Origin: Limosilactobacillus fermentum
GTDB lineage: Bacteria > Bacillota > Bacilli > Lactobacillales > Lactobacillaceae
NCBI RefSeq assembly: GCF_013394085.1
Contig: NZ_CP040910.1
Location: 1,660,767 to 1,724,766 of the forward strand
Direction of reading: 5' to 3'
DNA: 64,000 bases
A program made the translations under genes and the position numbers. Below the pieces are notes generated by a model. It ran no database searches and was not told the DNA's origin. It was given only the letters and a program-made list of their open reading frames with translations. Positions 1-64,000 of this stretch are shown one piece after another (position 1 is the stretch's first letter; each line of letters opens with the position of its first letter).

Positions 1-121
1 AGCGGAATATTACCACGATTTGGTTGGATAAGAAAAATTGTGTTTTCGTTTTTATAAGTGTCAACTTGACAGGGGATAGTACCCCCCGCTCCAAGCTGGC
101 CAGTGCTTCTTGATAGTCCAT
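1..121 (-). CDS. N-terminal part of an unrecognised protein, cut by window edge
   Basis: The reading frame starts at an ATG at 121 preceded by GGAGGAGAC at good spacing and stays open for 40 codons to the window edge. It begins MDYQEALASLERG, which looks like an ordinary protein start. The following sequence is much more AT-rich (around 1-60) than its surroundings, so the gene may be interrupted or end soon outside the window. I do not recognise the family. Confidence 0.45.
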   Translation of the reverse strand, partial: MDYQEALASLERGVLSPVKLTLIKTKTQFFLSNQIVVIFR

Positions 122-136
122 GTCTCCTCCAATCAA

Positions 137-167
137 AAACGGGCGACCACAGAGGGGCGCCCGTCAG
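137..167 (-). terminator. Terminator of ppiB
   Basis: On the minus strand ACGGGCG pairs with CGCCCGT and is followed by TTTTTG, just downstream of the ppiB stop codon. Confidence 0.7.
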
Positions 168-171
168 TTAA

Positions 172-759
172 TTATTCAGCGATTTCAACGTCTTCAATCA
201 CGACGTCTTCTTCTGGGCGGTCGCGGAAGTCGCGCTTAACCTGGGAAATCTTTTGGGCCACGTCCATGCCCTCGATCACCTGGCCAAAGACGGTGTGGTG
301 GAAGTCCAACCACGGCGTCCCCCCCTCTTGGTAGCGGGCGATTACTTCGTCCGGGTAGCCGGCGGCCTTCATTTGGCCCACCATGTCAGCCGGCACGTTT
401 TCGTTGGTCACGATGAAGAATTGGCTCCCGTTGGTGTTAGGACCAGCGTTGGCCATCGAAAGGGCCCCCTTGAAGTTAAAGAGTTCCTCGGAGAATTCGT
501 CTTCAAAGGCTTGGCCGTAGATTGATTCACCACCGGCCCCGGTCCCGGTCGGGTCGCCCCCTTGGATCATGAAGTCCGGAATCACCCGGTGGAAAATTAC
601 GCCTTTGTAGTAGCCCTGCTTGGCCAACTCAACGAAGTTCTTCACCGTCTTGGGTGCTTGGTCGGGGAACAGTTGTAGCTTGATGTCCCCTTGGTTAGTC
701 TTAATGGTTGCTTGAACGGCCTTGACGTCGGCCAAGTTCAGTTGCGGATATTGGCTCAT
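172..759 (-). CDS. ppiB: Cyclophilin-type peptidyl-prolyl cis-trans isomerase
   Basis: Cytoplasmic cyclophilin of 195 aa that isomerises X-Pro bonds during folding. The cyclophilin core is clear: [13 protein letters not shown] around residues 56-68 carries the catalytic Arg58, and GSQFFIVT follows near residue 112. There is no signal peptide, so it is the cytosolic PpiB type. The ATG at 759 is preceded by GGAGGAAAAAG. The gene stands alone, with its own terminator at 137-167 and a shortened structured repeat (808-901) upstream. Family assignment is secure; substrates are unknown. Confidence 0.95.
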
Positions 760-807
760 CTTTTTCCTCCAAAATTAGTATTAGGGTATATTTTAACACA
801 ATAAGGG

Positions 808-901
808 AAGTGCGAACCAGCCATTGGCAGGCCGTGGGTTAAGGATAGACCGGGGATTGATGCGGTACGCATCGTTCTCCGGTCAGACTTAGCCACGTTA
901 T
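808..901 (+). repeat. Structured intergenic repeat, shortened copy (one arm lost)
   Basis: It begins GAAGTGCG..CCATTGGCAGGCCGTGGG and ends ACTTAGCC..ACGTTAT, but the distal arm segment ACTAGGCCTGCGGTTGGGGAGC is missing. The inner stem is GACCGG paired with CCGGTC, and GATGCG with CGCATC, a different pair set from most copies. Confidence 0.8.
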
Positions 902-921
902 CTTTGGAATAGTCAAGATAC

Positions 922-958
922 AACAAAGGCGCCGCATGGTTTTGCGACGCCCTTGTTT
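922..958 (-). terminator. Terminator of the sucrose PTS gene
   Basis: Minus strand: AAGGGCGTCGC pairs with GCGGCGCCTT and is followed by TGTTGT. It lies just past the stop codon of the PTS gene. Confidence 0.65.
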
Positions 959-979
959 AGAAGAGAGATGTTGAGATGT

Positions 980-2938
980 TTAGTTTTTACCAACGACGGC
1001 GATCAGGTCATCTCCGGCCTGAACCGTCCCGTCAGCGAGCTGTTTAACGGCACTGTAGTTAGCGGTGTTGGTAATTACAATCATGGTCGTGGTGTCGTAG
1101 CCGGCTGCCTTAACGGCATCAAGGTCAACGGTGCCCAAAACGTCACCCTTCTTGACTTTTTGACCCTGCGCTACGTTGGAAGTGAAGTGGTCACCCTTTA
1201 AGTTAACGGTGTCCAAACCGATGTGAATCAAGATCTCGGCACCGTCCGTACTGGTTAAACCGTAGGCGTGCTTCGTGGCGTAGGCCACCGTGATCTCACC
1301 GTCGGCCGGTGCGACAATCGTCCCGTCACTTGGAACGATGGCGGCCCCGTCCCCCATCATCTTTTGGGAGAAGACCTCGTCGTTAACTTGACTCAAATCT
1401 TCAGCGGTCCCACTTACGGGTGCGCCCAGCGTTTCGGTCTTAGCGGCTTCACCACTTGGTTGGTTAGCACTAGCAACAGTTGCTACGGCTTCGTTTGCTT
1501 GGGTCGTAGCATCAACTGCATCAGCGTCGGCTGCTTCAACAACCGGGTTTACCAAGTGATTGTGCGTCTTCCCGTAAAGGAAGGTGATGGTGAAGGCCAC
1601 CACGAAGGAAACGAGTTCACACAGCAGGTAGAACGGAATTGACTTGGCTCCGATGGATAAGAACCCAATGAACCCGGCCGACCCCATCGAAACGGCGATG
1701 ACGTGGAAGAGACCGGCTAGAGTAGCGGCGGTCGCAGACCCGATCAAGGCACAGAAGAATGGGAACTTGAGCTTCAAGTTAACCCCGAAGAGGGCTGGTT
1801 CCGTAATCCCCAGTAAGGCGGAAACGGCGGCGGAACTAGAAAGCCCCTTCATCTTTTCGTTCTTGGTTAAGAAGTAAACGGCGGTCGTGGCAGCCCCCTG
1901 GGCAACGTTAGCCATGGAAGCAACGACGAAGATAAAGTCCCCGTAACCAGTCCCGCTCTTGTAGGCGGTCACCAGCTGAGTTTCGATGGCTGGGAAGGAT
2001 TGGTGGAGCCCCGTCAAAACGATTGGCGAGTAGATGGCCCCGAAGATCCCGGTCCCGACAAAGCCGAGGGTCGAGTAAAGCCAAACGATCCCGTTAGTGA
2101 TTAAGTCTGATAGTTCCTTCATAACTGGTCCAACCACGATAAAGGTGATGAACCCCGTTAAGATGACTGACAGCAGTGGCGTAAAGGTGAAGTCAACCGC
2201 GGATGGTAACTTCTTGTGGAACCACTTTTCAAAGATTGACAGGATCCAAACGGCGGCTAAGGCCGGGATCACTTGCCCAGTGTAAGATTGGATGTTAACG
2301 GTAAAACCGAAGAGGTGCCATGCACCCCCCTCTGCCAAGGCCGGCGCCGTCATCATCATCCCGACTACGGCCCCCAAGAATTGGTTGGCCCCGAAGCGCT
2401 TAGCCCCGGAAACCCCCACTAGAATCGGCAAGAAGACGTACGGAGCGGCCGACATAACGTTGACCATTCCTTCCAGCCCCTTGATGGCCGGGAACATTTG
2501 GACGACCGACTTTGGCCCGAACAGACCTTGGGAAACTAAAACGTTATCTAAGGCCATCAACAGACCTCCGGCAACCAGGGCCGGAATGATTGGCACGAAG
2601 ATGTCCGACAGCAACTTAATGAAGGCCATCACGGGGTTGAACTTTTGGTTCTTGGCCGCGATTTGCTTCAAGTCTTCGGTCGAAACTTCCTTGAGCCCAG
2701 TCTGCTTGATCAGCTCGTCATAAACGTTGTTAACGTCCCCAGGTCCGATGATGACCTGGTACTGGCCGTTAGTCTTGAAGGTCCCCTTGACGCCGTCGTT
2801 GTTGTCGAGGGCCTTTTGATCGATGGCCTCATCGTCTTTAAGGACTAATCTCAACCGAGTGGCACAATGGGCCGCCGCAACAATATTATCTGCCCCGATG
2901 GCCTTGATGACATCGGTAGCGACTTGCTTGTGATCCAT
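980..2938 (-). CDS. scrA: Sucrose-type PTS permease EIIBCA
   Basis: Membrane permease that imports and phosphorylates a sugar, most likely sucrose. The domain order is EIIB (phosphorylation Cys25 in [10 protein letters not shown]), a polytopic EIIC (about residues 100-460), a linker rich in Ala/Glu, and EIIA with the phosphorylated His in [15 protein letters not shown] longer frame exists upstream, but ATG at 2938 follows GGAGGAACGATT at ideal spacing, giving 652 aa. Sucrose is inferred from the nearby scrB at 4620, which is read in the other direction. No LacI-type ScrR is present nearby. A glucoside or trehalose substrate is the alternative. Confidence 0.88.
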
Positions 2939-2976
2939 AATCGTTCCTCCATCTGCAAGTATTTGATAATGCGAAC

Positions 2977-3033
2977 GCTTTGTAAGCGCTTTTTCTACCT
3001 TATCCATCATACATGACTATTTTAAATTGTCAA
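2977..3033 (-). promoter_or_regulatory. scrA promoter and cre/LacI-type operator
   Basis: On the minus strand TTGACA (3028-3033), a 16-nt spacer and TATGAT (3006-3011) form a promoter. Just downstream, the plus-strand read TGTAAGCGCTTTTT (from 2981) matches 12 of 14 positions of the cre consensus and contains the palindrome AAGCGCTT. CcpA or a ScrR-type repressor could bind there (inference). Confidence 0.6.
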
Positions 3034-3087
3034 CCGTTTGACATATTTTTTGAAATCGCTACCAAATGTGATTTGATCACAAGCCCG

Positions 3088-4122
3088 TTATGACGGCATT
3101 TCAAGCACGTAAGCGCCGTCAATATTTCCTCTGCTAACCCGTTTCAGAGCCTGGTCAGCCTGGTTAAATGGTACCGCCGTGACCGTTGGCGTGATCCCCA
3201 ACCGATCCGCCAGGGTCAAGAACTCCTCACCATCGCGGCGGGTGTTAGATTCGACGCTAGTGACCGTTTTTTCGTGAAAGAGGTGGTCCTGGTAATTTAA
3301 GCTGGGGACGTCACTCAAGTGGATTCCGGCTAAGGTCAGCGTCCCGTTGGGGGCCAGGTTAGCCAAGGCGTTAGGCACCATGGCCCCCGCCGGCGAAAAC
3401 ATAATGGCCGAATCAAGCGGGACCGGTGCTCGGTCATAGGCCCCTTGCGCTGAGGCACAGCCCAACTCCAGGGCAAACTTTTGAGCGTCCTTGCCCCGGG
3501 TAAAGACGTGCACCTCGATCCCCTGCTTAATCGCTAACTGAGCCGCCAGGTGTGCGGAGCCACCAAAGCCATACAGTCCCAAACGGCCCCCCGCCGGTAC
3601 GTTAGCCCGCAAGAGCGCCCGGTAACCAATGATCCCGGCGCATAGTAGGGGCGCCGCTTCCACGTCCTTAAAGCGGGCGGGAATCCGGTAGGCAAAGCCC
3701 TCCGGTACCGTTACGTACTCGGCGTAGCCCCCGTCGTGATCCCAGCCGGTGTACAGCGAGTGGGGACACAGATTTTCGTGTCCACTGCGACAATAACGGC
3801 AGACCCCACAGGCGTGGCGGAACCAGGGAATCCCGATCCGGTCACCAATGGTGAAACGCTGGGTGCTAGCTCCACTAGCGACCACCCGGCCGACGATTTC
3901 GTGGCCCGGGGTGACTTCCGGTTGGTGGACGGGGAGGTCGCCTTCCGTCACGTGTAAGTCAGTGTGGCAGACCCCACAGGCCAAAACCTTAACCAAAACC
4001 TCGCCGGGCGCCGGGGTCGGCACCGGTTTTTTAACCAATTGCAGGGGACAGGGATCACTTTCAATCGGGGCGGGGACTTTTACCGCCCAGGCCCGCATTT
4101 GTTCAGGAATTTGTTCTGACAC
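3088..4122 (-). CDS. Zinc-dependent medium-chain alcohol dehydrogenase
   Basis: Cytoplasmic NAD(P)-dependent alcohol/aldehyde oxidoreductase of the Zn-binding MDR family (344 aa). The catalytic zinc motif CGVCHTDLHVTEGDLP and GHEIVG are near the N terminus. The structural zinc cluster is CGVCRYCRSGHENLC, and the Rossmann segment LGLYGFGGSAHLAAQLA (normally GxGxxG) follows. GTG at 4122 fits the AAAGGAG site with 8-nt spacing better than GTG at 4131, which lies on the ribosome site. It is monocistronic, between scrA and the repeat cluster at 4230-4544. It resembles the AdhA/AdhP class; the physiological alcohol cannot be read from sequence. Confidence 0.9.
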   Translation of the reverse strand: MSEQIPEQMRAWAVKVPAPIESDPCPLQLVKKPVPTPAPGEVLVKVLACGVCHTDLHVTEGDLPVHQPEVTPGHEIVGRVVASGASTQRFTIGDRIGIPWFRHACGVCRYCRSGHENLCPHSLYTGWDHDGGYAEYVTVPEGFAYRIPARFKDVEAAPLLCAGIIGYRALLRANVPAGGRLGLYGFGGSAHLAAQLAIKQGIEVHVFTRGKDAQKFALELGCASAQGAYDRAPVPLDSAIMFSPAGAMVPNALANLAPNGTLTLAGIHLSDVPSLNYQDHLFHEKTVTSVESNTRRDGEEFLTLADRLGITPTVTAVPFNQADQALKRVSRGNIDGAYVLEMPS

Positions 4123-4229
4123 AGTTACCACTCCTTTTAGTTTAATTATGTTTATTATAGTGCAGGATTAGGAGAAGTGCGAACCCACCCAGATACTACT
4201 TATCAAGAAGGTGGTTTGCTATTCCACAG

Positions 4230-4349
4230 ATAATGTGCTCCCCAACCACAGGCCTGGTGCCTAAGTACGGGCAAAGAACGCCGCTAGGGCGACAACCTTT
4301 TGCCCTAGCTTAGTCATACAGCCTGTTTAATAGGTTGGTACACACTTCC
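4230..4349 (-). repeat. Structured intergenic repeat, full copy
   Basis: Core stem GGGCAAA / TTTGCCC instead of the commoner CCACAG / CTGTGG. Ends ATAATGTGCTCC and GGTACACACTTCC. First of three copies in the region between the divergent adh and scrB genes. Confidence 0.85.
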
Positions 4350-4353
4350 AAAG

Positions 4354-4422
4354 ATAACGTGCTCCCCGACCACGGGCCTAGTGCCTAAGTACGGCCCGTT
4401 TGATAGATTGGTACACACTTCT
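4354..4422 (-). repeat. Structured repeat with central hairpin deleted
   Basis: Both ends are present (ATAACGTGCTCCCCGACC and GATTGGTACACACTTCT), but the central 50 bp are missing. Confidence 0.8.
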
Positions 4423-4426
4423 AAAG

Positions 4427-4544
4427 ATAACGTGCTCCCCAACCGCAGGCCTAGTGGCTAAGTCTGACCACAGAACACCGCGTTCCGCGCTAACCTGTGG
4501 TCTATCCTTAGCCCACGGCCTGCCAATGGTTGGTACACACTTCC
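4427..4544 (-). repeat. Structured intergenic repeat, full copy
   Basis: Common core type: GACCACAG pairs with CTGTGGTC and GCGGAACGCGG caps the hairpin. It lies immediately upstream of scrB. A further end fragment (GAAGTGCGAACCCACC) is at about 4173-4190 next to the adh start. Confidence 0.85.
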
Positions 4545-4619
4545 TTTATGCCAATCAATTGACAGCGGTTGCGCAAGGGCCCTAAAATAGGGGTAATTTT
4601 ACAAAAGGAGCCTTTAACC

Positions 4620-6092
4620 ATGGAATGGACCCGTCAACAACGTTACCAATCCTACGATCACTACACCGCCCAGCAACTCTTAGAATTGCAAAGCCAAGCC
4701 GCCACCGACCCGGTGCAGGTACGCTACCACTTGCACCCCAGTTTGGGGCTTTTAAACGACCCGAACGGCTTTTCCTATTTTAACGGCCAGTGGCACCTCT
4801 TTTACCAATCCTTCCCGTTTGGCGCCACCCACGGGATCAAATCCTGGATGCACACCGTTTCTGAGGACCTGGTCCACTGGCGCAACCTCGGCTTAGCCGT
4901 CGCCCCGGACACCAAGTTCGACAGCCACGGGGCCTACTCCGGTTCGGCCAAGGCCTTCGGTGACCGGCTCTTCTTAATGTATACCGGTAACCACCGCGAC
5001 GCCGACTGGAACCGGATCTCTTACCAGGTGGGAGCTTGGATGGACAAGGATGGCCAGGTCACCAAGCTGGACCACGAGCTCTTCGTTAACCCGCCCCACT
5101 TTACCGAACTCCGCGACCCCCAGCTCCTAGTTAAAGACGGCCATTACTACGCGCTCTTAGGCGCCCAACGGACCGCGGATAAGACCGGCGTCGTCGACCT
5201 GTGGGAAAGCGACCAACTGGAAAGCGGCTGGCACGAAGTCGGTGAAGTTGACCTGGGGCAATCAGACCTAGGTTACATGGTGGAGTGCCCCAACTACGTC
5301 GACGTCGACGGTCGGGCTGTCATGATCTTTTGTCCGCAGGGGCTGGATCACCAAACGGCGCCCTACCAAAACATTTACCCCAACATGTACCTGACCGGTC
5401 AAGACTTTGACCTAACGGCGCCGCGCCTGGTTAACCCGGACGAAACGCTCACCAACCTGGATGAGGGCTTTGACGTTTACGCCACCCAAGCCTTCAACGC
5501 CCCGGATGGCACTGCCTACGCCGTTTCTTGGGTGGGCCTGCCCGACACCACCTACCCAACCGATGACCACAACTGGGCCAACGTGATGAGCCAGGTTAAG
5601 GAGCTTCATTACCGCGACGGCCACCTCTACCAAACCCCGGTGGAAGCAATGGCCGACCTGCGCCACACCCACCACGCCACCATCTTCACCGGTCAGCCAA
5701 CCGTGATCAAAGAAGACGCCGGCCAGCAGTTCGAACTCCAGGTGACGATCGAACCAAACCAGGCCGGGACCCTGACCCTAGCTGGCGACCAGAGCCTAGA
5801 GCACGGCGTCTTCCTGAACTTTGACACCACCGCCGGCCAACTGGTAATTGACCGCGCCAAGGCCGGCCAGCCGGTGGCAGAAGACCACGGCACCACCCGG
5901 ACCCTAACCGTCCCGGGCCACCAAGAATTAAAGCTCGACATCTTTGTTGACCACTCGCTGGTCGAAATCTTCGTCAACGATGGTTACAAGGTTGCCACTT
6001 TGCGCTACTTTGCCGACCAAGCCCACGGCCAAGTCGCCTTCACTAACCCCACCAAGGCCACCGGGACCCTGTGGCCAATCAAGCCATACTAA
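4620..6092 (+). CDS. scrB: Sucrose-6-phosphate hydrolase (GH32)
   Basis: Cytoplasmic glycoside hydrolase family 32 enzyme that cleaves sucrose-6-phosphate from the PTS to glucose-6-phosphate and fructose. The GH32 motifs are present: LNDPNGF (nucleophile Asp) near residue 44, ELRDPQ (transition-state Asp) near residue 160, and ECPNY (acid/base Glu) near residue 219. A C-terminal beta-sandwich ends with HSLVEIFVNDG. ATG at 4620 follows AAAAGGAG at good spacing, giving 490 aa, a normal length. It is followed after 12 nt by a DUF2252 gene, probably cotranscribed. Confidence 0.94.
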   Translation: MEWTRQQRYQSYDHYTAQQLLELQSQAATDPVQVRYHLHPSLGLLNDPNGFSYFNGQWHLFYQSFPFGATHGIKSWMHTVSEDLVHWRNLGLAVAPDTKFDSHGAYSGSAKAFGDRLFLMYTGNHRDADWNRISYQVGAWMDKDGQVTKLDHELFVNPPHFTELRDPQLLVKDGHYYALLGAQRTADKTGVVDLWESDQLESGWHEVGEVDLGQSDLGYMVECPNYVDVDGRAVMIFCPQGLDHQTAPYQNIYPNMYLTGQDFDLTAPRLVNPDETLTNLDEGFDVYATQAFNAPDGTAYAVSWVGLPDTTYPTDDHNWANVMSQVKELHYRDGHLYQTPVEAMADLRHTHHATIFTGQPTVIKEDAGQQFELQVTIEPNQAGTLTLAGDQSLEHGVFLNFDTTAGQLVIDRAKAGQPVAEDHGTTRTLTVPGHQELKLDIFVDHSLVEIFVNDGYKVATLRYFADQAHGQVAFTNPTKATGTLWPIKPY

Positions 6093-6104
6093 AGAGGTTT
6101 GCCC

Positions 6105-7481
6105 ATGCTCGTTACCGATCTCTTCAACCAAAACCAGCTCAGCCCCCACCTCTCCAAGCAGGCCCTCTTTGACCTGGGGGTGGCGCGCCAGCAGGCCGTT
6201 CCGAGCCGCGAACTGGCCGCCTACGTGCCGGTCGATCGCAACCCCTTGGACCTGATTGCGGCGACCGAATCGCAGATGCTCCCCGACCTCTTGGCGCTGC
6301 GCCACCAGCGAATGGGCGTCTCGCCCTTTACATTCTTTCGTGGCACCGCCGAGCTGATGGAACACGACCTAGCCGAACAGAGCCACAGCGGCATCCAAGT
6401 GATCATTTCCGGCGACGCCCACGTCAACAACTACGGCTTTTACGCCTCGCCGGAACGTAAGCTCTTGTTTGGCCTGAATGATTTTGACGAAGCCCGGATT
6501 GGTAACTGGGAAGACGACCTCAAACGCCTCTTGGTTTCCACCTACCTGGCTGGTCAGTCCAACGGCTTTTCGGAACGCGACCTCTTGCCGATCCTCACCA
6601 ACGTAACCAGGACCTACCGCCACGGGGTCAAATACGCCAACGCCCTGACCTTGCCGGAGCGCTTCTACTTCTCCTACGAGATCCATGACATGATGGCGAC
6701 GATCGACCGGATCAGCGACGATCAACCCCACAAGATCAGCACCATCTTGGAAAAGATTCTCAAGAAGAGTCCCCAGAAAAACTCCGAACAGGTCATCGCC
6801 AAGCTGACGACCGCGGATGAAGAGGGGCGCCGCTACTTTATCGAACAAGCGCCACGAGCCAAGCGTGTTCCCCAAGCCATCAAGGACCAACTGATCCGGG
6901 GCTACCACCGCTACTTGAAAAACACCCGCGAGGACGTCCGCGTTTACCTGACCAACTTTACCGTGGACGACGTGATCCGCTACGCCGTGGGGGTCGGCTC
7001 CTTTGGCACCCACTGTTACCTGATGCTGTTATCCGGCAACGACGGTAGCCACCTGGTCTTACAGATCAAAGAGGCCCTGCCGCTGCGGGCTAGCCTAACC
7101 AGCTTGAGCTCCGACCGTGACCTGCGGCTGGCCCAGGAACGCTCGGCCGGCCGTCGGATCGTCACCGCCCAAAAGACCCTCCAGTCGGCCTCCGATCCCT
7201 TCCTCGGGGCCTCCCACTTTGGCCACCGCTCCTATTACTTTCGCCAGTTCCGCGACATGAAGGAGTCGATCGACGTCGCCAAGCTCGACCTGGAGTCCTT
7301 TGGTATTTACACGGCCACCTGCGCCTTCTTGTTGGCGATTGCCCACTTCCAAAGCCCGACCGCCCCAATGATCGCGGGCTACTTGCACCACCAAAAACCA
7401 GTCGACGATACCCTGGCTGATTGGGCCGTTCAGTACGCCGGCCAAGTTAACCGTGATTACCAAATCTTTATCAATTACTAA
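6105..7481 (+). CDS. DUF2252 family protein
   Basis: Protein of 458 aa with the DUF2252 signature: SPFTFFRGTAELMEHD near residue 70, SGDAHVNNYGFY near residue 102, and GLNDFDEARIGNWEDDLKRLLVS near residue 125. This GDxHxxN...DFDE pattern recalls the active site of kinase-like/aminoglycoside-phosphotransferase folds, but no reaction is established for the family as far as I know. ATG at 6105 is preceded by AAAGAGG with 7-nt spacing. It lies 12 nt after scrB and is followed by a terminator, so it is probably expressed with sucrose hydrolase. No signal peptide was seen. Confidence 0.82.
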   Translation: MLVTDLFNQNQLSPHLSKQALFDLGVARQQAVPSRELAAYVPVDRNPLDLIAATESQMLPDLLALRHQRMGVSPFTFFRGTAELMEHDLAEQSHSGIQVIISGDAHVNNYGFYASPERKLLFGLNDFDEARIGNWEDDLKRLLVSTYLAGQSNGFSERDLLPILTNVTRTYRHGVKYANALTLPERFYFSYEIHDMMATIDRISDDQPHKISTILEKILKKSPQKNSEQVIAKLTTADEEGRRYFIEQAPRAKRVPQAIKDQLIRGYHRYLKNTREDVRVYLTNFTVDDVIRYAVGVGSFGTHCYLMLLSGNDGSHLVLQIKEALPLRASLTSLSSDRDLRLAQERSAGRRIVTAQKTLQSASDPFLGASHFGHRSYYFRQFRDMKESIDVAKLDLESFGIYTATCAFLLAIAHFQSPTAPMIAGYLHHQKPVDDTLADWAVQYAGQVNRDYQIFINY

Positions 7482-7527
7482 AAGGACCCCCGCACCGTTC
7501 AATTTGAACGATGCGGGAGTCCTTTTT
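7481..7527 (+). terminator. Terminator of scrB-DUF2252
   Basis: AAAGGACCCCCGCACCGTTC pairs with GAACGATGCGGGAGTCCTTT and ends in TTTTT. A-rich on the other side, so it may also serve the minus-strand LysR unit. Confidence 0.85.
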
Positions 7528-7606
7528 AGTTCCTCAATGTTAGACAGGACAAATGTTTAGATTTGCGCAATTGTTGATTCCTGCATAATCTTAGACGATT
7601 TCACAG

Positions 7607-7722
7607 ATAACGTGCTCCCCAATCACAGGCCGTGGGCTAAGTCCAGCCACAGAACACCGCTGGCGCGCTAACCTGTGTCTAGGCCTTAGCCCACGGCCTG
7701 CCAAATGGTTGAGTCGCACTCC
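7607..7722 (-). repeat. Structured intergenic repeat, full copy
   Basis: Starts ATAACGTGCTCC, ends GAGTCGCACTCCC. It sits between the LysR stop codon and the shared terminator, in the sense direction of that transcript. A 23-bp sequence at 7548-7570 next to it recurs at 43389-43411 with one mismatch. Confidence 0.85.
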
Positions 7723-7759
7723 CTCTTCCAACGGAAGCCAACCCCTACAATATATTGAT

Positions 7760-8668
7760 TTAGTCCTCTAATTTGGCGATTTCACGTTCCAGGGTCTTGG
7801 CAAACTCCTCGGTGGCCGGCGTGGTCCGTTCCTCTTGCCAAAAGAGGTAGTAATCACGGTGCACCAAGGTCCCCCCCGCCCCGTGGAGCGGCAGTGACTT
7901 GATCATCGGTAAGTTTAGGTTTCTTGAGCTAACCACCCCGAGCTGATCAGTAATCATGTAGCCCCGGTTGGCGGCCACCATCGTGTAGGCCCCCTCTAGC
8001 GTTTGGGCGAAGACGAAGTCGCTCTTGATCCCCAGCGTTTGACGGTAGTAATTAGCCTCTTCCTTTTGCTGGCTCTCCGGCGCGATCAAAATGCAGGCCT
8101 GATCAGTTAGATCCGCTCTGCCGACCGACTTTTTGCTGGCCAGCGGGTGGTGGCTAGAGAAGAGGATCATCAGGTTGGTGGTGACTAACTTGCGGTTAAT
8201 GTACTCATCGGACAGGGCCCGGCGTTGGTCGGAAAAGATCAGGTCAACCTTTTCGTCGTTTAAGAGGTCGTACAACTCCTCGTGGTTACCCTGGCGGAGG
8301 TTGATCTGAATCTTAGGAAAGTGTTGGTTAAAGGTGCTCACGGCACGGGCGATGTCGATCCCGGCGTATTCACGTAAGTAACCGACCGTCAGGTGCGAAA
8401 TCTGACGCTGGCCAACGATGGTCGTCGCCGCTTCTAATTGAGCCGCCGATTCCAGTAAGTCCGGGGCGTGGCGGTACAGGTATTCTCCCGCCGACGTCAA
8501 AGAAAAGGAACGGTTGTGGCGTTCCAAGAGTTGGACCCCCAGGGAATTTTCCAATGCTTGGATCTGCTGTGAGATCGCAGACTGTGAGATGTAAGCCGCT
8601 GCGGCTGCCTTAGTAAATGATCGGTATTCAACGACCTTAATGAAGTAGTCGAGTTGTTTTAGTAGCAT
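7760..8668 (-). CDS. LysR-family transcriptional regulator
   Basis: Cytoplasmic DNA-binding regulator of 302 aa. The N-terminal winged HTH reads LDYFIKVVEYRSFTKAAAAA then YISQSAISQQIQALENSLG, typical of LysR. A periplasmic-binding-like effector domain follows from about residue 90. ATG at 8668 is preceded by GGGGGAGG at 5 nt; the upstream in-frame ATG has no ribosome site. It lies 36 nt downstream of the PPK2 gene on the same strand, so the two may be one unit. The effector and targets are unknown. Confidence 0.9.
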   Translation of the reverse strand: MLLKQLDYFIKVVEYRSFTKAAAAAYISQSAISQQIQALENSLGVQLLERHNRSFSLTSAGEYLYRHAPDLLESAAQLEAATTIVGQRQISHLTVGYLREYAGIDIARAVSTFNQHFPKIQINLRQGNHEELYDLLNDEKVDLIFSDQRRALSDEYINRKLVTTNLMILFSSHHPLASKKSVGRADLTDQACILIAPESQQKEEANYYRQTLGIKSDFVFAQTLEGAYTMVAANRGYMITDQLGVVSSRNLNLPMIKSLPLHGAGGTLVHRDYYLFWQEERTTPATEEFAKTLEREIAKLED

Positions 8669-8704
8669 ACAAACCTCCCCCAATTTCATAAAAAACTTGG
8701 GTAA

Positions 8705-9574
8705 CTATTCTTTTTTTAGTTCCTTCAGTGCGTCTTTGAGTTCTTTTTTCTTATCCTTGGTTACCAGCGGGTAGGCTAGCGGCAGGTGTGAAATCTGGTC
8801 CACTAGCGCATTGGCAACGATGTAGCGCGATGACCACTTGTCATCTGACGGGATCACGTACCAGGGGCTGTCCTTAGTGGCCGTGGCCTGGATCGCCTTT
8901 TCGTAGGCGTCCTGGTAGGCATCCCAGTACTGGCGCTCCCGAATGTCGGCGGCCGAAAACTTCCAGTTCTTATCCGGAATTTCGATCCGGGCGGCAAAGC
9001 GGGCGCCCTGCTCTTCTTTGGAAACGTGCAAGAAGAACTTTAGAATTTTAAACCCGTTGCGGGTCAGGTAGGCTTCGTAATCACGTAAGTCTTGGTAACG
9101 GTCCGCGTAGAAACTTTCCTTAATGTCTTTAACCTTTTCGATGTTGGGCAGGTGTTCGCTCACCAGGATTTCGGGGTGGACCCGGGCGATCAAAACGTCC
9201 TCGTAATAGGAACGGTTGAAGATCCCGATTTGTCCCCGCTCCGGTAGCTGCTGGTTGATGCGCCACAGGTAGTCGTGCAGGATTTCCGTCGAGTTGGGTT
9301 GCTTGAAGTTGGCCACCTTGACGCCGACCGGGTTGACCCCGGAGAAGACGTGGGCGATCATGCTATCCTTACCGGCCGCGTCCATCGCTTGCAAAACAAT
9401 AATCACCCCGTAGGTCCGCTGGGCGTACAAGATCTTTTGTAGATCGCTTAACTGCTTAGTACACTCCCGTACCCGCTTTTTCAGCTCGTCGGTTGACAGA
9501 CCCAGGTCGACGTTGGTCGGTGCCTTTTTGATTGCAAAGTGATCATCACGGTAGCGGTACTGACGGTAGTCCAT
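8705..9574 (-). CDS. Polyphosphate kinase 2 family protein
   Basis: Cytoplasmic PPK2-family phosphotransferase (289 aa) that moves phosphate between polyphosphate and nucleotides. The Walker A-type loop LQAMDAAGKD is at residues 61-70 and the lid-region motif FNRSYYEDVL follows near residue 130. KNWKFSAADIRERQYWDAYQ near residue 215 is typical of the family. ATG at 9574 follows GGGGGAAG. It is divergent from the unknown gene at 9645. The family contains AMP-, ADP- and NMP-preferring classes; which applies is not visible here. Confidence 0.88.
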   Translation of the reverse strand: MDYRQYRYRDDHFAIKKAPTNVDLGLSTDELKKRVRECTKQLSDLQKILYAQRTYGVIIVLQAMDAAGKDSMIAHVFSGVNPVGVKVANFKQPNSTEILHDYLWRINQQLPERGQIGIFNRSYYEDVLIARVHPEILVSEHLPNIEKVKDIKESFYADRYQDLRDYEAYLTRNGFKILKFFLHVSKEEQGARFAARIEIPDKNWKFSAADIRERQYWDAYQDAYEKAIQATATKDSPWYVIPSDDKWSSRYIVANALVDQISHLPLAYPLVTKDKKKELKDALKELKKE

Positions 9575-9644
9575 TCTACTTCCCCCATTCAAAAAAGCTT
9601 GTTAAACTTACAGTGAACAACCACTACACCATAAGGAGGTCGCC

Positions 9645-10250
9645 ATGTCACAACAACCATCCGTTACTTCGTGGCAAACCACTGTTCAACGGCAAGTCGA
9701 AAATGGCCTTCCCAAGGGTTTTACCCTCTTGGCTGCTCACCAGTCGAAGGGGAGTGAAAGTTTGTACTTCACTGTTTTAAAAGAGGGGGTCGTTTTCGAT
9801 TTACGTTTATCATACCACCCGAACGCCCACCCGGTGAACGGCTTAATTGACTTTGACCTGCGCGCTTTTCCGGGCAAAAAGTACTTGTTAAAAGCGATCG
9901 CAGGCGCCCTGTCAAACCGGACCAATGGCCACCAGTTAAGCTATCACGATTTTGTCGCCCTCGCCTTTGTTGAAAAGGTTAGTCAAGCTAGCGGCATCTA
10001 CTTAGTCGCACAAGAACACTTACTGTGCGCCCTTTCAATTCCGCCCCTGCTGGAGGCAACCCTCTTGGACCAGTGGGCCCGCAAGTGGTTGCTAGTTCGC
10101 TTCAGAGACGGTCAGCTCCTCTTATCGCACACCGGAATGGCGCTATTAGAAGCCTACTGGGAAATTGCCGATGTCTTCATCGACGAACCGATCTGGGATG
10201 ACAACCCCCGGATCGAAAGCCCGGCCGAGTTGATTCATCATTTTTCCTGA
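9645..10250 (+). CDS. Hypothetical protein, 201 aa
   Basis: The gene starts with ATG at 9645 after AAGGAGG and has codon use like its neighbours, so it is very likely real. I do not recognise it. It has no signal peptide and no membrane segment. The middle (about residues 110-160) is rich in Leu/Ala with acidic spacing, and the C terminus is Pro/Glu-rich. It is divergent from PPK2, and its last 13 nt overlap a small convergent gene at 10238. Confidence 0.7.
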   Translation: MSQQPSVTSWQTTVQRQVENGLPKGFTLLAAHQSKGSESLYFTVLKEGVVFDLRLSYHPNAHPVNGLIDFDLRAFPGKKYLLKAIAGALSNRTNGHQLSYHDFVALAFVEKVSQASGIYLVAQEHLLCALSIPPLLEATLLDQWARKWLLVRFRDGQLLLSHTGMALLEAYWEIADVFIDEPIWDDNPRIESPAELIHHFS

Positions 10251-10408
10251 TCATCGCTTATCAGATTATTATTACAGTCAACGTCCCCATACTTTGTGTG
10301 CCGTCGCTTCCGTCCGTTGCGAACGTAGTCATCTTCGGAAGCAAAGATTTGTAATAAATCCATTAAGTTTTCGCGTAATCGTTTCCGGATCCGTTTCCAA
10401 TCAGCCAT
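10238..10408 (-). CDS. Small basic protein, 56 aa
   Basis: A short open frame starts at ATG 10408 after AAAGGGGGGCGAGCG, a good ribosome site, and ends with TGA inside the last codons of the convergent gene. It encodes MADWKRIRKRLRENLMDLLQ and continues with EDDYVRNGRKRRH. The N-terminal half could form an amphipathic basic helix; the tail is acidic/Asn-rich. I do not recognise it. Confidence 0.5.
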   Translation of the reverse strand: MADWKRIRKRLRENLMDLLQIFASEDDYVRNGRKRRHTKYGDVDCNNNLISDDQEK

Positions 10409-10466
10409 CGCTCGCCCCCCTTTCTATCTACTTATCTTATTATAACTAATCTATCGAAAAATAAAA

Positions 10467-10496
10467 AGTTCCCGCTCAAAAAGGGGAGCTTTAATT
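10467..10496 (-). terminator. Terminator of YjeM-like permease
   Basis: Minus strand: AAAGCTCCCC, short loop, GGGAACTTTTT, directly after the stop codon. Confidence 0.6.
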
Positions 10497-11993
10497 TTAA
10501 TCTAAGACATGTTTTCGTTCAGCGCGACTATAGAAGATCCAGGCCACGATGCCGAAAAAGACCGGTCCAAAGGCGGTCCAAAAGGCCGTTACCCAGTCGC
10601 CTTCCAGTAGCGGTTCGACGCAGGTGAAGACGATCCCCACGGCGATAACTAACCAAACGATCGTGGTAACCACCCAGGTGGTGGTCATGCTCTTGTAAAA
10701 GACAAAGGGGCGGTCGAGGTCCTTTTTCATCTTGAAGAACGGGAACGCCCCGATCAAAAACAGGTACGGTGCCGAAGAGGAAACGTTCATCATATCGGTC
10801 AAAATCGTGTAGAAGGTCGCCGCCGTGCTCCCCCCAAAGGTAATGAAGAAGACGATCACCGAAACGACGATCATTTGCATCCACATGGCAAAGGCCGGCA
10901 TCCCCGCCTTGTTTAAGCTCGTTAACTTGTCCGGCAAGAGCCGCGGGTCACACCCCTCGACAAAGGACTTGATGGGCGAGTAGGTCATGACAAAGGCGGC
11001 CCCGAGCCCGCCGAAGACGTCGGACAGGGCGGTAATTTGCGAGAAGACCCGCCCGAGCGTCACCGAAGCGGCGTGGCTTAAGCCCAGGTGGCTACCGGCT
11101 ACGAGCCCCATGTTATTGATCAAAACGTATTCAACGTTGGCCAGGTCAACGCTTTTCTTGCCCAATACCTCGTGCCAGTTGGTGGTCACCCCACACATGA
11201 AGATGGCGAGAACGTACAGCAAGGTCATAATCACCATCCCGATGATCAAAGCGCGCGGGAAGGTCCGTTCCGGTTTGTCAACCGAGTCGATCACCCCGGC
11301 CATCGTTTCTAGACCACCGTAAGCAAAGAGGGCGTAGACAATGAAGGAAATAATGGCAATTGGCGATATAAAGGCGCTGTTGGGTGACTTGATAAAGTTG
11401 ACCGCCGTGACCGGTTCGGCTGTGGCGCCGTGATCCATGACCCAGATGGCTAGTGAAGCCAGGATAAAGACTGCGGCAATCCCCAGGGTGAAGACCCCGC
11501 AGACCGAGGCGACCTTGGCGATCTTGTCAATCCCACGACTGGACAGGTAGGTGACGATCGCCAAGAAGGCAATTTCCATGATCCCCAGCGTTTGGTTCGA
11601 ATCGAGGCCCAAGAGGTGCCAGGTCTGGGTCTTGTCGCTTCCAAACAACATCGTTGAAATCGACACGAGGAAGTACTGGGTGGACGAAACCAGCCAGACC
11701 ACCCAGGCCGACAGCCAAATAAAGGTCCCGATAAAGGCCGGTTTCTCACCGACGGAGCCCCGCATCCAAGAAAAAATCCCCCCACGAGCAGCCTTAAACG
11801 AGGCCCCGTATTCGGCAAACATTATCGCCGACGGGAGGAAGAATAAGATGGCGGTCACGATATACCAGATCATACTTGCGTAGCCCATCTGGTAGTAGGC
11901 CGTCAATGAGTTACTAAAACCAAAAATTGACGAAAAGATCATCAGGACCAGGCTGGCCGTCTTGATCTTCTTCGTTGAATTTTCTTCGTCCAT
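10497..11993 (-). CDS. APC-superfamily amino-acid permease, YjeM/GadC-like
   Basis: Polytopic membrane transporter of 498 aa with about 12-13 predicted hydrophobic helices. The start, TKKIKTASLVLMIFSSIFGFSN, and GGIFSWMRGSVGEKPAF near residue 70 resemble the glutamate/GABA antiporter-related YjeM group of the amino acid-polyamine-organocation superfamily. Charged residues are at both termini, and the C terminus is Lys/Arg-rich. It is a single gene with a long AT-richer leader upstream. Substrate is unknown; amino acid exchange is likely from the family. Confidence 0.85.
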   Translation of the reverse strand: MDEENSTKKIKTASLVLMIFSSIFGFSNSLTAYYQMGYASMIWYIVTAILFFLPSAIMFAEYGASFKAARGGIFSWMRGSVGEKPAFIGTFIWLSAWVVWLVSSTQYFLVSISTMLFGSDKTQTWHLLGLDSNQTLGIMEIAFLAIVTYLSSRGIDKIAKVASVCGVFTLGIAAVFILASLAIWVMDHGATAEPVTAVNFIKSPNSAFISPIAIISFIVYALFAYGGLETMAGVIDSVDKPERTFPRALIIGMVIMTLLYVLAIFMCGVTTNWHEVLGKKSVDLANVEYVLINNMGLVAGSHLGLSHAASVTLGRVFSQITALSDVFGGLGAAFVMTYSPIKSFVEGCDPRLLPDKLTSLNKAGMPAFAMWMQMIVVSVIVFFITFGGSTAATFYTILTDMMNVSSSAPYLFLIGAFPFFKMKKDLDRPFVFYKSMTTTWVVTTIVWLVIAVGIVFTCVEPLLEGDWVTAFWTAFGPVFFGIVAWIFYSRAERKHVLD

Positions 11994-12019
11994 TGGATTA
12001 ATCCATCCCCTAATTTAGA

Positions 12020-12032
12020 ATTGGGGCAATTA
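12020..12032 (-). promoter_or_regulatory. Probable -10 of the permease promoter
   Basis: Minus strand GGGGTATAATTGCCCC holds TATAAT within a short GGGG/CCCC dyad upstream of the permease start. Confidence 0.4.
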
Positions 12033-12235
12033 TACCCCTTTCCGAATAATCTTTAAGTCTTTAATGACAATATTAAAGAAAAGATGAACTAACCCTTCCA
12101 AAACGATGAATAGTCACTTTTAAAAACGATTATTTCCGGCTGGAATTCTCATCGTTTATTAATCTTACCCTCCACTAGGCAGCCGTCATTTTTCGTCCCT
12201 TTTTCGAAAATCGCCGCCGCATTTTTGGGCAAATG

Positions 12236-12321
12236 TGCTATACTATCTGAGACGTTCCAGATTTTCAACATTTAAAAGGGAGCGTGGTAGGGAGACCAGA
12301 ATCCTGCCACGCTCCTTTTTA
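12236..12321 (+). ncRNA. Candidate small RNA between divergent genes
   Basis: An extended -10 (TGC-TATACT, 12236-12244) is followed by about 70 nt with no coding potential and then a strong terminator hairpin. In that hairpin GGAGCGTGGTAGG (from about 12289) pairs with CCTGCCACGCTCC, followed by TTTTT at 12316-12320. The next plus-strand gene starts at 12411 with its own spacing, so this may be a free RNA or a leader attenuator. Confidence 0.5.
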
Positions 12322-12410
12322 CATTCCCCCAAGTTTTTCTTCTAACTTCCTTCGTACTTTATGTGTATGATTGAGTTTTGAGATTCGTTTAAGAAAGAAG
12401 AATTAACGCC

Positions 12411-13331
12411 ATGACACAACGTCCGCAACGGCAGAGCCGCTCTGAGGTGCGACCACGACACAGGAGTCATCGCTTTTACCCCCGCCTCTTTAGTTTTCTC
12501 TTTATTCTGGCGGCGGTGGTGATGATTATCGCCATGGTCAACGGTAACGGCTCCAACGATAACGGTCAATCAGGAAACGCCCTTACAACAGTGAAAAAAC
12601 AATTACTTGGTGACCGCCTTGGCGATCGCCTCCAACAAGCATGGCAAAAGCAGTTAAACGGTACCGACCAAAACGTGTCAATCGCCATCTATTCCCCCAC
12701 GACCGGACAAACTTACCGCCTGACTAGGGCGAGCCACGGTCACCAGTTCCACACCGCTTCCACGGTCAAGGTTGGGGTACTGACCGCCCTCTTGCTCGAC
12801 AATAACGGCCAGTTAAACGACACCGAAAACAACCTGGCCCAGGCAATGATTGAGAACTCCGATAACGACGCCACTTCGACCCTCTTTGAAAATTACATTG
12901 GTAGCAAGGAGGGTCTGCAAAAAGTCTATGATGAAATCGGTATGACCCACACCAAGGTACGTAGTGAGTGGGGGTTAACCACCACCACGGCCGCCGACCA
13001 GGTTAAGTTACTCAACAACATCTTTTACAAGTCTGACCTTTTGTCCGCCGACGAGCGCCAGCAAATTTACTCTTTGATGGATAACGTTGAAGAAGACCAG
13101 TCCTGGGGGACCTCGGCCGGCGCCGCTTCTTACCAGCTTAAAAACGGCTGGCTCGATTACGGTAGCGACCAGTGGATCGTCAACTCGATCGGCCACGTTA
13201 CCCTGAAGAACGGCACCGACTACACGATCGCCGTTTATACCGATGGCTCCAGTACGATGCAAGACGGCGAAACCCTGATTGAAAACCTGGCCAAGGCCAC
13301 CGCCAAGGTCATGAAGGACGCGAAGGATTAA
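12411..13331 (+). CDS. Membrane-anchored class A beta-lactamase-fold protein
   Basis: Predicted extracytoplasmic serine hydrolase of 306 aa. A basic N terminus and one membrane segment (about residues 27-43) are followed by a Ser/Asn-rich linker. The SxxK motif is STVK at 117-120 and the SDN motif at 150-152. The KTG position reads KNGW near residue 245, so the third motif is altered. Beta-lactamase activity is therefore not certain; a peptidoglycan-related or esterase role is equally possible. The ribosome site AAAGAAG is weak. A terminator follows at 13359. Confidence 0.82.
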   Translation: MTQRPQRQSRSEVRPRHRSHRFYPRLFSFLFILAAVVMIIAMVNGNGSNDNGQSGNALTTVKKQLLGDRLGDRLQQAWQKQLNGTDQNVSIAIYSPTTGQTYRLTRASHGHQFHTASTVKVGVLTALLLDNNGQLNDTENNLAQAMIENSDNDATSTLFENYIGSKEGLQKVYDEIGMTHTKVRSEWGLTTTTAADQVKLLNNIFYKSDLLSADERQQIYSLMDNVEEDQSWGTSAGAASYQLKNGWLDYGSDQWIVNSIGHVTLKNGTDYTIAVYTDGSSTMQDGETLIENLAKATAKVMKDAKD

Positions 13332-13356
13332 GTGCGAGCCAACTCAACCCAAAGCA

Positions 13357-13398
13357 AAAATCCCGCCCTAGGTCAATTCTGACCTGAGGCGGGATTTT
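13357..13398 (+). terminator. Bidirectional terminator
   Basis: AAAAATCCCGCC pairs with GGCGGGATTTT. It is shared by the beta-lactamase-like gene and, from the other side, by dacA behind two repeats. A repeat end fragment (TAAGTGCGAGCCAACTC) begins in the stop codon at about 13329. Confidence 0.8.
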
Positions 13399-13434
13399 AT
13401 TATCTAGAAATTAGCAGGCTGGGTCGCACTTCCC

Positions 13435-13552
13435 ATAACGTGCTCCTAACCACGAGCCTAGTGTCTAAGTACGGGCAAAGAACGGTGCTGGCGCACCAGC
13501 CATTTGCCCTAACTTAGCCATACAGCTCGTCGAGAAGGTTAGTCGCACTTCC
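13435..13552 (-). repeat. Structured intergenic repeat, full copy
   Basis: Core stem GGGCAAA / TTTGCCC with GGTGCTGGCGCACC loop region. It lies in the 3' region of dacA, before the terminator. Confidence 0.85.
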
Positions 13553-13555
13553 CCC

Positions 13556-13674
13556 ATAACGTGCTCCCAATCACAGGCCTAGTGGTTAAGTCTGACCACA
13601 GAACACCGCGTTCCGCGCTAACCTGTGGTCTCATCCTTAGCCCACGGCCTGTTTGATAGATTGGGTCGCACTTC
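13556..13674 (-). repeat. Structured intergenic repeat, full copy, abutting dacA stop
   Basis: Core GACCACAG / CTGTGGTC. The GCACTTC end stops 1 nt from the dacA stop codon at 13676. Tandem with the copy at 13435. Confidence 0.88.
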
Positions 13675-13675
13675 T

Positions 13676-14929
13676 TTAAAACCAACCCTTATTCTTGTGA
13701 ACCGTCTTCGTCGCGTACACCGGCAAGTCCACGTCCGGGGCCCCCTTCACGTGTACCCGCAGGACGCCGACTTTTTCGCCCTTCTTCACGGGGGCGCGCA
13801 GCTTGTGGCCGCCGATCGTCCGCTTGTTTTTATCCAAGATTAACTCGACGTCGGCCTTCTTGAGGCTGGTGTTCTTGGCTAACCACAGGGTGGTGGCCTT
13901 CTTGAGGGTTAAGCCAACCGTCTTGGGGCCCTTCTTTTCGGCGTGGGCGACGGTGACTGATTGAACGCCCTTCTTGAAGTCGCTGAGCTTGTTAACGGTC
14001 AGGTACTGGTACTTGTCGAGGACCTGGCCGATCATTGCGTCGGTGACCTTAAACTGGTTGTTGTATTCCCCCGGCACCTTCAAAACCACTGTGATCAAGC
14101 GGCGGCCGTTAAAGGTCCCGGTCCCCACGAAGCAGTAGCCCGACGAATCGGTCATCCCGGTCTTTAAACCGTCCACCTCACCATGGGTCGATGCGGCGGC
14201 GTTTTGAGGCAGCATCGAGTTGATGTTGACCATTTCGTACTGCTGGCTGTCGGACACTTGGAAGTTGACGAACTTTTGCTTGGTGATTTCCAAGACGCTT
14301 GGGTACTTCTCCACTAGGTAACGGGCAATCTTGGCAACGTCTTTGGCCGACAGCTGGTTTTCCGCCTTCTTGGAGACGTTTTTCAACCGCATCTCGCCGA
14401 GGTCGCCATTAGCGAGACCAATCATGTTGTAGATCTTGGCGTCGGTCACCCCGGCCTCTTTAGCGACCGCCTGCATCTTCTGGTTGAAGGCGGCCGTGGA
14501 CCCCGCCGAGGCAAGGGCGAGGGCTTCCGCCGACCCGTCGGCCGAAACAATCATCATTGATTCCACCAAGGACTTAACGGTGTAGGACTCCCCCTCGTTT
14601 AACTGGACGTTGGAGAAGCGCCAGTCGTTGGCGACCTTAGCGACCTCCTTTGAGATCTTAATCTTTTGGTCCCACTTGAGCTTACCCTGTTCGATGTCTT
14701 GTTCGATCACCGCTAGGGTCCGGATTTTAATCACCGAAGCGATCGGGTAGCGCTTGGTGGCGTTCTTTTCGTAGAGCACCTGACCCGTTTCGGCGTCAAT
14801 CGTGATCGCCGCCCGGGCGTCGACGGTGCTGCTGGCGTTGGCGACAGCGCCGGCACTAGTGGCCAGCACGGTGGTAAAGGTGACGACCACCAACAAGAGG
14901 TGGAAGCAGACCCGGCGTAGTTTTCTCAT
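13676..14929 (-). CDS. dacA: D-alanyl-D-alanine carboxypeptidase (PBP5 type)
   Basis: Secreted penicillin-binding protein (417 aa) that trims the terminal D-Ala of peptidoglycan stem peptides. A signal peptide covers about residues 1-32 (basic start, LLLVVVTFTTVLATSAGA). The catalytic SxxK is SVIK at 65-68 and KTG is in LKTGMTDSSGY. The SxN motif reads SAD at 129-131, with Asp in place of Asn. A C-terminal beta domain (about residues 310-417) follows. The start at 14929 gives a proper signal peptide; the longer frame upstream does not. The SxN change could lower or alter activity. Confidence 0.88.
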   Translation of the reverse strand: MRKLRRVCFHLLLVVVTFTTVLATSAGAVANASSTVDARAAITIDAETGQVLYEKNATKRYPIASVIKIRTLAVIEQDIEQGKLKWDQKIKISKEVAKVANDWRFSNVQLNEGESYTVKSLVESMMIVSADGSAEALALASAGSTAAFNQKMQAVAKEAGVTDAKIYNMIGLANGDLGEMRLKNVSKKAENQLSAKDVAKIARYLVEKYPSVLEITKQKFVNFQVSDSQQYEMVNINSMLPQNAAASTHGEVDGLKTGMTDSSGYCFVGTGTFNGRRLITVVLKVPGEYNNQFKVTDAMIGQVLDKYQYLTVNKLSDFKKGVQSVTVAHAEKKGPKTVGLTLKKATTLWLAKNTSLKKADVELILDKNKRTIGGHKLRAPVKKGEKVGVLRVHVKGAPDVDLPVYATKTVHKNKGWF

Positions 14930-14963
14930 CGTTACTCTCAATCTCTCTTCTAAACTTTGGCAA

Positions 14964-15000
14964 CAAAAAAACGGCAACGTTCACCGTTCCCGTTTTATAT
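14964..15000 (-). terminator. Terminator of the 15070 gene
   Basis: Minus strand AAACGGGAACGG pairs with CGTTGCCGTTT and is followed by seven T. Confidence 0.75.
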
Positions 15001-15069
15001 ATTAGCGGATCTGATTGATTAATAGTTATTTTATGGAAAACCGTTAATAAACTGTAATCTTTTCGCAAA

Positions 15070-15618
15070 CTAAGCCCGTGGTTCCCGGTTTGGGAAGTGC
15101 ATCGCTACCGGTCGCCCCGGTTGACCGGGTTGGTTGGGGGCCGGTTGGCGGGCCGCCATCTTCTTTTGCATCTCGCGGATCGATGCTTCCCGGATCTGAT
15201 CGGCCTGCTTCTTTAAGTCGGTGTCGCTACCGGACTCGTAAACCGAGAACTGGCCGACGATCTGGATGTCAATTAACTCCAGTTCGTTAGGCACTAAGAA
15301 CTCACTCTTGAGCAGGCTAGCCAGGTACTTAGTAGCGTCTGATAGGTCTTCTAAGCGACCAAAACTATCGCCGTAGTGCTTCATCTTGGCGGCCTTCTCG
15401 GTGTGCCACTGGTAGTACTCGTTAAACTGGTCAATAACGCGGTTTAAAGAGTGGCGGTACTCGCGGCGGAACTGCGGGACCCCCTGCAGGTTTTCGGAAA
15501 TGTACTTCTCTTTAGCAATGAATTCCATGTTAAAGCCAGAGGGGTTTTGCCGAAGCTCCTCTTGGGTTTGCCCCTCTAGTTTGGGGGTAATGTGGAACTG
15601 AATTAAGCGTGCGTCCAT
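15070..15618 (-). CDS. Hypothetical protein, 182 aa
   Basis: ATG at 15618 follows GAGGTGAAATC, so the gene is real. I do not recognise the family. It is cytoplasmic by composition. Residues 1-130 look like a compact mixed domain with a probable helix around RREYRHSLNRVIDQFNEYY. The C terminus (about 145-182) is Gln/Pro/Arg-rich and low in complexity. It is monocistronic with its own terminator. An ATP- or metal-binding motif was looked for and not seen. Confidence 0.65.
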   Translation of the reverse strand: MDARLIQFHITPKLEGQTQEELRQNPSGFNMEFIAKEKYISENLQGVPQFRREYRHSLNRVIDQFNEYYQWHTEKAAKMKHYGDSFGRLEDLSDATKYLASLLKSEFLVPNELELIDIQIVGQFSVYESGSDTDLKKQADQIREASIREMQKKMAARQPAPNQPGQPGRPVAMHFPNREPRA

Positions 15619-15797
15619 GATTTCACCTCGTTTTGTATTCCCTTCAGTCTACTATTAGTGACCGGGTGCTGACAAGGGAGGCGCCCAGTTGTCCATTTGA
15701 CTTTCCCTTACTATCCTTTTTCATCTGATAAGTTAATCAAAAAATTTGCTAGATGGTGGTATGATAAGAGAAACGCTTTCAGGAGGTACTGGTTATC

Positions 15798-16622
15798 ATG
15801 CTCGAACACTACTTGATTGGGACCTACACCCACCACACCAGCCAGGGCATCTACTCGGTAACCCTAGATACCAGCGCGGGCCGGCTGTCACCCACCCGCC
15901 TGGAAATACCAATTCAAAAACCGATTTTTATGACCTTTGCTAACAACGGGATCTTGTACACGATCGAAAAGCTGGACCAAGACCACGCCGCCATTACCTC
16001 CTTTAAAGAGGAGGGGGGCTACTTTACCCGGCTCAGTTCGGTCAGTGCCCCGGGGACCACGACCGCTTACTTGGCCATCGATGAAGAACGCCAACTGCTC
16101 TTTTCGGCCAACTACCACATGTCGACCGTCACCACCCACCAGGATCAACCGGGATTTGGGGACCGCCACCTAACCTTCGGGCGTGACGGGCGCTTCATGT
16201 ACCTGGTCGGCGAATTGTCCTCCAAGCTGGAGGTCCTCGCCTACGATCAAGAGAACGGTGAACTATCGTCAATCCAAACCGTTTCGACCATCCCGGCCGA
16301 CTGGACCGCCCACAACGGGGCCGCCGCCATTCACGTTTGCCACAGTGGCCGCTTCGTCTACGTTTCTAACCGCGGTGAAAACACGATCGCCGTTTTTGAG
16401 GTCCAACCTGACGGCCGGGTCAAGCACATCCAGTCGGTGGCCACGGCCGGCGACTTCCCGCGCGACTTCTCCTTGAGCCACGACCAGAAGTTTATGATCG
16501 TTGCCAACCAAAACACCAACGATTTAACCCTGATGCGCCGCGATCCGGCTACCGGGCACCTAGCCACCAACCAAACCGGGGTACCATGCCCGGAACCGGT
16601 GCAGGTGCTGTATTGGAAGTGA
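15798..16622 (+). CDS. Lactonase-family beta-propeller protein, internally shortened
   Basis: Relative of the seven-bladed 6-phosphogluconolactonase/3-carboxymuconate cyclase family (PF10282 type). The start, LEHYLIGTYTHHTSQGIYSVTLD, and GRFVYVSNRGENTIAVFEV are typical. Members are usually about 340 aa; this one has 274. After SANYHMSTVTTHQDQPG (about residue 118) the sequence goes straight to FGDRHLTFGRDGRFMYLVGELSS, skipping 60-70 residues normally present, with the frame kept. One or two propeller blades are probably lost, so function is doubtful. AGGAGG at 15781 is the ribosome site. Confidence 0.78.
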   Translation: MLEHYLIGTYTHHTSQGIYSVTLDTSAGRLSPTRLEIPIQKPIFMTFANNGILYTIEKLDQDHAAITSFKEEGGYFTRLSSVSAPGTTTAYLAIDEERQLLFSANYHMSTVTTHQDQPGFGDRHLTFGRDGRFMYLVGELSSKLEVLAYDQENGELSSIQTVSTIPADWTAHNGAAAIHVCHSGRFVYVSNRGENTIAVFEVQPDGRVKHIQSVATAGDFPRDFSLSHDQKFMIVANQNTNDLTLMRRDPATGHLATNQTGVPCPEPVQVLYWK

Positions 16623-16623
16623 A

Positions 16624-16655
16624 GGAAGTGCGGACCAACCATTGGCAGGCCGGAT
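16624..16655 (+). repeat. End fragment of the structured repeat
   Basis: GGAAGTGCGGACCAACCATT then GGCAGGCCGG, starting right after the lactonase stop codon; the rest of the element is absent. Confidence 0.75.
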
Positions 16656-16671
16656 AACACCCAGAAATTCA

Positions 16672-16714
16672 AAACGAGCGCCTAAGAGAAAGTTTGCTCG
16701 GGCGCTCGTTTTAG
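16672..16714 (+). terminator. Bidirectional terminator
   Basis: AAACGAGCGCC pairs with GGCGCTCGTTTT, between the convergent lactonase and PAP2 genes. Confidence 0.8.
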
Positions 16715-17302
16715 TTAGAAAATTAGTTGGTACAACAGGGTGCTGATGATAAACCAGGCCCCGGCAAAGAGAACGGTGCCGGCAACGTCACTGACGTGGT
16801 GGGCCCGCAGGATGATCCGCGAGCTAGCTACCAATAGCCAGGCCACGCCCCCGATCACGATCACCGGCCAAATCGGCCATAGTTCCACGACCATCAGGTA
16901 CAGGTTCGTTCCCCCCAGTACGTGACCGCTGGGAAAGGAATAACCATCATCATGTTCCAAATGGGCCCCCGGGCGTTCGCGCTTGAGGGTCTTTTTAGTG
17001 ATGATCCCTAACACGTTGCCGATCCCTAACGTCCACAAAACCCAGGCGGCGGCCTGTTCTTCGTGGATAACCAACAGGGCGACGGTCAAAATCAAGACGT
17101 AAACCACGACCGCCCAGGGTTCACCGACCCAGGCCACCAGGTTCCAAAAGCGGTTGTCGGGCTGGTGGGGCATTTTAGCAAAGGCCCAGTCGTCAAAGCG
17201 GGCGACCAGGCCGTGGTGGGCCAGGTCCAATAAGAGCAACCCCAAGAGGACCAGGAGCCCGATTAACCAGGCCCCCCAGTGGGGAATCACCGTCACGCTC
17301 AC
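16715..17302 (-). CDS. PAP2-family membrane phosphatase
   Basis: Membrane phosphatase of 195 aa with about five to six hydrophobic segments. The three PAP2 signatures are present: KKTLKRERP, FPSGH, and SRIILRAHHVSD. Members hydrolyse lipid phosphates such as phosphatidylglycerol phosphate or undecaprenyl pyrophosphate. GTG at 17302 overlaps the stop of the MazG-like gene by 4 nt (GTGA), showing translational coupling. It is the last gene of the Nudix-helicase-MazG operon; whether it belongs functionally with them is unknown. Confidence 0.88.
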   Translation of the reverse strand: MSVTVIPHWGAWLIGLLVLLGLLLLDLAHHGLVARFDDWAFAKMPHQPDNRFWNLVAWVGEPWAVVVYVLILTVALLVIHEEQAAAWVLWTLGIGNVLGIITKKTLKRERPGAHLEHDDGYSFPSGHVLGGTNLYLMVVELWPIWPVIVIGGVAWLLVASSRIILRAHHVSDVAGTVLFAGAWFIISTLLYQLIF

Positions 17303-17610
17303 TGGTCTTCCTCCTTCCAGTGCCGGGTTTGGTTAACCTTCATCTTCTCGGCGATCGCTTGGTAGGGGTCGAGCCCCATTTCATCGCACATGTAAAAGAG
17401 GTAGATCAAGGTATCGGCGATTTCTTCTTTCAAGTGGTCGCGTTCCTGGTTGGTCAACGGCGTTTGCTCGTCCTTCCACTGAAAGACTTCTAAGACCTCG
17501 CTGGCTTCGAGGTTCACCGAAAGGGCGAGGTCCTTTAAATTATGGTACTTCCCCCATCCCTTTTGGGCGGTAAAGTCGCGCAGGATGGTGGTGATTTCTT
17601 GGTAATCCAT
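17299..17610 (-). CDS. MazG-like nucleotide pyrophosphohydrolase
   Basis: Small all-alpha NTP pyrophosphohydrolase of 103 aa. The signature runs WGKYHNLKDLALSVNLEASEVLEVFQW then LKEEIADTLIYLFYMCDEMG, with the metal-binding pattern ExxE...ExxD (EASE and EEIAD). It probably hydrolyses (d)NTPs to NMP and PPi. It starts 8 nt after the helicase stop codon and overlaps PAP2, so the operon is tight. Small MazG-like proteins of this kind also occur near phage-defence loci; that role is inference. Confidence 0.88.
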   Translation of the reverse strand: MDYQEITTILRDFTAQKGWGKYHNLKDLALSVNLEASEVLEVFQWKDEQTPLTNQERDHLKEEIADTLIYLFYMCDEMGLDPYQAIAEKMKVNQTRHWKEEDQ

Positions 17611-17618
17611 AGGTCCTC

Positions 17619-20615
17619 CTAATCGATAAAGGTGTGGTAGCGGTTATGTTCAACGGGGTGATCCAACAGAAGGTCCATTGCCAACCGCGGCACCCCATCT
17701 TGGTTTTCTTTTTGGACGCTGTTGTTGAGGTAACGGCAAGTCCCGAGGTAGTAAAATTCGGTTTCATCGATGGCACCCGACTTCTGGACGAACAGCCGCA
17801 GCTTGTATTCGCCCCCCATGAACTTCACCACGTTGGCCGAATCTAACTTAATGTCGGAATTCTTAGTGTAGTAATGGAGAACGTGGTCATTGATGAAGCG
17901 GTTATTGTAATTGATCTCCTTGCGGATGTTTTTGGCCTTCTTGTAGGTGACGAAGATAATCGCCTCTTTTAACCCCGTTTCTTCACTGGTGAAGCGATAA
18001 CCCGACACAAGCTGGCCGTTCATATCGTAAGGGTTGTTAATCAGACGCACGGCATCCCGCCTAGTGTAGCGTTCCCCAATCGTAAATTGTTCGTTGGCCT
18101 GGTAGCGTTCGGCCCGCAGTAGGCCCGTTTCGATCGCATCAGACCACAGCTGGTAAAACCAGCCCCGCTTGGTAAGGGCTTGGGCCAACTGCTCCCCCAT
18201 TTGGTAGTTTTTTTGGTCTGAATCATAATTAACCAGCGCAACGCCCCCATAAGAAGCTCGTGATGGGTAGGCCCTTTCGGCGTAGTACTGGAGGCTTAAC
18301 ACCTGCCGGACCGAGTTCAAGGTGGCTTCGTTGACGTAACAGCCAGCCTCCTTGAGCTCCCTGACGTAATCTGCCTCCTTAACCACAGAACGTTGTAGTA
18401 ATAACCGTAGCAAAATCAATTCGTGGCGGCGCTTGCCGTTTAACAATTCAACGGAGATAAGGGACAAAGCCTGGTCTTCGTAGTCAGTTACTTCAACTGG
18501 CTCCCCCATCTTAAGCAAGAAACGGTTGTAGTTACGGGGCTTGACCACCGTCGCTAAGATCTGCGGATCGACCGAATCCATCTTCAAAAAGTCGCTGAGC
18601 ATTGGGATTCGCCCCACCCGTCGCTTGATATTTTGGTAGGCGTCCCGTAAGTTAGCCAGTCCGTCTAGTTTGACCTTGCTTAAGGACTCATAAATCCGTT
18701 CCTTAGCCACCTCGTCAAAGGCGATCGTCGACAGGCCGACGGTTGGTTCAATGTCGACGGTATCGCGAGCCTGATCCTTGGAGTAGGAATTATCCCCGGT
18801 CAAAGCAATCGGGATCATGTAGTTATTTTTATAGTTACCAATGAAGTCGAGGACCTCGACGTACTCCTTACCCGGGTACTTGCGCAATCCCCGCCCTAGC
18901 TGTTGAACGTAGACGATCGCCGACTGGGTGTTACGTAGGAAAACGACCTGGTTGACGCAGGGAATATCGATTCCCTCATTAAAGATGTCAACCGTGATGA
19001 TGTATTCGATAAGTCCGTTTTCTAGTTCGTGCACCACCTGGCGACGGCGGTCACCATTATCGGCACCAGACAGGGCCTTGGCTGGGTGGCCGGCAGCCGT
19101 AAAGGCCCTCGCCAACGCTTCAGCTTCGGCCACCGACGAACAAAAGACCAGGCCGTGCAAGACCGGGCCGGAATAGCCGTAGTAATCGGTCTGTTCCAGG
19201 ATGTAGTTAACCCGTTCCTTACTGGTCAACAATTCCACCGCCCGTTGCTCTTGCTTACGCGACGGTTTGCTCCCCTGCTTGCGGTTCCGGTACTGATCAA
19301 CTTCTTCTTCGTATTGATCAGCAAAGGCGTAGTCGGTCAACCCCACGTAATGAAAGGGCGCCAGCATGTTCAACTCTAAGGCTTGTTGGAGACGGATTTC
19401 ATAGGCGACGTTATAGTGAAAGAGATTAAAGATGTTAAAGTCGTCGCTGCGTTCCGGGGTCGCGGTCATTCCCAAGAAAAACTTTGGGGTGAAATAGTCC
19501 ATGATCCTTTGGTAGCTCTCCGCCCCGGCGTGATGAACCTCGTCAATCAAAATGTAATCAAAGTCATCGGGGGAGAAGCGGTGCAGGTGTTCCTCCCGTG
19601 ACAGGGTTTGAACGCTGGCAAATAGGTACTTGGCGTTCTTGTCTCTGGCCCCACCAGTGTAGAGGCCAAAATTGGCTGGATCACCACCTAAGATATTTTG
19701 AAAACTCTGGCAGGACTTTTGCAAGATCTGTTCCCGGTGGGCCAAGAACAGCATCCGCTTGGGCTTGGCCGCCCGAACGTCGAAGGCTCCCAGGTAAGTT
19801 TTCCCGGTCCCAGTCGCCGACACCACCAGCCCGCGGTCCTTGCCGGCCAGGCGCAGGGCCTCAATTTCATTTAGGGCCGCCGTTTGCATTTGGTTTGGCT
19901 TAACCTGCTGCGCCTTTCCCGGTTCATCCGACGGCGTCACGTAATCGTGCACCGCCCTGTTAACTTGGTGGTCCGCTTGGTAAGCCTTGCGGTAGCCGTC
20001 CAGCCAGTCCTCACTCAGCGGCTTGGCGTCCCTCCATTCGGCCTCAAAGTTTTCCTCGATTTGACGGGTGATCTCACCGTTATTCAGGGAGCTGACCTTT
20101 AAACTCCACTCGTAGTTTTGGTTTTTCATCAGGGCGCTGGCGGTTAAATTAGCACTACCGATGATCACCGTTTGGTAGTCGCGGTGCTTAAAGAGGTAAC
20201 CCTTCTGGTGAAAACCCTTGACGGTGGCAATCCGGACCCCTAAGTTGTCGATTTTAAGTAGTTCTTCAAACATGTCCGGCTGGTTAAATTGCAGGTAAGT
20301 CGACGTCAAGAGCCGCCCCTTGACTCCCCGGGCCGCCAAGGTTCTAAAGAGCGGCTTGAGGTTGGAGACCATTGCGTCGGTCACGAAGGCCACCGCAAAG
20401 GCGTACTCCGTCGCGTCGTTTAATTCTGAACGCAGCTGGTCCCAGATCTGGTTATCAAACTGGTTCGTTAATAGCTTAGGCCCGAAGTCACCAATTGGTT
20501 GGACCCCATCTTGGTCAACGTAGCCGTGCAAAAGAGAGGCGCCCATCTCCTTAGCCAGGCTCCCCTGTGTCCCTAACTCATCCAATAAGTGATCGTAATT
20601 AACATCTTGATGCAT
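17619..20615 (-). CDS. PLD-nuclease and SF2 helicase with DUF3427-like C terminus
   Basis: Large multidomain protein of 998 aa. Residues about 50-200 form a phospholipase-D-like domain with one HKD-type motif (H136-x-K138, then GSAN at 153-156). Residues about 235-620 form a superfamily II helicase with Walker A SATGTGKT at 266-273, DEVHH at 358-362, and GMTATPERSD. Motif VI is QQLGRGLRKY. The C-terminal 350 residues match what I know as DUF3427. The combination suggests a DNA-targeting nuclease-helicase. It sits between a Nudix and a MazG-like gene with 12- and 8-nt gaps. A defence role is inferred, not shown. Confidence 0.85.
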   Translation of the reverse strand: MHQDVNYDHLLDELGTQGSLAKEMGASLLHGYVDQDGVQPIGDFGPKLLTNQFDNQIWDQLRSELNDATEYAFAVAFVTDAMVSNLKPLFRTLAARGVKGRLLTSTYLQFNQPDMFEELLKIDNLGVRIATVKGFHQKGYLFKHRDYQTVIIGSANLTASALMKNQNYEWSLKVSSLNNGEITRQIEENFEAEWRDAKPLSEDWLDGYRKAYQADHQVNRAVHDYVTPSDEPGKAQQVKPNQMQTAALNEIEALRLAGKDRGLVVSATGTGKTYLGAFDVRAAKPKRMLFLAHREQILQKSCQSFQNILGGDPANFGLYTGGARDKNAKYLFASVQTLSREEHLHRFSPDDFDYILIDEVHHAGAESYQRIMDYFTPKFFLGMTATPERSDDFNIFNLFHYNVAYEIRLQQALELNMLAPFHYVGLTDYAFADQYEEEVDQYRNRKQGSKPSRKQEQRAVELLTSKERVNYILEQTDYYGYSGPVLHGLVFCSSVAEAEALARAFTAAGHPAKALSGADNGDRRRQVVHELENGLIEYIITVDIFNEGIDIPCVNQVVFLRNTQSAIVYVQQLGRGLRKYPGKEYVEVLDFIGNYKNNYMIPIALTGDNSYSKDQARDTVDIEPTVGLSTIAFDEVAKERIYESLSKVKLDGLANLRDAYQNIKRRVGRIPMLSDFLKMDSVDPQILATVVKPRNYNRFLLKMGEPVEVTDYEDQALSLISVELLNGKRRHELILLRLLLQRSVVKEADYVRELKEAGCYVNEATLNSVRQVLSLQYYAERAYPSRASYGGVALVNYDSDQKNYQMGEQLAQALTKRGWFYQLWSDAIETGLLRAERYQANEQFTIGERYTRRDAVRLINNPYDMNGQLVSGYRFTSEETGLKEAIIFVTYKKAKNIRKEINYNNRFINDHVLHYYTKNSDIKLDSANVVKFMGGEYKLRLFVQKSGAIDETEFYYLGTCRYLNNSVQKENQDGVPRLAMDLLLDHPVEHNRYHTFID

Positions 20616-20627
20616 TCTTTTCTCCCA

Positions 20628-21044
20628 TTAAATAGACAGTTGGGTCAAGTCTTCTTGCCCGATCAATTCCGCGATTTGCCGATCCGTGGCGGCCCAGTCT
20701 AACTTCCCTAACTGGGTCTGCTCACACCAAACGACCTTGCCGTGCGCCATTAGCCGTAAGTCCTCGCTAGCTAAGCGCACGTAGTAAACCGTTAGATTCA
20801 CGGTCCCAAAGTCATACTCATGCTTAAAGGTCGGCCCCACTGCCGGGCCTACTTGAGCTTGAACCGAAAACTCCTCCTCTAGCTCCCGGGTCAGCGCTTG
20901 CTCGGGTGTTTCGCCAGCCTTGATTTTGCCGCCGGGAAACTCCCACTGTTGACCGAGAACTCGTGCGTCGGCCCGCTGCGTTGCCAAGATTTGATTTTGG
21001 TCGTTTAAAATGGCGGCCCCAACCACCTGAATCTGTTTACTCAT
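20628..21044 (-). CDS. Nudix hydrolase, MutT-like
   Basis: Nudix pyrophosphohydrolase of 138 aa. The Nudix box is GGKIKAGETPEQALTRELEE followed by EF, which fits GX5EX7REUXEE. The start VVGAAILNDQNQILATQR and QWEFPGGK resemble 8-oxo-dGTP diphosphatases. ATG at 21044 follows GGGGGAAAAC. It is the first gene of the operon with the helicase, 12 nt upstream of it. A MutT-like housekeeping role, or a role tied to the helicase, are both possible. A second Nudix domain of similar type occurs in the fusion at 50887. Confidence 0.88.
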   Translation of the reverse strand: MSKQIQVVGAAILNDQNQILATQRADARVLGQQWEFPGGKIKAGETPEQALTRELEEEFSVQAQVGPAVGPTFKHEYDFGTVNLTVYYVRLASEDLRLMAHGKVVWCEQTQLGKLDWAATDRQIAELIGQEDLTQLSI

Positions 21045-21096
21045 CGTTTTCCCCCGTTTTCTTTCAGTATAGCAAAGTTAAATCCGGTTCGATTCT

Positions 21097-21642
21097 CTAC
21101 CCCAACATCCACTTGGCAATCAGTTTCGCCATCTCCTCGACCGACTCGCGGTCCTCTTTTTCTAGCCAGCGCTTGATGACGGCCACGTTACCGTAAAAGA
21201 CGTAGCGGCGTTGATAGTCGCGCTGTTCTTGGGTCATGTTCTTGGGGTGGGTCTTTTGGCCCTGGGTCAAGACGAAGAGCTGGTCTTGAAAGTCACCCAG
21301 GTTGTCTTGGGCAAACAGTACCAAAAAGGTCTGGCGCCGTTCTTGCACGTATTCCAGCACCGCCTGCATGATCGACTCCAGGGCGGCCCGTTTGTCTTGG
21401 CACTGGCCGTGGTTAGCCACGCTTTGTTGCAGGTCGGTAAAGACCTCTTCTTCTAGTTCCCACATCACGTCCATCGGGTTGCCGTAGTGGGCGTAAAAGG
21501 TCGACCGGTTGACGTCGGCCTTCTCGCACAGCTTTTTGACCGAGATTTCGCCAACCTGCCGATTGGCCATCAGCTCGATCAGGGCTTCTTTAATGACCCG
21601 CTTGGTGTATTTGACCCGGCGGTTTTCTTCTTTTTCAGCCAT
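21097..21642 (-). CDS. TetR-family regulator of the adjacent drug exporter
   Basis: DNA-binding repressor of 181 aa. The HTH reads ISVKKLCEKADVNRSTFYAHYGN near residues 33-55, the TetR pattern. The C-terminal half has the DhaS/TetR_C-8 style. ATG at 21642 follows AAGGAGG at 5-nt spacing; the longer frame lacks a ribosome site. It is divergent from the MFS exporter at 21789, and a palindrome (CAACAC-T-GTGTTG, 21760-21772) lies before the exporter. Repression of both is the expected arrangement. Confidence 0.88.
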   Translation of the reverse strand: MAEKEENRRVKYTKRVIKEALIELMANRQVGEISVKKLCEKADVNRSTFYAHYGNPMDVMWELEEEVFTDLQQSVANHGQCQDKRAALESIMQAVLEYVQERRQTFLVLFAQDNLGDFQDQLFVLTQGQKTHPKNMTQEQRDYQRRYVFYGNVAVIKRWLEKEDRESVEEMAKLIAKWMLG

Positions 21643-21735
21643 CTTTTCCTCCTTGTTTCCAACATAAAAACGACTTTGTGTTGGTTTTAAAACAAATTGT
21701 CGTTTCTTGCTGTGATCACCGCTTGCTCCCCTCAC

Positions 21736-21772
21736 TATAATACAGCCATGTCATTAACACAACACTGTGTTG
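21736..21772 (+). promoter_or_regulatory. Exporter promoter -10 and TetR-type operator
   Basis: TATAAT at 21736-21741 is followed by the 13-bp palindrome CAACACTGTGTTG at 21760-21772, directly before the exporter's ribosome site. A related TTTGTGTTGG lies at about 21675. A repressor bound here would block early transcription. Confidence 0.6.
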
Positions 21773-21788
21773 GAAAGGGAGAATGAAT

Positions 21789-23225
21789 ATGACTTCAAGT
21801 TCCGTTGATGTGCACGGAAAAACCTATAACCGCATCCTGTTGGTCATCGTGGTGATGATCGGCTCCTTTGCGACCGTTTTAAACCAAACCTTTTTAGCCA
21901 CCGCCCTGCCGACTTTTATGCGGGTCTTTGACGTGTCGACTGCGACCGTCCAATGGCTGTCGACTGGCTTTTTGCTGGTCAACGGGATCATGATCCCAAT
22001 CTCGGCGTGGCTAGCCGATAACGTCCCGACCAAGCGCCTCTACTTAATCACAATGCTGATCTTCTTTTGCGGCACCCTGATCGCCTTTCAGGCCCACAGT
22101 TTTGCCGCCCTCTTAGTCGGCCGGCTGATCCAAGCCGTCGGGGTCGTCTTACCCCTGTTACAAATCATGATGTTGGAAATCTTCCCGGCTAACCAGCGGG
22201 GCCAGGCGATGGGACTGGCCGGCATCGTGGTCGGCCTAGCGCCGGCGGTTTCCCCCACCCTAGCTGGGTACATCCTGGATCACGGCAGCTGGCGGATCCT
22301 GTTTGGGATGCTGTTACCAATCATCGCCTTCGTCCTCTTCGGCGCCCTCTTCTTCATGAAGGACGTCTTACCCGGCAAACCCAGCCAGCTCGATCTTTGG
22401 TCGACGATCACCTCATCGTTGGGCTTTGGGAGCCTACTCTACGGCTTTTCGACCGCCGGTAACGACGGTTGGGGCGACGCTAAGGTCCTGATCGCCCTGG
22501 CCGTGGGGCTGGTCTTCATCGCCCTCTTCATCCACCGCCAGCTGACGATGGAGCGCCCCTTCTTGGATCTGCGGGTCTTTTTAAATAAGGACTTCACCGT
22601 CGGCACCCTGCTGTCGTCCTTTGTTAACCTCTCAATGGTCGGCGTTGAAATGGTCTTGCCCCTGTACTTGCAGGACTTAATGGGCCACTCCCCCTTTGAA
22701 TCGGGGCTGACGATGCTGCCGGGCGCCCTTTTGATCGGGTTGATGTCCCCGGTCACCGGTCGCCTCTTTGACCAGTACGGGATCCGCAACCTAGCGATCA
22801 CCGGCTTTGCCATCTTAACCCTGGGGAACCTCCCCTTCATCTTCTTGAGCACCACGACCCCGGAAATCCTGGTCGTCTTCTTGTACGCCGTCCGGATGTT
22901 TGGGATTTCCCTGGTCTTGATGACGACGATCACCAACGCCATGAACGCCATCCCGGTCAGCGAGTTTAGCCACGGGACGGCCGCCAACAACACCTTCCGC
23001 CAAATTGCCTCGTCGATGGTCACGGCGGTGATGATTTCAATCCTGTCCAACGTCACTAAGGCCCACCTACCTGGCCACGCCCTAAAGAGCAGCGCCCCGC
23101 TTTTGTACGCCAACCGGGCCTTTGAAGCGACCCTGAACGGCTACAGCGCCACCTTCTTGTTTGCGACCCTCTTTTCCGTTGCCGGCCTCTGTTTGGCCCT
23201 GACCCTCAAACCAACCCGGAGGTAA
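21789..23225 (+). CDS. MFS multidrug exporter, DHA2 (EmrB) type
   Basis: Membrane proton-driven exporter of 478 aa with about 14 hydrophobic segments. The start region is LLVIVVMIGSFATVLNQTFL; TVQWLSTGFLLVNGIMIP and LADNVPTKRLYLITM are typical of EmrB-like DHA2 carriers. ATG at 21789 has 8-nt spacing to AAGGGAG; ATG at 21783 is too close. It is followed after 4 nt by a DUF4811 gene and controlled, by position, by the divergent TetR gene. Drug substrates are not readable. Confidence 0.9.
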   Translation: MTSSSVDVHGKTYNRILLVIVVMIGSFATVLNQTFLATALPTFMRVFDVSTATVQWLSTGFLLVNGIMIPISAWLADNVPTKRLYLITMLIFFCGTLIAFQAHSFAALLVGRLIQAVGVVLPLLQIMMLEIFPANQRGQAMGLAGIVVGLAPAVSPTLAGYILDHGSWRILFGMLLPIIAFVLFGALFFMKDVLPGKPSQLDLWSTITSSLGFGSLLYGFSTAGNDGWGDAKVLIALAVGLVFIALFIHRQLTMERPFLDLRVFLNKDFTVGTLLSSFVNLSMVGVEMVLPLYLQDLMGHSPFESGLTMLPGALLIGLMSPVTGRLFDQYGIRNLAITGFAILTLGNLPFIFLSTTTPEILVVFLYAVRMFGISLVLMTTITNAMNAIPVSEFSHGTAANNTFRQIASSMVTAVMISILSNVTKAHLPGHALKSSAPLLYANRAFEATLNGYSATFLFATLFSVAGLCLALTLKPTRR

Positions 23226-23229
23226 TTTG

Positions 23230-23985
23230 ATGCTGATCTTACTATTAATTGTCCTCTTTGGCGGGAGCTTCTTTTTCTTCGCCAACCTACATCCCCACCG
23301 CACTGGGGCCATCACCAGCGCCCTCTTCTTTGGTCTGTCCATCTTTTTATTGGTCTTAAACATGGGCACCCACCTGGGGTTGACTAAAACCACCAACAAC
23401 AACCGCCAAACCATTCGACCGACCTCGACCTCCCAGGGAGTCCAGCTCCTGGTCTACCAGCCACTGGGCACCACCAACAACGAGCGGGTTTACGTATATA
23501 ACGGCGACCAAAAGTCCCCGCTCCCCGGCAAACGGGGCCTGGCCAAAACGACCAGGGTCGCCAGTTCGGTTACCACCACTAACGCTAAGCACGCCACCCT
23601 GACCCTAACGACCACCAAGTACACCTACCAAAATCAGCTCGCTAAGGTCCTCTTTGCCATCCCCGGCACCAAGCTCGCGACCACCCAGCAAGTCGCCCAC
23701 TTCACGGTGCCCAAGTCCTGGTTGGTCTTGTCGAGCAAACAAGCGACCAGGTTAAAACAAGCAGCCGCTAACCCTACTAACCAGGCCACCTTAAAGACCC
23801 AGGCGACCGCCTACGTTACCGCCCACGTCCAAAGCGACCTGAAAGCACTGGCGGCCAAGGCCCAGGCCGGTGACCAAGCAGCGCAGGCTCAGTTGGCTAA
23901 CCAAACCCAGCTGACCCAAAGTTTAGCGGCCAAGTACCAACGCGCCTTCACCCGCCAGGCACTCCTAAAATTAAGTAGCCATTAA
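23230..23985 (+). CDS. DUF4811 membrane-anchored protein
   Basis: Protein of 251 aa with two N-terminal membrane segments (about residues 1-18 and 28-47) and an extracellular region that is Thr/Ser-, Gln- and Ala-rich. Helical Ala/Gln-rich stretches (about 170-230) could form a coiled coil. I recognise it as the DUF4811 partner found next to EmrB-like exporters in lactobacilli. GGAGG lies in the last codons of the exporter gene, so the two are coupled. It may help drug efflux across the wall; this is inference. Confidence 0.8.
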   Translation: MLILLLIVLFGGSFFFFANLHPHRTGAITSALFFGLSIFLLVLNMGTHLGLTKTTNNNRQTIRPTSTSQGVQLLVYQPLGTTNNERVYVYNGDQKSPLPGKRGLAKTTRVASSVTTTNAKHATLTLTTTKYTYQNQLAKVLFAIPGTKLATTQQVAHFTVPKSWLVLSSKQATRLKQAAANPTNQATLKTQATAYVTAHVQSDLKALAAKAQAGDQAAQAQLANQTQLTQSLAAKYQRAFTRQALLKLSSH

Positions 23986-24110
23986 AAAAAACGGGGCTGA
24001 GGAAACCATGCTCCCCAGCCCCGCTCTCCGCCCGTAACCTGCGTGGTTAACTAACCCCTCCCGGTGGCGGAAGCACCAAGCCGGACCCCCATCCGGCTTG
24101 ATGTCTTTAT
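23986..24110 (-). ncRNA. Candidate minus-strand small RNA
   Basis: Read on the minus strand, AAGCCGGA-TGGGGG-TCCGGCTT forms a perfect hairpin. GGTTAGTTAACC and other short stems follow. The end is a terminator, CGGGGCTG...CAGCCCCG then eight T, whose T-tract faces only the minus direction. No minus-strand gene lies upstream within 1.8 kb. A 76-aa frame crosses this region but reads through the terminator, so an RNA is more likely. Confidence 0.5.
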
Positions 24111-24186
24111 TATTACAGGCGACTTGGTCATATATTGTCGTTGGCCAAAAAAAGCGGTAAAATTTTTCTAAAAAGGATTTGATCAT

Positions 24187-25239
24187 ATCGATAACCGCCA
24201 AGCCGCCATTATTTTCCTCCTCCTAACCACCGGGGAGGCCACCAAAAATGACCTGATTGATAAGTACCATACCTCGGCCAAGACGATTGAACGAGACATC
24301 GCCGCCATCGAAACGCTCCTCGGCGACTACCTTAACTTAGAGGTTAAACGGGAACGCTTCGTCAATGACGACGGCGAGCGCGACGTCAGGTACCTGGTTG
24401 ACGCTAGCCAGGGGCCCTTTTTAACCCAGCGGGAGGTCTTCATCATCGCCAAGATCCTCCTGGCCAGCCGCTCCTTTGATAAGGAAGTCGTCGAACACCT
24501 CATTAACAAGTTGACCCGCCCCTTAAACCAGCTCCAACTCGCCGAACACGGGGCCGACGAAATTAACACCTTGTTAAAGGGGGAGCGCCATTACTACCGT
24601 CCGGTGGCCGAACCGACCCAGCTGGCGGTCTTAGAAACCTTCCTCGACGCCGTCTACGCCCACAAAAAGGTGATCGTTGACTACCGTAAGCGCGACGGTT
24701 CGATCGACAAGGACTACGTTTTCACCCCGCTAAGCATCGAACACTTCGATTACTACTGGTACGTCCGCGGCTACAAGGAGGTCGACACCACCAAGGGCGC
24801 TAAGGGGGATGAGGCCGACGCTGCCCGGATCCTGCGCTGCGACGGGGTATTGTCGATCAAAATCGGCCCCGACGCCACCAAGCGTGAGCTCGAGGGCTTT
24901 GAAGCCGACCGTAACACCGTGATCGGTATGTTCAAGGGCAAAAACCACCAGACCCAAACCATCCTGGTCAAGGCCGACCACAAGGCCGCCAAAATCACGA
25001 TCGACCGCATTAACGCCGAGGTGGTTGGCTACTACGTCGACCAAACCGAGTTCCCGGCCTCTTCTTTAGCCGAAGTGCCCGATGACGCGCCGGTCAAGTT
25101 AAAGTCACGCTTAATGCTGGGCGCCGGCCTTTACCTCTTGCTGGGGATTTCCGGCATCGAGGTCTTGGAACCCAAGGAATTACGTTTAGAAATTATCAAA
25201 AAACTCTCCGACACCCTCGCCCGTTACCAGCTCGACTAA
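24187..25239 (+). CDS. WYL-domain transcriptional regulator without canonical start codon
   Basis: The frame is open from 24172. It encodes DNRQAAIIFLLLTTGEATKN then YHTSAKTIERDIAAIETLLG, a DeoR-like HTH, and then a WYL domain (YYRPVAEP.. to DYYWYVRGYK, about residues 135-230). The first ATG/GTG/TTG in frame is at 24511, which would remove the HTH. AAAAGGA at 24171-24177 is a plausible ribosome site. The in-frame codon at matching distance is ATC (24187). So either a rare ATC start is used or the start codon was lost. The regulated gene is not evident. Confidence 0.72.
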   Translation: MDNRQAAIIFLLLTTGEATKNDLIDKYHTSAKTIERDIAAIETLLGDYLNLEVKRERFVNDDGERDVRYLVDASQGPFLTQREVFIIAKILLASRSFDKEVVEHLINKLTRPLNQLQLAEHGADEINTLLKGERHYYRPVAEPTQLAVLETFLDAVYAHKKVIVDYRKRDGSIDKDYVFTPLSIEHFDYYWYVRGYKEVDTTKGAKGDEADAARILRCDGVLSIKIGPDATKRELEGFEADRNTVIGMFKGKNHQTQTILVKADHKAAKITIDRINAEVVGYYVDQTEFPASSLAEVPDDAPVKLKSRLMLGAGLYLLLGISGIEVLEPKELRLEIIKKLSDTLARYQLD

Positions 25240-25341
25240 AGATTGTTACGTTCCGCACCTAATTTCTTGACGTCGTGTCACTTACTTTTGTACAATAACC
25301 GTAATCATCCACATTAACCCTTGAAACGGAGGTACATTTCC

Positions 25342-25575
25342 ATGGCAGATAAGGTGTTTACCCTCGCGGAACTTGCTCAATATGACGGTCAGGACGGTCG
25401 CCCGGCTTACTTCGCTTACGAAGGCCAGGTGTACGACGCTTCTTCCATCCCGAACTGGAAAGAGAACAAGAACCACGGCAACCTTGCCGGTAAGGACATC
25501 ACTGACGCCCTCAAGCACTCCCCCCACGGGGCCGGAGTCATCGAAGGCTTGCCAGTGGTTGGTACCCTCGGTTAA
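25342..25575 (+). CDS. Cytochrome b5-like heme/steroid-binding domain protein
   Basis: Small protein of 77 aa made of one cytochrome b5-like fold: FTLAELAQYDGQDGRPAYFA, then a VYDASSIPNW segment, KNHGNLAGKDIT and KHSPHG. The two His are the expected heme ligands of the short bacterial version. ATG at 25342 follows GGAGG. There is no signal peptide or anchor. It has its own terminator at 25582. It may bind heme or another ligand; function is not established. Confidence 0.82.
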   Translation: MADKVFTLAELAQYDGQDGRPAYFAYEGQVYDASSIPNWKENKNHGNLAGKDITDALKHSPHGAGVIEGLPVVGTLG

Positions 25576-25581
25576 GGTTAC

Positions 25582-25622
25582 AAAAAAGACCCGGCACTTC
25601 ACAGTGCGCCGGGTCTTTTTTT
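25582..25622 (+). terminator. Terminator of the cytochrome b5-like gene
   Basis: AAAAAAGACCCGGCGC-type stem: GACCCGGCAC pairs with GTGCGCCGGGTC, then seven T. Confidence 0.88.
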
Positions 25623-25740
25623 GAGTGCGAACCAACCATTGGCAGGCCGTAGGCTAAGGATAGGGCACAGGTTAGCGCCCTCGGCGGTGTTCTGTGTCCA
25701 GACACTTAGCCACTAGGCCTGCGGTTGGGGAGCACGTTAT
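25623..25740 (+). repeat. Structured intergenic repeat, full copy
   Basis: Starts GAGTGCGAACCAACC, ends GGTTGGGGAGCACGTTAT. Core GGGCACAG / CTGTGTCC. It lies after a terminator and before a second terminator-like hairpin. Confidence 0.85.
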
Positions 25741-25756
25741 CTGAGTAACCATCAAG

Positions 25757-25802
25757 GATCAAAAAGGGCTAGGGGAAAGACATCTCTCCTAGCCCTTTTG
25801 CC
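25757..25802 (+). terminator. Terminator-like hairpin after the repeat
   Basis: AAAAAGGGCTAGG pairs with CCTAGCCCTTTTG. Confidence 0.6.
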
Positions 25803-25859
25803 TTTATCTCGCCCTCACTGCGGAGTCAAGACAATGAACTTATAATTTACTGGTCCGCA

Positions 25860-25971
25860 CCGCAGTACGCCAATGGCATCCAGCTGGTCGGCAAGCCGAC
25901 GCTAGCTAGATACCTATTGGCGCTTGCGGGGGAGCGACGACGAAATCAAAGATTTCTGTCGCTCTCCCTAC
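25860..25971. other. Nested palindromes downstream of luxS
   Basis: Concentric arms CCGCA (25860-25864)/TGCGG (25925-25929), GCCAAT (25869-25874)/ATTGGC (25916-25921) and GTCGGC (25887-25892)/GCCGAC (25895-25900). They are followed by a second hairpin, GGGGGAGCGAC / GTCGCTCTCCC (25928-25970), at the luxS stop codon. The luxS terminator is probably the second hairpin, although it lacks a T-tract. Confidence 0.5.
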
Positions 25972-26444
25972 TCTACTACATGCCGTTCAAACGGTTGGTC
26001 GGAAATCCCCTGGTCCAGGATCGTCTTGGACCATTCCTTGGCGGAGAAGAGGGAGTGGTCGCGGTAGTTCCCGCAGCTTTCGATCGTCGTCCCCTGTACG
26101 TCTTCCCATTCGGTGTGGTAGGCGATTTCTTCTAATGAGGACTTGAGGGCCTTGGCGACGTCCGTCGTCGAGTGTTCGCCCCAGGTGATCAAGTGGAACC
26201 CGGTCCGGCAACCAAACGGTGAGCAGTCAATCACCCCGTCCAGGCGGTCCCGCAAGAGGCCAGCCAGGAGGTGTTCAATCGTGTGCAGGCCCGCCGTTGG
26301 GATGGCGTTTTCGTTTGGTTGGACCAGCCGCAGGTCGTAGTTGGCAATCTTGTCACCCTTAGGACCTTCTTCAACCGTGATCAGCCGCACGTAAGGGGCC
26401 TTCACCTTCGTGTGATCGAGCGTGAAACTTTCAACCTTTGCCAT
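25968..26444 (-). CDS. luxS: S-ribosylhomocysteine lyase
   Basis: Cytoplasmic Fe/Zn enzyme (158 aa) that splits S-ribosylhomocysteine into homocysteine and DPD, the AI-2 precursor. Metal ligands are His54 and His58 in HTIEH and Cys124 in ESCGNYRDH. Cys80-region FGCRTGF holds the catalytic cysteine. AAAGGAGAAGATAGTT precedes the ATG. It lies 60 nt downstream of a cobalamin-independent methionine synthase gene on the same strand. A TATAAT at 26483-26488 suggests it can also have its own promoter. The pair regenerates homocysteine and methionine. Confidence 0.97.
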
Positions 26445-26504
26445 AACTATCTTCTCCTTTATTTAAAAGTTAATACCACTTCATTATACAACCCGGGTCA
26501 ACCA

Positions 26505-27620
26505 TTAACCCCAAACTTGCTTGGCAACTTCGACGACCAGCTTGATCTTAGCCCACTGTTGGTCTTCGGTCAGCTGGTTCCCCTCTTCGGTCGAGGCAAA
26601 GCCACACTGGGTCGATAAGGCGAGGTCGTCTAAGGACACGTACTGGCTGGCCTCCTTGATCCGGGCAACTAGGTCAGCTGCCGCTTCTAGCTCTGGTTTC
26701 TTGGAGGTCACTAGGCCGAGGACGACTTCCTTGCCGGCCGGGACTTCTTGGAGCGGTTCAAAGCCCCCGGAGCGCTCGTCGTCAAATTCTAGGTAAAAAG
26801 CGGAGACGTTTTCCTTGGCGAAGACGTACTTGGCCACCGGGCCGTAACCGCCCTTGGCCGCCCAGGTCGAGTGATAGTTGCCCCGGCAGATGTGGGTCGA
26901 CACCCGCAGGTCGGCCGGTAGATCAACCAGTGCACCGTTATTGACTTCCAAGTACTTGGCCGCCAGTTGTTCCCGGTCGAAGCCGGCGTCGGCCATGCTT
27001 TGCCAGAAGTCGTCGTCAACGACCATCCCCCAGGTACAGTCGTCTAGCTTCAAGTCGCGACAGCCGGCGTCGTACAGGGCCAAGATCAGGTCACGGTAGG
27101 CCGTCGCCAGGTCCGTTATCAGGTCGTCTTCGTTTGCGTAAACCTCCTTGAGCTTAGCGATGTTTTCGTCCCCCCGGTAGAGTTCGGCGTAACACTGGGC
27201 CGGTGACGGGATCGATTGACGGGGAACTAGGTCGGTGCCGTCGGTCAGGCTCTTCAAATACTTAAAGGCGGTCAAGTCGGGGTGTGCGCCGGTAAAGCGA
27301 ATCTTGCCCGCCACTTGGGCCGAATCGTTGCGGGTTTCTTCGTCGTGGAAGAAGTAGCCGTGGGTTTGGGTCGTGTGTTCGATCCCACCAAAGCCCCAGA
27401 AGGTGTCTAGGTGCCAGTAGGAACGGCGAAACTCCCCGTCAGTAACCACCTTCAGGCCGGCCGCCGCTTCTTTTTGAACCAGTTCCTTAATCTGGGCGTC
27501 TTCGACCTTGGTCAAGTCGGCTTGACTCAGCTGGCCCGCCGCAAACTGTTTGCGTGCCTCCTTGAGGGCTTGCGGACGGAGGAAGGAACCAACGATGTCG
27601 TAGTGTAATTGTGTTGTCAT
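26505..27620 (-). CDS. Cobalamin-independent methionine synthase (MetE C-terminal type)
   Basis: Cytoplasmic methyltransferase of 371 aa, similar to YxjG/YxjH and to the C-terminal half of MetE. It is expected to methylate homocysteine with a folate donor or a related substrate. Family features include DFxxFWGFGGIE, PSPAQCYAELYRG, LDDCTWGM, a His/Cys zinc set with STHICRGN, and STQCGFASTEEGN near the C terminus. It is preceded by a Met-type T-box leader (27665-27957), so expression should rise when charged tRNA-Met is short. luxS follows downstream. Confidence 0.9.
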   Translation of the reverse strand: MTTQLHYDIVGSFLRPQALKEARKQFAAGQLSQADLTKVEDAQIKELVQKEAAAGLKVVTDGEFRRSYWHLDTFWGFGGIEHTTQTHGYFFHDEETRNDSAQVAGKIRFTGAHPDLTAFKYLKSLTDGTDLVPRQSIPSPAQCYAELYRGDENIAKLKEVYANEDDLITDLATAYRDLILALYDAGCRDLKLDDCTWGMVVDDDFWQSMADAGFDREQLAAKYLEVNNGALVDLPADLRVSTHICRGNYHSTWAAKGGYGPVAKYVFAKENVSAFYLEFDDERSGGFEPLQEVPAGKEVVLGLVTSKKPELEAAADLVARIKEASQYVSLDDLALSTQCGFASTEEGNQLTEDQQWAKIKLVVEVAKQVWG

Positions 27621-27664
27621 AGTGAAAATCCCCTTTCAATTTTGCCAATTTGCGAAGCCGCTGA

Positions 27665-27980
27665 AAATAAAAACGCCCCCGAAGCCACTTGTGCTTCAGG
27701 GACGCTTGATCGTGTTACCACCCTTATTTGACCCCACCTCGCGATCGGGTCCTCAGTGGGTACTCCAAGGAATACCCAGACGCAATATCGGGCGTCAGCC
27801 GCGGTCCGCTCACCATCGTTTGCGGAGCCGGATTGCTCCAAGACCATCTTCAGGACCTTTCACCACGGCGGCTTACACCTATCCCGCCTCTCTTAGGAGG
27901 TTTCCGGTCCTTACTCATCTCTTCTCAGCTGTTTCTCATTAAATTGTCATTATCTTAACCTGGTCGGGGGGCCTTGTCAA
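27665..27980 (-). promoter_or_regulatory. T-box leader (probably tRNA-Met) with promoter
   Basis: On the minus strand the promoter is TTGACA (27975-27980), a 17-nt spacer and TAAGAT (27952-27957). Stem I contains GAGATGAGTAAGG, the usual AGTA-bulge region. The T-box itself is AAATAAGGGTGGTAACACG (GGGTGGTAACACG at 27711-27723). It is followed by the terminator arms GCGTCCCTGAAGC / GCTTCGGGGGCG (27669-27705) and a T-tract. The candidate specifier is AUG in TGAAGATGGTC, fitting the methionine synthase gene downstream; the codon assignment is inferred. Confidence 0.88.
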
Positions 27981-27989
27981 CTAGCTTTT

Positions 27990-28162
27990 GTCAACCACCA
28001 CTGACTAAAGTCAGTGGCTTGTGAGCAAGCACCCTTCTGATGAGTGTTTGAATCACAATTTGCATAGATACACCACTGCGAACAGTTCTACGAACCGTTT
28101 CGTCTTACACGGCAATTACCAATGCCTTTAGCGTCCCCAGGTTGCCATAGGGACGAGCCAAA
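27990..28162 (-). ncRNA. Presumed TnpB guide (omega/reRNA) region
   Basis: The 170 nt between the tnpB stop and the element end are non-coding and contain hairpins GCTTG-CTCA-CAAGC and the terminal CCACTGACT / AGTCAGTGG. In this family the tnpB transcript's 3' end gives the guide RNA, with the guide taken from flanking DNA. Here that is TGGTTGACAAAAGCTAG, just before the T-box promoter. This is family knowledge applied to position, not a demonstrated RNA. Confidence 0.5.
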
Positions 28163-29413
28163 TTAGGCTAATTTAATAATTCCTTTAGTTAGAATATTCT
28201 GCGCAGCGTTATGGTCACGAACGTGGTGAGCATGGCACTTTGGGCATGTCCATTCTCGGTCTGCAAGTGTGAGTTTTTCGGTCCCTGCTGTGCCCATCAC
28301 AAAACCACATTCATGGCAAGCCTGCGTAGTATTCTTAGGATTCACCGTAAGGAATTGGCGATGGTAGAGTTCTGCTTTATAAGCCAACATTCCTAAGAAA
28401 GTCCGCCAACCTACGTCCGCAATACTCATCGCTAAAGCATGATTCTTCAGCATATTTTTACTCCGCAATTCCTCTGCGGCTACGAAATCGTGGTTCTTGA
28501 TTAGTGTAGTCGAGACATTGTGGAGAAAGTCACGTCGACGTTCAAAGACTTGGGCGTGTAATTTAGCCACCAACAAGCGTTGCTTTTGGTAGTTCTTACT
28601 AGTCCGTAATGGTCGATGTTCTTGTTTGGCCCGACGAGCCCGTCGCGATAAGATGCGCTGTGCTTTGGCTAAGCGACCCTTAATTATGCGGTAATAGCGT
28701 GGATTAGCCACAGTATCGCCATTACTAGTAGTTAAGAAGTTTTCAGTATTAAGATCAATCCCAATCTGCTTGCCTGTATTTTGCGGCCAATTGACAAAGG
28801 GAGTATCCGACGCCAACTGCATTGAGAGAAAGAAACGACCGCTAGCGTCCTTTACGATGGTTACCGTTCCAATACGGGTTTCAGCACTGCGAGCTAAGAC
28901 TCGTTGATGGGAACCTTTAACACGGAGCCGACCTAATTTAGGCACTATAACATGCTTACTATCTTCAAAATGTACAGTTCCGTTAGTTAAGTATGCTGCC
29001 TTCTGTTTCAAATACTGGCAGTTAGTTTGATAACGCCAAACGTAACTTTTCCGGTGAAACTTAGGCACACCTGCGGTATGAACTTTGCGAAAAGCATTCC
29101 AAGCTTTATGGTAGTTTTGAATGGCATTGGCTTTAGTCAAGCTATCGATCCTTTTATCTTCTAAGAACTGGAAATGATTAGACATTTGTTTAGCGCTTTG
29201 GCGAAGCTCCAGTTGCTCAATCCGGTTCTGAATGGTATCAATCGGGAGTTTAACCTGTTTTAGCCGCCAAAGTTCCTTGTTAATAGCGACCATTTCGTTA
29301 TAGATGAATCGACTAGCATCACTATTGATCTTGATAATTTTCTTTTGCCTGTCGCTTGGATAAATCCGCACCTTGAGTCCGTAATGATATTTCATCTGCG
29401 CCATTGACTTCAT
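28163..29413 (-). CDS. tnpB: TnpB RNA-guided nuclease of IS605 element
   Basis: RuvC-type nuclease of 416 aa, ancestor-like relative of Cas12. The catalytic triad is visible: Asp220 (GIDLNTENF), Glu314 (VAAEEL) and Asp400 (VRDHNAAQN). The zinc ribbon has C366/C369 (CHEC) and C390/C393 (CPKC). Basic helical N terminus and full length suggest it is functional. ATG at 29413 follows GGAGGTGAAAATAA. It is divergent from tnpA, with which it shares a 78-nt promoter region. It is expected to cut the donor site after excision, helping retain the element. Confidence 0.94.
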   Translation of the reverse strand: MKSMAQMKYHYGLKVRIYPSDRQKKIIKINSDASRFIYNEMVAINKELWRLKQVKLPIDTIQNRIEQLELRQSAKQMSNHFQFLEDKRIDSLTKANAIQNYHKAWNAFRKVHTAGVPKFHRKSYVWRYQTNCQYLKQKAAYLTNGTVHFEDSKHVIVPKLGRLRVKGSHQRVLARSAETRIGTVTIVKDASGRFFLSMQLASDTPFVNWPQNTGKQIGIDLNTENFLTTSNGDTVANPRYYRIIKGRLAKAQRILSRRARRAKQEHRPLRTSKNYQKQRLLVAKLHAQVFERRRDFLHNVSTTLIKNHDFVAAEELRSKNMLKNHALAMSIADVGWRTFLGMLAYKAELYHRQFLTVNPKNTTQACHECGFVMGTAGTEKLTLADREWTCPKCHAHHVRDHNAAQNILTKGIIKLA

Positions 29414-29491
29414 TTATTTTCACCTCCTTCACTGATATAGTGTTATTATACCACATGTCAATGACAATAATAATTAAGGAGCGTGGCAATC

Positions 29492-29944
29492 ATGTCGAAG
29501 GACAAAATCGAAGATGCCATTTATACACGGCGTTATATTTATAACTTTCACTACCATTTGATTTGGGTAACCAAGTATCGTAATCCAACTTTTACTAGTG
29601 AAGTGTTAGTGAATGAAATGAAAGAAATCCTTACAACGGTTGCGGCAGATAACGAAATCGTGATTGAGCACATGGAAGTAATGCCTGACCACGTCCATGT
29701 GTTGATTAGTTTTCCACCTAGTAAAGCACCAACTAGCGCTATCAAAGCCCTCAAAGGACGCAGTGCCTTCATTTTCCTCAAGCGACACCCGGAAATCCGC
29801 CAGTCGCAGTATTGGGGTGGCCACCTCTGGTCCCCTAGCTATTACATGAGTACTTTAGGGAATATGAGCAAGGAGGTCGTTGAGCAATATATCAATAATC
29901 AAAAGTACAATGAAATAAAAAAACGCCCTAAAGGACGTAAGTAG
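29492..29944 (+). CDS. tnpA: TnpA Y1 transposase of IS200/IS605 element
   Basis: Single-strand HUH transposase of 150 aa. The HUH pair is His67-Val-His69 in PDHVHVLIS and the nucleophile is Tyr133 in VVEQYINNQ. AAGGAG at 29476-29481 serves ATG 29492 (10-nt spacing). It would cut and rejoin the top strand at the element ends recognised by the subterminal hairpins. It appears intact. Confidence 0.94.
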   Translation: MSKDKIEDAIYTRRYIYNFHYHLIWVTKYRNPTFTSEVLVNEMKEILTTVAADNEIVIEHMEVMPDHVHVLISFPPSKAPTSAIKALKGRSAFIFLKRHPEIRQSQYWGGHLWSPSYYMSTLGNMSKEVVEQYINNQKYNEIKKRPKGRK

Positions 29945-30017
29945 AAGCCTATCCATCCCATGACTAAAGTCACGGGATTCCCGGCCAATATTTATTAAAA
30001 GTGCAGCGCCCTGACGC

Positions 30018-30505
30018 TTAGGCGTGGGCCCACTGGGTTAAGAGGTCGGTTAACTCCTGGTGGTTAGCCACGGTCACGGTTGGGGTGACCCCGCTGGTGT
30101 TCGCCACCCGGCGCGGGTTGTACCAGACCGACGCCAGGTGGGCCTTATGCGCCCCAACGATGTCGGAAGGCAGGCCGTCGCCGATCATGATCGACCGTTC
30201 CGGCGCCACTTCGCTGGTGGCAAAGAAGCGCTCAAAGATGACCGGATCTGGCTTTTCCACCCCGACCGTTTCGGACACTAAAACCGACGAAAAGAGCGGC
30301 GCCAAGCCGGATTCACTCAACCGGCTCTTTTGCACCTTGGCGACCCCGTTGGTGATGATCCCCAATTGGTAGCCCAGGCGTTGGGCCTGCTTGAGCATTG
30401 CCATGGCGCCGGGCATCAGCTCGTGTTGGGTCCCCAAATAGCCCAGGTACTCCTGGTCGACTTCGGGGCCGACGGTTTGACCCAGCTGTTCCTTAAAAAA
30501 ACTCC
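30018..30505 (-). pseudogene. HAD-family hydrolase, N terminus lost
   Basis: The frame encodes the C-terminal two thirds of a YjjG-like (noncanonical pyrimidine nucleotidase) HAD phosphatase: ELMPGAMAMLKQAQRLGYQL, ITNGVAKVQKSRL, VEKPDPVIFERF and MIGDGLPSDIVGA. The N-terminal DxDxT nucleophile motif and about 70-80 residues are missing. No canonical start codon lies before TTG at 30437. The remaining frame runs right up to the asnA stop codon. A deletion between asnA and this gene explains it. It cannot be catalytic as a phosphatase. Confidence 0.82.
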
Positions 30506-31516
30506 TTACAGCAGCTGGATCTTGGCCTTAGCGCAGGCTTCTTTCATCTCTTCTGGCCAAATCGAGGCTTGGACTTCCCCGACGTGGGCTTTGCCGAGCA
30601 AAAGCATGCACAGCCGGGACTGGCCGATCCCGCCCCCAATCGTGTACGGCATCTTGCCGGCCAAGAGGTCGCGGTGGAACGGCAATTCGGCCCGGTCGGT
30701 AGCGTGAGCCTTTTCCAGCTGTTCTTTCATCGCCCGTTCGTCGACCCGGATCCCCATACTGGAGACTTCCAGCTTGGTTTGCAGCGGTTCGTATCAGAAG
30801 ATGATATCGCCGTTTAAGGACCAGTCATCGTAGTCCGGGGCGCGGCCGTCGTGCGGTTCGCCGGAGCGTTGCAGCTTGTCACCGATCTTCATCACGAAGA
30901 CGCAGCCCAGTTCCTTAGCGATCTTGTCTTCGCGCTCCATTGGCGAAAGCTCTGGCCAGCGGTCCTCTAATTCCTGGGTGGTCACAAAGTGGATTTCGTC
31001 CGGCAGGTGGTAAACGGCCTGCGGGAACTTGTACCAAACCTCGTGTTCCATGTGCTTGATGACCTTAAAGACCTGGCGTACGGTTGCCTTCAGGGTGGCT
31101 TCGGTCCGCTCTTCTTTGGCGATCACCTTTTCCCAGTCCCACTGGTCAACGTAAATCGAGTGGAAGTTATCGAGGTCTTCGTCCTTACGAATGGCGTTCA
31201 TGTTGGTGTAAAGCCCTTCGTGTAAGCCAAAGCCGTACTTCTTTAGGGCAAAGCGTTTCCACTTGGCCAGCGAGTGGACGATTTCAATCGTTTCACCGGG
31301 CAGGTCCTTCATGGTAAAGGACACCGGGGCTTCCACCCCGTTTAAGTTATCGTTTAACCCGGTGCTTTGTTCGACAAACATTGGCGCCGACATCCGTTGC
31401 AGGTTCAACTCCTTGCCGATTTCATCCTGGAAGGTTTCACGGATGTAACGGATCGCTTCTTCGGTTTCGCGGATTGACAGCTTCGGGTCGTAGTTTTCTG
31501 GGACAATCAAAGACAT
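30506..31516 (-). pseudogene. asnA: Aspartate-ammonia ligase broken by a stop codon
   Basis: Asparagine synthetase A (ATP-dependent, ammonia-using) of normal length, 336 codons. The frame is continuous except for one TGA at 30794-30796, between LNGDIIF and [13 protein letters not shown] Trp codon (TGG) stands there in relatives as I remember them, so a single G-to-A change explains the stop. The C-terminal 83 residues, with the conserved [14 protein letters not shown], are lost. The ribosome site and start at 31516 are intact. Readthrough or sequencing error cannot be excluded. Confidence 0.88.
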
Positions 31517-31684
31517 TTAGGTTCCTCCTTTGCCTACTAACACAGTTGGACGGTTTTATCACCCGTTAATCATAATCTAATTTTAACGAAGGGGCGCTCC
31601 CATTTCAACCAGACAAATCTGCCGACTTTTAACGCTTTTTCGGTGAAGTTTTTCCGATTAATGGTTTAACGGCCCACCACCCCG

Positions 31685-31690
31685 CTATAA
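31685..31690 (+). promoter_or_regulatory. -10 element of glucosaminidase gene
   Basis: TATAAT, 29 nt before the GTG start; no clear -35. Confidence 0.4.
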
Positions 31691-31718
31691 TGGGGAAAAC
31701 TGAGAAAGGATGATTGAT

Positions 31719-32306
31719 GTGAAGAAAAATGACGACGTGATCGTCATCGTGGCCGGCATCATCGTCAGCCTCCTCGTCGTGCTCGGCGTCGGGATTGGCG
31801 CCGCCTACTACCAACAAACCTCGCTTTCGCAAACCCACTCCGCTAAGATCACCACCAAGGAGTTCATCAAAGAAATCGCCCCGGCCGCCCAAGCGGTGGA
31901 AAAGAAGTACGGGATCCCCGCTTCGATCATCATCGCCCAGGCCGGGACCGAATCCGACTGGGGACGGGCCAAACTAGCCTACAAGTACAATAACCTCTTT
32001 GGCATCAAGGCCAGCGGTAAAACCAACCGGGTGAAGATGTACACCAAAGAAACCCTCAACGGCAAGACCGTTACCATCAAGCAGTACTTCCAGGTTTACT
32101 CCTCGTGGAAGGCCTCAATTGACGCCCACACCAAGTTGATCTTAAACGGGACCACCGATAACCCCCACCGCTACCGGGGCGTGATTACCAAGTCCTACAC
32201 CAAGGCGGCCTGGGCCCTGCAAAATAACGGCTACGCTACCGACCCCAATTACGCGAACGAATTGATTTACGCAATCAAAAAGTTTAAGCTCGACCAATAC
32301 GATTAA
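31719..32306 (+). CDS. Membrane-anchored glucosaminidase/lysozyme-like peptidoglycan hydrolase
   Basis: Cell-wall hydrolase of 195 aa. An N-terminal membrane anchor (about residues 8-28, VIVIVAGIIVSLLVVLG) is followed by a glucosaminidase domain (PF01832 type): GIPASIIIAQAGTESDWGRA with the catalytic Glu, KYNNLFGIKA, and YFQVYSSWKASIDAHTKLI. GTG at 31719 has the right distance to GAAAGG; ATG at 31710 is on top of the ribosome site. It is 18 nt upstream of the frameshifted GNAT gene. Confidence 0.88.
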   Translation: MKKNDDVIVIVAGIIVSLLVVLGVGIGAAYYQQTSLSQTHSAKITTKEFIKEIAPAAQAVEKKYGIPASIIIAQAGTESDWGRAKLAYKYNNLFGIKASGKTNRVKMYTKETLNGKTVTIKQYFQVYSSWKASIDAHTKLILNGTTDNPHRYRGVITKSYTKAAWALQNNGYATDPNYANELIYAIKKFKLDQYD

Positions 32307-32324
32307 CCAGAAAGGATCCTGTCT

Positions 32325-32845
32325 ATGAACCCTACTTTCACGCTGGCCCCGGCCACGACCGCTGACGTCTTAGCCGTCCTAGAAATCATCAACCACGCCA
32401 AGGCCTTCTTGAAGGCGGCCGGCTCGACCCAGTGGCAATCCGGCTACCCCAACGCCGACACGATCACCACTGACATCGCTAACGAGGTCGGCTGGGTGCT
32501 AAAGGCCGATCACCAGGTGGTCGGGTACGCCGCCGTCATCGTTGGCGAAGACCCCAACTACCAAGAAATTGACGGGGCCTGGCAAAATACGACCGCCCCG
32601 TACGCCACTATCCACCGGATCGCCATTTCCAACCAGTACCAGGGCCAACACCTTGGCCAGCGCTTCTTTAAGCTAATCATTGACCACTTTGCAGGGGGGG
32701 CGTCCACAACTTCCGCGTCGACACCTTCAAGCTCAACCAGCCAATGCAACACGTGGCTAAGAGCGCCGGCTTTGAGTACCGGGGGATCATCAAGGTGGTC
32801 GACCCGGTTGACCCGGTGCGCTTGGCGTTTGAGTTGAATTTGTAG
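32325..32845 (+). pseudogene. GNAT acetyltransferase with frameshift in a G7 tract
   Basis: N-terminal 125 residues are a GNAT domain (PFTLAPATTADVLAVLEI-like start, WVLKADHQVVGYAAV, IHRIAISNQYQGQHLGQRFF as the acetyl-CoA loop). After DHFAGG, at seven G (32694-32700), the frame fails. Reading the other frame restores VHNFRVDTFKLNQPMQHVA and then AGFEYRGIIKV..FELNL to a stop at 32845. One extra G or two fewer would repair it. It could be a true mutation, a slippery phase-variable tract, or a sequencing error. Relatives are often called N-acetyltransferases of unknown target. Confidence 0.8.
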
Positions 32846-32866
32846 GAAGTGCGGACCAACCTCCTT
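32846..32866 (+). repeat. End fragment of structured repeat
   Basis: GAAGTGCGGACCAACCTCC directly after the GNAT stop codon. Confidence 0.7.
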
Positions 32867-32879
32867 TCAATCAATTACA

Positions 32880-32930
32880 GAAGTAGCTGAAGATCCACGT
32901 TTTTACCGATGCGATCTCCAGCTTTTTTCA
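32880..32930 (+). terminator. Terminator after GNAT
   Basis: AGCTGAAGATC pairs with GATCTCCAGCT, then TTTTTT. Confidence 0.75.
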
Positions 32931-32949
32931 ATTTTCGACTGTTATACAG

Positions 32950-33068
32950 ATAACGTGCTTCCCAACCGCAGGCCTAGTGGCTAAGTACGACCACAGAACA
33001 CTGCGTTCCGCGCTAACCTGTGGTCTTGTCCTTAGCCCACGGCCCGCTTAATGGTTGGTCCGCACTTC
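32950..33068 (-). repeat. Structured intergenic repeat, full copy
   Basis: Core GACCACAG / CTGTGGTC, preceded by ACAG. It lies upstream of the UmuC-like gene, so it is not in a 3'UTR. Confidence 0.85.
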
Positions 33069-33141
33069 TTGTAACCGAACACTTGTTCCGATAACTAAAA
33101 TCTGCTATGATAGGGGTGATTTACGAAGGGGGGTGGCCCGC

Positions 33142-34662
33142 GTGGCCCAAGAGCACACCTACATCGCCATTGATTTGAAGTCCTTTTACGCCTCGGCGGA
33201 GTGCGCCGCCCACGGGTTGGATCCCTTAAACGCCAACCTAGTCGTGGCCGACGCCTCGCGGACCGACAAGACGATCTGCCTAGCTGTTTCCCCGGCCCTA
33301 AAGTCGTTTGGCGTCCCCGGCCGGCCACGCCTATTTGAAGTTAACCAGCAAGTCGACCGGGTCAACCGCCAGCGGGCCGCTAAGTTTGCCAACCGGCGCC
33401 TAGCCAAGACCCGGTCGATCTACAAGGACGAACTGGAAAGCCGCACCGGCCTGCGGGTCGATTTCATGATCGTGCCCCCGCGGATGCGCTACTACCTCCA
33501 GGTGTCGGCTAAGATCTACGAGATTTACCTCCGCTTCATCCCGCCGGAAAAAATCCACGTCTACTCGATCGATGAGGTCTTCATCGACGCCACCGATTAC
33601 TTGGCCACCCACCACGAATCGGCCCACGCACTGGCCAAAAAGATGATCCAAGCGATCCAGGCCGAATTTGGGATCACCGCCACCGCCGGGATCGGCACCA
33701 ACCTCTACCTGGCCAAGGTCGCCATGGACATCGTGGCCAAAAAGATCCCCGGCGACGCTGACGGGGTACGGATCGTGGCGATGACCGAACAAGATTACCG
33801 CCGCCTCCTGTGGGCTCACCAACCCCTGACCGACTTTTGGCGGATCGGCCGCGGGTACGCCCGCCGGCTAGAAAAGCTTGGCCTCCACACGATGGGCGAC
33901 ATCGCCCGGTGCTCCTTAGGCACCCTGTCGGACCCGCAAAACGAGGAGGTCTTGTACCGCGAGTTTGGCAAGCACGCCCAGCTCCTAATCAACCACGCCT
34001 GGGGCTACGAGGCCGCCACGATCGAAGACATTAAAAACTACCGGGCCAGCGAACACGGCATTTACTCCGGCCAAGTACTGATGAAACCCTACACGATCCC
34101 CCAAGCCCGCCAGGTGATCAGCGAGATGAGCGCCGACCTGTCCTTGCAGCTGGTCAAGCGCCACGCTTTGACCAACCAGATCGCCCTGCTCCTCTCCTAC
34201 GACGTAAAGAGCATCTCCTACGCCAGCAACTACCACGGCCCGATCGTAACCGACTTTTACGGCCGCCAGGTTCCCAAGCCCGATCACGGCGGTGCCAACT
34301 TACCCGACCTCACCTCTTCGCCCCGGGAGCTGCGGGGCGCCTTTTTGGACCTCTACGACCGCATCGCCAACCGGGACCTCTTAATCCGTAAGGTAACGGT
34401 GATCGCCAATCACTTAGTCGATGAAGAAGAGGCCGCCAAACAGGTCCGTACCGAGCAGTTAAACCTGTTTGAAGACCCCCACCAAAAGGTAGCGGAACAA
34501 CAAAGCGCCCAGTCGACCCGCGACCAGGAGCACGAGGTCCAAGAACTAGTGTTAAAGCTACAAGAACAGTATGGTAAAAACGCCATTATCCGGGCCGCCG
34601 ACCTCTTAGACGGGTCGACCACCCGTAAGCGCAACGACGAGATTGGGGGCCACAAGGCATGA
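33142..34662 (+). CDS. Y-family DNA polymerase, UmuC-like
   Basis: Translesion polymerase of 506 aa, related to UvrX/YqjW/UmuC. The catalytic acidic residues are Asp11 (IDLKSFYAS) and Asp144-Glu145 (YSIDEVFID). A helix-hairpin-helix region includes RLEKLGLHTMGDIARC. The C terminus has a beta-clamp motif, QLNLF. GTG at 33142 is 8 nt after AAGGGGGG. It overlaps the YolD-like gene by 4 nt. Together they resemble the UvrX-YolD pair of Firmicutes, often DNA-damage-induced; no LexA box was found by eye. Confidence 0.92.
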   Translation: MAQEHTYIAIDLKSFYASAECAAHGLDPLNANLVVADASRTDKTICLAVSPALKSFGVPGRPRLFEVNQQVDRVNRQRAAKFANRRLAKTRSIYKDELESRTGLRVDFMIVPPRMRYYLQVSAKIYEIYLRFIPPEKIHVYSIDEVFIDATDYLATHHESAHALAKKMIQAIQAEFGITATAGIGTNLYLAKVAMDIVAKKIPGDADGVRIVAMTEQDYRRLLWAHQPLTDFWRIGRGYARRLEKLGLHTMGDIARCSLGTLSDPQNEEVLYREFGKHAQLLINHAWGYEAATIEDIKNYRASEHGIYSGQVLMKPYTIPQARQVISEMSADLSLQLVKRHALTNQIALLLSYDVKSISYASNYHGPIVTDFYGRQVPKPDHGGANLPDLTSSPRELRGAFLDLYDRIANRDLLIRKVTVIANHLVDEEEAAKQVRTEQLNLFEDPHQKVAEQQSAQSTRDQEHEVQELVLKLQEQYGKNAIIRAADLLDGSTTRKRNDEIGGHKA

Positions 34663-35117
34663 ACAAACCAGCACTAGACCAACAAACGGCGGCCATCGAG
34701 GCCCGCCTCTTTAAAGACACCAGCGCCTACCAAGACATCATGGACCTGCCCCGGCCGGTCTCCAAGCACCACTGGCCCCTACCGGCGGCCGACCACGCTG
34801 GTCAGTTCGCTCCCTTTGCGGCCCTGACCGGCTACCACCAGCTGATCAACGAGGTCGCCGAGCGCTACAGCCACAAGAATTACCCCGATGAGCTGAGCAC
34901 CAAGCGCATTGAGCGTAAGTTACTGGCCATCAAGCCGCTCTTGCCCCTACGCCTCAAGGTCGAATATTTCAACGGCGACAGCGGCTACTACGAAACAATC
35001 GCGGGCACCGCTACCCAGCTCGACTTCAGGCGGGGCCGGCTGATGCTGACCAGAAAGCAGGAGTGGGAGCTAATTATCGCCAACCTGCGGAAGGTGACGG
35101 TGGTGACGAGAAAATAG
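34659..35117 (+). CDS. YolD-like protein
   Basis: Protein of 152 aa that overlaps the polymerase gene by ATGA. DLPRPVSKHHWPLPAADHAGQFAPF followed by ALTGYHQLINE matches the YolD-like family, which usually accompanies UmuC-like polymerases. Function is unknown; a regulatory or accessory role is assumed. The stop codon is immediately followed by three tandem structured repeats. Confidence 0.82.
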   Translation: MNKPALDQQTAAIEARLFKDTSAYQDIMDLPRPVSKHHWPLPAADHAGQFAPFAALTGYHQLINEVAERYSHKNYPDELSTKRIERKLLAIKPLLPLRLKVEYFNGDSGYYETIAGTATQLDFRRGRLMLTRKQEWELIIANLRKVTVVTRK

Positions 35118-35237
35118 GAAGTGCGACCCAACCATTGGGCAGGCCGTGGGCTAAGGACAAGACCACAGGTTAGCGCGGAACGCGGTGTTCTGTGGTCGGA
35201 CTTAGCCACTAGGCCTGCGGTTGGGAAGCACGTTATT
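35117..35237 (+). repeat. Structured repeat, tandem copy 1
   Basis: Core GACCACAG / CTGTGGTC. Its first base is the last base of the YolD stop codon. Nearly identical to copy 2. Confidence 0.9.
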
Positions 35238-35358
35238 GGAAGTGCGACCCAACCATTGGGCAGGCCGTGGGCTAAGGACAAGACCACAGGTTAGCGCGGA
35301 ACGCGGTGTTCTGTGGTCGGACTTAGCCACTAGGCCTGCGGTTGGGAAGCACGTTATT
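35238..35358 (+). repeat. Structured repeat, tandem copy 2
   Basis: Same sequence as copy 1, 121 bp later. Confidence 0.9.
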
Positions 35359-35475
35359 GGAAGTGCGACCCAACCATTGGCGGGCCGTGGGTAAGCTAGG
35401 GGGAAGGTTGGCGCCCCCGGCGGCGTTCTTTACCCGTACTTAGCCACTAGGCCTGCGGTTGGGGAGTACGTTATT
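35359..35475 (+). repeat. Structured repeat, tandem copy 3, divergent core
   Basis: Ends match copies 1-2, but the core is GGGGGAAGG..CGCC / GGCGTTCTTTACCC. A further end fragment follows at 35476-35495. Confidence 0.85.
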
Positions 35476-35517
35476 GGAAGTGCGACCCAACCTCACCAGT
35501 GAATGCACACTCATTAA

Positions 35518-35568
35518 GTAAAAAAAGCTGAAGATCACGTCCTTTTAGACGTCGATCTTCAGCTTTTT
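35518..35568 (+). terminator. Terminator after the tandem repeats
   Basis: AAAAAAGCTGAAGATCACG pairs with CGTCGATCTTCAGCTTTTT. An end fragment of the repeat (ACAGATGACGTGCTCCCC) is at 35583-35600, next to the MerR stop codon. Confidence 0.8.
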
Positions 35569-35600
35569 GTTTTAACTGTGCTACAGATGACGTGCTCCCC

Positions 35601-36023
35601 CTAGTCCACCCGGTGCATCGCTTCTTTAACGTAGCGTTCGGTCCCGTCGGCCACCGCCTGGGTGTAGTAAGCGCACTTGAAGTCGACCATCTTCATCGTC
35701 TCCTCTAGGGTGGCTAGCTTGGCTTGCAGCCGCTGTTTGAGGTCGTAAAACATCGCCTGGCGCTCCGCTAAGGTGGCGTCCCCCTGGCTGGCTAATTCCA
35801 TGAAGACCTTGATGTCTTTGATTGACATCCCGGCGTTTTTCAGGCACTCGACCACGTCTAGGGCGCCGAGGTTTTCGTCGGTGAACTGGCGCACCCCGCT
35901 GGCCGACTTACCCAAGCCGGGGATCAGGCCCTCCTGGTCGTAGTAACGCAGGGTGGCCACGGAAAGGTGGTACTTACGGGCGACCTCGCCGATTTGGTAA
36001 GTGTGTTCCTTAATTGCTTCCAT
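35601..36023 (-). CDS. MerR-family transcriptional regulator
   Basis: Regulator of 140 aa. The N-terminal HTH reads HTYQIGEVARKYHLSVATLR then YYDQEGLIP, the MerR signature. A helical dimerisation region follows (about 80-125). No Cys pair for metal binding is seen in the usual place. ATG at 36023 follows GAGGAGAATTGGA. It is divergent from the pxp/acc operon, and a dyad ACTTATATTAAGT (36132-36144) lies between them. Control of that operon is plausible, not shown. Confidence 0.88.
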   Translation of the reverse strand: MEAIKEHTYQIGEVARKYHLSVATLRYYDQEGLIPGLGKSASGVRQFTDENLGALDVVECLKNAGMSIKDIKVFMELASQGDATLAERQAMFYDLKQRLQAKLATLEETMKMVDFKCAYYTQAVADGTERYVKEAMHRVD

Positions 36024-36131
36024 TCCAATTCTCCTCAAGTTAACTTTAGCTCCCATTTTACGCCAAATTAAGGGCGCCGTCACCAGTGATTCACCAACAT
36101 AAATAAATCTATTAATTCAGGGTGATTCTTA

Positions 36132-36144
36132 ACTTATATTAAGT
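36132..36144. promoter_or_regulatory. Dyad between MerR gene and pxp operon
   Basis: ACTTA-TAT-TAAGT, within a larger CTTAA..TTAAG pattern (36128-36143). Candidate MerR-type operator. Confidence 0.35.
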
Positions 36145-36246
36145 ATCAATGAGGGATTACTTTCCCCACCGCCCCTTTTAAGCGCCTTTAGCTTTCAAAT
36201 ATTAACTAAATACCATGGATGGTTACATAAGTACCGACAATAACTT

Positions 36247-36275
36247 TTGACAAGCAAGTTGAAAGCTGGTACATT
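36247..36275 (+). promoter_or_regulatory. Promoter of pxp/acc operon
   Basis: TTGACA (36247-36252), 17-nt spacer, TACATT (36270-36275), about 43 nt before the first ATG. Confidence 0.6.
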
Positions 36276-36317
36276 TAAAATTGATCTCACTATTTTTTAA
36301 TGAAAGGAGGCGCCCCG

Positions 36318-37034
36318 ATGGATTCTTACCAATTAACCCCGCTGGGCGACCAAGCCCTGGTGATTACCCTGGGCGATTCAATCGACCCGGTCGTCAACCG
36401 GCGCTTACAAACCCTGATTAAAGAAATCCGCCAGGCCAACCTACCCGGCATCGTGGCCCTCATCCCGGCTTATTCGACTTTAACCGTTACCTACGATGGC
36501 ATCGTCACGAATTACGACAAGCTCAGCCACACCCTCAAGCCCCTGATCGATTCCTCCCTGAGCGCCCCCTTAGCCACGCCCACTACCTGGCTAATTCCGG
36601 TCCGTTACGGTGGGGATGGGGGGCCGGACCTCGCCGACGTCGCTAATTTTGCTGACCAGAGCACCGGCGAGGTTGTTCAAGCCCATACCGACCAGGACTA
36701 CCTGATCTACTTCCTCGGCTTTTTACCCGGCTTTGCCTACATGGGTAGCGTCGATGACAAAATCGCCATGCCCCGCTTAGCTAAGCCGCGGCTGGAAATC
36801 CCCGCCGGTAGCGTCGGGATTGCCGGCAAGCAGACCGGCTTTTACCCGGTGGCTTCCCCGGGGGGCTGGCGAATCATCGGCCAGACCCCGCTGAACTTGT
36901 ACGATCCTGCCCACCCGCAGAGCTTTTACTCCGCCGGCGACCGGGTCCGCTTCTTTGCCGTGACCGACCACGAGTTTGACCTGATCAAAACCGACGTGGC
37001 CAACGGTACCTACCAAGTAAAGGCGGTGAATTAA
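36318..37034 (+). CDS. pxpB: 5-oxoprolinase subunit PxpB / KipI-like (AHS1 domain)
   Basis: Cytoplasmic protein of 238 aa of the allophanate-hydrolase-subunit-1 family. LGDQALVITLGD at the start, FLPGFAYMGSVDD and PRLEIPAGSVGIAGKQTGFYP are typical. With PxpC and PxpA it is expected to hydrolyse 5-oxoproline with ATP. The same domain also forms half of the carboxyltransferase unit of urea carboxylase. ATG at 36318 follows AAAGGAGG. It is the first gene of the six-gene operon. Confidence 0.9.
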   Translation: MDSYQLTPLGDQALVITLGDSIDPVVNRRLQTLIKEIRQANLPGIVALIPAYSTLTVTYDGIVTNYDKLSHTLKPLIDSSLSAPLATPTTWLIPVRYGGDGGPDLADVANFADQSTGEVVQAHTDQDYLIYFLGFLPGFAYMGSVDDKIAMPRLAKPRLEIPAGSVGIAGKQTGFYPVASPGGWRIIGQTPLNLYDPAHPQSFYSAGDRVRFFAVTDHEFDLIKTDVANGTYQVKAVN

Positions 37035-38051
37035 TTGAGTTTACGCGTACTAAAACCGGGCCTGCAGACTACCGTTCAGGACCTCGGGCGCCCTAACCAC
37101 CAGATCGACGGCTTCCCCACCTCGGGGGTAATGGACCAACCCGCCGCCATCACGGCCAACTTATTGGTTGGTAACCCCGCTTCCGCCGCCGTCTTGGAAT
37201 TCTTCATGGCCGGCCCGACGGTCGAGTTTACGGTCAGCACCTTTATCGCCCTTGGTGGGGCCGACTTTAAGGCAACCTTAAACGACCAGCCCGTCGACCC
37301 CAACCGCTGTTACCAGGTCCACGAGGGCGACCGGCTCGCTATCGGCCACGCCGCTAGCGGTCGGATCGGCTACCTCGCCGTGACCGGTGGCCTCCAGGTC
37401 GCCCCGGTGCTGGGGTCGCGTTCCACCACCCTGCGCCTGCAGTTGGGCGGCTACTCGGGCCGGCCCCTGCAAGCCGGCGACGACCTGCCGATTGAAGAAC
37501 ACTTAACCCTGCCCGGCTACTACCACCGCCACACGAAGGGTGCCGCACCGGTTTCAAAAGACACCACCGCTACCATCAGCGTGTTAAAGGGTCCCCAGTG
37601 GGACTGGTTTGACCCGGCCAGCCGGGAGTCCTTTTTGGACACCACCTACACCGTTAGCAACCAATCCGACCGGATGGGCTACCGGCTCAGCGGCCCGACC
37701 CTGCCGGTGCCGGACCAAAGCATGCTGTCGGCGGCGACCGTAATGGGGGCGATCCAGATCCCGGCCAGCGGCCAACCGATCGTCCTGATGGCCGACCGGC
37801 AAACCACCGGCGGTTACCCCCTTTTAGCCGTGATCACCAGCGCCGACTTGCCGACCTTCACCCAGCTGGCCCCGGGGCAAACCGTTCAGTTTAACTTAAT
37901 TGACCAAGCAGAAGCCCAAACCCGCTTGGAAGAGGGGCGCCGAACCATTAACCAGCTGGCCCAGAAACTGCGCTCGGCCGCCTTTTTACCGCCCTACGGA
38001 ATTACCCGGGTGGCCAACCAGCGGATCGCCACTTTATTTGAGGAGGAGTAA
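37035..38051 (+). CDS. pxpC: 5-oxoprolinase subunit PxpC / KipA-like (AHS2 domain)
   Basis: Cytoplasmic protein of 338 aa of the allophanate-hydrolase-subunit-2 family. It starts with TTG directly after the pxpB stop codon, read LRVLKPGLQTTVQDLGRP. Conserved GGFPTSGVMD-like (DGFPTSGVMDQPAA), SRSTTLRLQLGG and ARTIGGYPLLAVI-like (RQTTGGYPLLAVI) stretches confirm it. It pairs with PxpB. It is followed after 2 nt by the biotin carrier gene, which is unusual for a plain oxoprolinase and resembles a split urea-carboxylase-type enzyme. Confidence 0.9.
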   Translation: MSLRVLKPGLQTTVQDLGRPNHQIDGFPTSGVMDQPAAITANLLVGNPASAAVLEFFMAGPTVEFTVSTFIALGGADFKATLNDQPVDPNRCYQVHEGDRLAIGHAASGRIGYLAVTGGLQVAPVLGSRSTTLRLQLGGYSGRPLQAGDDLPIEEHLTLPGYYHRHTKGAAPVSKDTTATISVLKGPQWDWFDPASRESFLDTTYTVSNQSDRMGYRLSGPTLPVPDQSMLSAATVMGAIQIPASGQPIVLMADRQTTGGYPLLAVITSADLPTFTQLAPGQTVQFNLIDQAEAQTRLEEGRRTINQLAQKLRSAAFLPPYGITRVANQRIATLFEEE

Positions 38052-38053
38052 CC

Positions 38054-38482
38054 ATGAACATCGATGAACCAACCCTAGACGCCCTAAGCAAGCTCTTGGA
38101 TAAGTACCACCTAAGCGAGCTAACCTACCAAACCGGCGACCAGAAGATCACCCTCAAAAAAGAGGCCCCGGCACCGGTCACCCCGGCAGTTAGCGCACCG
38201 GCTCCCCACGCAGCCCCGCCAGTCCGGGCGCCGCACCTCGAAGCCAGTGGTACCACGATCGACGCCCCGACCGTCGGCGTCTTTTACACCGCTAAGTCAC
38301 CCCAGGACCCGCCCTTTGTTTCCGTTGGCGACACCGTCAAGGTCGGCCAAGTCGTCGGCGTGATCGAGGCGATGAAGGCCTTTACCGACGTGGTGGCCGA
38401 CGTCGAGGGAACGGTGGCGGCCGTCCTAGTCAATAACGAGGAGGGGGTTGAGTATGGCCAACCGCTTATTCAAATCAAATAA
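38054..38482 (+). CDS. accB: Biotin carboxyl carrier protein
   Basis: Carrier of 142 aa. A short N-terminal helix region is followed by a Pro/Ala-rich linker (about 38-62) and a biotinyl domain. The biotinylated lysine is Lys108 in IEAMKAF. The residue after the usual MK(M/L) is Ala here, a mild departure. It overlaps the biotin carboxylase gene by 29 nt. No acetyl-CoA carboxyltransferase (accA/accD) is in this cluster, so the partner is more likely PxpBC (inference). Confidence 0.9.
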   Translation: MNIDEPTLDALSKLLDKYHLSELTYQTGDQKITLKKEAPAPVTPAVSAPAPHAAPPVRAPHLEASGTTIDAPTVGVFYTAKSPQDPPFVSVGDTVKVGQVVGVIEAMKAFTDVVADVEGTVAAVLVNNEEGVEYGQPLIQIK

Positions 38483-39842
38483 TTCCCGCTCCCGCTGGCC
38501 CTTCCACAAGGTCTTGATCGCTAACCGGGGCGAAATCGCCGTCCGGATCATCCGGACCTGCCGGGTGCTGGGCCTGGCCACGGTGGCGGTTTATTCGACG
38601 ACCGACGCCAAGGCCCTCCACGTCAAGTTAGCCGATGAGGCCGTCTGCATCGGGCCGGGGAGCGCCGAGAAGAGTTATTTAAACATCAGCGCCCTGATTG
38701 GGGCCGCCTTAGTCACCGGGGCCGACGCCGTCCACCCCGGCTTTGGCTTCCTATCGGAGAGCGTCGCCTTTGCCCGCGCCTGCCAGGACAACGATCTGAC
38801 CTTCATCGGACCAAGCCCGGAAACGATCGCCCTGCTTGGTGACAAGGAGGCCGCCCGCCTGACGATGCGCCGGGCCGGCTTACCCCTGGTCAAGGGGAGC
38901 CAAGAGCCCCTCCACGACTTAGCAACCGCCCTGGCCCAGGCCGAAGAGGTTGGCTACCCGGTGATGCTCAAGGCCGCCGCCGGGGGTGGGGGCAAGGGGA
39001 TGCGGATCATCCGTAACGCCGAGGAAATGGAGGCCAAGTTCGCCGTCGCCCAGGACGAGGCCCGGGCCTCCTTTAACGACGACCAGATGTACTTAGAACA
39101 GTACCTGGCCCACCCGCGCCACATTGAAGTCCAGGTGATTGGTGACCAGTACGGTAACGCCCTGGCCCTGGGTGAACGGGACTGCACGATCCAGGCCCGC
39201 CACCAGAAGGTGATTGAAGAGGCGCCGGCCGCCGTCTTACCGGCCCCGGTTCGCGAAGCCATGCTGGCCCAAAGCGAACAGGCCGCCGCCCAGCTCAAGT
39301 ACGAAGGCTTAGGGACGATCGAGTTCTTGTACAACGAGGACGGTTCCTATTACTTCATGGAAATGAACACCCGGATCCAGGTCGAACACCCCATTACCGA
39401 GCTGACCACCAGGGTGGACCTGGTCGAAAGCCAGTTCCTGGTGGCCGCCGGGGCCCAGTTAAAAGCGGAGCGCCCCGCCTCGGTTGGTTACGCCATCGAG
39501 TGCCGGGTCAACGCCCTAACACCGGGTAAGATCACCGCCCTGCACCTACCGGGAGGGCCGGGCGTCCGGGTCGACACCGCCCTTTACCAGGGCTACACGG
39601 TACCGAGTAACTACGACGGGATGATCGCCAAGCTGATCGTCTACGGTGAACGGCGGCAACGGGCCCTGCAACAGATGCAAGCGGTGATCGACGAAACGGT
39701 GATCGACGGCATCAAGACCAACTTAGACCTCTTGATTGAGATCTTACAGGCGCCGGCCTTCCAGCGCCTGACCACCACCGTTAACTGGTTAGACGACCAA
39801 ATGAACCCGAACCAAAAGGAGGAGCAAGATGACGAGGATTGA
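38454..39842 (+). CDS. accC: Biotin carboxylase
   Basis: ATP-grasp enzyme of 462 aa that carboxylates biotin on its carrier using bicarbonate and ATP. Key features are VLIANRGEIAVRIIRTCR at the start, GGGGKGMR, the catalytic QVEHPITE segment (RIQVEHPITE), and HPGFGFLSE. ATG at 38454 lies 6 nt after GAGGAGGGGG inside the end of accB. It overlaps pxpA by 14 nt. It has the length of a standalone AccC, not of a fused urea amidolyase. Confidence 0.94.
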   Translation: MANRLFKSNNSRSRWPFHKVLIANRGEIAVRIIRTCRVLGLATVAVYSTTDAKALHVKLADEAVCIGPGSAEKSYLNISALIGAALVTGADAVHPGFGFLSESVAFARACQDNDLTFIGPSPETIALLGDKEAARLTMRRAGLPLVKGSQEPLHDLATALAQAEEVGYPVMLKAAAGGGGKGMRIIRNAEEMEAKFAVAQDEARASFNDDQMYLEQYLAHPRHIEVQVIGDQYGNALALGERDCTIQARHQKVIEEAPAAVLPAPVREAMLAQSEQAAAQLKYEGLGTIEFLYNEDGSYYFMEMNTRIQVEHPITELTTRVDLVESQFLVAAGAQLKAERPASVGYAIECRVNALTPGKITALHLPGGPGVRVDTALYQGYTVPSNYDGMIAKLIVYGERRQRALQQMQAVIDETVIDGIKTNLDLLIEILQAPAFQRLTTTVNWLDDQMNPNQKEEQDDED

Positions 39843-40578
39843 TTTAAACAGCGACCTGGGTGAAAGCTTCGGCCGCTACACGATTGGTAACGACGACCAG
39901 GTGCTGGACCTGATCACGGCCGCCAACGTCGCCTGCGGTTTCCACGCCGGCGACCCCGACGTGATGGCCCAGACCGTCGCCCTGGCCGAGACCAAGGGGG
40001 TCGCGATCGGCGCCCACCCCGGCTTCCCTGACCTGGGGGGCTTTGGCCGCCGCAAGTTAGACATGGCGCCCGCCGAGGTCAAAAACATGGTGACCTACCA
40101 AGTCAGCGCCTTAATGGGCTTTACCAAAGACCACCGCCTCCACCACGTTAAACCCCACGGCGCCCTGTACAACGCCGCCGCTAAGGACTTAGCCCTGGCC
40201 CGGGCCATCTGCGAGGGGGTCGCCCAAGTTGACGACCAACTGCCCCTCTATGGCCTGGCAGGCAGCCAACTCCTGGTGGCCGCCAAGGAAGTCGGCCTCC
40301 CCGCTTATTCGGAGGTCTTTGCCGACCGGGGCTACCAGGCAGATGGTTCCCTAGTGCCCCGTAGCCAACCCAACGCCGTCTTGACCGACCCGCTGGCCGT
40401 GGCCGAGCGGGCCCTTTCGATGGTCCAAACCCAGTCGGTAACCGCCGTGACTGGGGAAACGGTGCCGCTCAAAGTCGACACCATCTGCGTGCACGGTGAC
40501 AACCAGGCCGCCTTAGCCCTGGTGGACCAGCTACGCCAAACCTTTACCGCCAACGGAATTACCATTCAAGCATGTTAG
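39829..40578 (+). CDS. pxpA: 5-oxoprolinase subunit PxpA (LamB/YcsF family)
   Basis: Cytoplasmic protein of 249 aa. The start, RIDLNSDLGESFGRYTIG, ANVACGFHAGDP, GAHPGFPDLGGFGRR, HHVKPHGALYN and ADRGYQADGSLVPR are all family signatures. It completes the PxpABC set and is thought to carry the hydrolytic site. It overlaps accC by 14 nt, so translation is coupled. It is followed after 12 nt by a transporter gene, as in the ycsF-ycsG arrangement of Bacillus. Confidence 0.93.
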   Translation: MTRIDLNSDLGESFGRYTIGNDDQVLDLITAANVACGFHAGDPDVMAQTVALAETKGVAIGAHPGFPDLGGFGRRKLDMAPAEVKNMVTYQVSALMGFTKDHRLHHVKPHGALYNAAAKDLALARAICEGVAQVDDQLPLYGLAGSQLLVAAKEVGLPAYSEVFADRGYQADGSLVPRSQPNAVLTDPLAVAERALSMVQTQSVTAVTGETVPLKVDTICVHGDNQAALALVDQLRQTFTANGITIQAC

Positions 40579-40590
40579 GAGGAACTGCCG

Positions 40591-41802
40591 ATGCAAGAAA
40601 CGACTGATCACCGCCGTACCGTTCGCAACGCCGCGATTGGGGGCGCCTTTTTAATGGCCATGTCGGCCGTGGGGCCCGGCTTTTTAACCCAAACCGCTAC
40701 CTTTACCCAACGGGAAGGGGCTAACTTCGGTTTCGCCATCCTGATGTGTATCATCGTCGACGTCATCGTCCAGCTCAACATCTGGCGCGTCATCATCGTC
40801 TCCGGAAAGCGGGCCCAAATGATCGCTAACGACGTCTTCCCCGGCCTGGGCTACTTCTTATCCCTGCTCGTGGCGATCGGGGGGCTCTTTTTCAACATCG
40901 GAAACGTCGCCGGGGCCGGCCTGGGGCTCAACGTCTTGTTTGGGATCCCGACCATTTGGGGCGCCGTAATTTCGGCCGTCGCCGCCGTCTTGATCTTAGT
41001 GATGAAAAACGCCCTGAAGGCCGTCGACCGGACCGTCCAGGTGCTGGCGGTCATCGCCGTCTTGGTCCTCTTGTACACGCTGGCGATCATGAAGATCCCG
41101 TACGGGACGGCCGTTAGCCACACCTTTATGCCGACCAAGGTTAACTTCTACTCGATCCTGACGATTGTCGGCGGGACCGTCGGGGGGTACATCTCCTTTG
41201 CCGGGGGGCACCGGCTCTTAGAAGGGGGCGCCCAGGGGACCAAAGACCTCGGTGCCGTCAACCTCGGCGCCCTGTCCGGAATCGGGTTAGCCTCCGTGAT
41301 CCGGATCGTCCTCTTCTTGACCGGGTTAGCCGTGGTCTTAGGTGGTGGCACCCTAGACGCCGCCAACCCCGCCGCCACGATCTTTAAGGTCGCGGCCGGT
41401 ACCTTTGGCTACAAGTTCTTTGGCCTCTTACTCTTTGCGGCCGGGATGTCCTCGGTGATCGGTTCAACCTTTACCTCGATCTCGTTCTTGGACTACACCA
41501 GCCGTAAAAACGAAAACACCGACCACAACCGCCACTACAAGATGGCGATCACGATCGGCTTCATTGCCTTTGCGACGTTGATCTTCTGCTTTGTCGGCCA
41601 ACCGGCTACCGTCCTGGTGGTCGTTGGGGCGATCAACGGTTTCATCTTACCAATCGCCTTAGGGATCCTGCTGGTGGCCTCCCGCAAGATCAAGATCATG
41701 GGGGCAGGCTACCACCACCCCGCTTGGTTGACTTGGACCGGCTGGCTGGTCGTTATCTTCATGGCTTACGCCGGGATTAACACGGTATTAAACCTATTGT
41801 AA
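40591..41802 (+). CDS. NRAMP-related transporter, YcsG-like
   Basis: Membrane protein of 403 aa with about 11 hydrophobic helices, from the NRAMP superfamily. The first helix has MSAVGPGFLTQTATF where metal transporters carry DPGN, so the metal-binding Asp/Asn are not there. It resembles B. subtilis YcsG, which sits beside oxoprolinase genes. Uptake of 5-oxoproline or a related amide is therefore more likely than Mn transport (inference). AGGAGGAACTGCCG precedes the ATG. A structured repeat starts right at the stop codon. Confidence 0.82.
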   Translation: MQETTDHRRTVRNAAIGGAFLMAMSAVGPGFLTQTATFTQREGANFGFAILMCIIVDVIVQLNIWRVIIVSGKRAQMIANDVFPGLGYFLSLLVAIGGLFFNIGNVAGAGLGLNVLFGIPTIWGAVISAVAAVLILVMKNALKAVDRTVQVLAVIAVLVLLYTLAIMKIPYGTAVSHTFMPTKVNFYSILTIVGGTVGGYISFAGGHRLLEGGAQGTKDLGAVNLGALSGIGLASVIRIVLFLTGLAVVLGGGTLDAANPAATIFKVAAGTFGYKFFGLLLFAAGMSSVIGSTFTSISFLDYTSRKNENTDHNRHYKMAITIGFIAFATLIFCFVGQPATVLVVVGAINGFILPIALGILLVASRKIKIMGAGYHHPAWLTWTGWLVVIFMAYAGINTVLNLL

Positions 41803-41920
41803 GAAGTGCGACTCAACCGTAAAGCAGGCCGTGGGCTAAGGATAGGACACAGGTTAGCGCCCTCGGCGGTATTCTGTGGCCAGACTTAGCCACTAGGCCT
41901 GCGGTTGAGGAGCACGTTAT
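41803..41920 (+). repeat. Structured intergenic repeat, full copy, abutting stop
   Basis: Begins GAAGTGCGACTCAACC directly after the transporter stop codon; core GGACACAG / CTGTGGCC. The outer arm CTCAACC pairs with GGTTGAG, a paired change from CCCAACC / GGTTGGG. A 40-bp end fragment follows at 41922-41961. Confidence 0.88.
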
Positions 41921-41975
41921 TGGAAGTGCGACTCAACCGTAAAGCAGGCCGTGGGCTAAGTAAATACTAACCAAT

Positions 41976-42014
41976 CAAAAAGGGCTGCGCCGAGTTGGCG
42001 TAGCCCTTTATTGT
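41976..42014. terminator. Terminator between pxp operon and MFS gene
   Basis: AAAAAGGGCTGCGCC pairs with GGCGTAGCCCTTT; works for both strands. Confidence 0.75.
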
Positions 42015-43183
42015 TAGTATTGTGCGCTCTGGTAGCGCCGGCGTAAGAATAAGGCGGCCAGGACCGCCAACACCCCGTAGACCGCCCCGACGTTACCGAC
42101 GTGGGTCAGGCCTAAGAAGCCCACCGTTTCGGCCGCCGTAAAGGATCCCAGGGAAATCCCGATGTTAGCAAAGATCGAGTTTAAAGACGAAGCCAGCTCC
42201 AAAGACTGCGGGTAGTCCCTTTCGGCGATGTCTAAAAACATCAGCTGGGTGGACGCCCCATAACAAGCGATAGCCACGCAAATCAGGGCGATGGCCAAAA
42301 CGTCCAACCACGGAAAGTGGAAGAGCGGCGCCATCATCAATAACAAGCAAGTCATCATAAAGTAGATGTGGGGCAGTTGCTTGATCCCGCCCATGTCGGC
42401 TAGGTAACCGCCAAACTTGTTGCCGATGATAAAGGCGACCCCCATCCCCAGCAAGATCCAGTTCAGGGTACTGATCGAAAAGCCCATCATCGTTGACAAC
42501 AGCGGCCGGATGTAGGTGTAAAAGGTGTATTGGCCGGCGCAGACGCTCACGACCAACCCGACCCCTAATAGGATCCGGGCGTCCTTCAAAAGGCTAAACT
42601 GGGCCAAGAGACTCCCCTTGGTGGCGGTGTCTTCGCGTGGCACCAAAAGCGCCAAGCCGATCAAAACCAGGGTGGCGATCCCGGTCACCATCCAAAAGGA
42701 ATCGTGCCAAGAAAAGGTGGTGCTGATCATCGTGCCGATCGGAATCCCGATGATCGAGGCGATCGAAAAGCCAGCAAAGACCCAGGAAACTAGCCCGGCC
42801 CGCTTCTCGCGCGGGGCCAGTTGGGCCGCTAAGATTAAAACTAGGGAGATGATCGCCCCGGACACGCTCGCCGTCAAAATCCGCGACAAGAGCAGTGACC
42901 AAAAACCCCCGGCCAGCGCCGTCCAGGTGTTGCCGACCAAGAAGATGGCCATGTAAACCAATAAGATGTCATAGCGGCGAAAACGGCTCGCTATGGTGGT
43001 CAAGACCGGCGTCAACAGGGCGTACACCCCGGCAAAAACGGTCACCAAATAACCTAAGGTGGCCAGTGGGGTGCCAAATTCACCCTTAATGTCTGGCAAG
43101 ACCCCCACGATCATGTACTCGTTGCAGCCTAGCATAAAGGCCACCATCACAAATAAAACGGCCTGCAGCCGGTACTTGGTCAT
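42014..43183 (-). CDS. MFS exporter, DHA1 type
   Basis: Membrane carrier of 389 aa with 12 predicted helices. It begins KYRLQAVLFVMVAFMLGCNE and continues YMIVGVLPDIKGEFG. ASRFRRYDILLVY (loop 2-3) is a basic motif-A-like segment. It resembles AraJ/PbuE-type efflux proteins for sugars, purines or drugs. ATG at 43183 follows GGGAGGAGTTATTG. It is a single gene; no regulator is adjacent. Confidence 0.88.
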   Translation of the reverse strand: MTKYRLQAVLFVMVAFMLGCNEYMIVGVLPDIKGEFGTPLATLGYLVTVFAGVYALLTPVLTTIASRFRRYDILLVYMAIFLVGNTWTALAGGFWSLLLSRILTASVSGAIISLVLILAAQLAPREKRAGLVSWVFAGFSIASIIGIPIGTMISTTFSWHDSFWMVTGIATLVLIGLALLVPREDTATKGSLLAQFSLLKDARILLGVGLVVSVCAGQYTFYTYIRPLLSTMMGFSISTLNWILLGMGVAFIIGNKFGGYLADMGGIKQLPHIYFMMTCLLLMMAPLFHFPWLDVLAIALICVAIACYGASTQLMFLDIAERDYPQSLELASSLNSIFANIGISLGSFTAAETVGFLGLTHVGNVGAVYGVLAVLAALFLRRRYQSAQY

Positions 43184-43274
43184 CAATAACTCCTCCCATC
43201 TTTTTAAAACAATCAACGACCATTGTACGTGGTTTAGGGCCCGGATTCCAGCCCTAATTTCTTTTGATTTAAGG

Positions 43275-43367
43275 TTTTAACGTAACCGCTATCATGCTAT
43301 AATAATTAAAAGATCAATCGACTCTGTTAAACACCTCCGCTCCTTGCGGGGGTGTTTACTTTTTTTA
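43275..43367 (+). ncRNA. Candidate small RNA with promoter and terminator
   Basis: An extended -10, TGC-TATAAT (TATAAT at 43298-43303), with a weak TTTTAA -35 (43275-43280), is followed after about 20 nt by a terminator: TAAACACCTCCGC pairs with GCGGGGGTGTTTA, then seven T. The transcript would be about 55-60 nt. No plus-strand gene lies downstream for 2.3 kb. Confidence 0.45.
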
Positions 43368-43412
43368 ACCGGTCACCAAACGACACACGACAAATATTTA
43401 GATTTGCGCAAG

Positions 43413-43531
43413 ATAACGTGCTCCCCAACCGCAGACATAGTGGCTAAGTACGGTCAAATAACACCGCGTTCCGCGCTAAACTTTACCCTAGCTTAGCCCA
43501 ACGGCCTGCTTGATAGGTTGGGTCACACTCC
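43413..43531 (-). repeat. Structured intergenic repeat, full copy
   Basis: Core GGTCAAA / TTTACCC type. A 23-bp sequence, GACAAATATTTAGATTTGCG plus CAA, ends 2 nt before it (43389-43411) and is also near the copy at 7607. Confidence 0.82.
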
Positions 43532-43569
43532 TTTTTATTACGCAAATTTGCGGATTTGTCCTGTCCCCA

Positions 43570-43618
43570 AAAAGGAGCCTGGGAGAAAATCGGATTTTCT
43601 CTCAGGCTCTCCCTATTT
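43570..43618 (-). terminator. Terminator of the disulfide reductase unit
   Basis: GGAGCCTGGGAGAAAAT pairs with ATTTTCTCTCAGGCTC; T-tract faces the minus strand. Confidence 0.7.
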
Positions 43619-43643
43619 TACCTAACGGTTGGTCGCACTTACG

Positions 43644-43762
43644 ATAACGTGCTCCCAACCACAGGTCTAGTGGCTAAGTACGGACGGAGAACGATGCGTA
43701 CCGCATCGCCCCCCATCCTAGCTTAGCCATACGACCTGTCGAGTAGGTTGGTCCGCACTTCC
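43644..43762 (-). repeat. Structured intergenic repeat, full copy, abutting stop
   Basis: Core GGACGGAGAACGATGCG / CGCATCGCCCCCCATCC. The GCACTTCC end touches the stop codon of the reductase gene at 43763. Confidence 0.85.
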
Positions 43763-45094
43763 TTATTTCAGCAACGCCGCCACCTTATCCCCGGTCGTTG
43801 GGTAGGCCTCGATCATGGCCGCTTGCCACTGGGCCCGTGACAGCCCCAAGCCAATCGCGGGCAGGACGGCGTTGACATCATCGGCCGCCCCCGCCCCCAG
43901 GGCACTGATCCCGACCAGGCGGTCCTGGTTGTCGTAAACGCAGATGTAGTGCGGGTGCTCGTTTTGCCCGGCGTAAAGGCTACTACCGCCCCAATCAAAT
44001 TCTTCAACGTGCTGGCCAGCCGTTGCTTCATCGGGGTTGACCCCGGCCTGGGCTAGGGTCGGGTAAGAAAAGACGGCGCTGGCCACCACCGGTAGGTTGA
44101 AGGGCGCCGTTGGGTCATCGTGGCCAAAGCGGGTTAGCAGGTAGTCGGCTTGGCGCTCAGCAACCGGGGTTAGCTTGGGCCACGGCCGGTTAACCACGTC
44201 GCCCACCGCGTAGACGCCGGCAAAGCTGGTCTGGAGGTTTTCGTCGACCGCGATCCCGTGGCGGTCGTATTCGATCCCGGCCGCCGCCAGGTTCAGCGCT
44301 TCGACGTTGGGGATCCGTCCGGTGGCGTCGATGACATAGTCGGTCGTCAGGGCGTTGCCATTGTTAGTAATTAAAGTAAGGCGCCCATCTTGTGGCTTGA
44401 GTTCAGCGGGGCTGGTGTTGAAGGCAAAGCGGATCCCCCGCCCCGTCATTTCCTTGACTAGCCGCCGCACGTTTCCCTGGGCGAAGTTTTTCAGCACCCG
44501 GTCGCCGCGGATCAGTAGGGTCACCTGGCTACCAGCCGCCGCTAACAGGGTGGCCAACTCCATGGCCACGTAGCCGCCGCCGATGATCGTCGTGGTGGCC
44601 GGCAACTGGTCCAGGGACAAGACGTCGGTGGAATCGTGGGTTAGCTCGCTGCCCGGGAAATCCAGCCGGTGCGGACGGGCCCCGGTGGCGATCACAATCT
44701 GGTCGCCGGCGAATTTCTCGTCCCCCACGGCAACCGTGTGCGGCCCGGTAAACCGGCCGGCGCCCACCTTAACGGTCACCCCCGGCAACTGTTCGTAGAT
44801 CGCCTTGGTTTCGCTGGGCCAAGAGTCAAAGCGGGCCTTCTTGGTCTTCATCAAGGTAGCCCAATCGACGGTGGCCGCCTGATCAATCCCCTTACCCACT
44901 AGATTGGTGGTGGCCAAGGCGGCGCGAACGGCCCCCTCCAAAAAGATCTTGGGCTCGCACCCCACATTGGGGCAGGTCCCGCCAAACAAGTTGGGTTCGA
45001 CCGCCAGAATTCGGTGGTTATCGCCAGCCAAGCCCTTAGCTAGCTTGTAGCCGGCCGGACCAGTTCCGAGCAAAATGTAGTCATAAAGTTCCAT
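43763..45094 (-). CDS. FAD-dependent pyridine nucleotide-disulfide oxidoreductase
   Basis: Flavoprotein of 443 aa, glutathione-reductase/dihydrolipoamide-dehydrogenase fold. FAD motif LLGTGPAGYKLA at the start, redox-active Cys41 and Cys46 in GGTCPNVGC, NAD(P) motif IIGGGYVAMELA near residue 170, and GVYAVGDV near residue 300 are present. The usual C-terminal catalytic HPTxxE reads AYPTTGD, so the His is replaced by Tyr. It lies upstream of nothing but repeats and next to thioredoxin. The exact disulfide substrate is unknown; the altered C terminus argues against a normal glutathione reductase. Confidence 0.86.
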   Translation of the reverse strand: MELYDYILLGTGPAGYKLAKGLAGDNHRILAVEPNLFGGTCPNVGCEPKIFLEGAVRAALATTNLVGKGIDQAATVDWATLMKTKKARFDSWPSETKAIYEQLPGVTVKVGAGRFTGPHTVAVGDEKFAGDQIVIATGARPHRLDFPGSELTHDSTDVLSLDQLPATTTIIGGGYVAMELATLLAAAGSQVTLLIRGDRVLKNFAQGNVRRLVKEMTGRGIRFAFNTSPAELKPQDGRLTLITNNGNALTTDYVIDATGRIPNVEALNLAAAGIEYDRHGIAVDENLQTSFAGVYAVGDVVNRPWPKLTPVAERQADYLLTRFGHDDPTAPFNLPVVASAVFSYPTLAQAGVNPDEATAGQHVEEFDWGGSSLYAGQNEHPHYICVYDNQDRLVGISALGAGAADDVNAVLPAIGLGLSRAQWQAAMIEAYPTTGDKVAALLK

Positions 45095-45134
45095 TTAAGC
45101 CACCCCCATTAAATTCTTGATTGCGCCTTCATTA

Positions 45135-45178
45135 TAAACCTAAAAAGGGGAGCGTGGCGCCTGGCTACACTCCCCTTT
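45135..45178 (-). terminator. Terminator of trxA
   Basis: AAAAGGGGAGTGTAGCC / GGCGCCACGCTCCCC on the minus strand, followed by TTTTT. Confidence 0.7.
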
Positions 45179-45180
45179 TA

Positions 45181-45244
45181 CAACATGCTCCCAACTGCAG
45201 GTCTAGCTTAGCCATACGGCCTGCTTTTCGGTTGGTCGCACTCC
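45181..45244 (-). repeat. Structured repeat with central hairpin deleted
   Basis: CAACATGCTCCCAACTGCAG at one end and GGTTGGTCGCACTCC at the other, with GTCTAGCTTAGCC in between. It lies between the trxA stop codon and terminator. Confidence 0.78.
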
Positions 45245-45247
45245 TTT

Positions 45248-45562
45248 TTACAAGTACTTCTTCAGCGTGTCTTCAATCTGGTCCTTGGTGTGCAAACCGA
45301 TCAGCTTGTCGACAACTTGGCCGTCCTTTTTGATCAGCAGGGTCGGGATGCTCATCACGCCAAAGGCGGCCGCCGTTTGTGGGTTAGCGTCGACGTCGAG
45401 CTTGTTGACGGTCACTTGGCCGGCCATGTCATCGGCGACGGTTTCCACGATTGGGGATTGCATCCGGCACGGGCCACACCAGGTTGCCCAGAAGTCGGTT
45501 AAAACGACCCCGGAGTTCGTGTCTTGTTCAAAAGTTGCGTCAGTGGTTTCTGCTACTGCCAT
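45248..45562 (-). CDS. trxA: Thioredoxin
   Basis: Cytoplasmic thioredoxin of 104 aa. The active site is WCGPC (Trp28 to Cys32), the fold is standard, and cis-Pro is in MSIPTLLI. It reduces protein disulfides. ATG at 45562 follows GGAGGCCTTTAAC. It lies next to the FAD-dependent disulfide oxidoreductase, though each has its own 3' end. Confidence 0.96.
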   Translation of the reverse strand: MAVAETTDATFEQDTNSGVVLTDFWATWCGPCRMQSPIVETVADDMAGQVTVNKLDVDANPQTAAAFGVMSIPTLLIKKDGQVVDKLIGLHTKDQIEDTLKKYL

Positions 45563-45671
45563 GTTAAAGGCCTCCTTGATAAATTCTTAAGCTAAGTTTA
45601 CCAGAATTTCAAAGCGGTACCAAATATTATGACTTACTATTTGTTAGTTTATTTTTAACCGTCGGCACCCC

Positions 45672-45677
45672 TATAAT
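45672..45677 (+). promoter_or_regulatory. -10 of AEC transporter
   Basis: TATAAT 32 nt before the ATG. Confidence 0.4.
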
Positions 45678-45709
45678 AGTAACATTAATGCTACGAAAGG
45701 TGTTTTCCC

Positions 45710-46636
45710 ATGTGCTTATCCCAACTCGCCAGCCAAATTGCCGTGATTTTTTTGTTGATGCTACTGGGGGCCCTCGCCCGCCAGCTGGGTTTTCTAAGCC
45801 CGACCACGATCAACGACCTCACTAATTTGGTCCTCTACTTTTTAAGCCCGCTCGTGATCATCAAGGCCTTCTTGGCGCCCTTTTCCGTCACCCGGCTGAA
45901 GATCTTTTGCCTGACCCTGGTCGGGGTGGTGATCACCTACCTGGTCACGATCCTACTGGCCAAACTGGCCTTTGCTAAGGTTAAAGACGCTAACCTGCGG
46001 CGGATCGCCACGTACGGGTCGATCTATTCAAACAACGGCTTCATGGGAATCCCGCTGGCCCAGGCCCTCTTTGGCAGCACCGGGGTCTTTTACGGGGTCG
46101 TTTCGATGGTCGGTTTCAACGCCTTCACTTGGACCCACGGGGTGGCAATGTTTAAAAAACAGTCCGCCGCCCCGCTAACCCGGCTCAAGCGGGTCCTGGC
46201 CAACCCCAACTTAATTGCCATCGCCTTGGGGATTGTGATCTTCACCGTTCAAATTCCGGTCCCCAGCATGCTGACGTCCTTTCTTGACTACGCCAGCGCC
46301 GCCTTCACCCCGCTATCGATGATCATCATCGGCTCCAACTTAGCCGGTATGCGCCGTGCCGACCTGAAAGTCCCACCAGTTTTAGGGGCGACGATCTTGT
46401 TGCGTAACCTGGTCTTCCCGGCCCTGACGATCGTGATCTTAAAGTGCCTCGGCTTGACCGGGGTGCCGCTGATGACCACCGTCATCTTAGCCGCCTGCCC
46501 GGTCGCCGGGTTAGTGGTTCTCTTCACCCTGCAAGCTAAGGGCGATGCCCGCCCGGCCACGGTCGTGATGAGCGTTTCAACCCTCCTGAGTTTGGTCACC
46601 ATCCCGCTGGTCTTTTCCTTGCTCGACCTCTTGTAG
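45710..46636 (+). CDS. AEC-family transporter
   Basis: Membrane carrier of 308 aa with about 10 helices in two inverted halves. It begins SQLASQIAVIFLLMLLGALA and contains YGSIYSNNGFMGIPLAQALFG, the NxGxxGxP signature of the auxin-efflux-carrier/malate permease family. AAAGGTGTTTTCCC precedes the ATG. Related proteins carry organic acids such as malate. Its last 60 nt overlap the convergent small gene at 46577. Confidence 0.88.
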   Translation: MCLSQLASQIAVIFLLMLLGALARQLGFLSPTTINDLTNLVLYFLSPLVIIKAFLAPFSVTRLKIFCLTLVGVVITYLVTILLAKLAFAKVKDANLRRIATYGSIYSNNGFMGIPLAQALFGSTGVFYGVVSMVGFNAFTWTHGVAMFKKQSAAPLTRLKRVLANPNLIAIALGIVIFTVQIPVPSMLTSFLDYASAAFTPLSMIIIGSNLAGMRRADLKVPPVLGATILLRNLVFPALTIVILKCLGLTGVPLMTTVILAACPVAGLVVLFTLQAKGDARPATVVMSVSTLLSLVTIPLVFSLLDLL

Positions 46637-46825
46637 GGGCGCTGCCGGTTCATCCACCGGCGGTTGGTGCTTCAGCCGTTCCAGTTCCACCCTTAGTTCC
46701 AGTATCTTGCGTTCTTCTTTTACCCGCTTGGTCCGTTCCTTGGTAACCCGGGTGACCGTTTCGTTCACCAGCTTGTAGACCATCACCGCCACAATTAAGA
46801 CGATGGCCACGATATAAGTATCCAT
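46577..46825 (-). CDS. Small membrane protein with coiled-coil tail
   Basis: Protein of 82 aa: a membrane segment (about residues 4-18, YIVAIVLIVAVMVYKLV) followed by a Lys/Arg/Glu-rich helix (about 27-55, likely coiled coil) and an acidic tail. ATG at 46825 follows GAGGAGGAATCGCT, good support. The 3' end overlaps the AEC gene on the opposite strand by 60 nt. I do not recognise the family. Confidence 0.68.
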   Translation of the reverse strand: MDTYIVAIVLIVAVMVYKLVNETVTRVTKERTKRVKEERKILELRVELERLKHQPPVDEPAAPLQEVEQGKDQRDGDQTQEG

Positions 46826-46872
46826 AGCGATTCCTCCTCTTAAATGCTATTGTATCTTCGTCGGTTACACTA

Positions 46873-46990
46873 ATAACGTGCTCACCAACCGCAGGCCTAG
46901 TGGCTAAGTCTGGCCACAGAACACCGCGTACCGCGCTAACCTGTGCCCTATCCTTACCCCACGGCCTGCCTATGGTTGGTCCGCACTTCC
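46873..46990 (-). repeat. Structured intergenic repeat, full copy
   Basis: Core GGCCACAG / CTGTGCCC with GCGTACCGC apex. It lies beyond the terminator of the aminotransferase unit, in the same orientation as its transcript. Confidence 0.85.
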
Positions 46991-47003
46991 AACATTATAC
47001 AAA

Positions 47004-47046
47004 AAGAAAAGAGACTGGGAAAACAGGGCTTTCCTAGTCTCTTACT
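47004..47046 (-). terminator. Terminator of aminotransferase unit
   Basis: AAGAGACTGGGAAA pairs with TTTCCTAGTCTCTT; T-rich on the minus strand. Confidence 0.72.
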
Positions 47047-47067
47047 GTATGTCTGAATGTTAGACAG

Positions 47068-47188
47068 ATAACGTGGAAAATAACCGCAGGTCTAGTGTTC
47101 TAAGTACGGGCGAAAACGGTGCGTTTCGCACCAACCGTTCGCCCTAGCTTAGTCATACGACCTGCTTTGGAGGTTATTTCCCACTCCC
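47068..47188 (-). repeat. Structured repeat with alternative outer stem
   Basis: Outer arms GTGGAAAATAACC / GGTTATTTCCCAC replace the usual GCTCCCCAACC / GGTTGG. The core GGGCGAA..GGTGCG / CGCACC..TTCGCCC is also different but perfectly paired. It ends 3 nt from the aminotransferase stop codon. Confidence 0.85.
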
Positions 47189-47191
47189 TAA

Positions 47192-48544
47192 TTATTCCCA
47201 ACCCAGCTCTTCTGCGTTGGAGGGGAGGCTTAGTTTGCCAGCGGCCAGTTCGGCAAAGGCCTGGTCGATGATGGCAAAGGCTTTGTCTAATTGTTCTTCG
47301 GTGATAACCAGCGGCGGTTGGAAACGGAGGATGTTCCCGCGCAGGCTAATGATAATCGCCCCGAGTTCAAAGATCCGGTACATCAGCTTGGTGGTGGCTT
47401 CAACGTCGCCCTTACCAGTGGCCGGGTCGACGATGCTAATCCCACCGTTGAGCCCGTACAAGCGGGCGTCGCCAACGAAGTCGTACTTGGCTTGTTCCTG
47501 GTCAAAGAAGTCCTTGGCCTTTTGCCCTAGCTTCGCCGAGCGTTCCACCAGGTGTTCTTCTTCGATCACGTCGAGGGTGGCGTTGGCGGAGGCGGCCGTC
47601 ACCGGGTTACCGGCGGTCGTGTAGACATTGGCCGCCGGGCCGAGCGCTTCCATGATCTCTTTTCTGCCGACCACGGCGCTCAGTGGCATCCCCGAGGCCA
47701 GCGACTTACCGACCGACATCAGGTCCGGTTCGATGCCCGGGAAGTGTTGAATTGACCACCACTTTCCGGTCCGCCCCATCCCCTGGTTGACCTCGTCAAT
47801 GGCAAAGAGGATCCCGTTTTGCTTGGCAAAGGCATAGATCCTTTCCATGTAGGCCTGGGGAACCTTGATGATCCCGCCGTCCCCCTGGATTGGTTCAATC
47901 ACGATCGCCGCGACTTCTTCGGCCGGCAGGTAGGTTTCAAAGGGTTGCAAAAAGGCCTTGTACATCCGGTCGACAAACTGGTCGTCGCTTTCACCGGCTA
48001 ACTTGTCCCACGGGCTCGGGAAGGGCACCTTCACCACGCCGGGCAAGAGCGGGCCCATCTTACGGCTCATGTTTAAGGTGACGCTTGAGATCGTCATCGA
48101 GCCGTACGTGGAGCCGTGATAGGCCCCGGTGAAGGAAACGATGTATTGGCGCCCGGTGGCGGCGCGGACAAACTTAATGATCGCGTCGTTGGCGTCGGAC
48201 CCCGAGTTACCCCAGGCGACCTCTACCGGCCCGCTGATCGGTGCCAACGCCGCCAGGCGCGGGGCTAAGCGGGCGGCCTGGGAGTTCGCAAAGTAAGCGG
48301 GGGTATATTGGATCAGCCTGGCCGCCTGGTCGGCGATGGCCTTGACGACCTTGGGGTGGGCGTGGCCGGTATTGGTAGAGCTAGCACTGGCCAAGAGGTC
48401 AATGTAGTCGTGGCCTTCCACGTCGGTAATAATGGCGCCCCGCCCTTTATCAATCACAATGTCATAATACTTAATTCGGGCCGCCGAGGAAAAGGCCTCT
48501 TCTTCGGCAGCGAGCATCTGCTGGTTACTTTTTTTCTCCTCCAT
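47192..48544 (-). CDS. Class III PLP-dependent aminotransferase
   Basis: Cytoplasmic aminotransferase of 450 aa, similar to 4-aminobutyrate or related omega-amino acid aminotransferases. HDLLASASSTNTGHAHP-like start region, GNSGSDANDAIIK, SFTGAYHGSTYGSMT, and FAIDEVNQGMGRTGKWW are typical. The PLP lysine is in MSVGKSLASGMPL. It starts 20 nt inside the end of a permease gene, so the two form one unit. That suggests import then transamination of the same amino acid; which one is unknown. Confidence 0.9.
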   Translation of the reverse strand: MEEKKSNQQMLAAEEEAFSSAARIKYYDIVIDKGRGAIITDVEGHDYIDLLASASSTNTGHAHPKVVKAIADQAARLIQYTPAYFANSQAARLAPRLAALAPISGPVEVAWGNSGSDANDAIIKFVRAATGRQYIVSFTGAYHGSTYGSMTISSVTLNMSRKMGPLLPGVVKVPFPSPWDKLAGESDDQFVDRMYKAFLQPFETYLPAEEVAAIVIEPIQGDGGIIKVPQAYMERIYAFAKQNGILFAIDEVNQGMGRTGKWWSIQHFPGIEPDLMSVGKSLASGMPLSAVVGRKEIMEALGPAANVYTTAGNPVTAASANATLDVIEEEHLVERSAKLGQKAKDFFDQEQAKYDFVGDARLYGLNGGISIVDPATGKGDVEATTKLMYRIFELGAIIISLRGNILRFQPPLVITEEQLDKAFAIIDQAFAELAAGKLSLPSNAEELGWE

Positions 48545-49979
48545 GATCAGTGTCTCCCTTCTTGGCCAGGAATGAGTGACTCATCCCGTATGCGAAGTAA
48601 ATGACTAATCCTAAAACAAACCATGCCCCAGCGTAGAGCTTTGCTTGAATGTCTAAGCCCATGAACACGAAGAGGGCAGCGATGAAACCTAAGGCCGGCA
48701 TGACCGGGTAAAACGGCATCTTGAAGGCGGGGTTCGGAATATCCTTCCCTTCCCGCGGCCGCAAGGCGTAAATCCCCAGGGAAACGAACATGAAGGCAAT
48801 TAAGGTTCCGGCAGAAATCAGTTGGGATAAGAAGGCGAACGGGAAGACGGCCCCGATTACGATGGCGATGATCGTCAAGGTCCACAGGGCGCGGTTTGGC
48901 CGTTGGTGCTCGTCCAATTGACCAAGCCATTTCGGCAACATTCCGTCACGCCCGAAGGAGTAGATCAGCCGGGAGCCAGCCATGCTCATCCCGATCAGGG
49001 CGGTGAACATCCCAACTACGGCGATCGTTTGAACAACGGTGGCGACCCCACCGTGACCGGCGGCCCGCAGTGCTAACCCAACTGGTTCGGCGGAGTTGGC
49101 GTACTTTTGGTACGGCAGCATCCCGATCAGGACCAAACTAACGGCCACGAACAGAACCACGGCGATCGCCAAGGACCCTAAGATCCCGCGCGGCATCGTC
49201 TTTTGCGGGTTAACGGCTTCGGCAGAGTTGGCGGCGATCGAGTCAAACCCGATGTAGGATAAGAAGATCATCGAAACCCCGGCGTAAATCCCTTGCCAGC
49301 CCCCGAACGGCCCGTTAGCCGTTTCGTGGTACTTGGGGATGAAGGGGTGGAAGTTAGCGGCCTTGATGGCAAAGAGGCCGACGACGATGAACAAGAGAAT
49401 CGCGAAGACCTTTAAAACCACCAGTACGTTTTCGACCCGAGCGGCTTGCGAAGCCCCCATCGCAATCAGGACGGCGGCCACGGCAATCACGACCACGGAG
49501 ATGATGTCGACGACCCCACCGTCAGTCCCAAAGGCGTTGGATAAGGAGTTCGGCAGGGTGATCCCCATTGGCGCCAAAAGCCCCCGCAGATTGGCCGACA
49601 GCCCCGACCCAACGAAGGCCAGGGCGATGAAGTACTCGGCTAACAGGGCCCAGCCGGCAATCCATCCGAAAAATTCCCCGAAGACAACGTTAATCCATGA
49701 ATAAGCGGACCCGGCGAATGGCATCGCCGCCGCCATTTCAGCGTAGGCAAAGGCCACCAGGCCGGCCACGACGGCAGCGACCACAAAGGAGATCGCCACT
49801 GATGGACCGGTGTGAATGGCAGCCACTTCCCCAGGAAGAGTAAAGATGGAGGTCGACACGATCGTCCCTACCCCCAAGGCTAAGAAGTCGCGCACCCGTA
49901 ATGATCGGACCAGGTGGGCGTCCTTATTAGCGTATACGTGCGGATCTTCCTTCCGCGTAATGGTTTTCCAAAAACTCAC
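48525..49979 (-). CDS. APC amino-acid permease, cationic/YfnA-like
   Basis: Membrane transporter of 484 aa with 12 or more helices. LGVGTIVSTSIFTLPGEVAA in helix 1 and the FLSYIGFDSIAANSAEAVNPQKTMPR segment are typical of the APC family (YfnA/CAT type). The first cytosolic stretch starts MSFWKTITRKEDPHVY. It is the first gene of a two-gene operon with the aminotransferase. AT-rich upstream DNA (49985-50140) probably holds the promoter. Confidence 0.9.
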   Translation of the reverse strand: MSFWKTITRKEDPHVYANKDAHLVRSLRVRDFLALGVGTIVSTSIFTLPGEVAAIHTGPSVAISFVVAAVVAGLVAFAYAEMAAAMPFAGSAYSWINVVFGEFFGWIAGWALLAEYFIALAFVGSGLSANLRGLLAPMGITLPNSLSNAFGTDGGVVDIISVVVIAVAAVLIAMGASQAARVENVLVVLKVFAILLFIVVGLFAIKAANFHPFIPKYHETANGPFGGWQGIYAGVSMIFLSYIGFDSIAANSAEAVNPQKTMPRGILGSLAIAVVLFVAVSLVLIGMLPYQKYANSAEPVGLALRAAGHGGVATVVQTIAVVGMFTALIGMSMAGSRLIYSFGRDGMLPKWLGQLDEHQRPNRALWTLTIIAIVIGAVFPFAFLSQLISAGTLIAFMFVSLGIYALRPREGKDIPNPAFKMPFYPVMPALGFIAALFVFMGLDIQAKLYAGAWFVLGLVIYFAYGMSHSFLAKKGDTDHGGEKK

Positions 49980-50142
49980 TGGTTTTTCCTCCCGTTGACA
50001 ATTAGATCTTAATTAGAATAATAAGAAAAGTTTAACTCATTTTATCAATCTCACCGGGATTAGTCAATGTTTCGCCGCCGCTAAATTAGATTTTTATTAG
50101 AATCAACTAGATAATATTATTTCATTAATTAACTAACCGCCG

Positions 50143-50802
50143 TTATTTAAATCTTCTTTGCCGAGGCGGCGCTTTCATTACCGTTTCCATAATTGGTTTA
50201 GTCCAAAAAAGAGTGGGCCCCCACTCTAACCCCGTCGCTAACAACGGTCGGCCAGTGGTGGGTACCCACTCCTCAAATTGGTGTCCCAGCTCAGCCGCTT
50301 CCTGGACGTGCTTGGCCAGCTGACGCCCGTTCCAGGAATCACTAGCCAGGACCGTGCCGGCCGGTTGCCAGCGCATGTAGTCCAGCAGCTGCTTGAAGTA
50401 CAGCTTCATGGAGGCAAAGGCGCTGTCATCGCCGTACCCGGAAATCAGGGTGACGGCCTGCTTGCCGCCGTGCAACTCGTGGTTGTAGGCGTAAAAGCGG
50501 TCGATGACGGCCTTCAAGGCGGCGTTAATCCCGTAGTAGTACAGGGAGGTTACCAAAACACCAGGTCGGCCTCGATCAGCTTGGGCAGGACCTCGTTTTC
50601 CACCACGTCATCCGGGCGGACGGCGACTTCCATCCCCGGGCACTCGTCCTCCAGCTGCAGGAGACTGAACTCACTGGCCCGGCGCCCGGCGTCAAAGCTA
50701 AACTTGGTGGCCGTTTTCCCGGACCGCCTTTTCAAAGGCATCGGCCAGCTGTTCGGACGTTCCCGGGTGGTGCGGGCTCCCAGTTAAAATGACAATTTTC
50801 AT
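50143..50802 (-). pseudogene. Flavodoxin-family NAD(P)H oxidoreductase with two frameshifts
   Basis: ATG at 50802 starts KIVILTGSPHHPGTSEQLAD then AFEKAVRENGHQV and stops at TAG. The second part, FSFDAGRRASEFSLLQLEDE up to ADLVFW, is in another frame. The third part, VTSLYYYGINAALKAVIDRF to the end, is in yet another. Together they read as one NADPH-dependent FMN reductase/multimeric flavodoxin of about 220 aa. The breaks are near 50702 and 50558. The final 60 residues look normal. It is probably non-functional unless both are sequencing errors. Confidence 0.82.
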
Positions 50803-50886
50803 GGTGTTTCCCCCTTTAGTAGTATTACTTAAATTATATAAGGGGTAGCTGCAAATGGGAAATGCTTAACCTGAGGCAAAGTTGAT

Positions 50887-51717
50887 TCATTTTACCTGGC
50901 TGGCCTCTTGTAGGGCCTGGTAAAAGTCCGGCAGGTCGCGGTTGAGCCGCAAGAGCTTGCCGTCCTGGTTGGTAAAGCAGTGCTCCGAAGTCCCCTCGCA
51001 CACCAGCTGATCGTGACACTCCATTCGGTAGGACAGGGTCAAGCGCACCCGGTCGAGGGCGGCAATCTTGGTGGTGATTACCACCTGGTCGCTAAAGGTG
51101 GTCGAGCGCTTGTAGCGGCAGTTGACCGAAACGACCGGTGAGATGATCCCGGCCGCTTCAATCTTGGCGTAATCCCAGCCGATCGCCGCTAGGAAGTGGG
51201 TCCGGGCCTCCTCCATCCAGCGGACGTAGTTGGAGTGGTGGGTGATCCCCATCCGGTCGGTCTCGTAGTACTGAACAGTGTGGGTGTAGACCGTCCCGGC
51301 GGCCGGGAAGACCACCTTGGTCAGGTCCACACCTTGGAGCTTGGCGATGACCGGCTTGGCGGCCCCCAGCCAGTTGAGGTCCGCTAATTCTTGCGGGGTC
51401 CCCCACCGGAAGGCATCGTGAGCGACCGCGGTCAGGGCGTTGCCTTTTAAACCAGCGTAAAAGACCTGCATGTGGACCTCGCCCCAATCGTAGGTGTGAA
51501 CGACGGTTGGTAAAACCCGTTCACCGATATAGGATGCGGTCCCCAGCTCCTCTTTTAATTCGCGCATCAGGGCCTGGCGGGGATCTTCACCGGGTTTGAG
51601 CTTGCCCCCCGGCAACTCCCAAAAGCCTTCGCCCAAGCGGCCCCCTTCCCGGCGCCCCGCCAGCAGCTTGGCCCCGTCAATGACCACCGCCGCTACCACG
51701 TTAATCTGTTTTGCCAT
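50887..51717 (-). CDS. Nudix hydrolase fused to a hotdog acyl-CoA thioesterase
   Basis: Two-domain protein of 276 aa. Residues 1-130 are a MutT-like Nudix domain with the box GGKLKPGEDPRQALMRELKE at 37-56. Residues about 140-276 are a 4-hydroxybenzoyl-CoA-thioesterase-like (YbgC type) hotdog domain with Asp154 in YYETDRMGITHHSNYVRW. The join is in frame, with no gap. Each domain is normally a separate protein. Acyl-CoA hydrolysis plus a (d)NTP or CoA-type pyrophosphatase activity is conceivable. It is divergent from the acetyltransferase at 51815. Confidence 0.86.
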   Translation of the reverse strand: MAKQINVVAAVVIDGAKLLAGRREGGRLGEGFWELPGGKLKPGEDPRQALMRELKEELGTASYIGERVLPTVVHTYDWGEVHMQVFYAGLKGNALTAVAHDAFRWGTPQELADLNWLGAAKPVIAKLQGVDLTKVVFPAAGTVYTHTVQYYETDRMGITHHSNYVRWMEEARTHFLAAIGWDYAKIEAAGIISPVVSVNCRYKRSTTFSDQVVITTKIAALDRVRLTLSYRMECHDQLVCEGTSEHCFTNQDGKLLRLNRDLPDFYQALQEASQVK

Positions 51718-51780
51718 TCGAATCCCTCTCTCCGCCGGCTATTTCCCGGGAAATTATTTCCGTCACCGGCCCTTTTCTTC

Positions 51781-51786
51781 TATAAT
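51781..51786 (+). promoter_or_regulatory. -10 of acetyltransferase promoter
   Basis: TATAAT, 29 nt before the ATA start; weak TTCCGT 17 nt upstream. Confidence 0.45.
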
Positions 51787-51814
51787 AAGCGCAAACGAAA
51801 CGGAGGTCACGACA

Positions 51815-52345
51815 ATAGTAGAGAAACTTGATCTAAACACGCCAGAATACGCCCAGCTGGAGGAACGGATCCAGCAAAATCAGCTGCTGGTCCAAAAACT
51901 TAACACCCAGGTCCACGATGCCGCCGCGGTGCGCGAACTGGTCAGCCAGATCACCGGGCGCCCGGTTGACGAGAGCACCGAAATCCGCTTGCCCTTTTAC
52001 ACCGACTGCGGGGTCCGGATTCACCTGGGCAAACGGGTCTTCATTAACTCAAACTGCATGTTCACCGACCTGGGGACAATTACCCTAGAAGACGACGCCC
52101 TAATCGGACCTAACGTGACCCTGGCGACGGTCAACCACCGGCGCAACCCGGCTGAGCTCCGTCACTTAGACCTCGCCCCGATCGTGATCAAGCGGCGGGC
52201 CTGGGTCGGTGCTAACGCCACCATTACCCCCGGGGTCACGATTGGCGAAAACGCAATTGTGGCGGCCGGGGCGGTGGTCACTAAGGACGTGGCCGCCAAC
52301 ACGATCGTCGGGGGAATTCCGGCAAGGGTGATTGGGAGAATTTGA
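51815..52345 (+). CDS. Hexapeptide-repeat acetyltransferase (Maa/LacA type) with ATA start
   Basis: Left-handed beta-helix O-acetyltransferase of about 176 aa. Hexapeptide repeats start at VRIHLGKRVFINSNCMFTDL and GPNVTLATVNH (catalytic His) and end GAVVTKDVAANTIVGGIPA. GGAGG at 51802-51806 is followed after 8 nt by ATA at 51815. No ATG/GTG/TTG is in frame between the -10 (51781) and about 52058. The longer frame to 51596 would start upstream of the promoter. So ATA is probably the start, a rare codon, or it is a mutated ATG. Substrate is likely a sugar or similar. Confidence 0.75.
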   Translation: MVEKLDLNTPEYAQLEERIQQNQLLVQKLNTQVHDAAAVRELVSQITGRPVDESTEIRLPFYTDCGVRIHLGKRVFINSNCMFTDLGTITLEDDALIGPNVTLATVNHRRNPAELRHLDLAPIVIKRRAWVGANATITPGVTIGENAIVAAGAVVTKDVAANTIVGGIPARVIGRI

Positions 52346-52461
52346 GTGCGACCCAACCTCCTCGACGGGCCGTTGGGCTAAGGATAGGACACAGGTTAGC
52401 GCGCCAGCGGTGTTCTGTGGCCAGACTTAGCCACTAGGCCCGTGGTTGGGGAGCACGTTAT
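52344..52461 (+). repeat. Structured intergenic repeat, full copy, overlapping stop
   Basis: GAGTGCGACCCAACC begins inside the TGA of the acetyltransferase. Core GGACACAG / CTGTGGCC, GGGCC pairs with GGCCC. An end fragment follows at 52463-52499. Confidence 0.88.
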
Positions 52462-52510
52462 CGGAAGTGCGGACCAACCATTGGCAGGCCGTGGGCTACT
52501 CATCCGAAAA

Positions 52511-52562
52511 CTAAAAGCAGTGGACCATGGCCGTCTCGGGTCATGGTCCACTGCTTTTTTCA
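52511..52562. terminator. Terminator shared by acetyltransferase and argH
   Basis: AAAAGCAGTGGACCATG pairs with CATGGTCCACTGCTTTTT. Confidence 0.85.
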
Positions 52563-52567
52563 ATTAA

Positions 52568-53950
52568 TCATTTAGAAAGTAGTTGCTTGGCGGCTTCAAT
52601 CTGGGCTTTGACCTGGTCAAACCCGGTCCCGCCCAGCGAGTTCCGCCGCTCGACGGCCACCTTAGATTGGAGGTCGTGGTAAACGTCTTCGCCGATCGCC
52701 GGGTCGATCTCTTGGTACTTGACCAGCGGGATTTCCTGCAGGGTCGTGCCGGTCTTGAGCCCCTCTAAGACCAGTTGGCCAACGATGGCGTGGGCCTGAC
52801 GGAAGGGAATCCCCTTGGTGGCCAGGTAATCGGCCAGCTCGGTGGCGTTGGAGAAGTCGCGCTCCGTGGCCTGCGCCATCTTCTCCTTGTTGACGTGGGC
52901 GGTTTCAAGCATCCCGGCCACCACCTTCAGGCTCGGCATGATCGTCTTAACGGCATCAAAGAGCCCTTCCTTGTCCTCTTGCAAGTCCTTGTTGTAGGCC
53001 AGCGGCAGGCCCTTGATGGTGGTCAAGAGCCCCAAAAGGTGGCCGTTGACCCGGCCGGTCTTGCCCCGGACCAGTTCGGCCATGTCCGGGTTCTTCTTTT
53101 GCGGCATGATCGAGCTACCGGTTGAGTACTGGTCGGACAGCTCTAGGTAGCCAAATTCATAGGAACACCACATGATGATCTCTTCGCACAGCCGGGACAG
53201 GTGGGTCATCAAAATGGCGGCGTTGGCCAGGAATTCGAGGACAAAATCCCGGTCGGAAACGGCGTCTAAGGAATTAACGTAGGGCGCCTGAAAGTCCAAG
53301 AGCTTGGCGGTCAGTTCCCGGTCGATCGGGAAGGTCGTCCCGGCCAAGGCGGCCGCCCCCAACGGCATTAGATCGGTGTGCTGTTGGTTAAACTCAAACC
53401 GTTCGACGTCACGCTGAAGCATCTGGAAGTAGGCCATCAGGTAGTGGCCGTAAGAGATCGGTTGGGCGTGTTGCAAGTGGGTGTAGCCGGGCATGATCGT
53501 TTCGACGTTGGCCGCCGCCTTTTCGACCAATACCTTTTGCAAGTCCTTGATCGCCTGGATGACGTGGGGCAGGCGGTGCTTGACGTAGAGGTGTAGGTCG
53601 GTGGCCACCTGGTCGTTTCTGCTCCGGGCGGTGTGGAGCTTGCCGGCCACCGGTCCGATCTCCTCGGTCAAGAGGGCCTCTAAGTTCATGTGGATGTCTT
53701 CATTTTCAACCGTAAACGTAAGCTCCCCTGCTTCGAGTTGGTCCTGGAGCTTCTTGAGCCCCGTAATGATCTGGTCAGCGTCGGCCGCCGGCAGGATCTT
53801 TGTTTCCTTTAACATCGTCACGTGGGCCAAGGAACCCTCTAAATCTTCTGCGGCCATCTGCTGGTCAAAGGAGATCGAGGCCCCAAATTCTTCGACCCAC
53901 TTGGCACCGGTCGCTTCAAAGCGACCCCCCCACATTCTCTTAACTGCCAT
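52568..53950 (-). CDS. argH: Argininosuccinate lyase
   Basis: Cytoplasmic enzyme (460 aa) that splits argininosuccinate into arginine and fumarate, the last step of arginine synthesis. The signature [12 protein letters not shown] (catalytic Ser loop) is at about residue 275. [19 protein letters not shown] and [13 protein letters not shown] fit. Its ATG overlaps the argG stop codon (TAATG). It ends at a shared terminator. Length is normal. Confidence 0.96.
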
Positions 53951-55239
53951 TAATTCGTTACCCCTTGGTGTTGTACTTGATAGATAAAGTCCGGCGCCCC
54001 TTCGTCCTTCGTTGGTGCCGCGGGCTTCTTTTGGGCTGGCGCTTGGTCTTGTTGGTGGACCTGGGCGTAAACCTGGGTTGGCAAGCCGTACAGCTTGATG
54101 AAGCCAGCGGCGGCTTCGGAATCAAAGGAGTCGGCCACCGTGTAGGTCGCCAGGTTTTCGTCGTACAGCGAGTTTGGTGACTTCCGCCCTTCGCAAATGA
54201 CGTTACCCTTAAAGAGCTTGACCCGCACCGTCCCGTTGACGTCCTGTTGGCTTTCCTTTAAGAAGGCCAGCAGGGCAGTCATCAACGGCGTAAACCACTG
54301 GGCGTTGTAAACCATGTCGGCAATTTGCTTTTCGATCACCGGCTTGAAGTGGGCCAGCGACCGTTCCAGGGTGATGTCTTCGATATCCTTGTGGGCGGCC
54401 AGGAGGACCGTGGCTGCTGGGCATTCGTAGATTTCCCGTGACTTGATCCCGATCAGCCGGTTTTCGACGTGGTCGATCCGACCGATCCCGTGCTTACCGG
54501 CCAGCTTGTCCAGGGTCATGATCAAAGTGGCCAGGCTCAGTTGCTCGCCGTTTAATTCGCTTGGCACCCCGTGTTCAAAGGTCAGTTCAATGACGTCGGG
54601 GGTGTCCGGGGTGTCTTCTAAGGCCACCGTCCGGTCGTAGGAGTCGGCCGGGGCGCTCGCCCACGGGTCTTCCAGGATCCCGCATTCGTTGGCCCGGCCC
54701 CAGAGGTTTTCATCAATGGAGTACGGGCTTTGCTTGTTAATCGGCACTGGAATCCCGTTTTCCTTGGCGTAGTCGATTTCTTCTTCCCGCGCCCAGTGAA
54801 CTTCCCGGATCGGGTCTTCGATCTTCATGTCCGGCGCCAGGGCGTGGATGCCGACTTCAAACCGCACCTGGTCGTTCCCCTTCCCGGTACAACCGTGGGC
54901 AATCGCGGTGGCGCCGTTTTCCTTGGCCACCTCCACTAACTTCTTGACGATCAACGGCCGCGAAAGCGCTGAAACGAGGGGGTACTTATTTTCGTACATG
55001 GCATGGGCCTGCAGGGCGGGCAGGCAGTACTCGCTGGCGAATTCTTCCTTGGCGTCGATGACGACCGACTTAACGGCGCCGACCTTAAGCCCCTTTTCCT
55101 TGATGGCCTCCAGGTCCTTGCCTTCACCAACGTCAATGCAGCAGGCAATCACGTCGTACCCCTTGTTTTTCAACCAGGCGATTTCCACCGACGTATCGAG
55201 TCCCCCTGAGTATGCTAAAACAACTTTTTCCTTGGCCAT
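53950..55239 (-). CDS. argG: Argininosuccinate synthase with C-terminal extension
   Basis: Cytoplasmic ATP-dependent ligase (429 aa) joining citrulline and aspartate. The P-loop is [15 protein letters not shown] at the start; [14 protein letters not shown] and the [14 protein letters not shown] region are conserved. The usual length is about 400-415; the last 30 residues are a Pro/Lys/Gln-rich tail ([20 protein letters not shown]) that the family does not need. ATG at 55239 follows GAGGACGAGCTT. The operon is argG-argH. The pathway's earlier genes are not in the window, so citrulline may come from elsewhere. Confidence 0.93.
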
Positions 55240-55266
55240 AAGCTCGTCCTCGCTTTCTATTTTCAA

Positions 55267-55400
55267 TGATTAATTGTGACTAAGGATACACTCCTTTTGC
55301 ATGAAAATCAAATAAAAATGCAAGATTTTCGGAAAATAACCGTCAAATAAGCACAAATCACGGATTATATGCATTTTATTTTGTATATTCACCCCCAGGA
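55267..55400 (-). promoter_or_regulatory. argG promoter and AT-rich ArgR-type sites
   Basis: On the minus strand TTGATT, 17 nt, TATCCT fits a promoter. TTGCAT..15 nt..ATGCAA and TGAATATACAAAATAAAATGC-like AT-rich stretches recall arginine-repressor boxes. Match is by eye only. Confidence 0.4.
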
Positions 55401-55410
55401 GTTCGCTACC

Positions 55411-55453
55411 AAAATAAAACGACCGTCCCGCCCGGGCGATCGTTTTTTTAATC
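55411..55453. terminator. Terminator of membrane protein gene
   Basis: AAACGACCGTCCC / GGGCGATCGTTT with flanking A and T tracts. Confidence 0.72.
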
Positions 55454-57325
55454 CGTACTAAATAAGTAGCGCAGGCTCCGGCCCCCGGTGGCGTGGTGGT
55501 TAACCACCAGCGGGTGCGGGGCTAGGCGGCCGTGGGGCCAGCTAGTTACCCAAACTGGCTGGGCGCGGGCCGTTGGGTTCGCCACCACGAGCCGGTAGGT
55601 GCCGGCGGCTAACTTCCCGCGGTAGGCCACCACCCCACCGCGGCGGTGGAGGGCCAGCCGCTGACCGGCGGGCGTCAGCAGGGTCACGGTCGCCCGGCTC
55701 TTATGCGGCAGCCAAACCTGGGCCCGGCTGGCGGCGTGGTGAAGCGTCACCGCCTGGCTCAGCTGGGCTCCAGGGGCGAGTTGGTAAGGCCGTTCGCCGT
55801 ACTGGACCGATAGCGAGCTTTGCTGGGTGGCGACGGTAATCGAATTAGGCTTGGGAAGGCTGGTTAACAGGAGCAGCGCCCCGACGAGACCGACCAGCGG
55901 CCACCAGAACCAGGGCAGTCGTGCCCCAACGTCATTGAAGCGGGGCGCCGTCGGCAGGCTGACGAGCCCGAATAAGAACGGGAGCAGGGCCAAGCCATAC
56001 CGGTCCTCCACTTCCCACAAGAGGACCTCGAAGGCCACGAAGCCGACCGCCCAGACCGCCAAGAGGACCGCGGTCGCCGAGTTTAAACGCAGGTAAATGA
56101 CCTTACGCAAAGTCAGGGCGAAGAGGGTTAACCAGCCGACCTGTAATAGGAAGTTTTGTAAGACACCGGCCAGCTTGGCGTGGGCCAGGTACCAAGCCGG
56201 TGCCCGCTGGGGTCCGGCCCGGTACTCGATTGGCACGTGGCGCTCATCAGTCAAGTTAACCAGCTTGGTCCCCCACTGCTGGAAGAGGCCGCCGACCCCG
56301 AGTTTCTTAACCTGGTTCACTAGGGCGCTTTGAACGAACCGCTGGCGGGTGGCCAAATTGGGCAAGGTTTCCTCTTGTTGCACCACCTGGCTGTTGTACT
56401 GGCCCCCGGTGGCCGGCAGGTAGGACATGTAGATCCAAGAGGTCGCCGGCAGGCGGTAGCGGTCGTTTGCTTGGTAGTGTCCCGCCGTCAGGAGCGCTTG
56501 TTTAACCGGCAACGTTAGGGCCAAGGCAACCAAAACCGTAGTAACCGGGGCCAGGAGCTGGCGGCGGGGTTTGACCAAGCACCAGGTTAACAAAACGGCC
56601 GGCGCCAAGACGATCAGGTTGGGCTTGATCAACTGGCCGACCAGGACCGCCCCGCCGAGGACGAGTAACTTCGCCCAGTGGGGCCGTTCTTGGTGGGCCT
56701 GCCAAACCAGCAGGATCACCGCCACAGCCAGGATGCTGGGCAGGTCGCTGTAAGGAACCTGCAAGAAGTTGGTGTAGGTGACCGAGTTGAGCAAAAACCA
56801 GGCGACGACTAAGATGGCGGCGGCCCTGTCTTTGGCGAGTCGGCTGGCTAGGTGGGCACAGGCGAGGATCAGGGCGTTGGTCATTACAAAACCCAGCGCC
56901 CCGAGCGTAGTGGCGTCGTTAAACCCGACTAAGCGCCCCACCCAGAGCGGGCCGGCCAAGAGAACGGCGTTGACGGCGTTATTGGGGTAGCGGTAAAAGT
57001 AGTCGCTGGCCCCCCAGTCGAAGTGGCCGCTAGCTAACAGGCTGGCCTGGTAGCGCACCCGGAAGGGGTCATGAAAGACGCTGGTCGGCATGGTCAGTAG
57101 CACGGTCAGTTCGATCACCGCCGTCAGGCCGAGCAGGCCCCAACACAGGTTCCGTTTGGTGGTGGCCGACCGACCGCTTAACCAACGCCAAACCCGGGGG
57201 GCGAGGGCGAGGCCGGCCAAAACGATTAACAGGGCGCCGCGCCCTTGTTTAAGGTCGGTCCTGAGGTTGGCAATGGTGGCCATTAAGAGGATTAACACCA
57301 GCACCGCCCTGACGAGCTTAGTCAT
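55448..57325 (-). CDS. Polytopic membrane protein, glycosyltransferase-like
   Basis: Membrane protein of 625 aa with about 12-13 hydrophobic helices and a C-terminal extracytoplasmic domain (about 520-625) that is beta-rich. The MTMPTSVFHDPFRVRYQA-like loop after helix 3, with an acidic residue, and the overall layout resemble the GT-C (mannosyl-/glucosyltransferase) superfamily acting on lipid-linked sugars. TetR at 57318 overlaps its start by 8 nt, so it is expressed with that regulator. Substrate is unknown. Confidence 0.72.
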   Translation of the reverse strand: MTKLVRAVLVLILLMATIANLRTDLKQGRGALLIVLAGLALAPRVWRWLSGRSATTKRNLCWGLLGLTAVIELTVLLTMPTSVFHDPFRVRYQASLLASGHFDWGASDYFYRYPNNAVNAVLLAGPLWVGRLVGFNDATTLGALGFVMTNALILACAHLASRLAKDRAAAILVVAWFLLNSVTYTNFLQVPYSDLPSILAVAVILLVWQAHQERPHWAKLLVLGGAVLVGQLIKPNLIVLAPAVLLTWCLVKPRRQLLAPVTTVLVALALTLPVKQALLTAGHYQANDRYRLPATSWIYMSYLPATGGQYNSQVVQQEETLPNLATRQRFVQSALVNQVKKLGVGGLFQQWGTKLVNLTDERHVPIEYRAGPQRAPAWYLAHAKLAGVLQNFLLQVGWLTLFALTLRKVIYLRLNSATAVLLAVWAVGFVAFEVLLWEVEDRYGLALLPFLFGLVSLPTAPRFNDVGARLPWFWWPLVGLVGALLLLTSLPKPNSITVATQQSSLSVQYGERPYQLAPGAQLSQAVTLHHAASRAQVWLPHKSRATVTLLTPAGQRLALHRRGGVVAYRGKLAAGTYRLVVANPTARAQPVWVTSWPHGRLAPHPLVVNHHATGGRSLRYLFSTD

Positions 57326-57890
57326 ACACGCACCCCACGATATCTTTGAGCGGGTGGTCGCGCAGGACCGTCAGCATCCCCACCAAGTCGGCGCTCGACT
57401 CCACCATCCCGTCGTTGATCCACAGCATGATCACGGCGCTTACCTCGCTGGCAAACACGGCCCGCCCGTACTTGGCCGGCAGTAAGGTGGCCCGTTCAAA
57501 ATCGGCTTGCAAAAAGTCCTCCATGATCGAGACTAACTCCCGCTTGAGAACCGTTTCGATCCGGTTTGCCAGGCCGCCGTGCACCATCGCCATCACCAGT
57601 TGCTGGTTTTGCTTAACGTAATCGATCACCGCACGGATGCTGTCCGGCGACAGAGCGTGGTGGGCGGGATCGGCCCGCAGGATTTGGCGAATTTGGCCAA
57701 ACAATTGGCCCTCCAGCCATGTTTCCAGGTCGTAAATGTCAGTATAATTGTTATAAAAGGTGCCCCGGTTAATCTGGGCACGGTCACACAGTTCCTTAAC
57801 CGTGATCTGGTTGAAGCCGCGCTCCTCTAGCAGGGCGATGAAGGCTTGGTAGAGGCGGGCCTTAGTTTTGGTTTGTCGGGTGGCGGTCAT
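57318..57890 (-). CDS. TetR-family regulator
   Basis: DNA-binding regulator of 190 aa. KARLYQAFIALLEERGFNQI followed by TVKELCDRAQINRGTFYNNY is the TetR HTH. The C-terminal domain (TetR_C-7-like) contains LVMAMVHGGLAN. It overlaps the membrane protein gene on the same strand and is divergent from the decayed ABC transporter at 58008. It probably once controlled that transporter. Confidence 0.85.
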   Translation of the reverse strand: MTATRQTKTKARLYQAFIALLEERGFNQITVKELCDRAQINRGTFYNNYTDIYDLETWLEGQLFGQIRQILRADPAHHALSPDSIRAVIDYVKQNQQLVMAMVHGGLANRIETVLKRELVSIMEDFLQADFERATLLPAKYGRAVFASEVSAVIMLWINDGMVESSADLVGMLTVLRDHPLKDIVGCVYD

Positions 57891-57929
57891 CTTTTTATCC
57901 TTATTTCAACACATTATTCAATTTGTTGC

Positions 57930-57960
57930 TTGTTCACTTTTTTTAAGAATACTACAATAA
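57930..57960 (+). promoter_or_regulatory. Promoter of decayed ABC locus
   Basis: TTGTTC, 17 nt, TACAAT, still present before the pseudogene. Confidence 0.45.
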
Positions 57961-58007
57961 GGCTGTTAAATAAACATATGTCGAATTAAAAGAGTGAGGT
58001 TTAGAAA

Positions 58008-58271
58008 ATGGCATACATATAAGTGATAAACAACACCAAGACCTTCCCGTCCGGTGACGAGCCGACCGGGGCGCTGGACTTTGAAACCGGCCGCGCCGTT
58101 ATGCAAATCCTCCAGGACATGAGCAGAAAGCAGGGATCGACCGTCTTAATCGTCACCCACAACGCCGCCCTGGCTCCGATCGCCGACCAGGTCATCCACA
58201 TCCACGACGGCCGGGTGAAGGAGATCACCCACCAGGACCACCCGCAAGACATCGCCACTTTGGAATGGTAG
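58008..58271 (+). pseudogene. ABC transporter ATPase remnant
   Basis: A good ribosome site (GAGG) and ATG at 58008 begin MAYI, then TAA at 58020. The frame continues VINNTKTF and then jumps to [22 protein letters not shown], the Walker B/D-loop region. It ends with IVTHNAALAPIADQVIHIHDG (H-loop). The P-loop and about 160 residues are missing. The gene has a premature stop and a large internal deletion; it is dead. Confidence 0.85.
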
Positions 58272-58280
58272 GTGAAGATC

Positions 58281-59309
58281 GTGAGCAAGAAAATATTATA
58301 TAAGGACGCCTGGTAATCGATCGGGCGGTCGCCGGGCCGTTTCATCGCCCTGGTCTTGTTAATATTGCTCGGGACCTTCTCCTTTGTCGGCCTCAAAATC
58401 ACCGGGCCGGACATGCGCCAGACCGGGCTGAACTACTTTAACCAAACCCACCTGGCCGACATGACCGTCACCTCCGCCTACGGGTTAAACCAGGCCGACC
58501 AAAAGACGATCGCCGACCAAGCCCGGGTCAAGACCGTCAACTACGGCTACTTCACCGATGCTAAGATTAAGGGCATCACCAACGGCATCCGGGTCTTTTC
58601 CAATTCCGGTTCCCTGTCGCAGTATAAAGTGGTGGCCGGGCGCCTGGCCAAGACAGACACCGAAATCGCCTTAAATAACACCCTCAAGGGCACCTACCAC
58701 CTGGGCGAAACGATCACCCTGCAAGATGGCACCGGCCTTGCTAAAACCAAGTTTAAGGTCGTCGGTTTCGTCAAGTCGGCCGAGTTCATCAACCACAACG
58801 ACTTTGGCCAAACCAGCGTTGGGACCGGCCAGTTGAGCGGCTTTGGGGTCACCACCAAACGAGCCTTCTCCCTGACCGAGTACAACCTCGCCCGGATCAG
58901 CTACCGGGATACCGCCAAGCTCAACGCCTATTCCAACGCCTACACGAAACTGATGAATAAGCGGCAAGCGACCCTTTTAAAGGACCTCAATCAGCACCGG
59001 GCCGCCAAGTACCAGGCGGCTAAGGCTAGCCTGTCCACCGCCTTGATTAACCAGGACACCAACGCCCTCGATGCCGCCAGCGTCGACGCCACCCTCACCC
59101 TGGTTGAAGACTTCTTGACCAGCCACGGCCTCACCGCCGTTCGTGAACAGTCCACCACCGCTAATCCCGTCCTGGTCGCCGACCTAAACGAAACGGCGCC
59201 GAGCGCCCCACCGATCTTATTGGGCCACTTGGACACCGTCTTCCCGGTCGGGACCGCCAAGCAGCGCCCCGGCGTCATTGACGGCGAACGCCTCACCGGC
59301 CCCGTTTAA
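58281..59309 (+). pseudogene. ABC permease remnant joined to M20 peptidase fragment
   Basis: The frame starts VSKKILYKDAW and meets TAA at 58314-58316, then continues SIGRSPGRFIALVLLILLGT and an FtsX/MacB-like extracellular part (about 220 residues). It then changes to an M20-family peptidase N terminus, PPILLGHLDTVFPVGTAKQR followed by PGVIDGERLTGP, ending in a stop at 59309. Normally this peptidase continues for hundreds of residues. So there is one nonsense codon, loss of the permease's rest, and a fusion to unrelated peptidase debris. Confidence 0.82.
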
Positions 59310-59335
59310 GCAGACCCCGACGACGCGCGGGTCCT

Positions 59336-59803
59336 CTAGGAGCGGGGCCAGGTGCTTTGCAGGGAACCAGTGAAGCCCTTGTAAGTTTCGGTCGCCCCGG
59401 AAACTTGGTTGATGTTGGCGCTTTGGGCGGCCAGGGCTTCTTGCTTGTAGGTCGGTAAGGAGCGGGAGTTGGTTTCGTCAGACTTCCCGCCAGTCGGGTG
59501 CTTTAAGACCGTGATCTGGGTGATCTTGCCGCTGGCCACGGTGATTTTGACCTGGACGTCGCCCCATTCGGTGCTGGTCGACTTCCCGGTGTAGGTCCCG
59601 TCTTTCATGGTCGAGTTGGAACTGCTAGTTGATGATGATGAAGTAGTGGTGGAGCTCTCCGATTCGGTATCACTCGCTGCGGTGGCTTGACTTTGAGCCG
59701 TTTCCTGGCTTTGGTCATGTTTGAAGAACATTAAGTAACCGTCGATTAGAACCGCTACTGACGATGAAATTGAAACGATTGTAATCAGAAATTTCTTAAA
59801 CAT
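59336..59803 (-). CDS. Secreted FMN-binding domain protein
   Basis: Exported protein of 155 aa. A membrane/signal segment (about 6-25) is followed by a Ser/Thr-rich linker and an FMN-binding domain. SGATETYKGFTGSLQ near residue 137 carries the Thr to which ApbE-type enzymes attach FMN. The last residues are STWPRS, where relatives end in ALxxA-like helices, so the tail may have been altered by the decay at 59310-59340. ATG at 59803 follows GAGGTGACAACC. A role in extracytoplasmic electron transfer is inferred. Confidence 0.8.
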   Translation of the reverse strand: MFKKFLITIVSISSSVAVLIDGYLMFFKHDQSQETAQSQATAASDTESESSTTTSSSSTSSSNSTMKDGTYTGKSTSTEWGDVQVKITVASGKITQITVLKHPTGGKSDETNSRSLPTYKQEALAAQSANINQVSGATETYKGFTGSLQSTWPRS

Positions 59804-59956
59804 GGTTGTCACCTCGCGTTTTAAATTGTTTTATCTTAACTTTGTAAGAACCATTTTAAACTAGATTAAGGGAGAAACTATGACGACGACGGGTAGAATT
59901 ATGCCCACTTATTTTCTAGTTTGTTACGCATTCCACACTCTTTTATCTGATAGAAC

Positions 59957-60003
59957 CAAAAAAGCCCCGTAAACCGGCTCAAGAGCCAATTTAAGGGACT
60001 TAG
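59957..60003 (-). terminator. Terminator of ABC pump
   Basis: Minus strand AAGTCCCTTAAATTGGCTC / GAGCCGGTTTACGGGGCTT, then TTTTTT. Confidence 0.7.
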
Positions 60004-60020
60004 ATTAGGTTAAGGATTTA

Positions 60021-62006
60021 TTAATCGACCGCCAGAGCGTCAATTGGGTTGAGGGCGGCGGCGTGCCGGGCCGGCAGCCAAGCCGCTAACAAGGAGATGA
60101 TCAGGGCGATTACGAAGACCGTAACCACGTTGCCAAAGGTGATTTGGATAAAGGCGTAGGTGGCGATCTTAGACAGGGCGGCGTTGAACCCGGCTTGGGC
60201 CACGAAGGCAATCACGGTGGCGACGATCGCCGAGAAGATCCCGATGATCAAGGATTCGGCGATAAACATCCGGCGAATGTCCTTCTTGCTTTCCCCCAGC
60301 GCCCGCAGGATCCCAATTTCCTTGGTCCGGTCGGCCACTGACATGTACATAGTTACGATGATCATCAAAGCGGAAACCAACAGTGAGATCCCGGCTACCC
60401 CGGACAAGATGTTGGTGATCAAGCTGATGTAGGTTTCAATCCGCGAGATCATTGAGGAAACGGCGTTAGCGGTGAAGACGCGCTTGTGGTTGGTCTTGAT
60501 CTTATTGATCTGCTTGGCAACTGACTTGGAGTTTTCCATCGTGTTCGCCGTCACGGCCAAGGAGCTAGCGTTTGGCTTAACGCTTTGGTCCTTCATCGCC
60601 TTAGTCAGGGTCTTGGTGTTGACGTAAGTTGCCCCCACCGAGCTGCTGGAGATTCCGGCGACCTTGGCGGTAAACTTAACGGTTACCGGTTGCCCCTGGC
60701 TGTTTTGGGCGGTGTAAGAAAGGGTGACCGTCTTGCCGATCAGGCTCTTGCCACTGCCCTTTTGCAGCTTTTTGGCGACCGTGTTTTGGTCCAGAACCAC
60801 TTCGCCGGCGCCCGGCTTGTGGCCGTACTTAATGGAAGAATTGGTGCTGGAGTTGTTCCAGTTAGTTAAAGTTTGGGCGACGGTGCTCTTCTTGCCCGCG
60901 GCGATCGTGACGTTGGCGGCCGTGTAGATCTTTTGAACGGCGGTCACGTCACTTAAGTCCTTGATCTTTTGGACGTCGGACTGTTTAAAGGTGGCAGCGC
61001 CCTTACTGAGTTCGGCCATCATCGACTGCTGGCTGGCGCCAGAATCGCTACCCCCGGATGCATCGCTTCCCTTCACGTACTGGGTGACGATTACCGAACG
61101 GGGGTTAACCATGTCGTTAACCTGCTTGTTAACGTAGCCCTGGACCCCGTTACCTAACCCGGAGAAGAGGATCACGGCAAAGAGGCCGATTGCCGTGCCG
61201 GCCACGATCAAGAGGTTACGGGCGAAGTGGAACTTGAAGTGCTTGTAGGCCGTCGAAAGCGAGGTCTCAAAGGACAGGGGCTTTGAGGTCAGGCGCCCCT
61301 TGTTTTTGTCGACCGGGTAGGCCGGGCGCAGGCGCTCGTCACCGTCGATTTGCCCCTCGGCCAGGTGGACGATCCTGGTCCCGGAATCGGCCACGTGCTG
61401 GGAGTGGGTAACGGCGATCACCAGGCGTCCTTCGGCGGCGATCTCATCTAAGATCTTCAAGACGTCTTCGGTGTTTTCGGCGTCCAGGGCCCCGGTCGGT
61501 TCGTCGGCGATGATGATCTTCGGGTCACTGGCCAAGGCCCGGGCGATGGCCACCCGCTGCTTTTGCCCCCCGGACAATTGGCTCGGGTACTTCTTAGCGT
61601 GTTCACTTAAGCCAACCCGCTTCAAGAGGTCCATCGTCCGGTCGGTGGCTTCCTTGGCGCTCAGGGTGGTCATGTCTAAGGACAAGCGGACGTTTTCGGT
61701 CACCGTTAAGTGGTTGATCAAGTTGTAAGACTGGTAAATGTAACCAATCTCGTCGCGCCGGTAACGATCCATGCGTTGTTCTTGGCTGTGATCAAGCTTG
61801 TTACCATTGATGATCACTTCACCGTCAAACTTGCGGTCCAGCCCCCCGATGATGTTCATCAAGGTCGACTTCCCACCCCCGGATTCCCCGAGGATCGAGA
61901 CGAATTCCCCTAACTCAAACTGCAGGTTAATCCCCTTTAGGACCGGGAACTCTTCCTTGCCGAGGAAGTAAGACTTACGAATGTCTTTTAATTCTAAGTA
62001 GGCCAT
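60021..62006 (-). CDS. MacB-like ABC transporter, ATPase fused to permease
   Basis: Membrane ABC transporter of 661 aa. ATPase (about 1-230): Walker [13 protein letters not shown], signature [15 protein letters not shown], Walker [13 protein letters not shown], and H-loop VTHSQHV. Then one membrane helix, a large Ser/Gly/Asn-rich extracellular region (about 300-530), and three C-terminal helices as in FtsX/MacB permeases. ATG at 62006 follows GGAGTGTTTCA; the longer frame is not supported. It is divergent from a TetR gene across an operator region and likely exports peptides or drugs. Confidence 0.92.
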
Positions 62007-62071
62007 TGAAACACTCCATTCTCTCAAAGTAAAACTTAAACATTTGGCGTTAAGATTTAAGCATGTGTCAT

Positions 62072-62099
62072 ATTGTACCCGTTTTGCGGGGTATGTCAA
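62072..62099 (-). promoter_or_regulatory. Promoter of ABC pump
   Basis: Minus strand TTGACA (62094-62099), 16 nt, TACAAT (62072-62077). Confidence 0.6.
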
Positions 62100-62115
62100 T
62101 AAAGTTTAACATCTT

Positions 62116-62158
62116 AGTTAAATATTTAACTTTTAAATTTAAGCTTTTAGGGTATAAT
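62116..62158 (+). promoter_or_regulatory. TetR operator palindrome and TetR promoter
   Basis: AGTTAAATATTTAACT (62116-62131) is a perfect 16-bp palindrome just upstream of the regulator's -10 TATAAT (62153-62158), at or near the -35. Related AT-rich motifs (GTTTAAC, TTTAAGC) surround it. Confidence 0.62.
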
Positions 62159-62191
62159 GGGATTCTAGATTCAACAAGTGGGGGTGAACTC

Positions 62192-62761
62192 GTGAAGCGC
62201 GAAGAACTCAAGGAACAAAACAGAACCCAGATCATCGAAGCGGCCAAGCGGCTCTTTTTGGCCCAGGGGATCCAAAAAACCAGCGTCCGCCAGATCAGCC
62301 AGGAGTCGGGAATCTCTTACGTCACCATGTATAAGTACTTTGCCGACAAGGAGGCCCTGGTCCAAGAAGTTTTAACCGGCCTGATCGACACGTCCTTTGC
62401 AGACGCCCAGGCGACGATCAAAAACTCCAGTCAGCCCTTTTTGCAACGTCTGCAGGCGATTCCCAACACCTCCTCGCTCGGCGCCATCACCAGTCAGGCT
62501 TCCTACGAAGAGCTTTCTAAGACCATCGAGACTACCCCGAAATTGCGGGCCCACGTCCGGGCCAAGCTGGATGGGCTGTTTACCACCTTCATTCAGATTG
62601 GGCGCCGTGATGGTTTCATCACCACCCCGGCCAGCGATGAAGCGATCATCACCATCCTAACCTCGCTAGTTTATTATGGCGATGCCAACGGCCACGAACC
62701 CGACCCTAAGCAAGCCGAAGGGATCGTTAACGTCCTTTTGTATGGGCTGACGGGGAAGTAA
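62192..62761 (+). CDS. TetR-family regulator of the ABC pump
   Basis: Regulator of 189 aa. RTQIIEAAKRLFLAQGIQKTSVRQISQESG then ISYVTMYKYFADKEALVQE is a clear TetR HTH. GTG at 62192 follows GGGGGTGAACTC; the frame extends further up to 62063 without a ribosome site. It is divergent from the MacB-like pump. Repeats follow its stop codon, then a terminator. Confidence 0.86.
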   Translation: MKREELKEQNRTQIIEAAKRLFLAQGIQKTSVRQISQESGISYVTMYKYFADKEALVQEVLTGLIDTSFADAQATIKNSSQPFLQRLQAIPNTSSLGAITSQASYEELSKTIETTPKLRAHVRAKLDGLFTTFIQIGRRDGFITTPASDEAIITILTSLVYYGDANGHEPDPKQAEGIVNVLLYGLTGK

Positions 62762-62766
62762 GCAGT

Positions 62767-62882
62767 GAGTGCGACCCAACCAACTGGCAGGCCGTGGGCT
62801 AAGGCCTAGACATAGGTTAGCGCGTCAGCGGTGTTCTATGGCTGGACTTAGCCACTAGGTCTGCGGTTGGGGAGCACGTTAT
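62767..62882 (+). repeat. Structured intergenic repeat, full copy
   Basis: Follows the TetR stop codon by 5 nt. Core ACATAG / CTATGG; arms GCAGGCC / GGTCTGC. Confidence 0.85.
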
Positions 62883-62886
62883 CAGT

Positions 62887-63003
62887 GAGTGCGGACCAGC
62901 CGTAAAGCAGGCCGTGGGCTAAGGATAGGCCACAGGTTAGCGCGGCACGCGGTGTTCTGTGGCCAGGCTTAGCCACTAGGCCTGCGGCTGGGGAGCACGT
63001 TAT
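62887..63003 (+). repeat. Structured intergenic repeat, full copy
   Basis: Second tandem copy, separated by 4 nt. Core GGCCACAG / CTGTGGCC; outer arm CCAGCC / GGCTGG, a paired change from CCAACC / GGTTGG. Confidence 0.87.
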
Positions 63004-63007
63004 CAGT

Positions 63008-63072
63008 GAGTGGGAAATGACCTTCTCGACAGACCGTATGGCTAAGCTAGGACGAAGGTTAGTGCGCGATCT
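63008..63072 (+). repeat. Structured repeat, 5' part only, alternative outer arm
   Basis: GAGTGGGAAATGACC starts it; this resembles the alternative outer stem of the copy at 47068. It breaks off near the terminator. Confidence 0.7.
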
Positions 63073-63082
63073 GTGTAACAGC

Positions 63083-63127
63083 AAAAAAAGAGTCTCGGAG
63101 AAGTAGCTTCTCTGAGGCTCTTTTTAG
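63083..63127. terminator. Terminator between TetR and DXS-like gene
   Basis: AAAGAGTCTCGGAGAAG pairs with CTTCTCTGAGGCTCTTT. Confidence 0.82.
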
Positions 63128-63128
63128 T

Positions 63129-64000
63129 TTAGTTAAGTGCTTTTAATGCTTGTTGGGCAATGTTGTCAGCCGTCAAGCCGTTTTGGGCCAACAGTTCGTT
63201 GACGTCGTAGCGGTCCGGGTAAGCCTTTTGCAGGCCGTAGTTTTGCACCCGCACGGCGCTGTCACCGAGGTAGGAGGCGATCGTTTGACCGTAACCGCCC
63301 TCTAGGATCCCGTCTTCTAGGGTCACCACCACTTGGTGATCGGCCTGGAGTTGGTCGAGCAATTCGGTGTCCAACCCGGTCAGGTAACGGGGGTTGATGA
63401 CCGTGGCGTCGACGCCCTCTTCGGCTAACTTAGCGGCGGCTTGCTTAGCTAAGCCGAGCAGGTTGCCGACCCCGAAGATGGCGACTTTGGAACCTTGGTG
63501 AACCACCTGGTTCTTGTTCAAGTCGCCGTAATCGGTGGTGTCAGCTTGGCCGGTTGTTTCCAACGCCACGGCCGGAACCCGAATGGCAACCGGGTGGTCT
63601 GGTTGATCAATCGCCCAGTTAGTCATTGCGACCAGCTCTTCCTTGTTGGTTGGGACCAAGTAAACGAAGTTCGGGATGTGGCTCAAGAACGGGATGTCGT
63701 AGAGGCCGAGGTGGCTTTCGTCGTTCATCCCGTAGGCGCCGGCCAGGTACACCAGGAGGGTCGCCGGGTCGTTGTTTAGGGCCACGTCATTCGACAGTTC
63801 GTCGTACGCCCGTTGTAAGAAGGTGGCGTAAACCGGGTAAACTGGCTTGGCGCCGTACTTGGCCAGGGCGGCCGACATCGTGGTGGCCTGTTCTTCGGCA
63901 ATCACCACGTCCATGAACTGAGCGCCAGCCGCTTGGCGTTGTTCCTGGTTAAAGATGATCATTGGCGTCCCCGAGGACAGCGCGATCACGGACCGGTCTT
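63129..64000 (-). CDS. Transketolase/DXS-like thiamine-diphosphate enzyme, C-terminal part
   Basis: The frame is open at the window edge, so the gene continues outside. The visible 290 residues hold the pyrimidine-binding domain (VVIAEEQATTMSAALAKYGA, PVYATFLQRAYDE, GAYGMNDESHLGLYDIPFLSHIP) and the C-terminal transketolase domain (GSKVAIFGVGNLLGLAKQAA, EDGILEGGYGQTIASYL). This resembles 1-deoxy-D-xylulose-5-phosphate synthase. Catalytic acid Glu is in VIAEEQAT. The N-terminal PP domain is not visible. Confidence 0.82.
   Translation of the reverse strand, partial: DRSVIALSSGTPMIIFNQEQRQAAGAQFMDVVIAEEQATTMSAALAKYGAKPVYPVYATFLQRAYDELSNDVALNNDPATLLVYLAGAYGMNDESHLGLYDIPFLSHIPNFVYLVPTNKEELVAMTNWAIDQPDHPVAIRVPAVALETTGQADTTDYGDLNKNQVVHQGSKVAIFGVGNLLGLAKQAAAKLAEEGVDATVINPRYLTGLDTELLDQLQADHQVVVTLEDGILEGGYGQTIASYLGDSAVRVQNYGLQKAYPDRYDVNELLAQNGLTADNIAQQALKALN

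Follow-up and report, generated by a model that had tools for sequence, protein, structure and literature searches.

A probably new, once mobile family of hairpin repeats kept in the mRNA 3'UTRs of Limosilactobacillus fermentum

Limosilactobacillus fermentum carries a dispersed repeat that probably represents a new hairpin family, formerly mobile and retained in the 3' untranslated regions (3'UTRs) of its mRNAs. Tentatively, we favour the reading that the repeats of about 120 nt are a non-autonomous family whose product is one long RNA hairpin in the mRNA tail, acting in cis on its own mRNA; among the readings considered, such a cis action seems the most likely by analogy with the REPs of Escherichia coli. 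At the least, the repeat is a structured family absent from Rfam 15, and in the open-access literature we found no publication on it. If the hairpins act, a single mobile family has given a common 3'-end structure to at least seventy genes of a bacterium from food and the gut. If true, this would stand beside the stop-proximal REPs, an established control point in E. coli, as an independent case, and a larger one, in a Gram-positive organism. RNA decay in Gram-positive bacteria relies partly on other enzymes. A relative in which no copy was found (genome G016) offers a ready-made comparison, and strain differences in unit number could serve typing.

On this reading, copies came to sit between stop codon and terminator, and units are added and lost in place. 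The terminating ribosome and the hairpin may then compete for one stretch of mRNA: the first base of the stem lies at a median of 5 nt past the stop, so that, given the size of a ribosome footprint, a terminating ribosome should meet the hairpin. In addition, the hairpin might block 3'-to-5' exonucleases. The outcome would be an effect on translation termination and on mRNA decay of the upstream gene, as for E. coli REPs located at most 15 nt from a stop.

Repeat units in the window

The window, i.e. the whole stretch of 64,000 nucleotides that was analysed, is part of a genome of 1.888 Mb in a single contig. The 5' end of the repeat, GAAGTGCG, occurs 17 times in it versus 2.1 expected. The array at 35117 on the plus strand holds three full hairpin units, the first (35117..35236) beginning on the G of a TAG stop (35115-35117), the second (35238..35357) identical to it in all letters and the third (35359..35474) with an upper stem of another subtype than the two before. 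The 5' remnant of a further unit, GGAAGTGCGACCCAACC (35476..35493), is the last piece of the array, and a terminator hairpin (35522..35568, plus strand; -28.3 kcal/mol, z -7.9 by folding) lies behind it.

Further copies on the plus strand are a truncated 5' piece (16624..16653) flush to a TGA which ends at 16622, another truncated 5' piece (32845..32863) at the end of a GNAT gene, a full copy (41802..41920) flush to a TAA which ends at 41802 and followed by the 5' remnant of a second unit (41922..41962), a full copy (52342..52461) with a TGA stop (52343-52345) inside, likewise followed by a 5' remnant of a second unit (52463..52498), and a full copy (62765..62882) 3 nt past a TAA which ends at 62761, with a second unit (62885..63003) and a truncated third one (63006..63068). 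On the minus strand a full copy (13556..13675) is flush to a stop at 13676 and continues into a second unit (13435..13552), a full copy (43644..43762) is flush to a stop at 43763, an internally deleted copy (45180..45245) is flush to a stop at 45248, and a full copy of the GTGGGAAATAACC subtype (47068..47188) lies 3 nt past its stop (47192).

An earlier note on this DNA, made from the sequence, had claimed that at ten sites the repeat starts within a few nucleotides of a stop codon. With our own gene calls each of the ten lies beside a stop of the same strand, between -4 and +7 nt from it: 16624 (+1), 32846 (+7), 35117 (-1), 41803 (-1), 52344 (-4) and 62767 (+3) on the plus strand, and 13674 (0), 43762 (0), 45244 (+2) and 47188 (+3) on the minus strand. 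Three of these copies are shortened (16624, 32846 and 45244). The accompanying claim of a terminator behind nearly all of them held at every site, since a terminator-like hairpin follows all ten, eight found by the scanner and two (35117 and 32846) by folding.

Copies at 808, 4230-4544 and 32950 had been named as exceptions. Their placement was borne out: the first is a decayed copy on the plus strand (806..921), antisense to its neighbours on both sides, the second comprises two full copies not flush to a stop (4230..4349 and 4427..4544) around a shortened one (4354..4422), all on the minus strand, and the third is a full antisense copy (32950..33069, minus strand) past the terminator of the GNAT gene. 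Though listed as an exception, the 808 copy has a sense terminator behind it. The list proved incomplete, as full copies at 7607..7723 (minus strand, 36 nt past a stop) and 25621..25740 (plus strand, 45 nt past a stop) are not flush either. Two more full copies on the minus strand absent from that list, 43413..43532 and 46873..46990, are second copies farther downstream of the copies at 43762 and 47188, respectively.

The GNAT acetyltransferase gene (32325-32846) differs in the frame of its 3' end from strain DR9, in which the stop of the intact gene abuts the repeat. A short second repeat of the form TTGCGCAAATCTAAATATTTGTCCTGTC adjoins, by eye, several copies (the 7607 and 43413 regions of the window and loci L015, L032, L055, L060 and L064), many of them non-flush.

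A long hairpin with compensatory changes

Units are mostly 116-122 nt long, with GGAAGTG or GTGAGTG at the 5' end and GTTAT at the 3' end. Folding of four units yielded a single long hairpin each time, of 118-122 nt and with -62.9 to -72.8 kcal/mol (z -6.6 to -9.0). The folds of seven copies from relatives look more regular: above a foot of about 13 bp comes a bulge of 6 nt in the 5' arm, then a helix of 7 bp, and beyond it internal loops and more stems. At gathering score the window has no match in Rfam 15; two weak matches (E up to 1) in loci L001-L003 and L006 lie away from the copies, and there is none in the loci of five relatives.

Among 147 distinct L. fermentum copies, in an alignment that leans towards the structure as it was fitted to the model, 97.5% of the pair cells (not independent of each other, the copies being related) do pair and double changes occur at 21 of 33 pairs, with 0 of 500 shuffles as high; pairing falls to 34-47% when the partner columns are slid. 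In 44 distinct copies from four other species, likewise fitted and related, 98.3% of the cells are paired and double changes occur at 19 of the 33 pairs, again with 0 of 500 shuffles reaching that level. One-sided departures from pairing in L. fermentum are G-U in 208 cases versus A-C in 66 (155:66 once the column richest in G-U is removed), with 138:36 in arrays flush to a stop and 46:20 in arrays that face the start of a gene, and the four relatives show 45 G-U versus 6 A-C. For unpaired columns, C-to-T amounts to 15.6% and G-to-A to 11.4%.

The compensatory changes and the preference of G-U over A-C favour a folded sense-strand RNA. Since the G-U excess is also present in start-facing arrays, the RNA signal is not limited to 3'UTRs. 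A strand-specific hairpin of single-stranded DNA could be the source of a similar excess.

Placement at stop codons

A covariance model built from 30 copies revealed at least 150 copies in the L. fermentum genome, the best 150 of 924 candidates being scored. These copies are unevenly distributed, with 0 to 19 per 100 kb, and densest at about 1.6-1.89 Mb and 0.1-0.3 Mb. For placement we analysed 159 copies in 123 arrays out of 296 cmsearch matches (150 copies of alignment A3 and 9 added by hand). The matches set aside are shadows on the opposite strand, roughly twelve shortened copies in sense and a single full copy (L051:2721-2838, 78 bits); this last one sits in the already counted array 1404359, giving it 2 units and leaving the array totals unaffected. 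A second model, R2, found further copies at 1466478 and 1122843. Genes were called by our own codon-usage caller, not a standard one, and an upstream gene was called for 122 of the 123 arrays.

Of the 123 arrays, 73 have their 5' end at -16 to +10 nt from a same-strand stop (termed flush here), and 66 of these 73 fall within -5 to +5. The earlier note had proposed a count of distance and orientation to stops versus shuffled positions: random placement in the same intergenic regions, in runs that skip arrays without a called neighbour on one side, yields 7.5 flush arrays (sd 2.6, maximum 19 in 2000 runs) and random orientation at fixed places 37.1 (sd 4.3, maximum 54). The 3' end is at a stop in 1 of 123 arrays, and neither end is at a start in any of them. 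Scanning for the 5' motif gave 91 positive stops out of 478, versus 1, 2, 3 and 2 in four controls; 69 of the 91 have a full copy and 22 have none, at least two of the latter (genes 120023 and 217688) looking like chance.

Sense orientation, also claimed before, holds jointly with position at the stop. By itself it does not hold, as in tandem intergenic regions 31 arrays are sense and 27 antisense (p=0.69). The placement bias is thus one of position and orientation jointly at the stop, not of orientation alone. An opposite-strand gene start lies upstream of 31 of the 123 arrays, which means that a 3'UTR is not evident for every copy. By eye, several of these start-facing arrays repeat the layout seen at 32846-33069, where the nearby stop of the other strand has its own truncated sense piece and the full copy lies past the terminator.

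The main rival to our reading, and a quite real possibility, is a tolerated parasite: the hairpin would serve its own spread, as folded single-stranded DNA or as RNA recognised by some enzyme, and the gap between stop and terminator would be the least harmful place for insertion. The pneumococcal BOX, RUP and SPRITE repeats, also enriched between convergent genes, are read in this way by their own authors in the available text of PMC3049150. However, the placement is tighter than tolerance alone predicts. Genes without the motif have a median gap of 18.5 nt from stop to terminator stem (142 of 387 genes with a scanner terminator), and free space alone therefore fails to explain a position within -5 to +5 nt in 66 of 73 flush arrays.

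The earlier note had further suggested an action in the 3'UTR, for example on RNA stability or readthrough. Action at the RNA level gains support from the stop-flush placement, the terminator that follows, the compensatory pairs and the excess of G-U over A-C; readthrough does not, and we regard a stop-codon readthrough signal as scarcely credible. A stem a few nucleotides past the stop does resemble the layout of known readthrough signals, in which a stem lies a few nucleotides after the stop. Yet the frame of the element relative to the stop is spread 27/16/30 over the three frames (p=0.11), reading past the stop would reach another in-frame stop at a median of 13 codons as compared to 12 and 12 in the other frames, and among the stops that precede the element TGA is somewhat underrepresented (2 of 63, p=0.045, a weak test). 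With no preferred frame, no long in-frame extension and TGA not favoured before the element, readthrough was dropped. Where the stop is inside the element, which is the case in ten arrays, it is TGA in five.

Sixty of 122 arrays lie between convergent stops, where supercoils collect, and a DNA-level role has been proposed for BIMEs. A site for gyrase, a nucleoid protein or a cruciform at the ends of transcription units would suit this location. It is nevertheless a very improbable account, as the G-U over A-C asymmetry and the stop-tied orientation are strand-specific and a double-stranded site needs neither.

Terminators behind the hairpins

A sense terminator follows within 150 nt in 59 of 73 flush arrays, in 13 of 18 arrays farther from a stop and in 6 of 31 start-facing arrays; as controls on the flush arrays, the 5' side gave 11 of 73 and shuffled sequence 2 of 73. 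Among the start-facing arrays, 18 of 31 have an antisense terminator. The repeat resembles Rho-independent terminators in being a hairpin past the stop, one subtype having a terminator behind it, but the hairpin itself is without a T tract.

A mobile unit consisting of hairpin and terminator, the terminator being what matters, would account for the subtype GTGGGAAATAACC, in which similarity between dispersed copies continues via a CTGTCTAACATTCG spacer towards a GGCTGG terminator, and for pairwise alignments of which some run about 66 nt downstream. We consider such a portable terminator improbable, because the commonest downstream limit of similarity is 0-9 nt past the hairpin (155 of 620 similar pairs), and by our own pattern the CTGTSTAA spacer is found in 40 and the conserved terminator stem in 12 of 123 arrays.

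Comparison with known systems

Integron attC sites are imperfect hairpins of about 120 nt right behind a stop, with a GTTRRRY core, and go together with a tyrosine integrase. The repeat is like them in size, in its imperfect hairpin directly past the stop and in its sense orientation; it differs in its 3' end GTTATCT, which by eye misfits the core, and in that copies are found behind chromosomal genes on both strands.

Like REPs and BIMEs, the repeat is a dispersed intergenic palindrome, and in both cases a large proportion lies no more than 15 nt from the stop upstream (73 of 123 arrays for this repeat). In the available part of PMC12306157, E. coli REPs that lie no more than 15 nt from a stop are reported to make ribosomes stall and to bring about cleavage of the mRNA; one study proposed that 260 of 496 E. 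coli REPs act near stops, and a later count by RepRanger places 446 of 4,072 putative REPs at such a distance. REPs are defined in PMC3733652 as palindromes of 20-40 bp with a GTAG (or CGTC) tetranucleotide at one end. An associated REP tyrosine transposase (RAYT) is a further mark of the REP/BIME class. At about 120 nt the repeat is far outside the 20-40 nt of a REP, it has no GTAG or CGTC end, and it is present in genomes in which, at the domain level and in draft sequence, no Y1 transposase match was found; moreover, it has a long multi-helix fold with covariation across species. By analogy, the repeat may work like stop-proximal REPs, yet by size, end tag and transposase link it is no REP.

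BOX, RUP and SPRITE are, as far as the available text of PMC3049150 goes, small interspersed structured repeats of a low-GC Gram-positive bacterium, enriched between convergent genes and slow in present-day movement, the internal copy number of BOX being variable. A BOX element is a boxA-boxB(n)-boxC composite with terminal inverted repeats. Units of the repeat described here are whole hairpins head to tail, and it is set apart from these families by description rather than by sequence. A stop-flush placement in one orientation is not mentioned for them in that text (PMC3049150). Another paper with families of its own (PMC2267715) includes Lactobacillus johnsonii. Taken by its features, the repeat belongs to a known kind, the structured dispersed repeats, as a new family marked by an unusually strict placement and an RNA-level signal.

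Insertion history and strain differences

Of 47 genomes belonging to the genus, G016 shows the highest identity to one 8.5-kb query, at 76-79% in the two parts that matched. The genome search gave no match to the repeat in G016, nor did 293 kb fetched from it, and 20 of 20 paired orthologous intergenic regions are empty there. Since no copy was found in it, the repeat has no essential role. Fifteen of the 20 comparisons were displayed, eight of them at flush sites: at five of these eight, homology reaches the stop codon and breaks at the start of the element, while at three it ends before the stop. At site 880009 the terminator past the element is by eye still recognisable in G016.

Dispersed copies with unrelated flanks share up to 97.5% identity, which suits a tolerated parasite. 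Among 620 similar pairs, similarity most often sets in at -5 to +4 nt from the start of the element (310 pairs) and most often ends 0-9 nt beyond the end of it.

We do not favour a MITE with terminal inverted repeats. The ends of the hairpin pair, and neither a target duplication nor a parent element was seen. The inverted 5'-end pattern occurs near 27 of 123 arrays, in some plainly by chance; by eye, most of the real inverted pieces are of another subtype than the array and abut the stop of the opposite gene, and we read them as remnants of separate copies.

Strain DR9 is 99.3% identical to the window over 63% of a 14-kb query. Comparison with it was possible for 27 arrays, none of which is wholly absent. 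The number of units differs at array 1695884, which is the 35117 array of the window (3 here, 2 in DR9), at 1404359 (2 here, 3 in DR9) and at 1752801 (1 here, 2 in DR9). Array 1647577 shows a more complex unit difference, DR9 has only a 5' remnant at arrays 1514865 and 1531993, and at array 1474265 one flank carries an IS in DR9. Gain and loss of units is ongoing, and remnants can arise by deletion. Median identity is 75% within and 73% between arrays, reaching at least 99% in 3 of 48 within-array pairs; most array neighbours are thus not recent twins.

With flanks 1.24% different between the two strains and the misaligned array 1665194 excluded, seven single changes keep a pair and eight make or break one. 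Four double changes keep pairs, all in one copy, and may represent one exchange. Pair-keeping between the two strains is not clearly favoured. The 760-kb DR9 record CP033372.1, labelled a plasmid (L109, L110), contains genes for ribosomal proteins and for a beta subunit of RNA polymerase, along with further chromosomal genes, and looks like part of the DR9 chromosome.

Spread in the genus, the family and plasmids

Model R1 has matches in 29 of 50 genomes of the genus; model R2 has matches in 24 of 37, with at least 98 matches in the genome under study and between 1 and 40 in each of the other 23. In a sample of 301 genomes and 40 genera of the family, under strict filters and with 12 candidates per genome scored, R1 matched 13 genomes from 5 genera and R2 15 genomes from 4 genera. 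Within one genus, matches per genome thus range from 0 to at least 150, G016 being among the genomes where none was found, as would be expected of a tolerated parasite. On the other hand, no enzyme was found that tracks the repeat: G022, G027, G029 and G030 have 11-18 repeat matches and, in their draft genomes at the domain level, no Y1 transposase (Y1_Tnp) match. Y1_Tnp matches are present in G003 and G016, both without a repeat match, and L. fermentum itself has 15, including an IS200/IS605-type transposase gene at 29537-29902 of the window, with flanks by eye unlike the repeat. A Y1 transposase (IS200/IS605, RAYT-like) as the driver was discarded, since it does not track copy number.

Four related species were sampled with 45 of 92 matches, the better-scoring ones, from four of six genomes; 27 of their 43 arrays are flush, with a further 5 at 11-20 nt. 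A stronger version of our reading holds that the hairpin is a genus-wide, termination-coupled 3'UTR RNA, in which a fixed architecture, its internal loops conserved, would need a distance of a few nucleotides from the stop in order to be read by the terminating ribosome or by a dedicated RNA-binding factor. It would have been dispersed in the form of a portable UTR, to which one subtype adds a terminator of its own, and would have rewired the decay of the mRNAs of at least seventy L. fermentum genes; we hold this stronger version to be rather unlikely. Sites shared between L. fermentum and G041, G017, G022 or G033 involve few shared genes, by eye at about chance level. G022 and G041 share, by eye, at least three of five G022 sites compared.

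Matches to the repeat were found in 36 plasmid records. In Lactiplantibacillus garii and an uncultured Lactobacillaceae genome a copy with the same repeat letters in both lies directly behind a gene which we take to encode an asparagine synthase. A similar copy is found behind asnB on a mobilizable plasmid of Latilactobacillus sakei (loci L107, L009 and L010 for the three together), so that apparently an asparagine synthase gene has been travelling with its 3' element. A variant of 143 nt occurs in loci L083 and L084 (G041), with matches in G027 and G028, and the one that was folded has an extra side hairpin.
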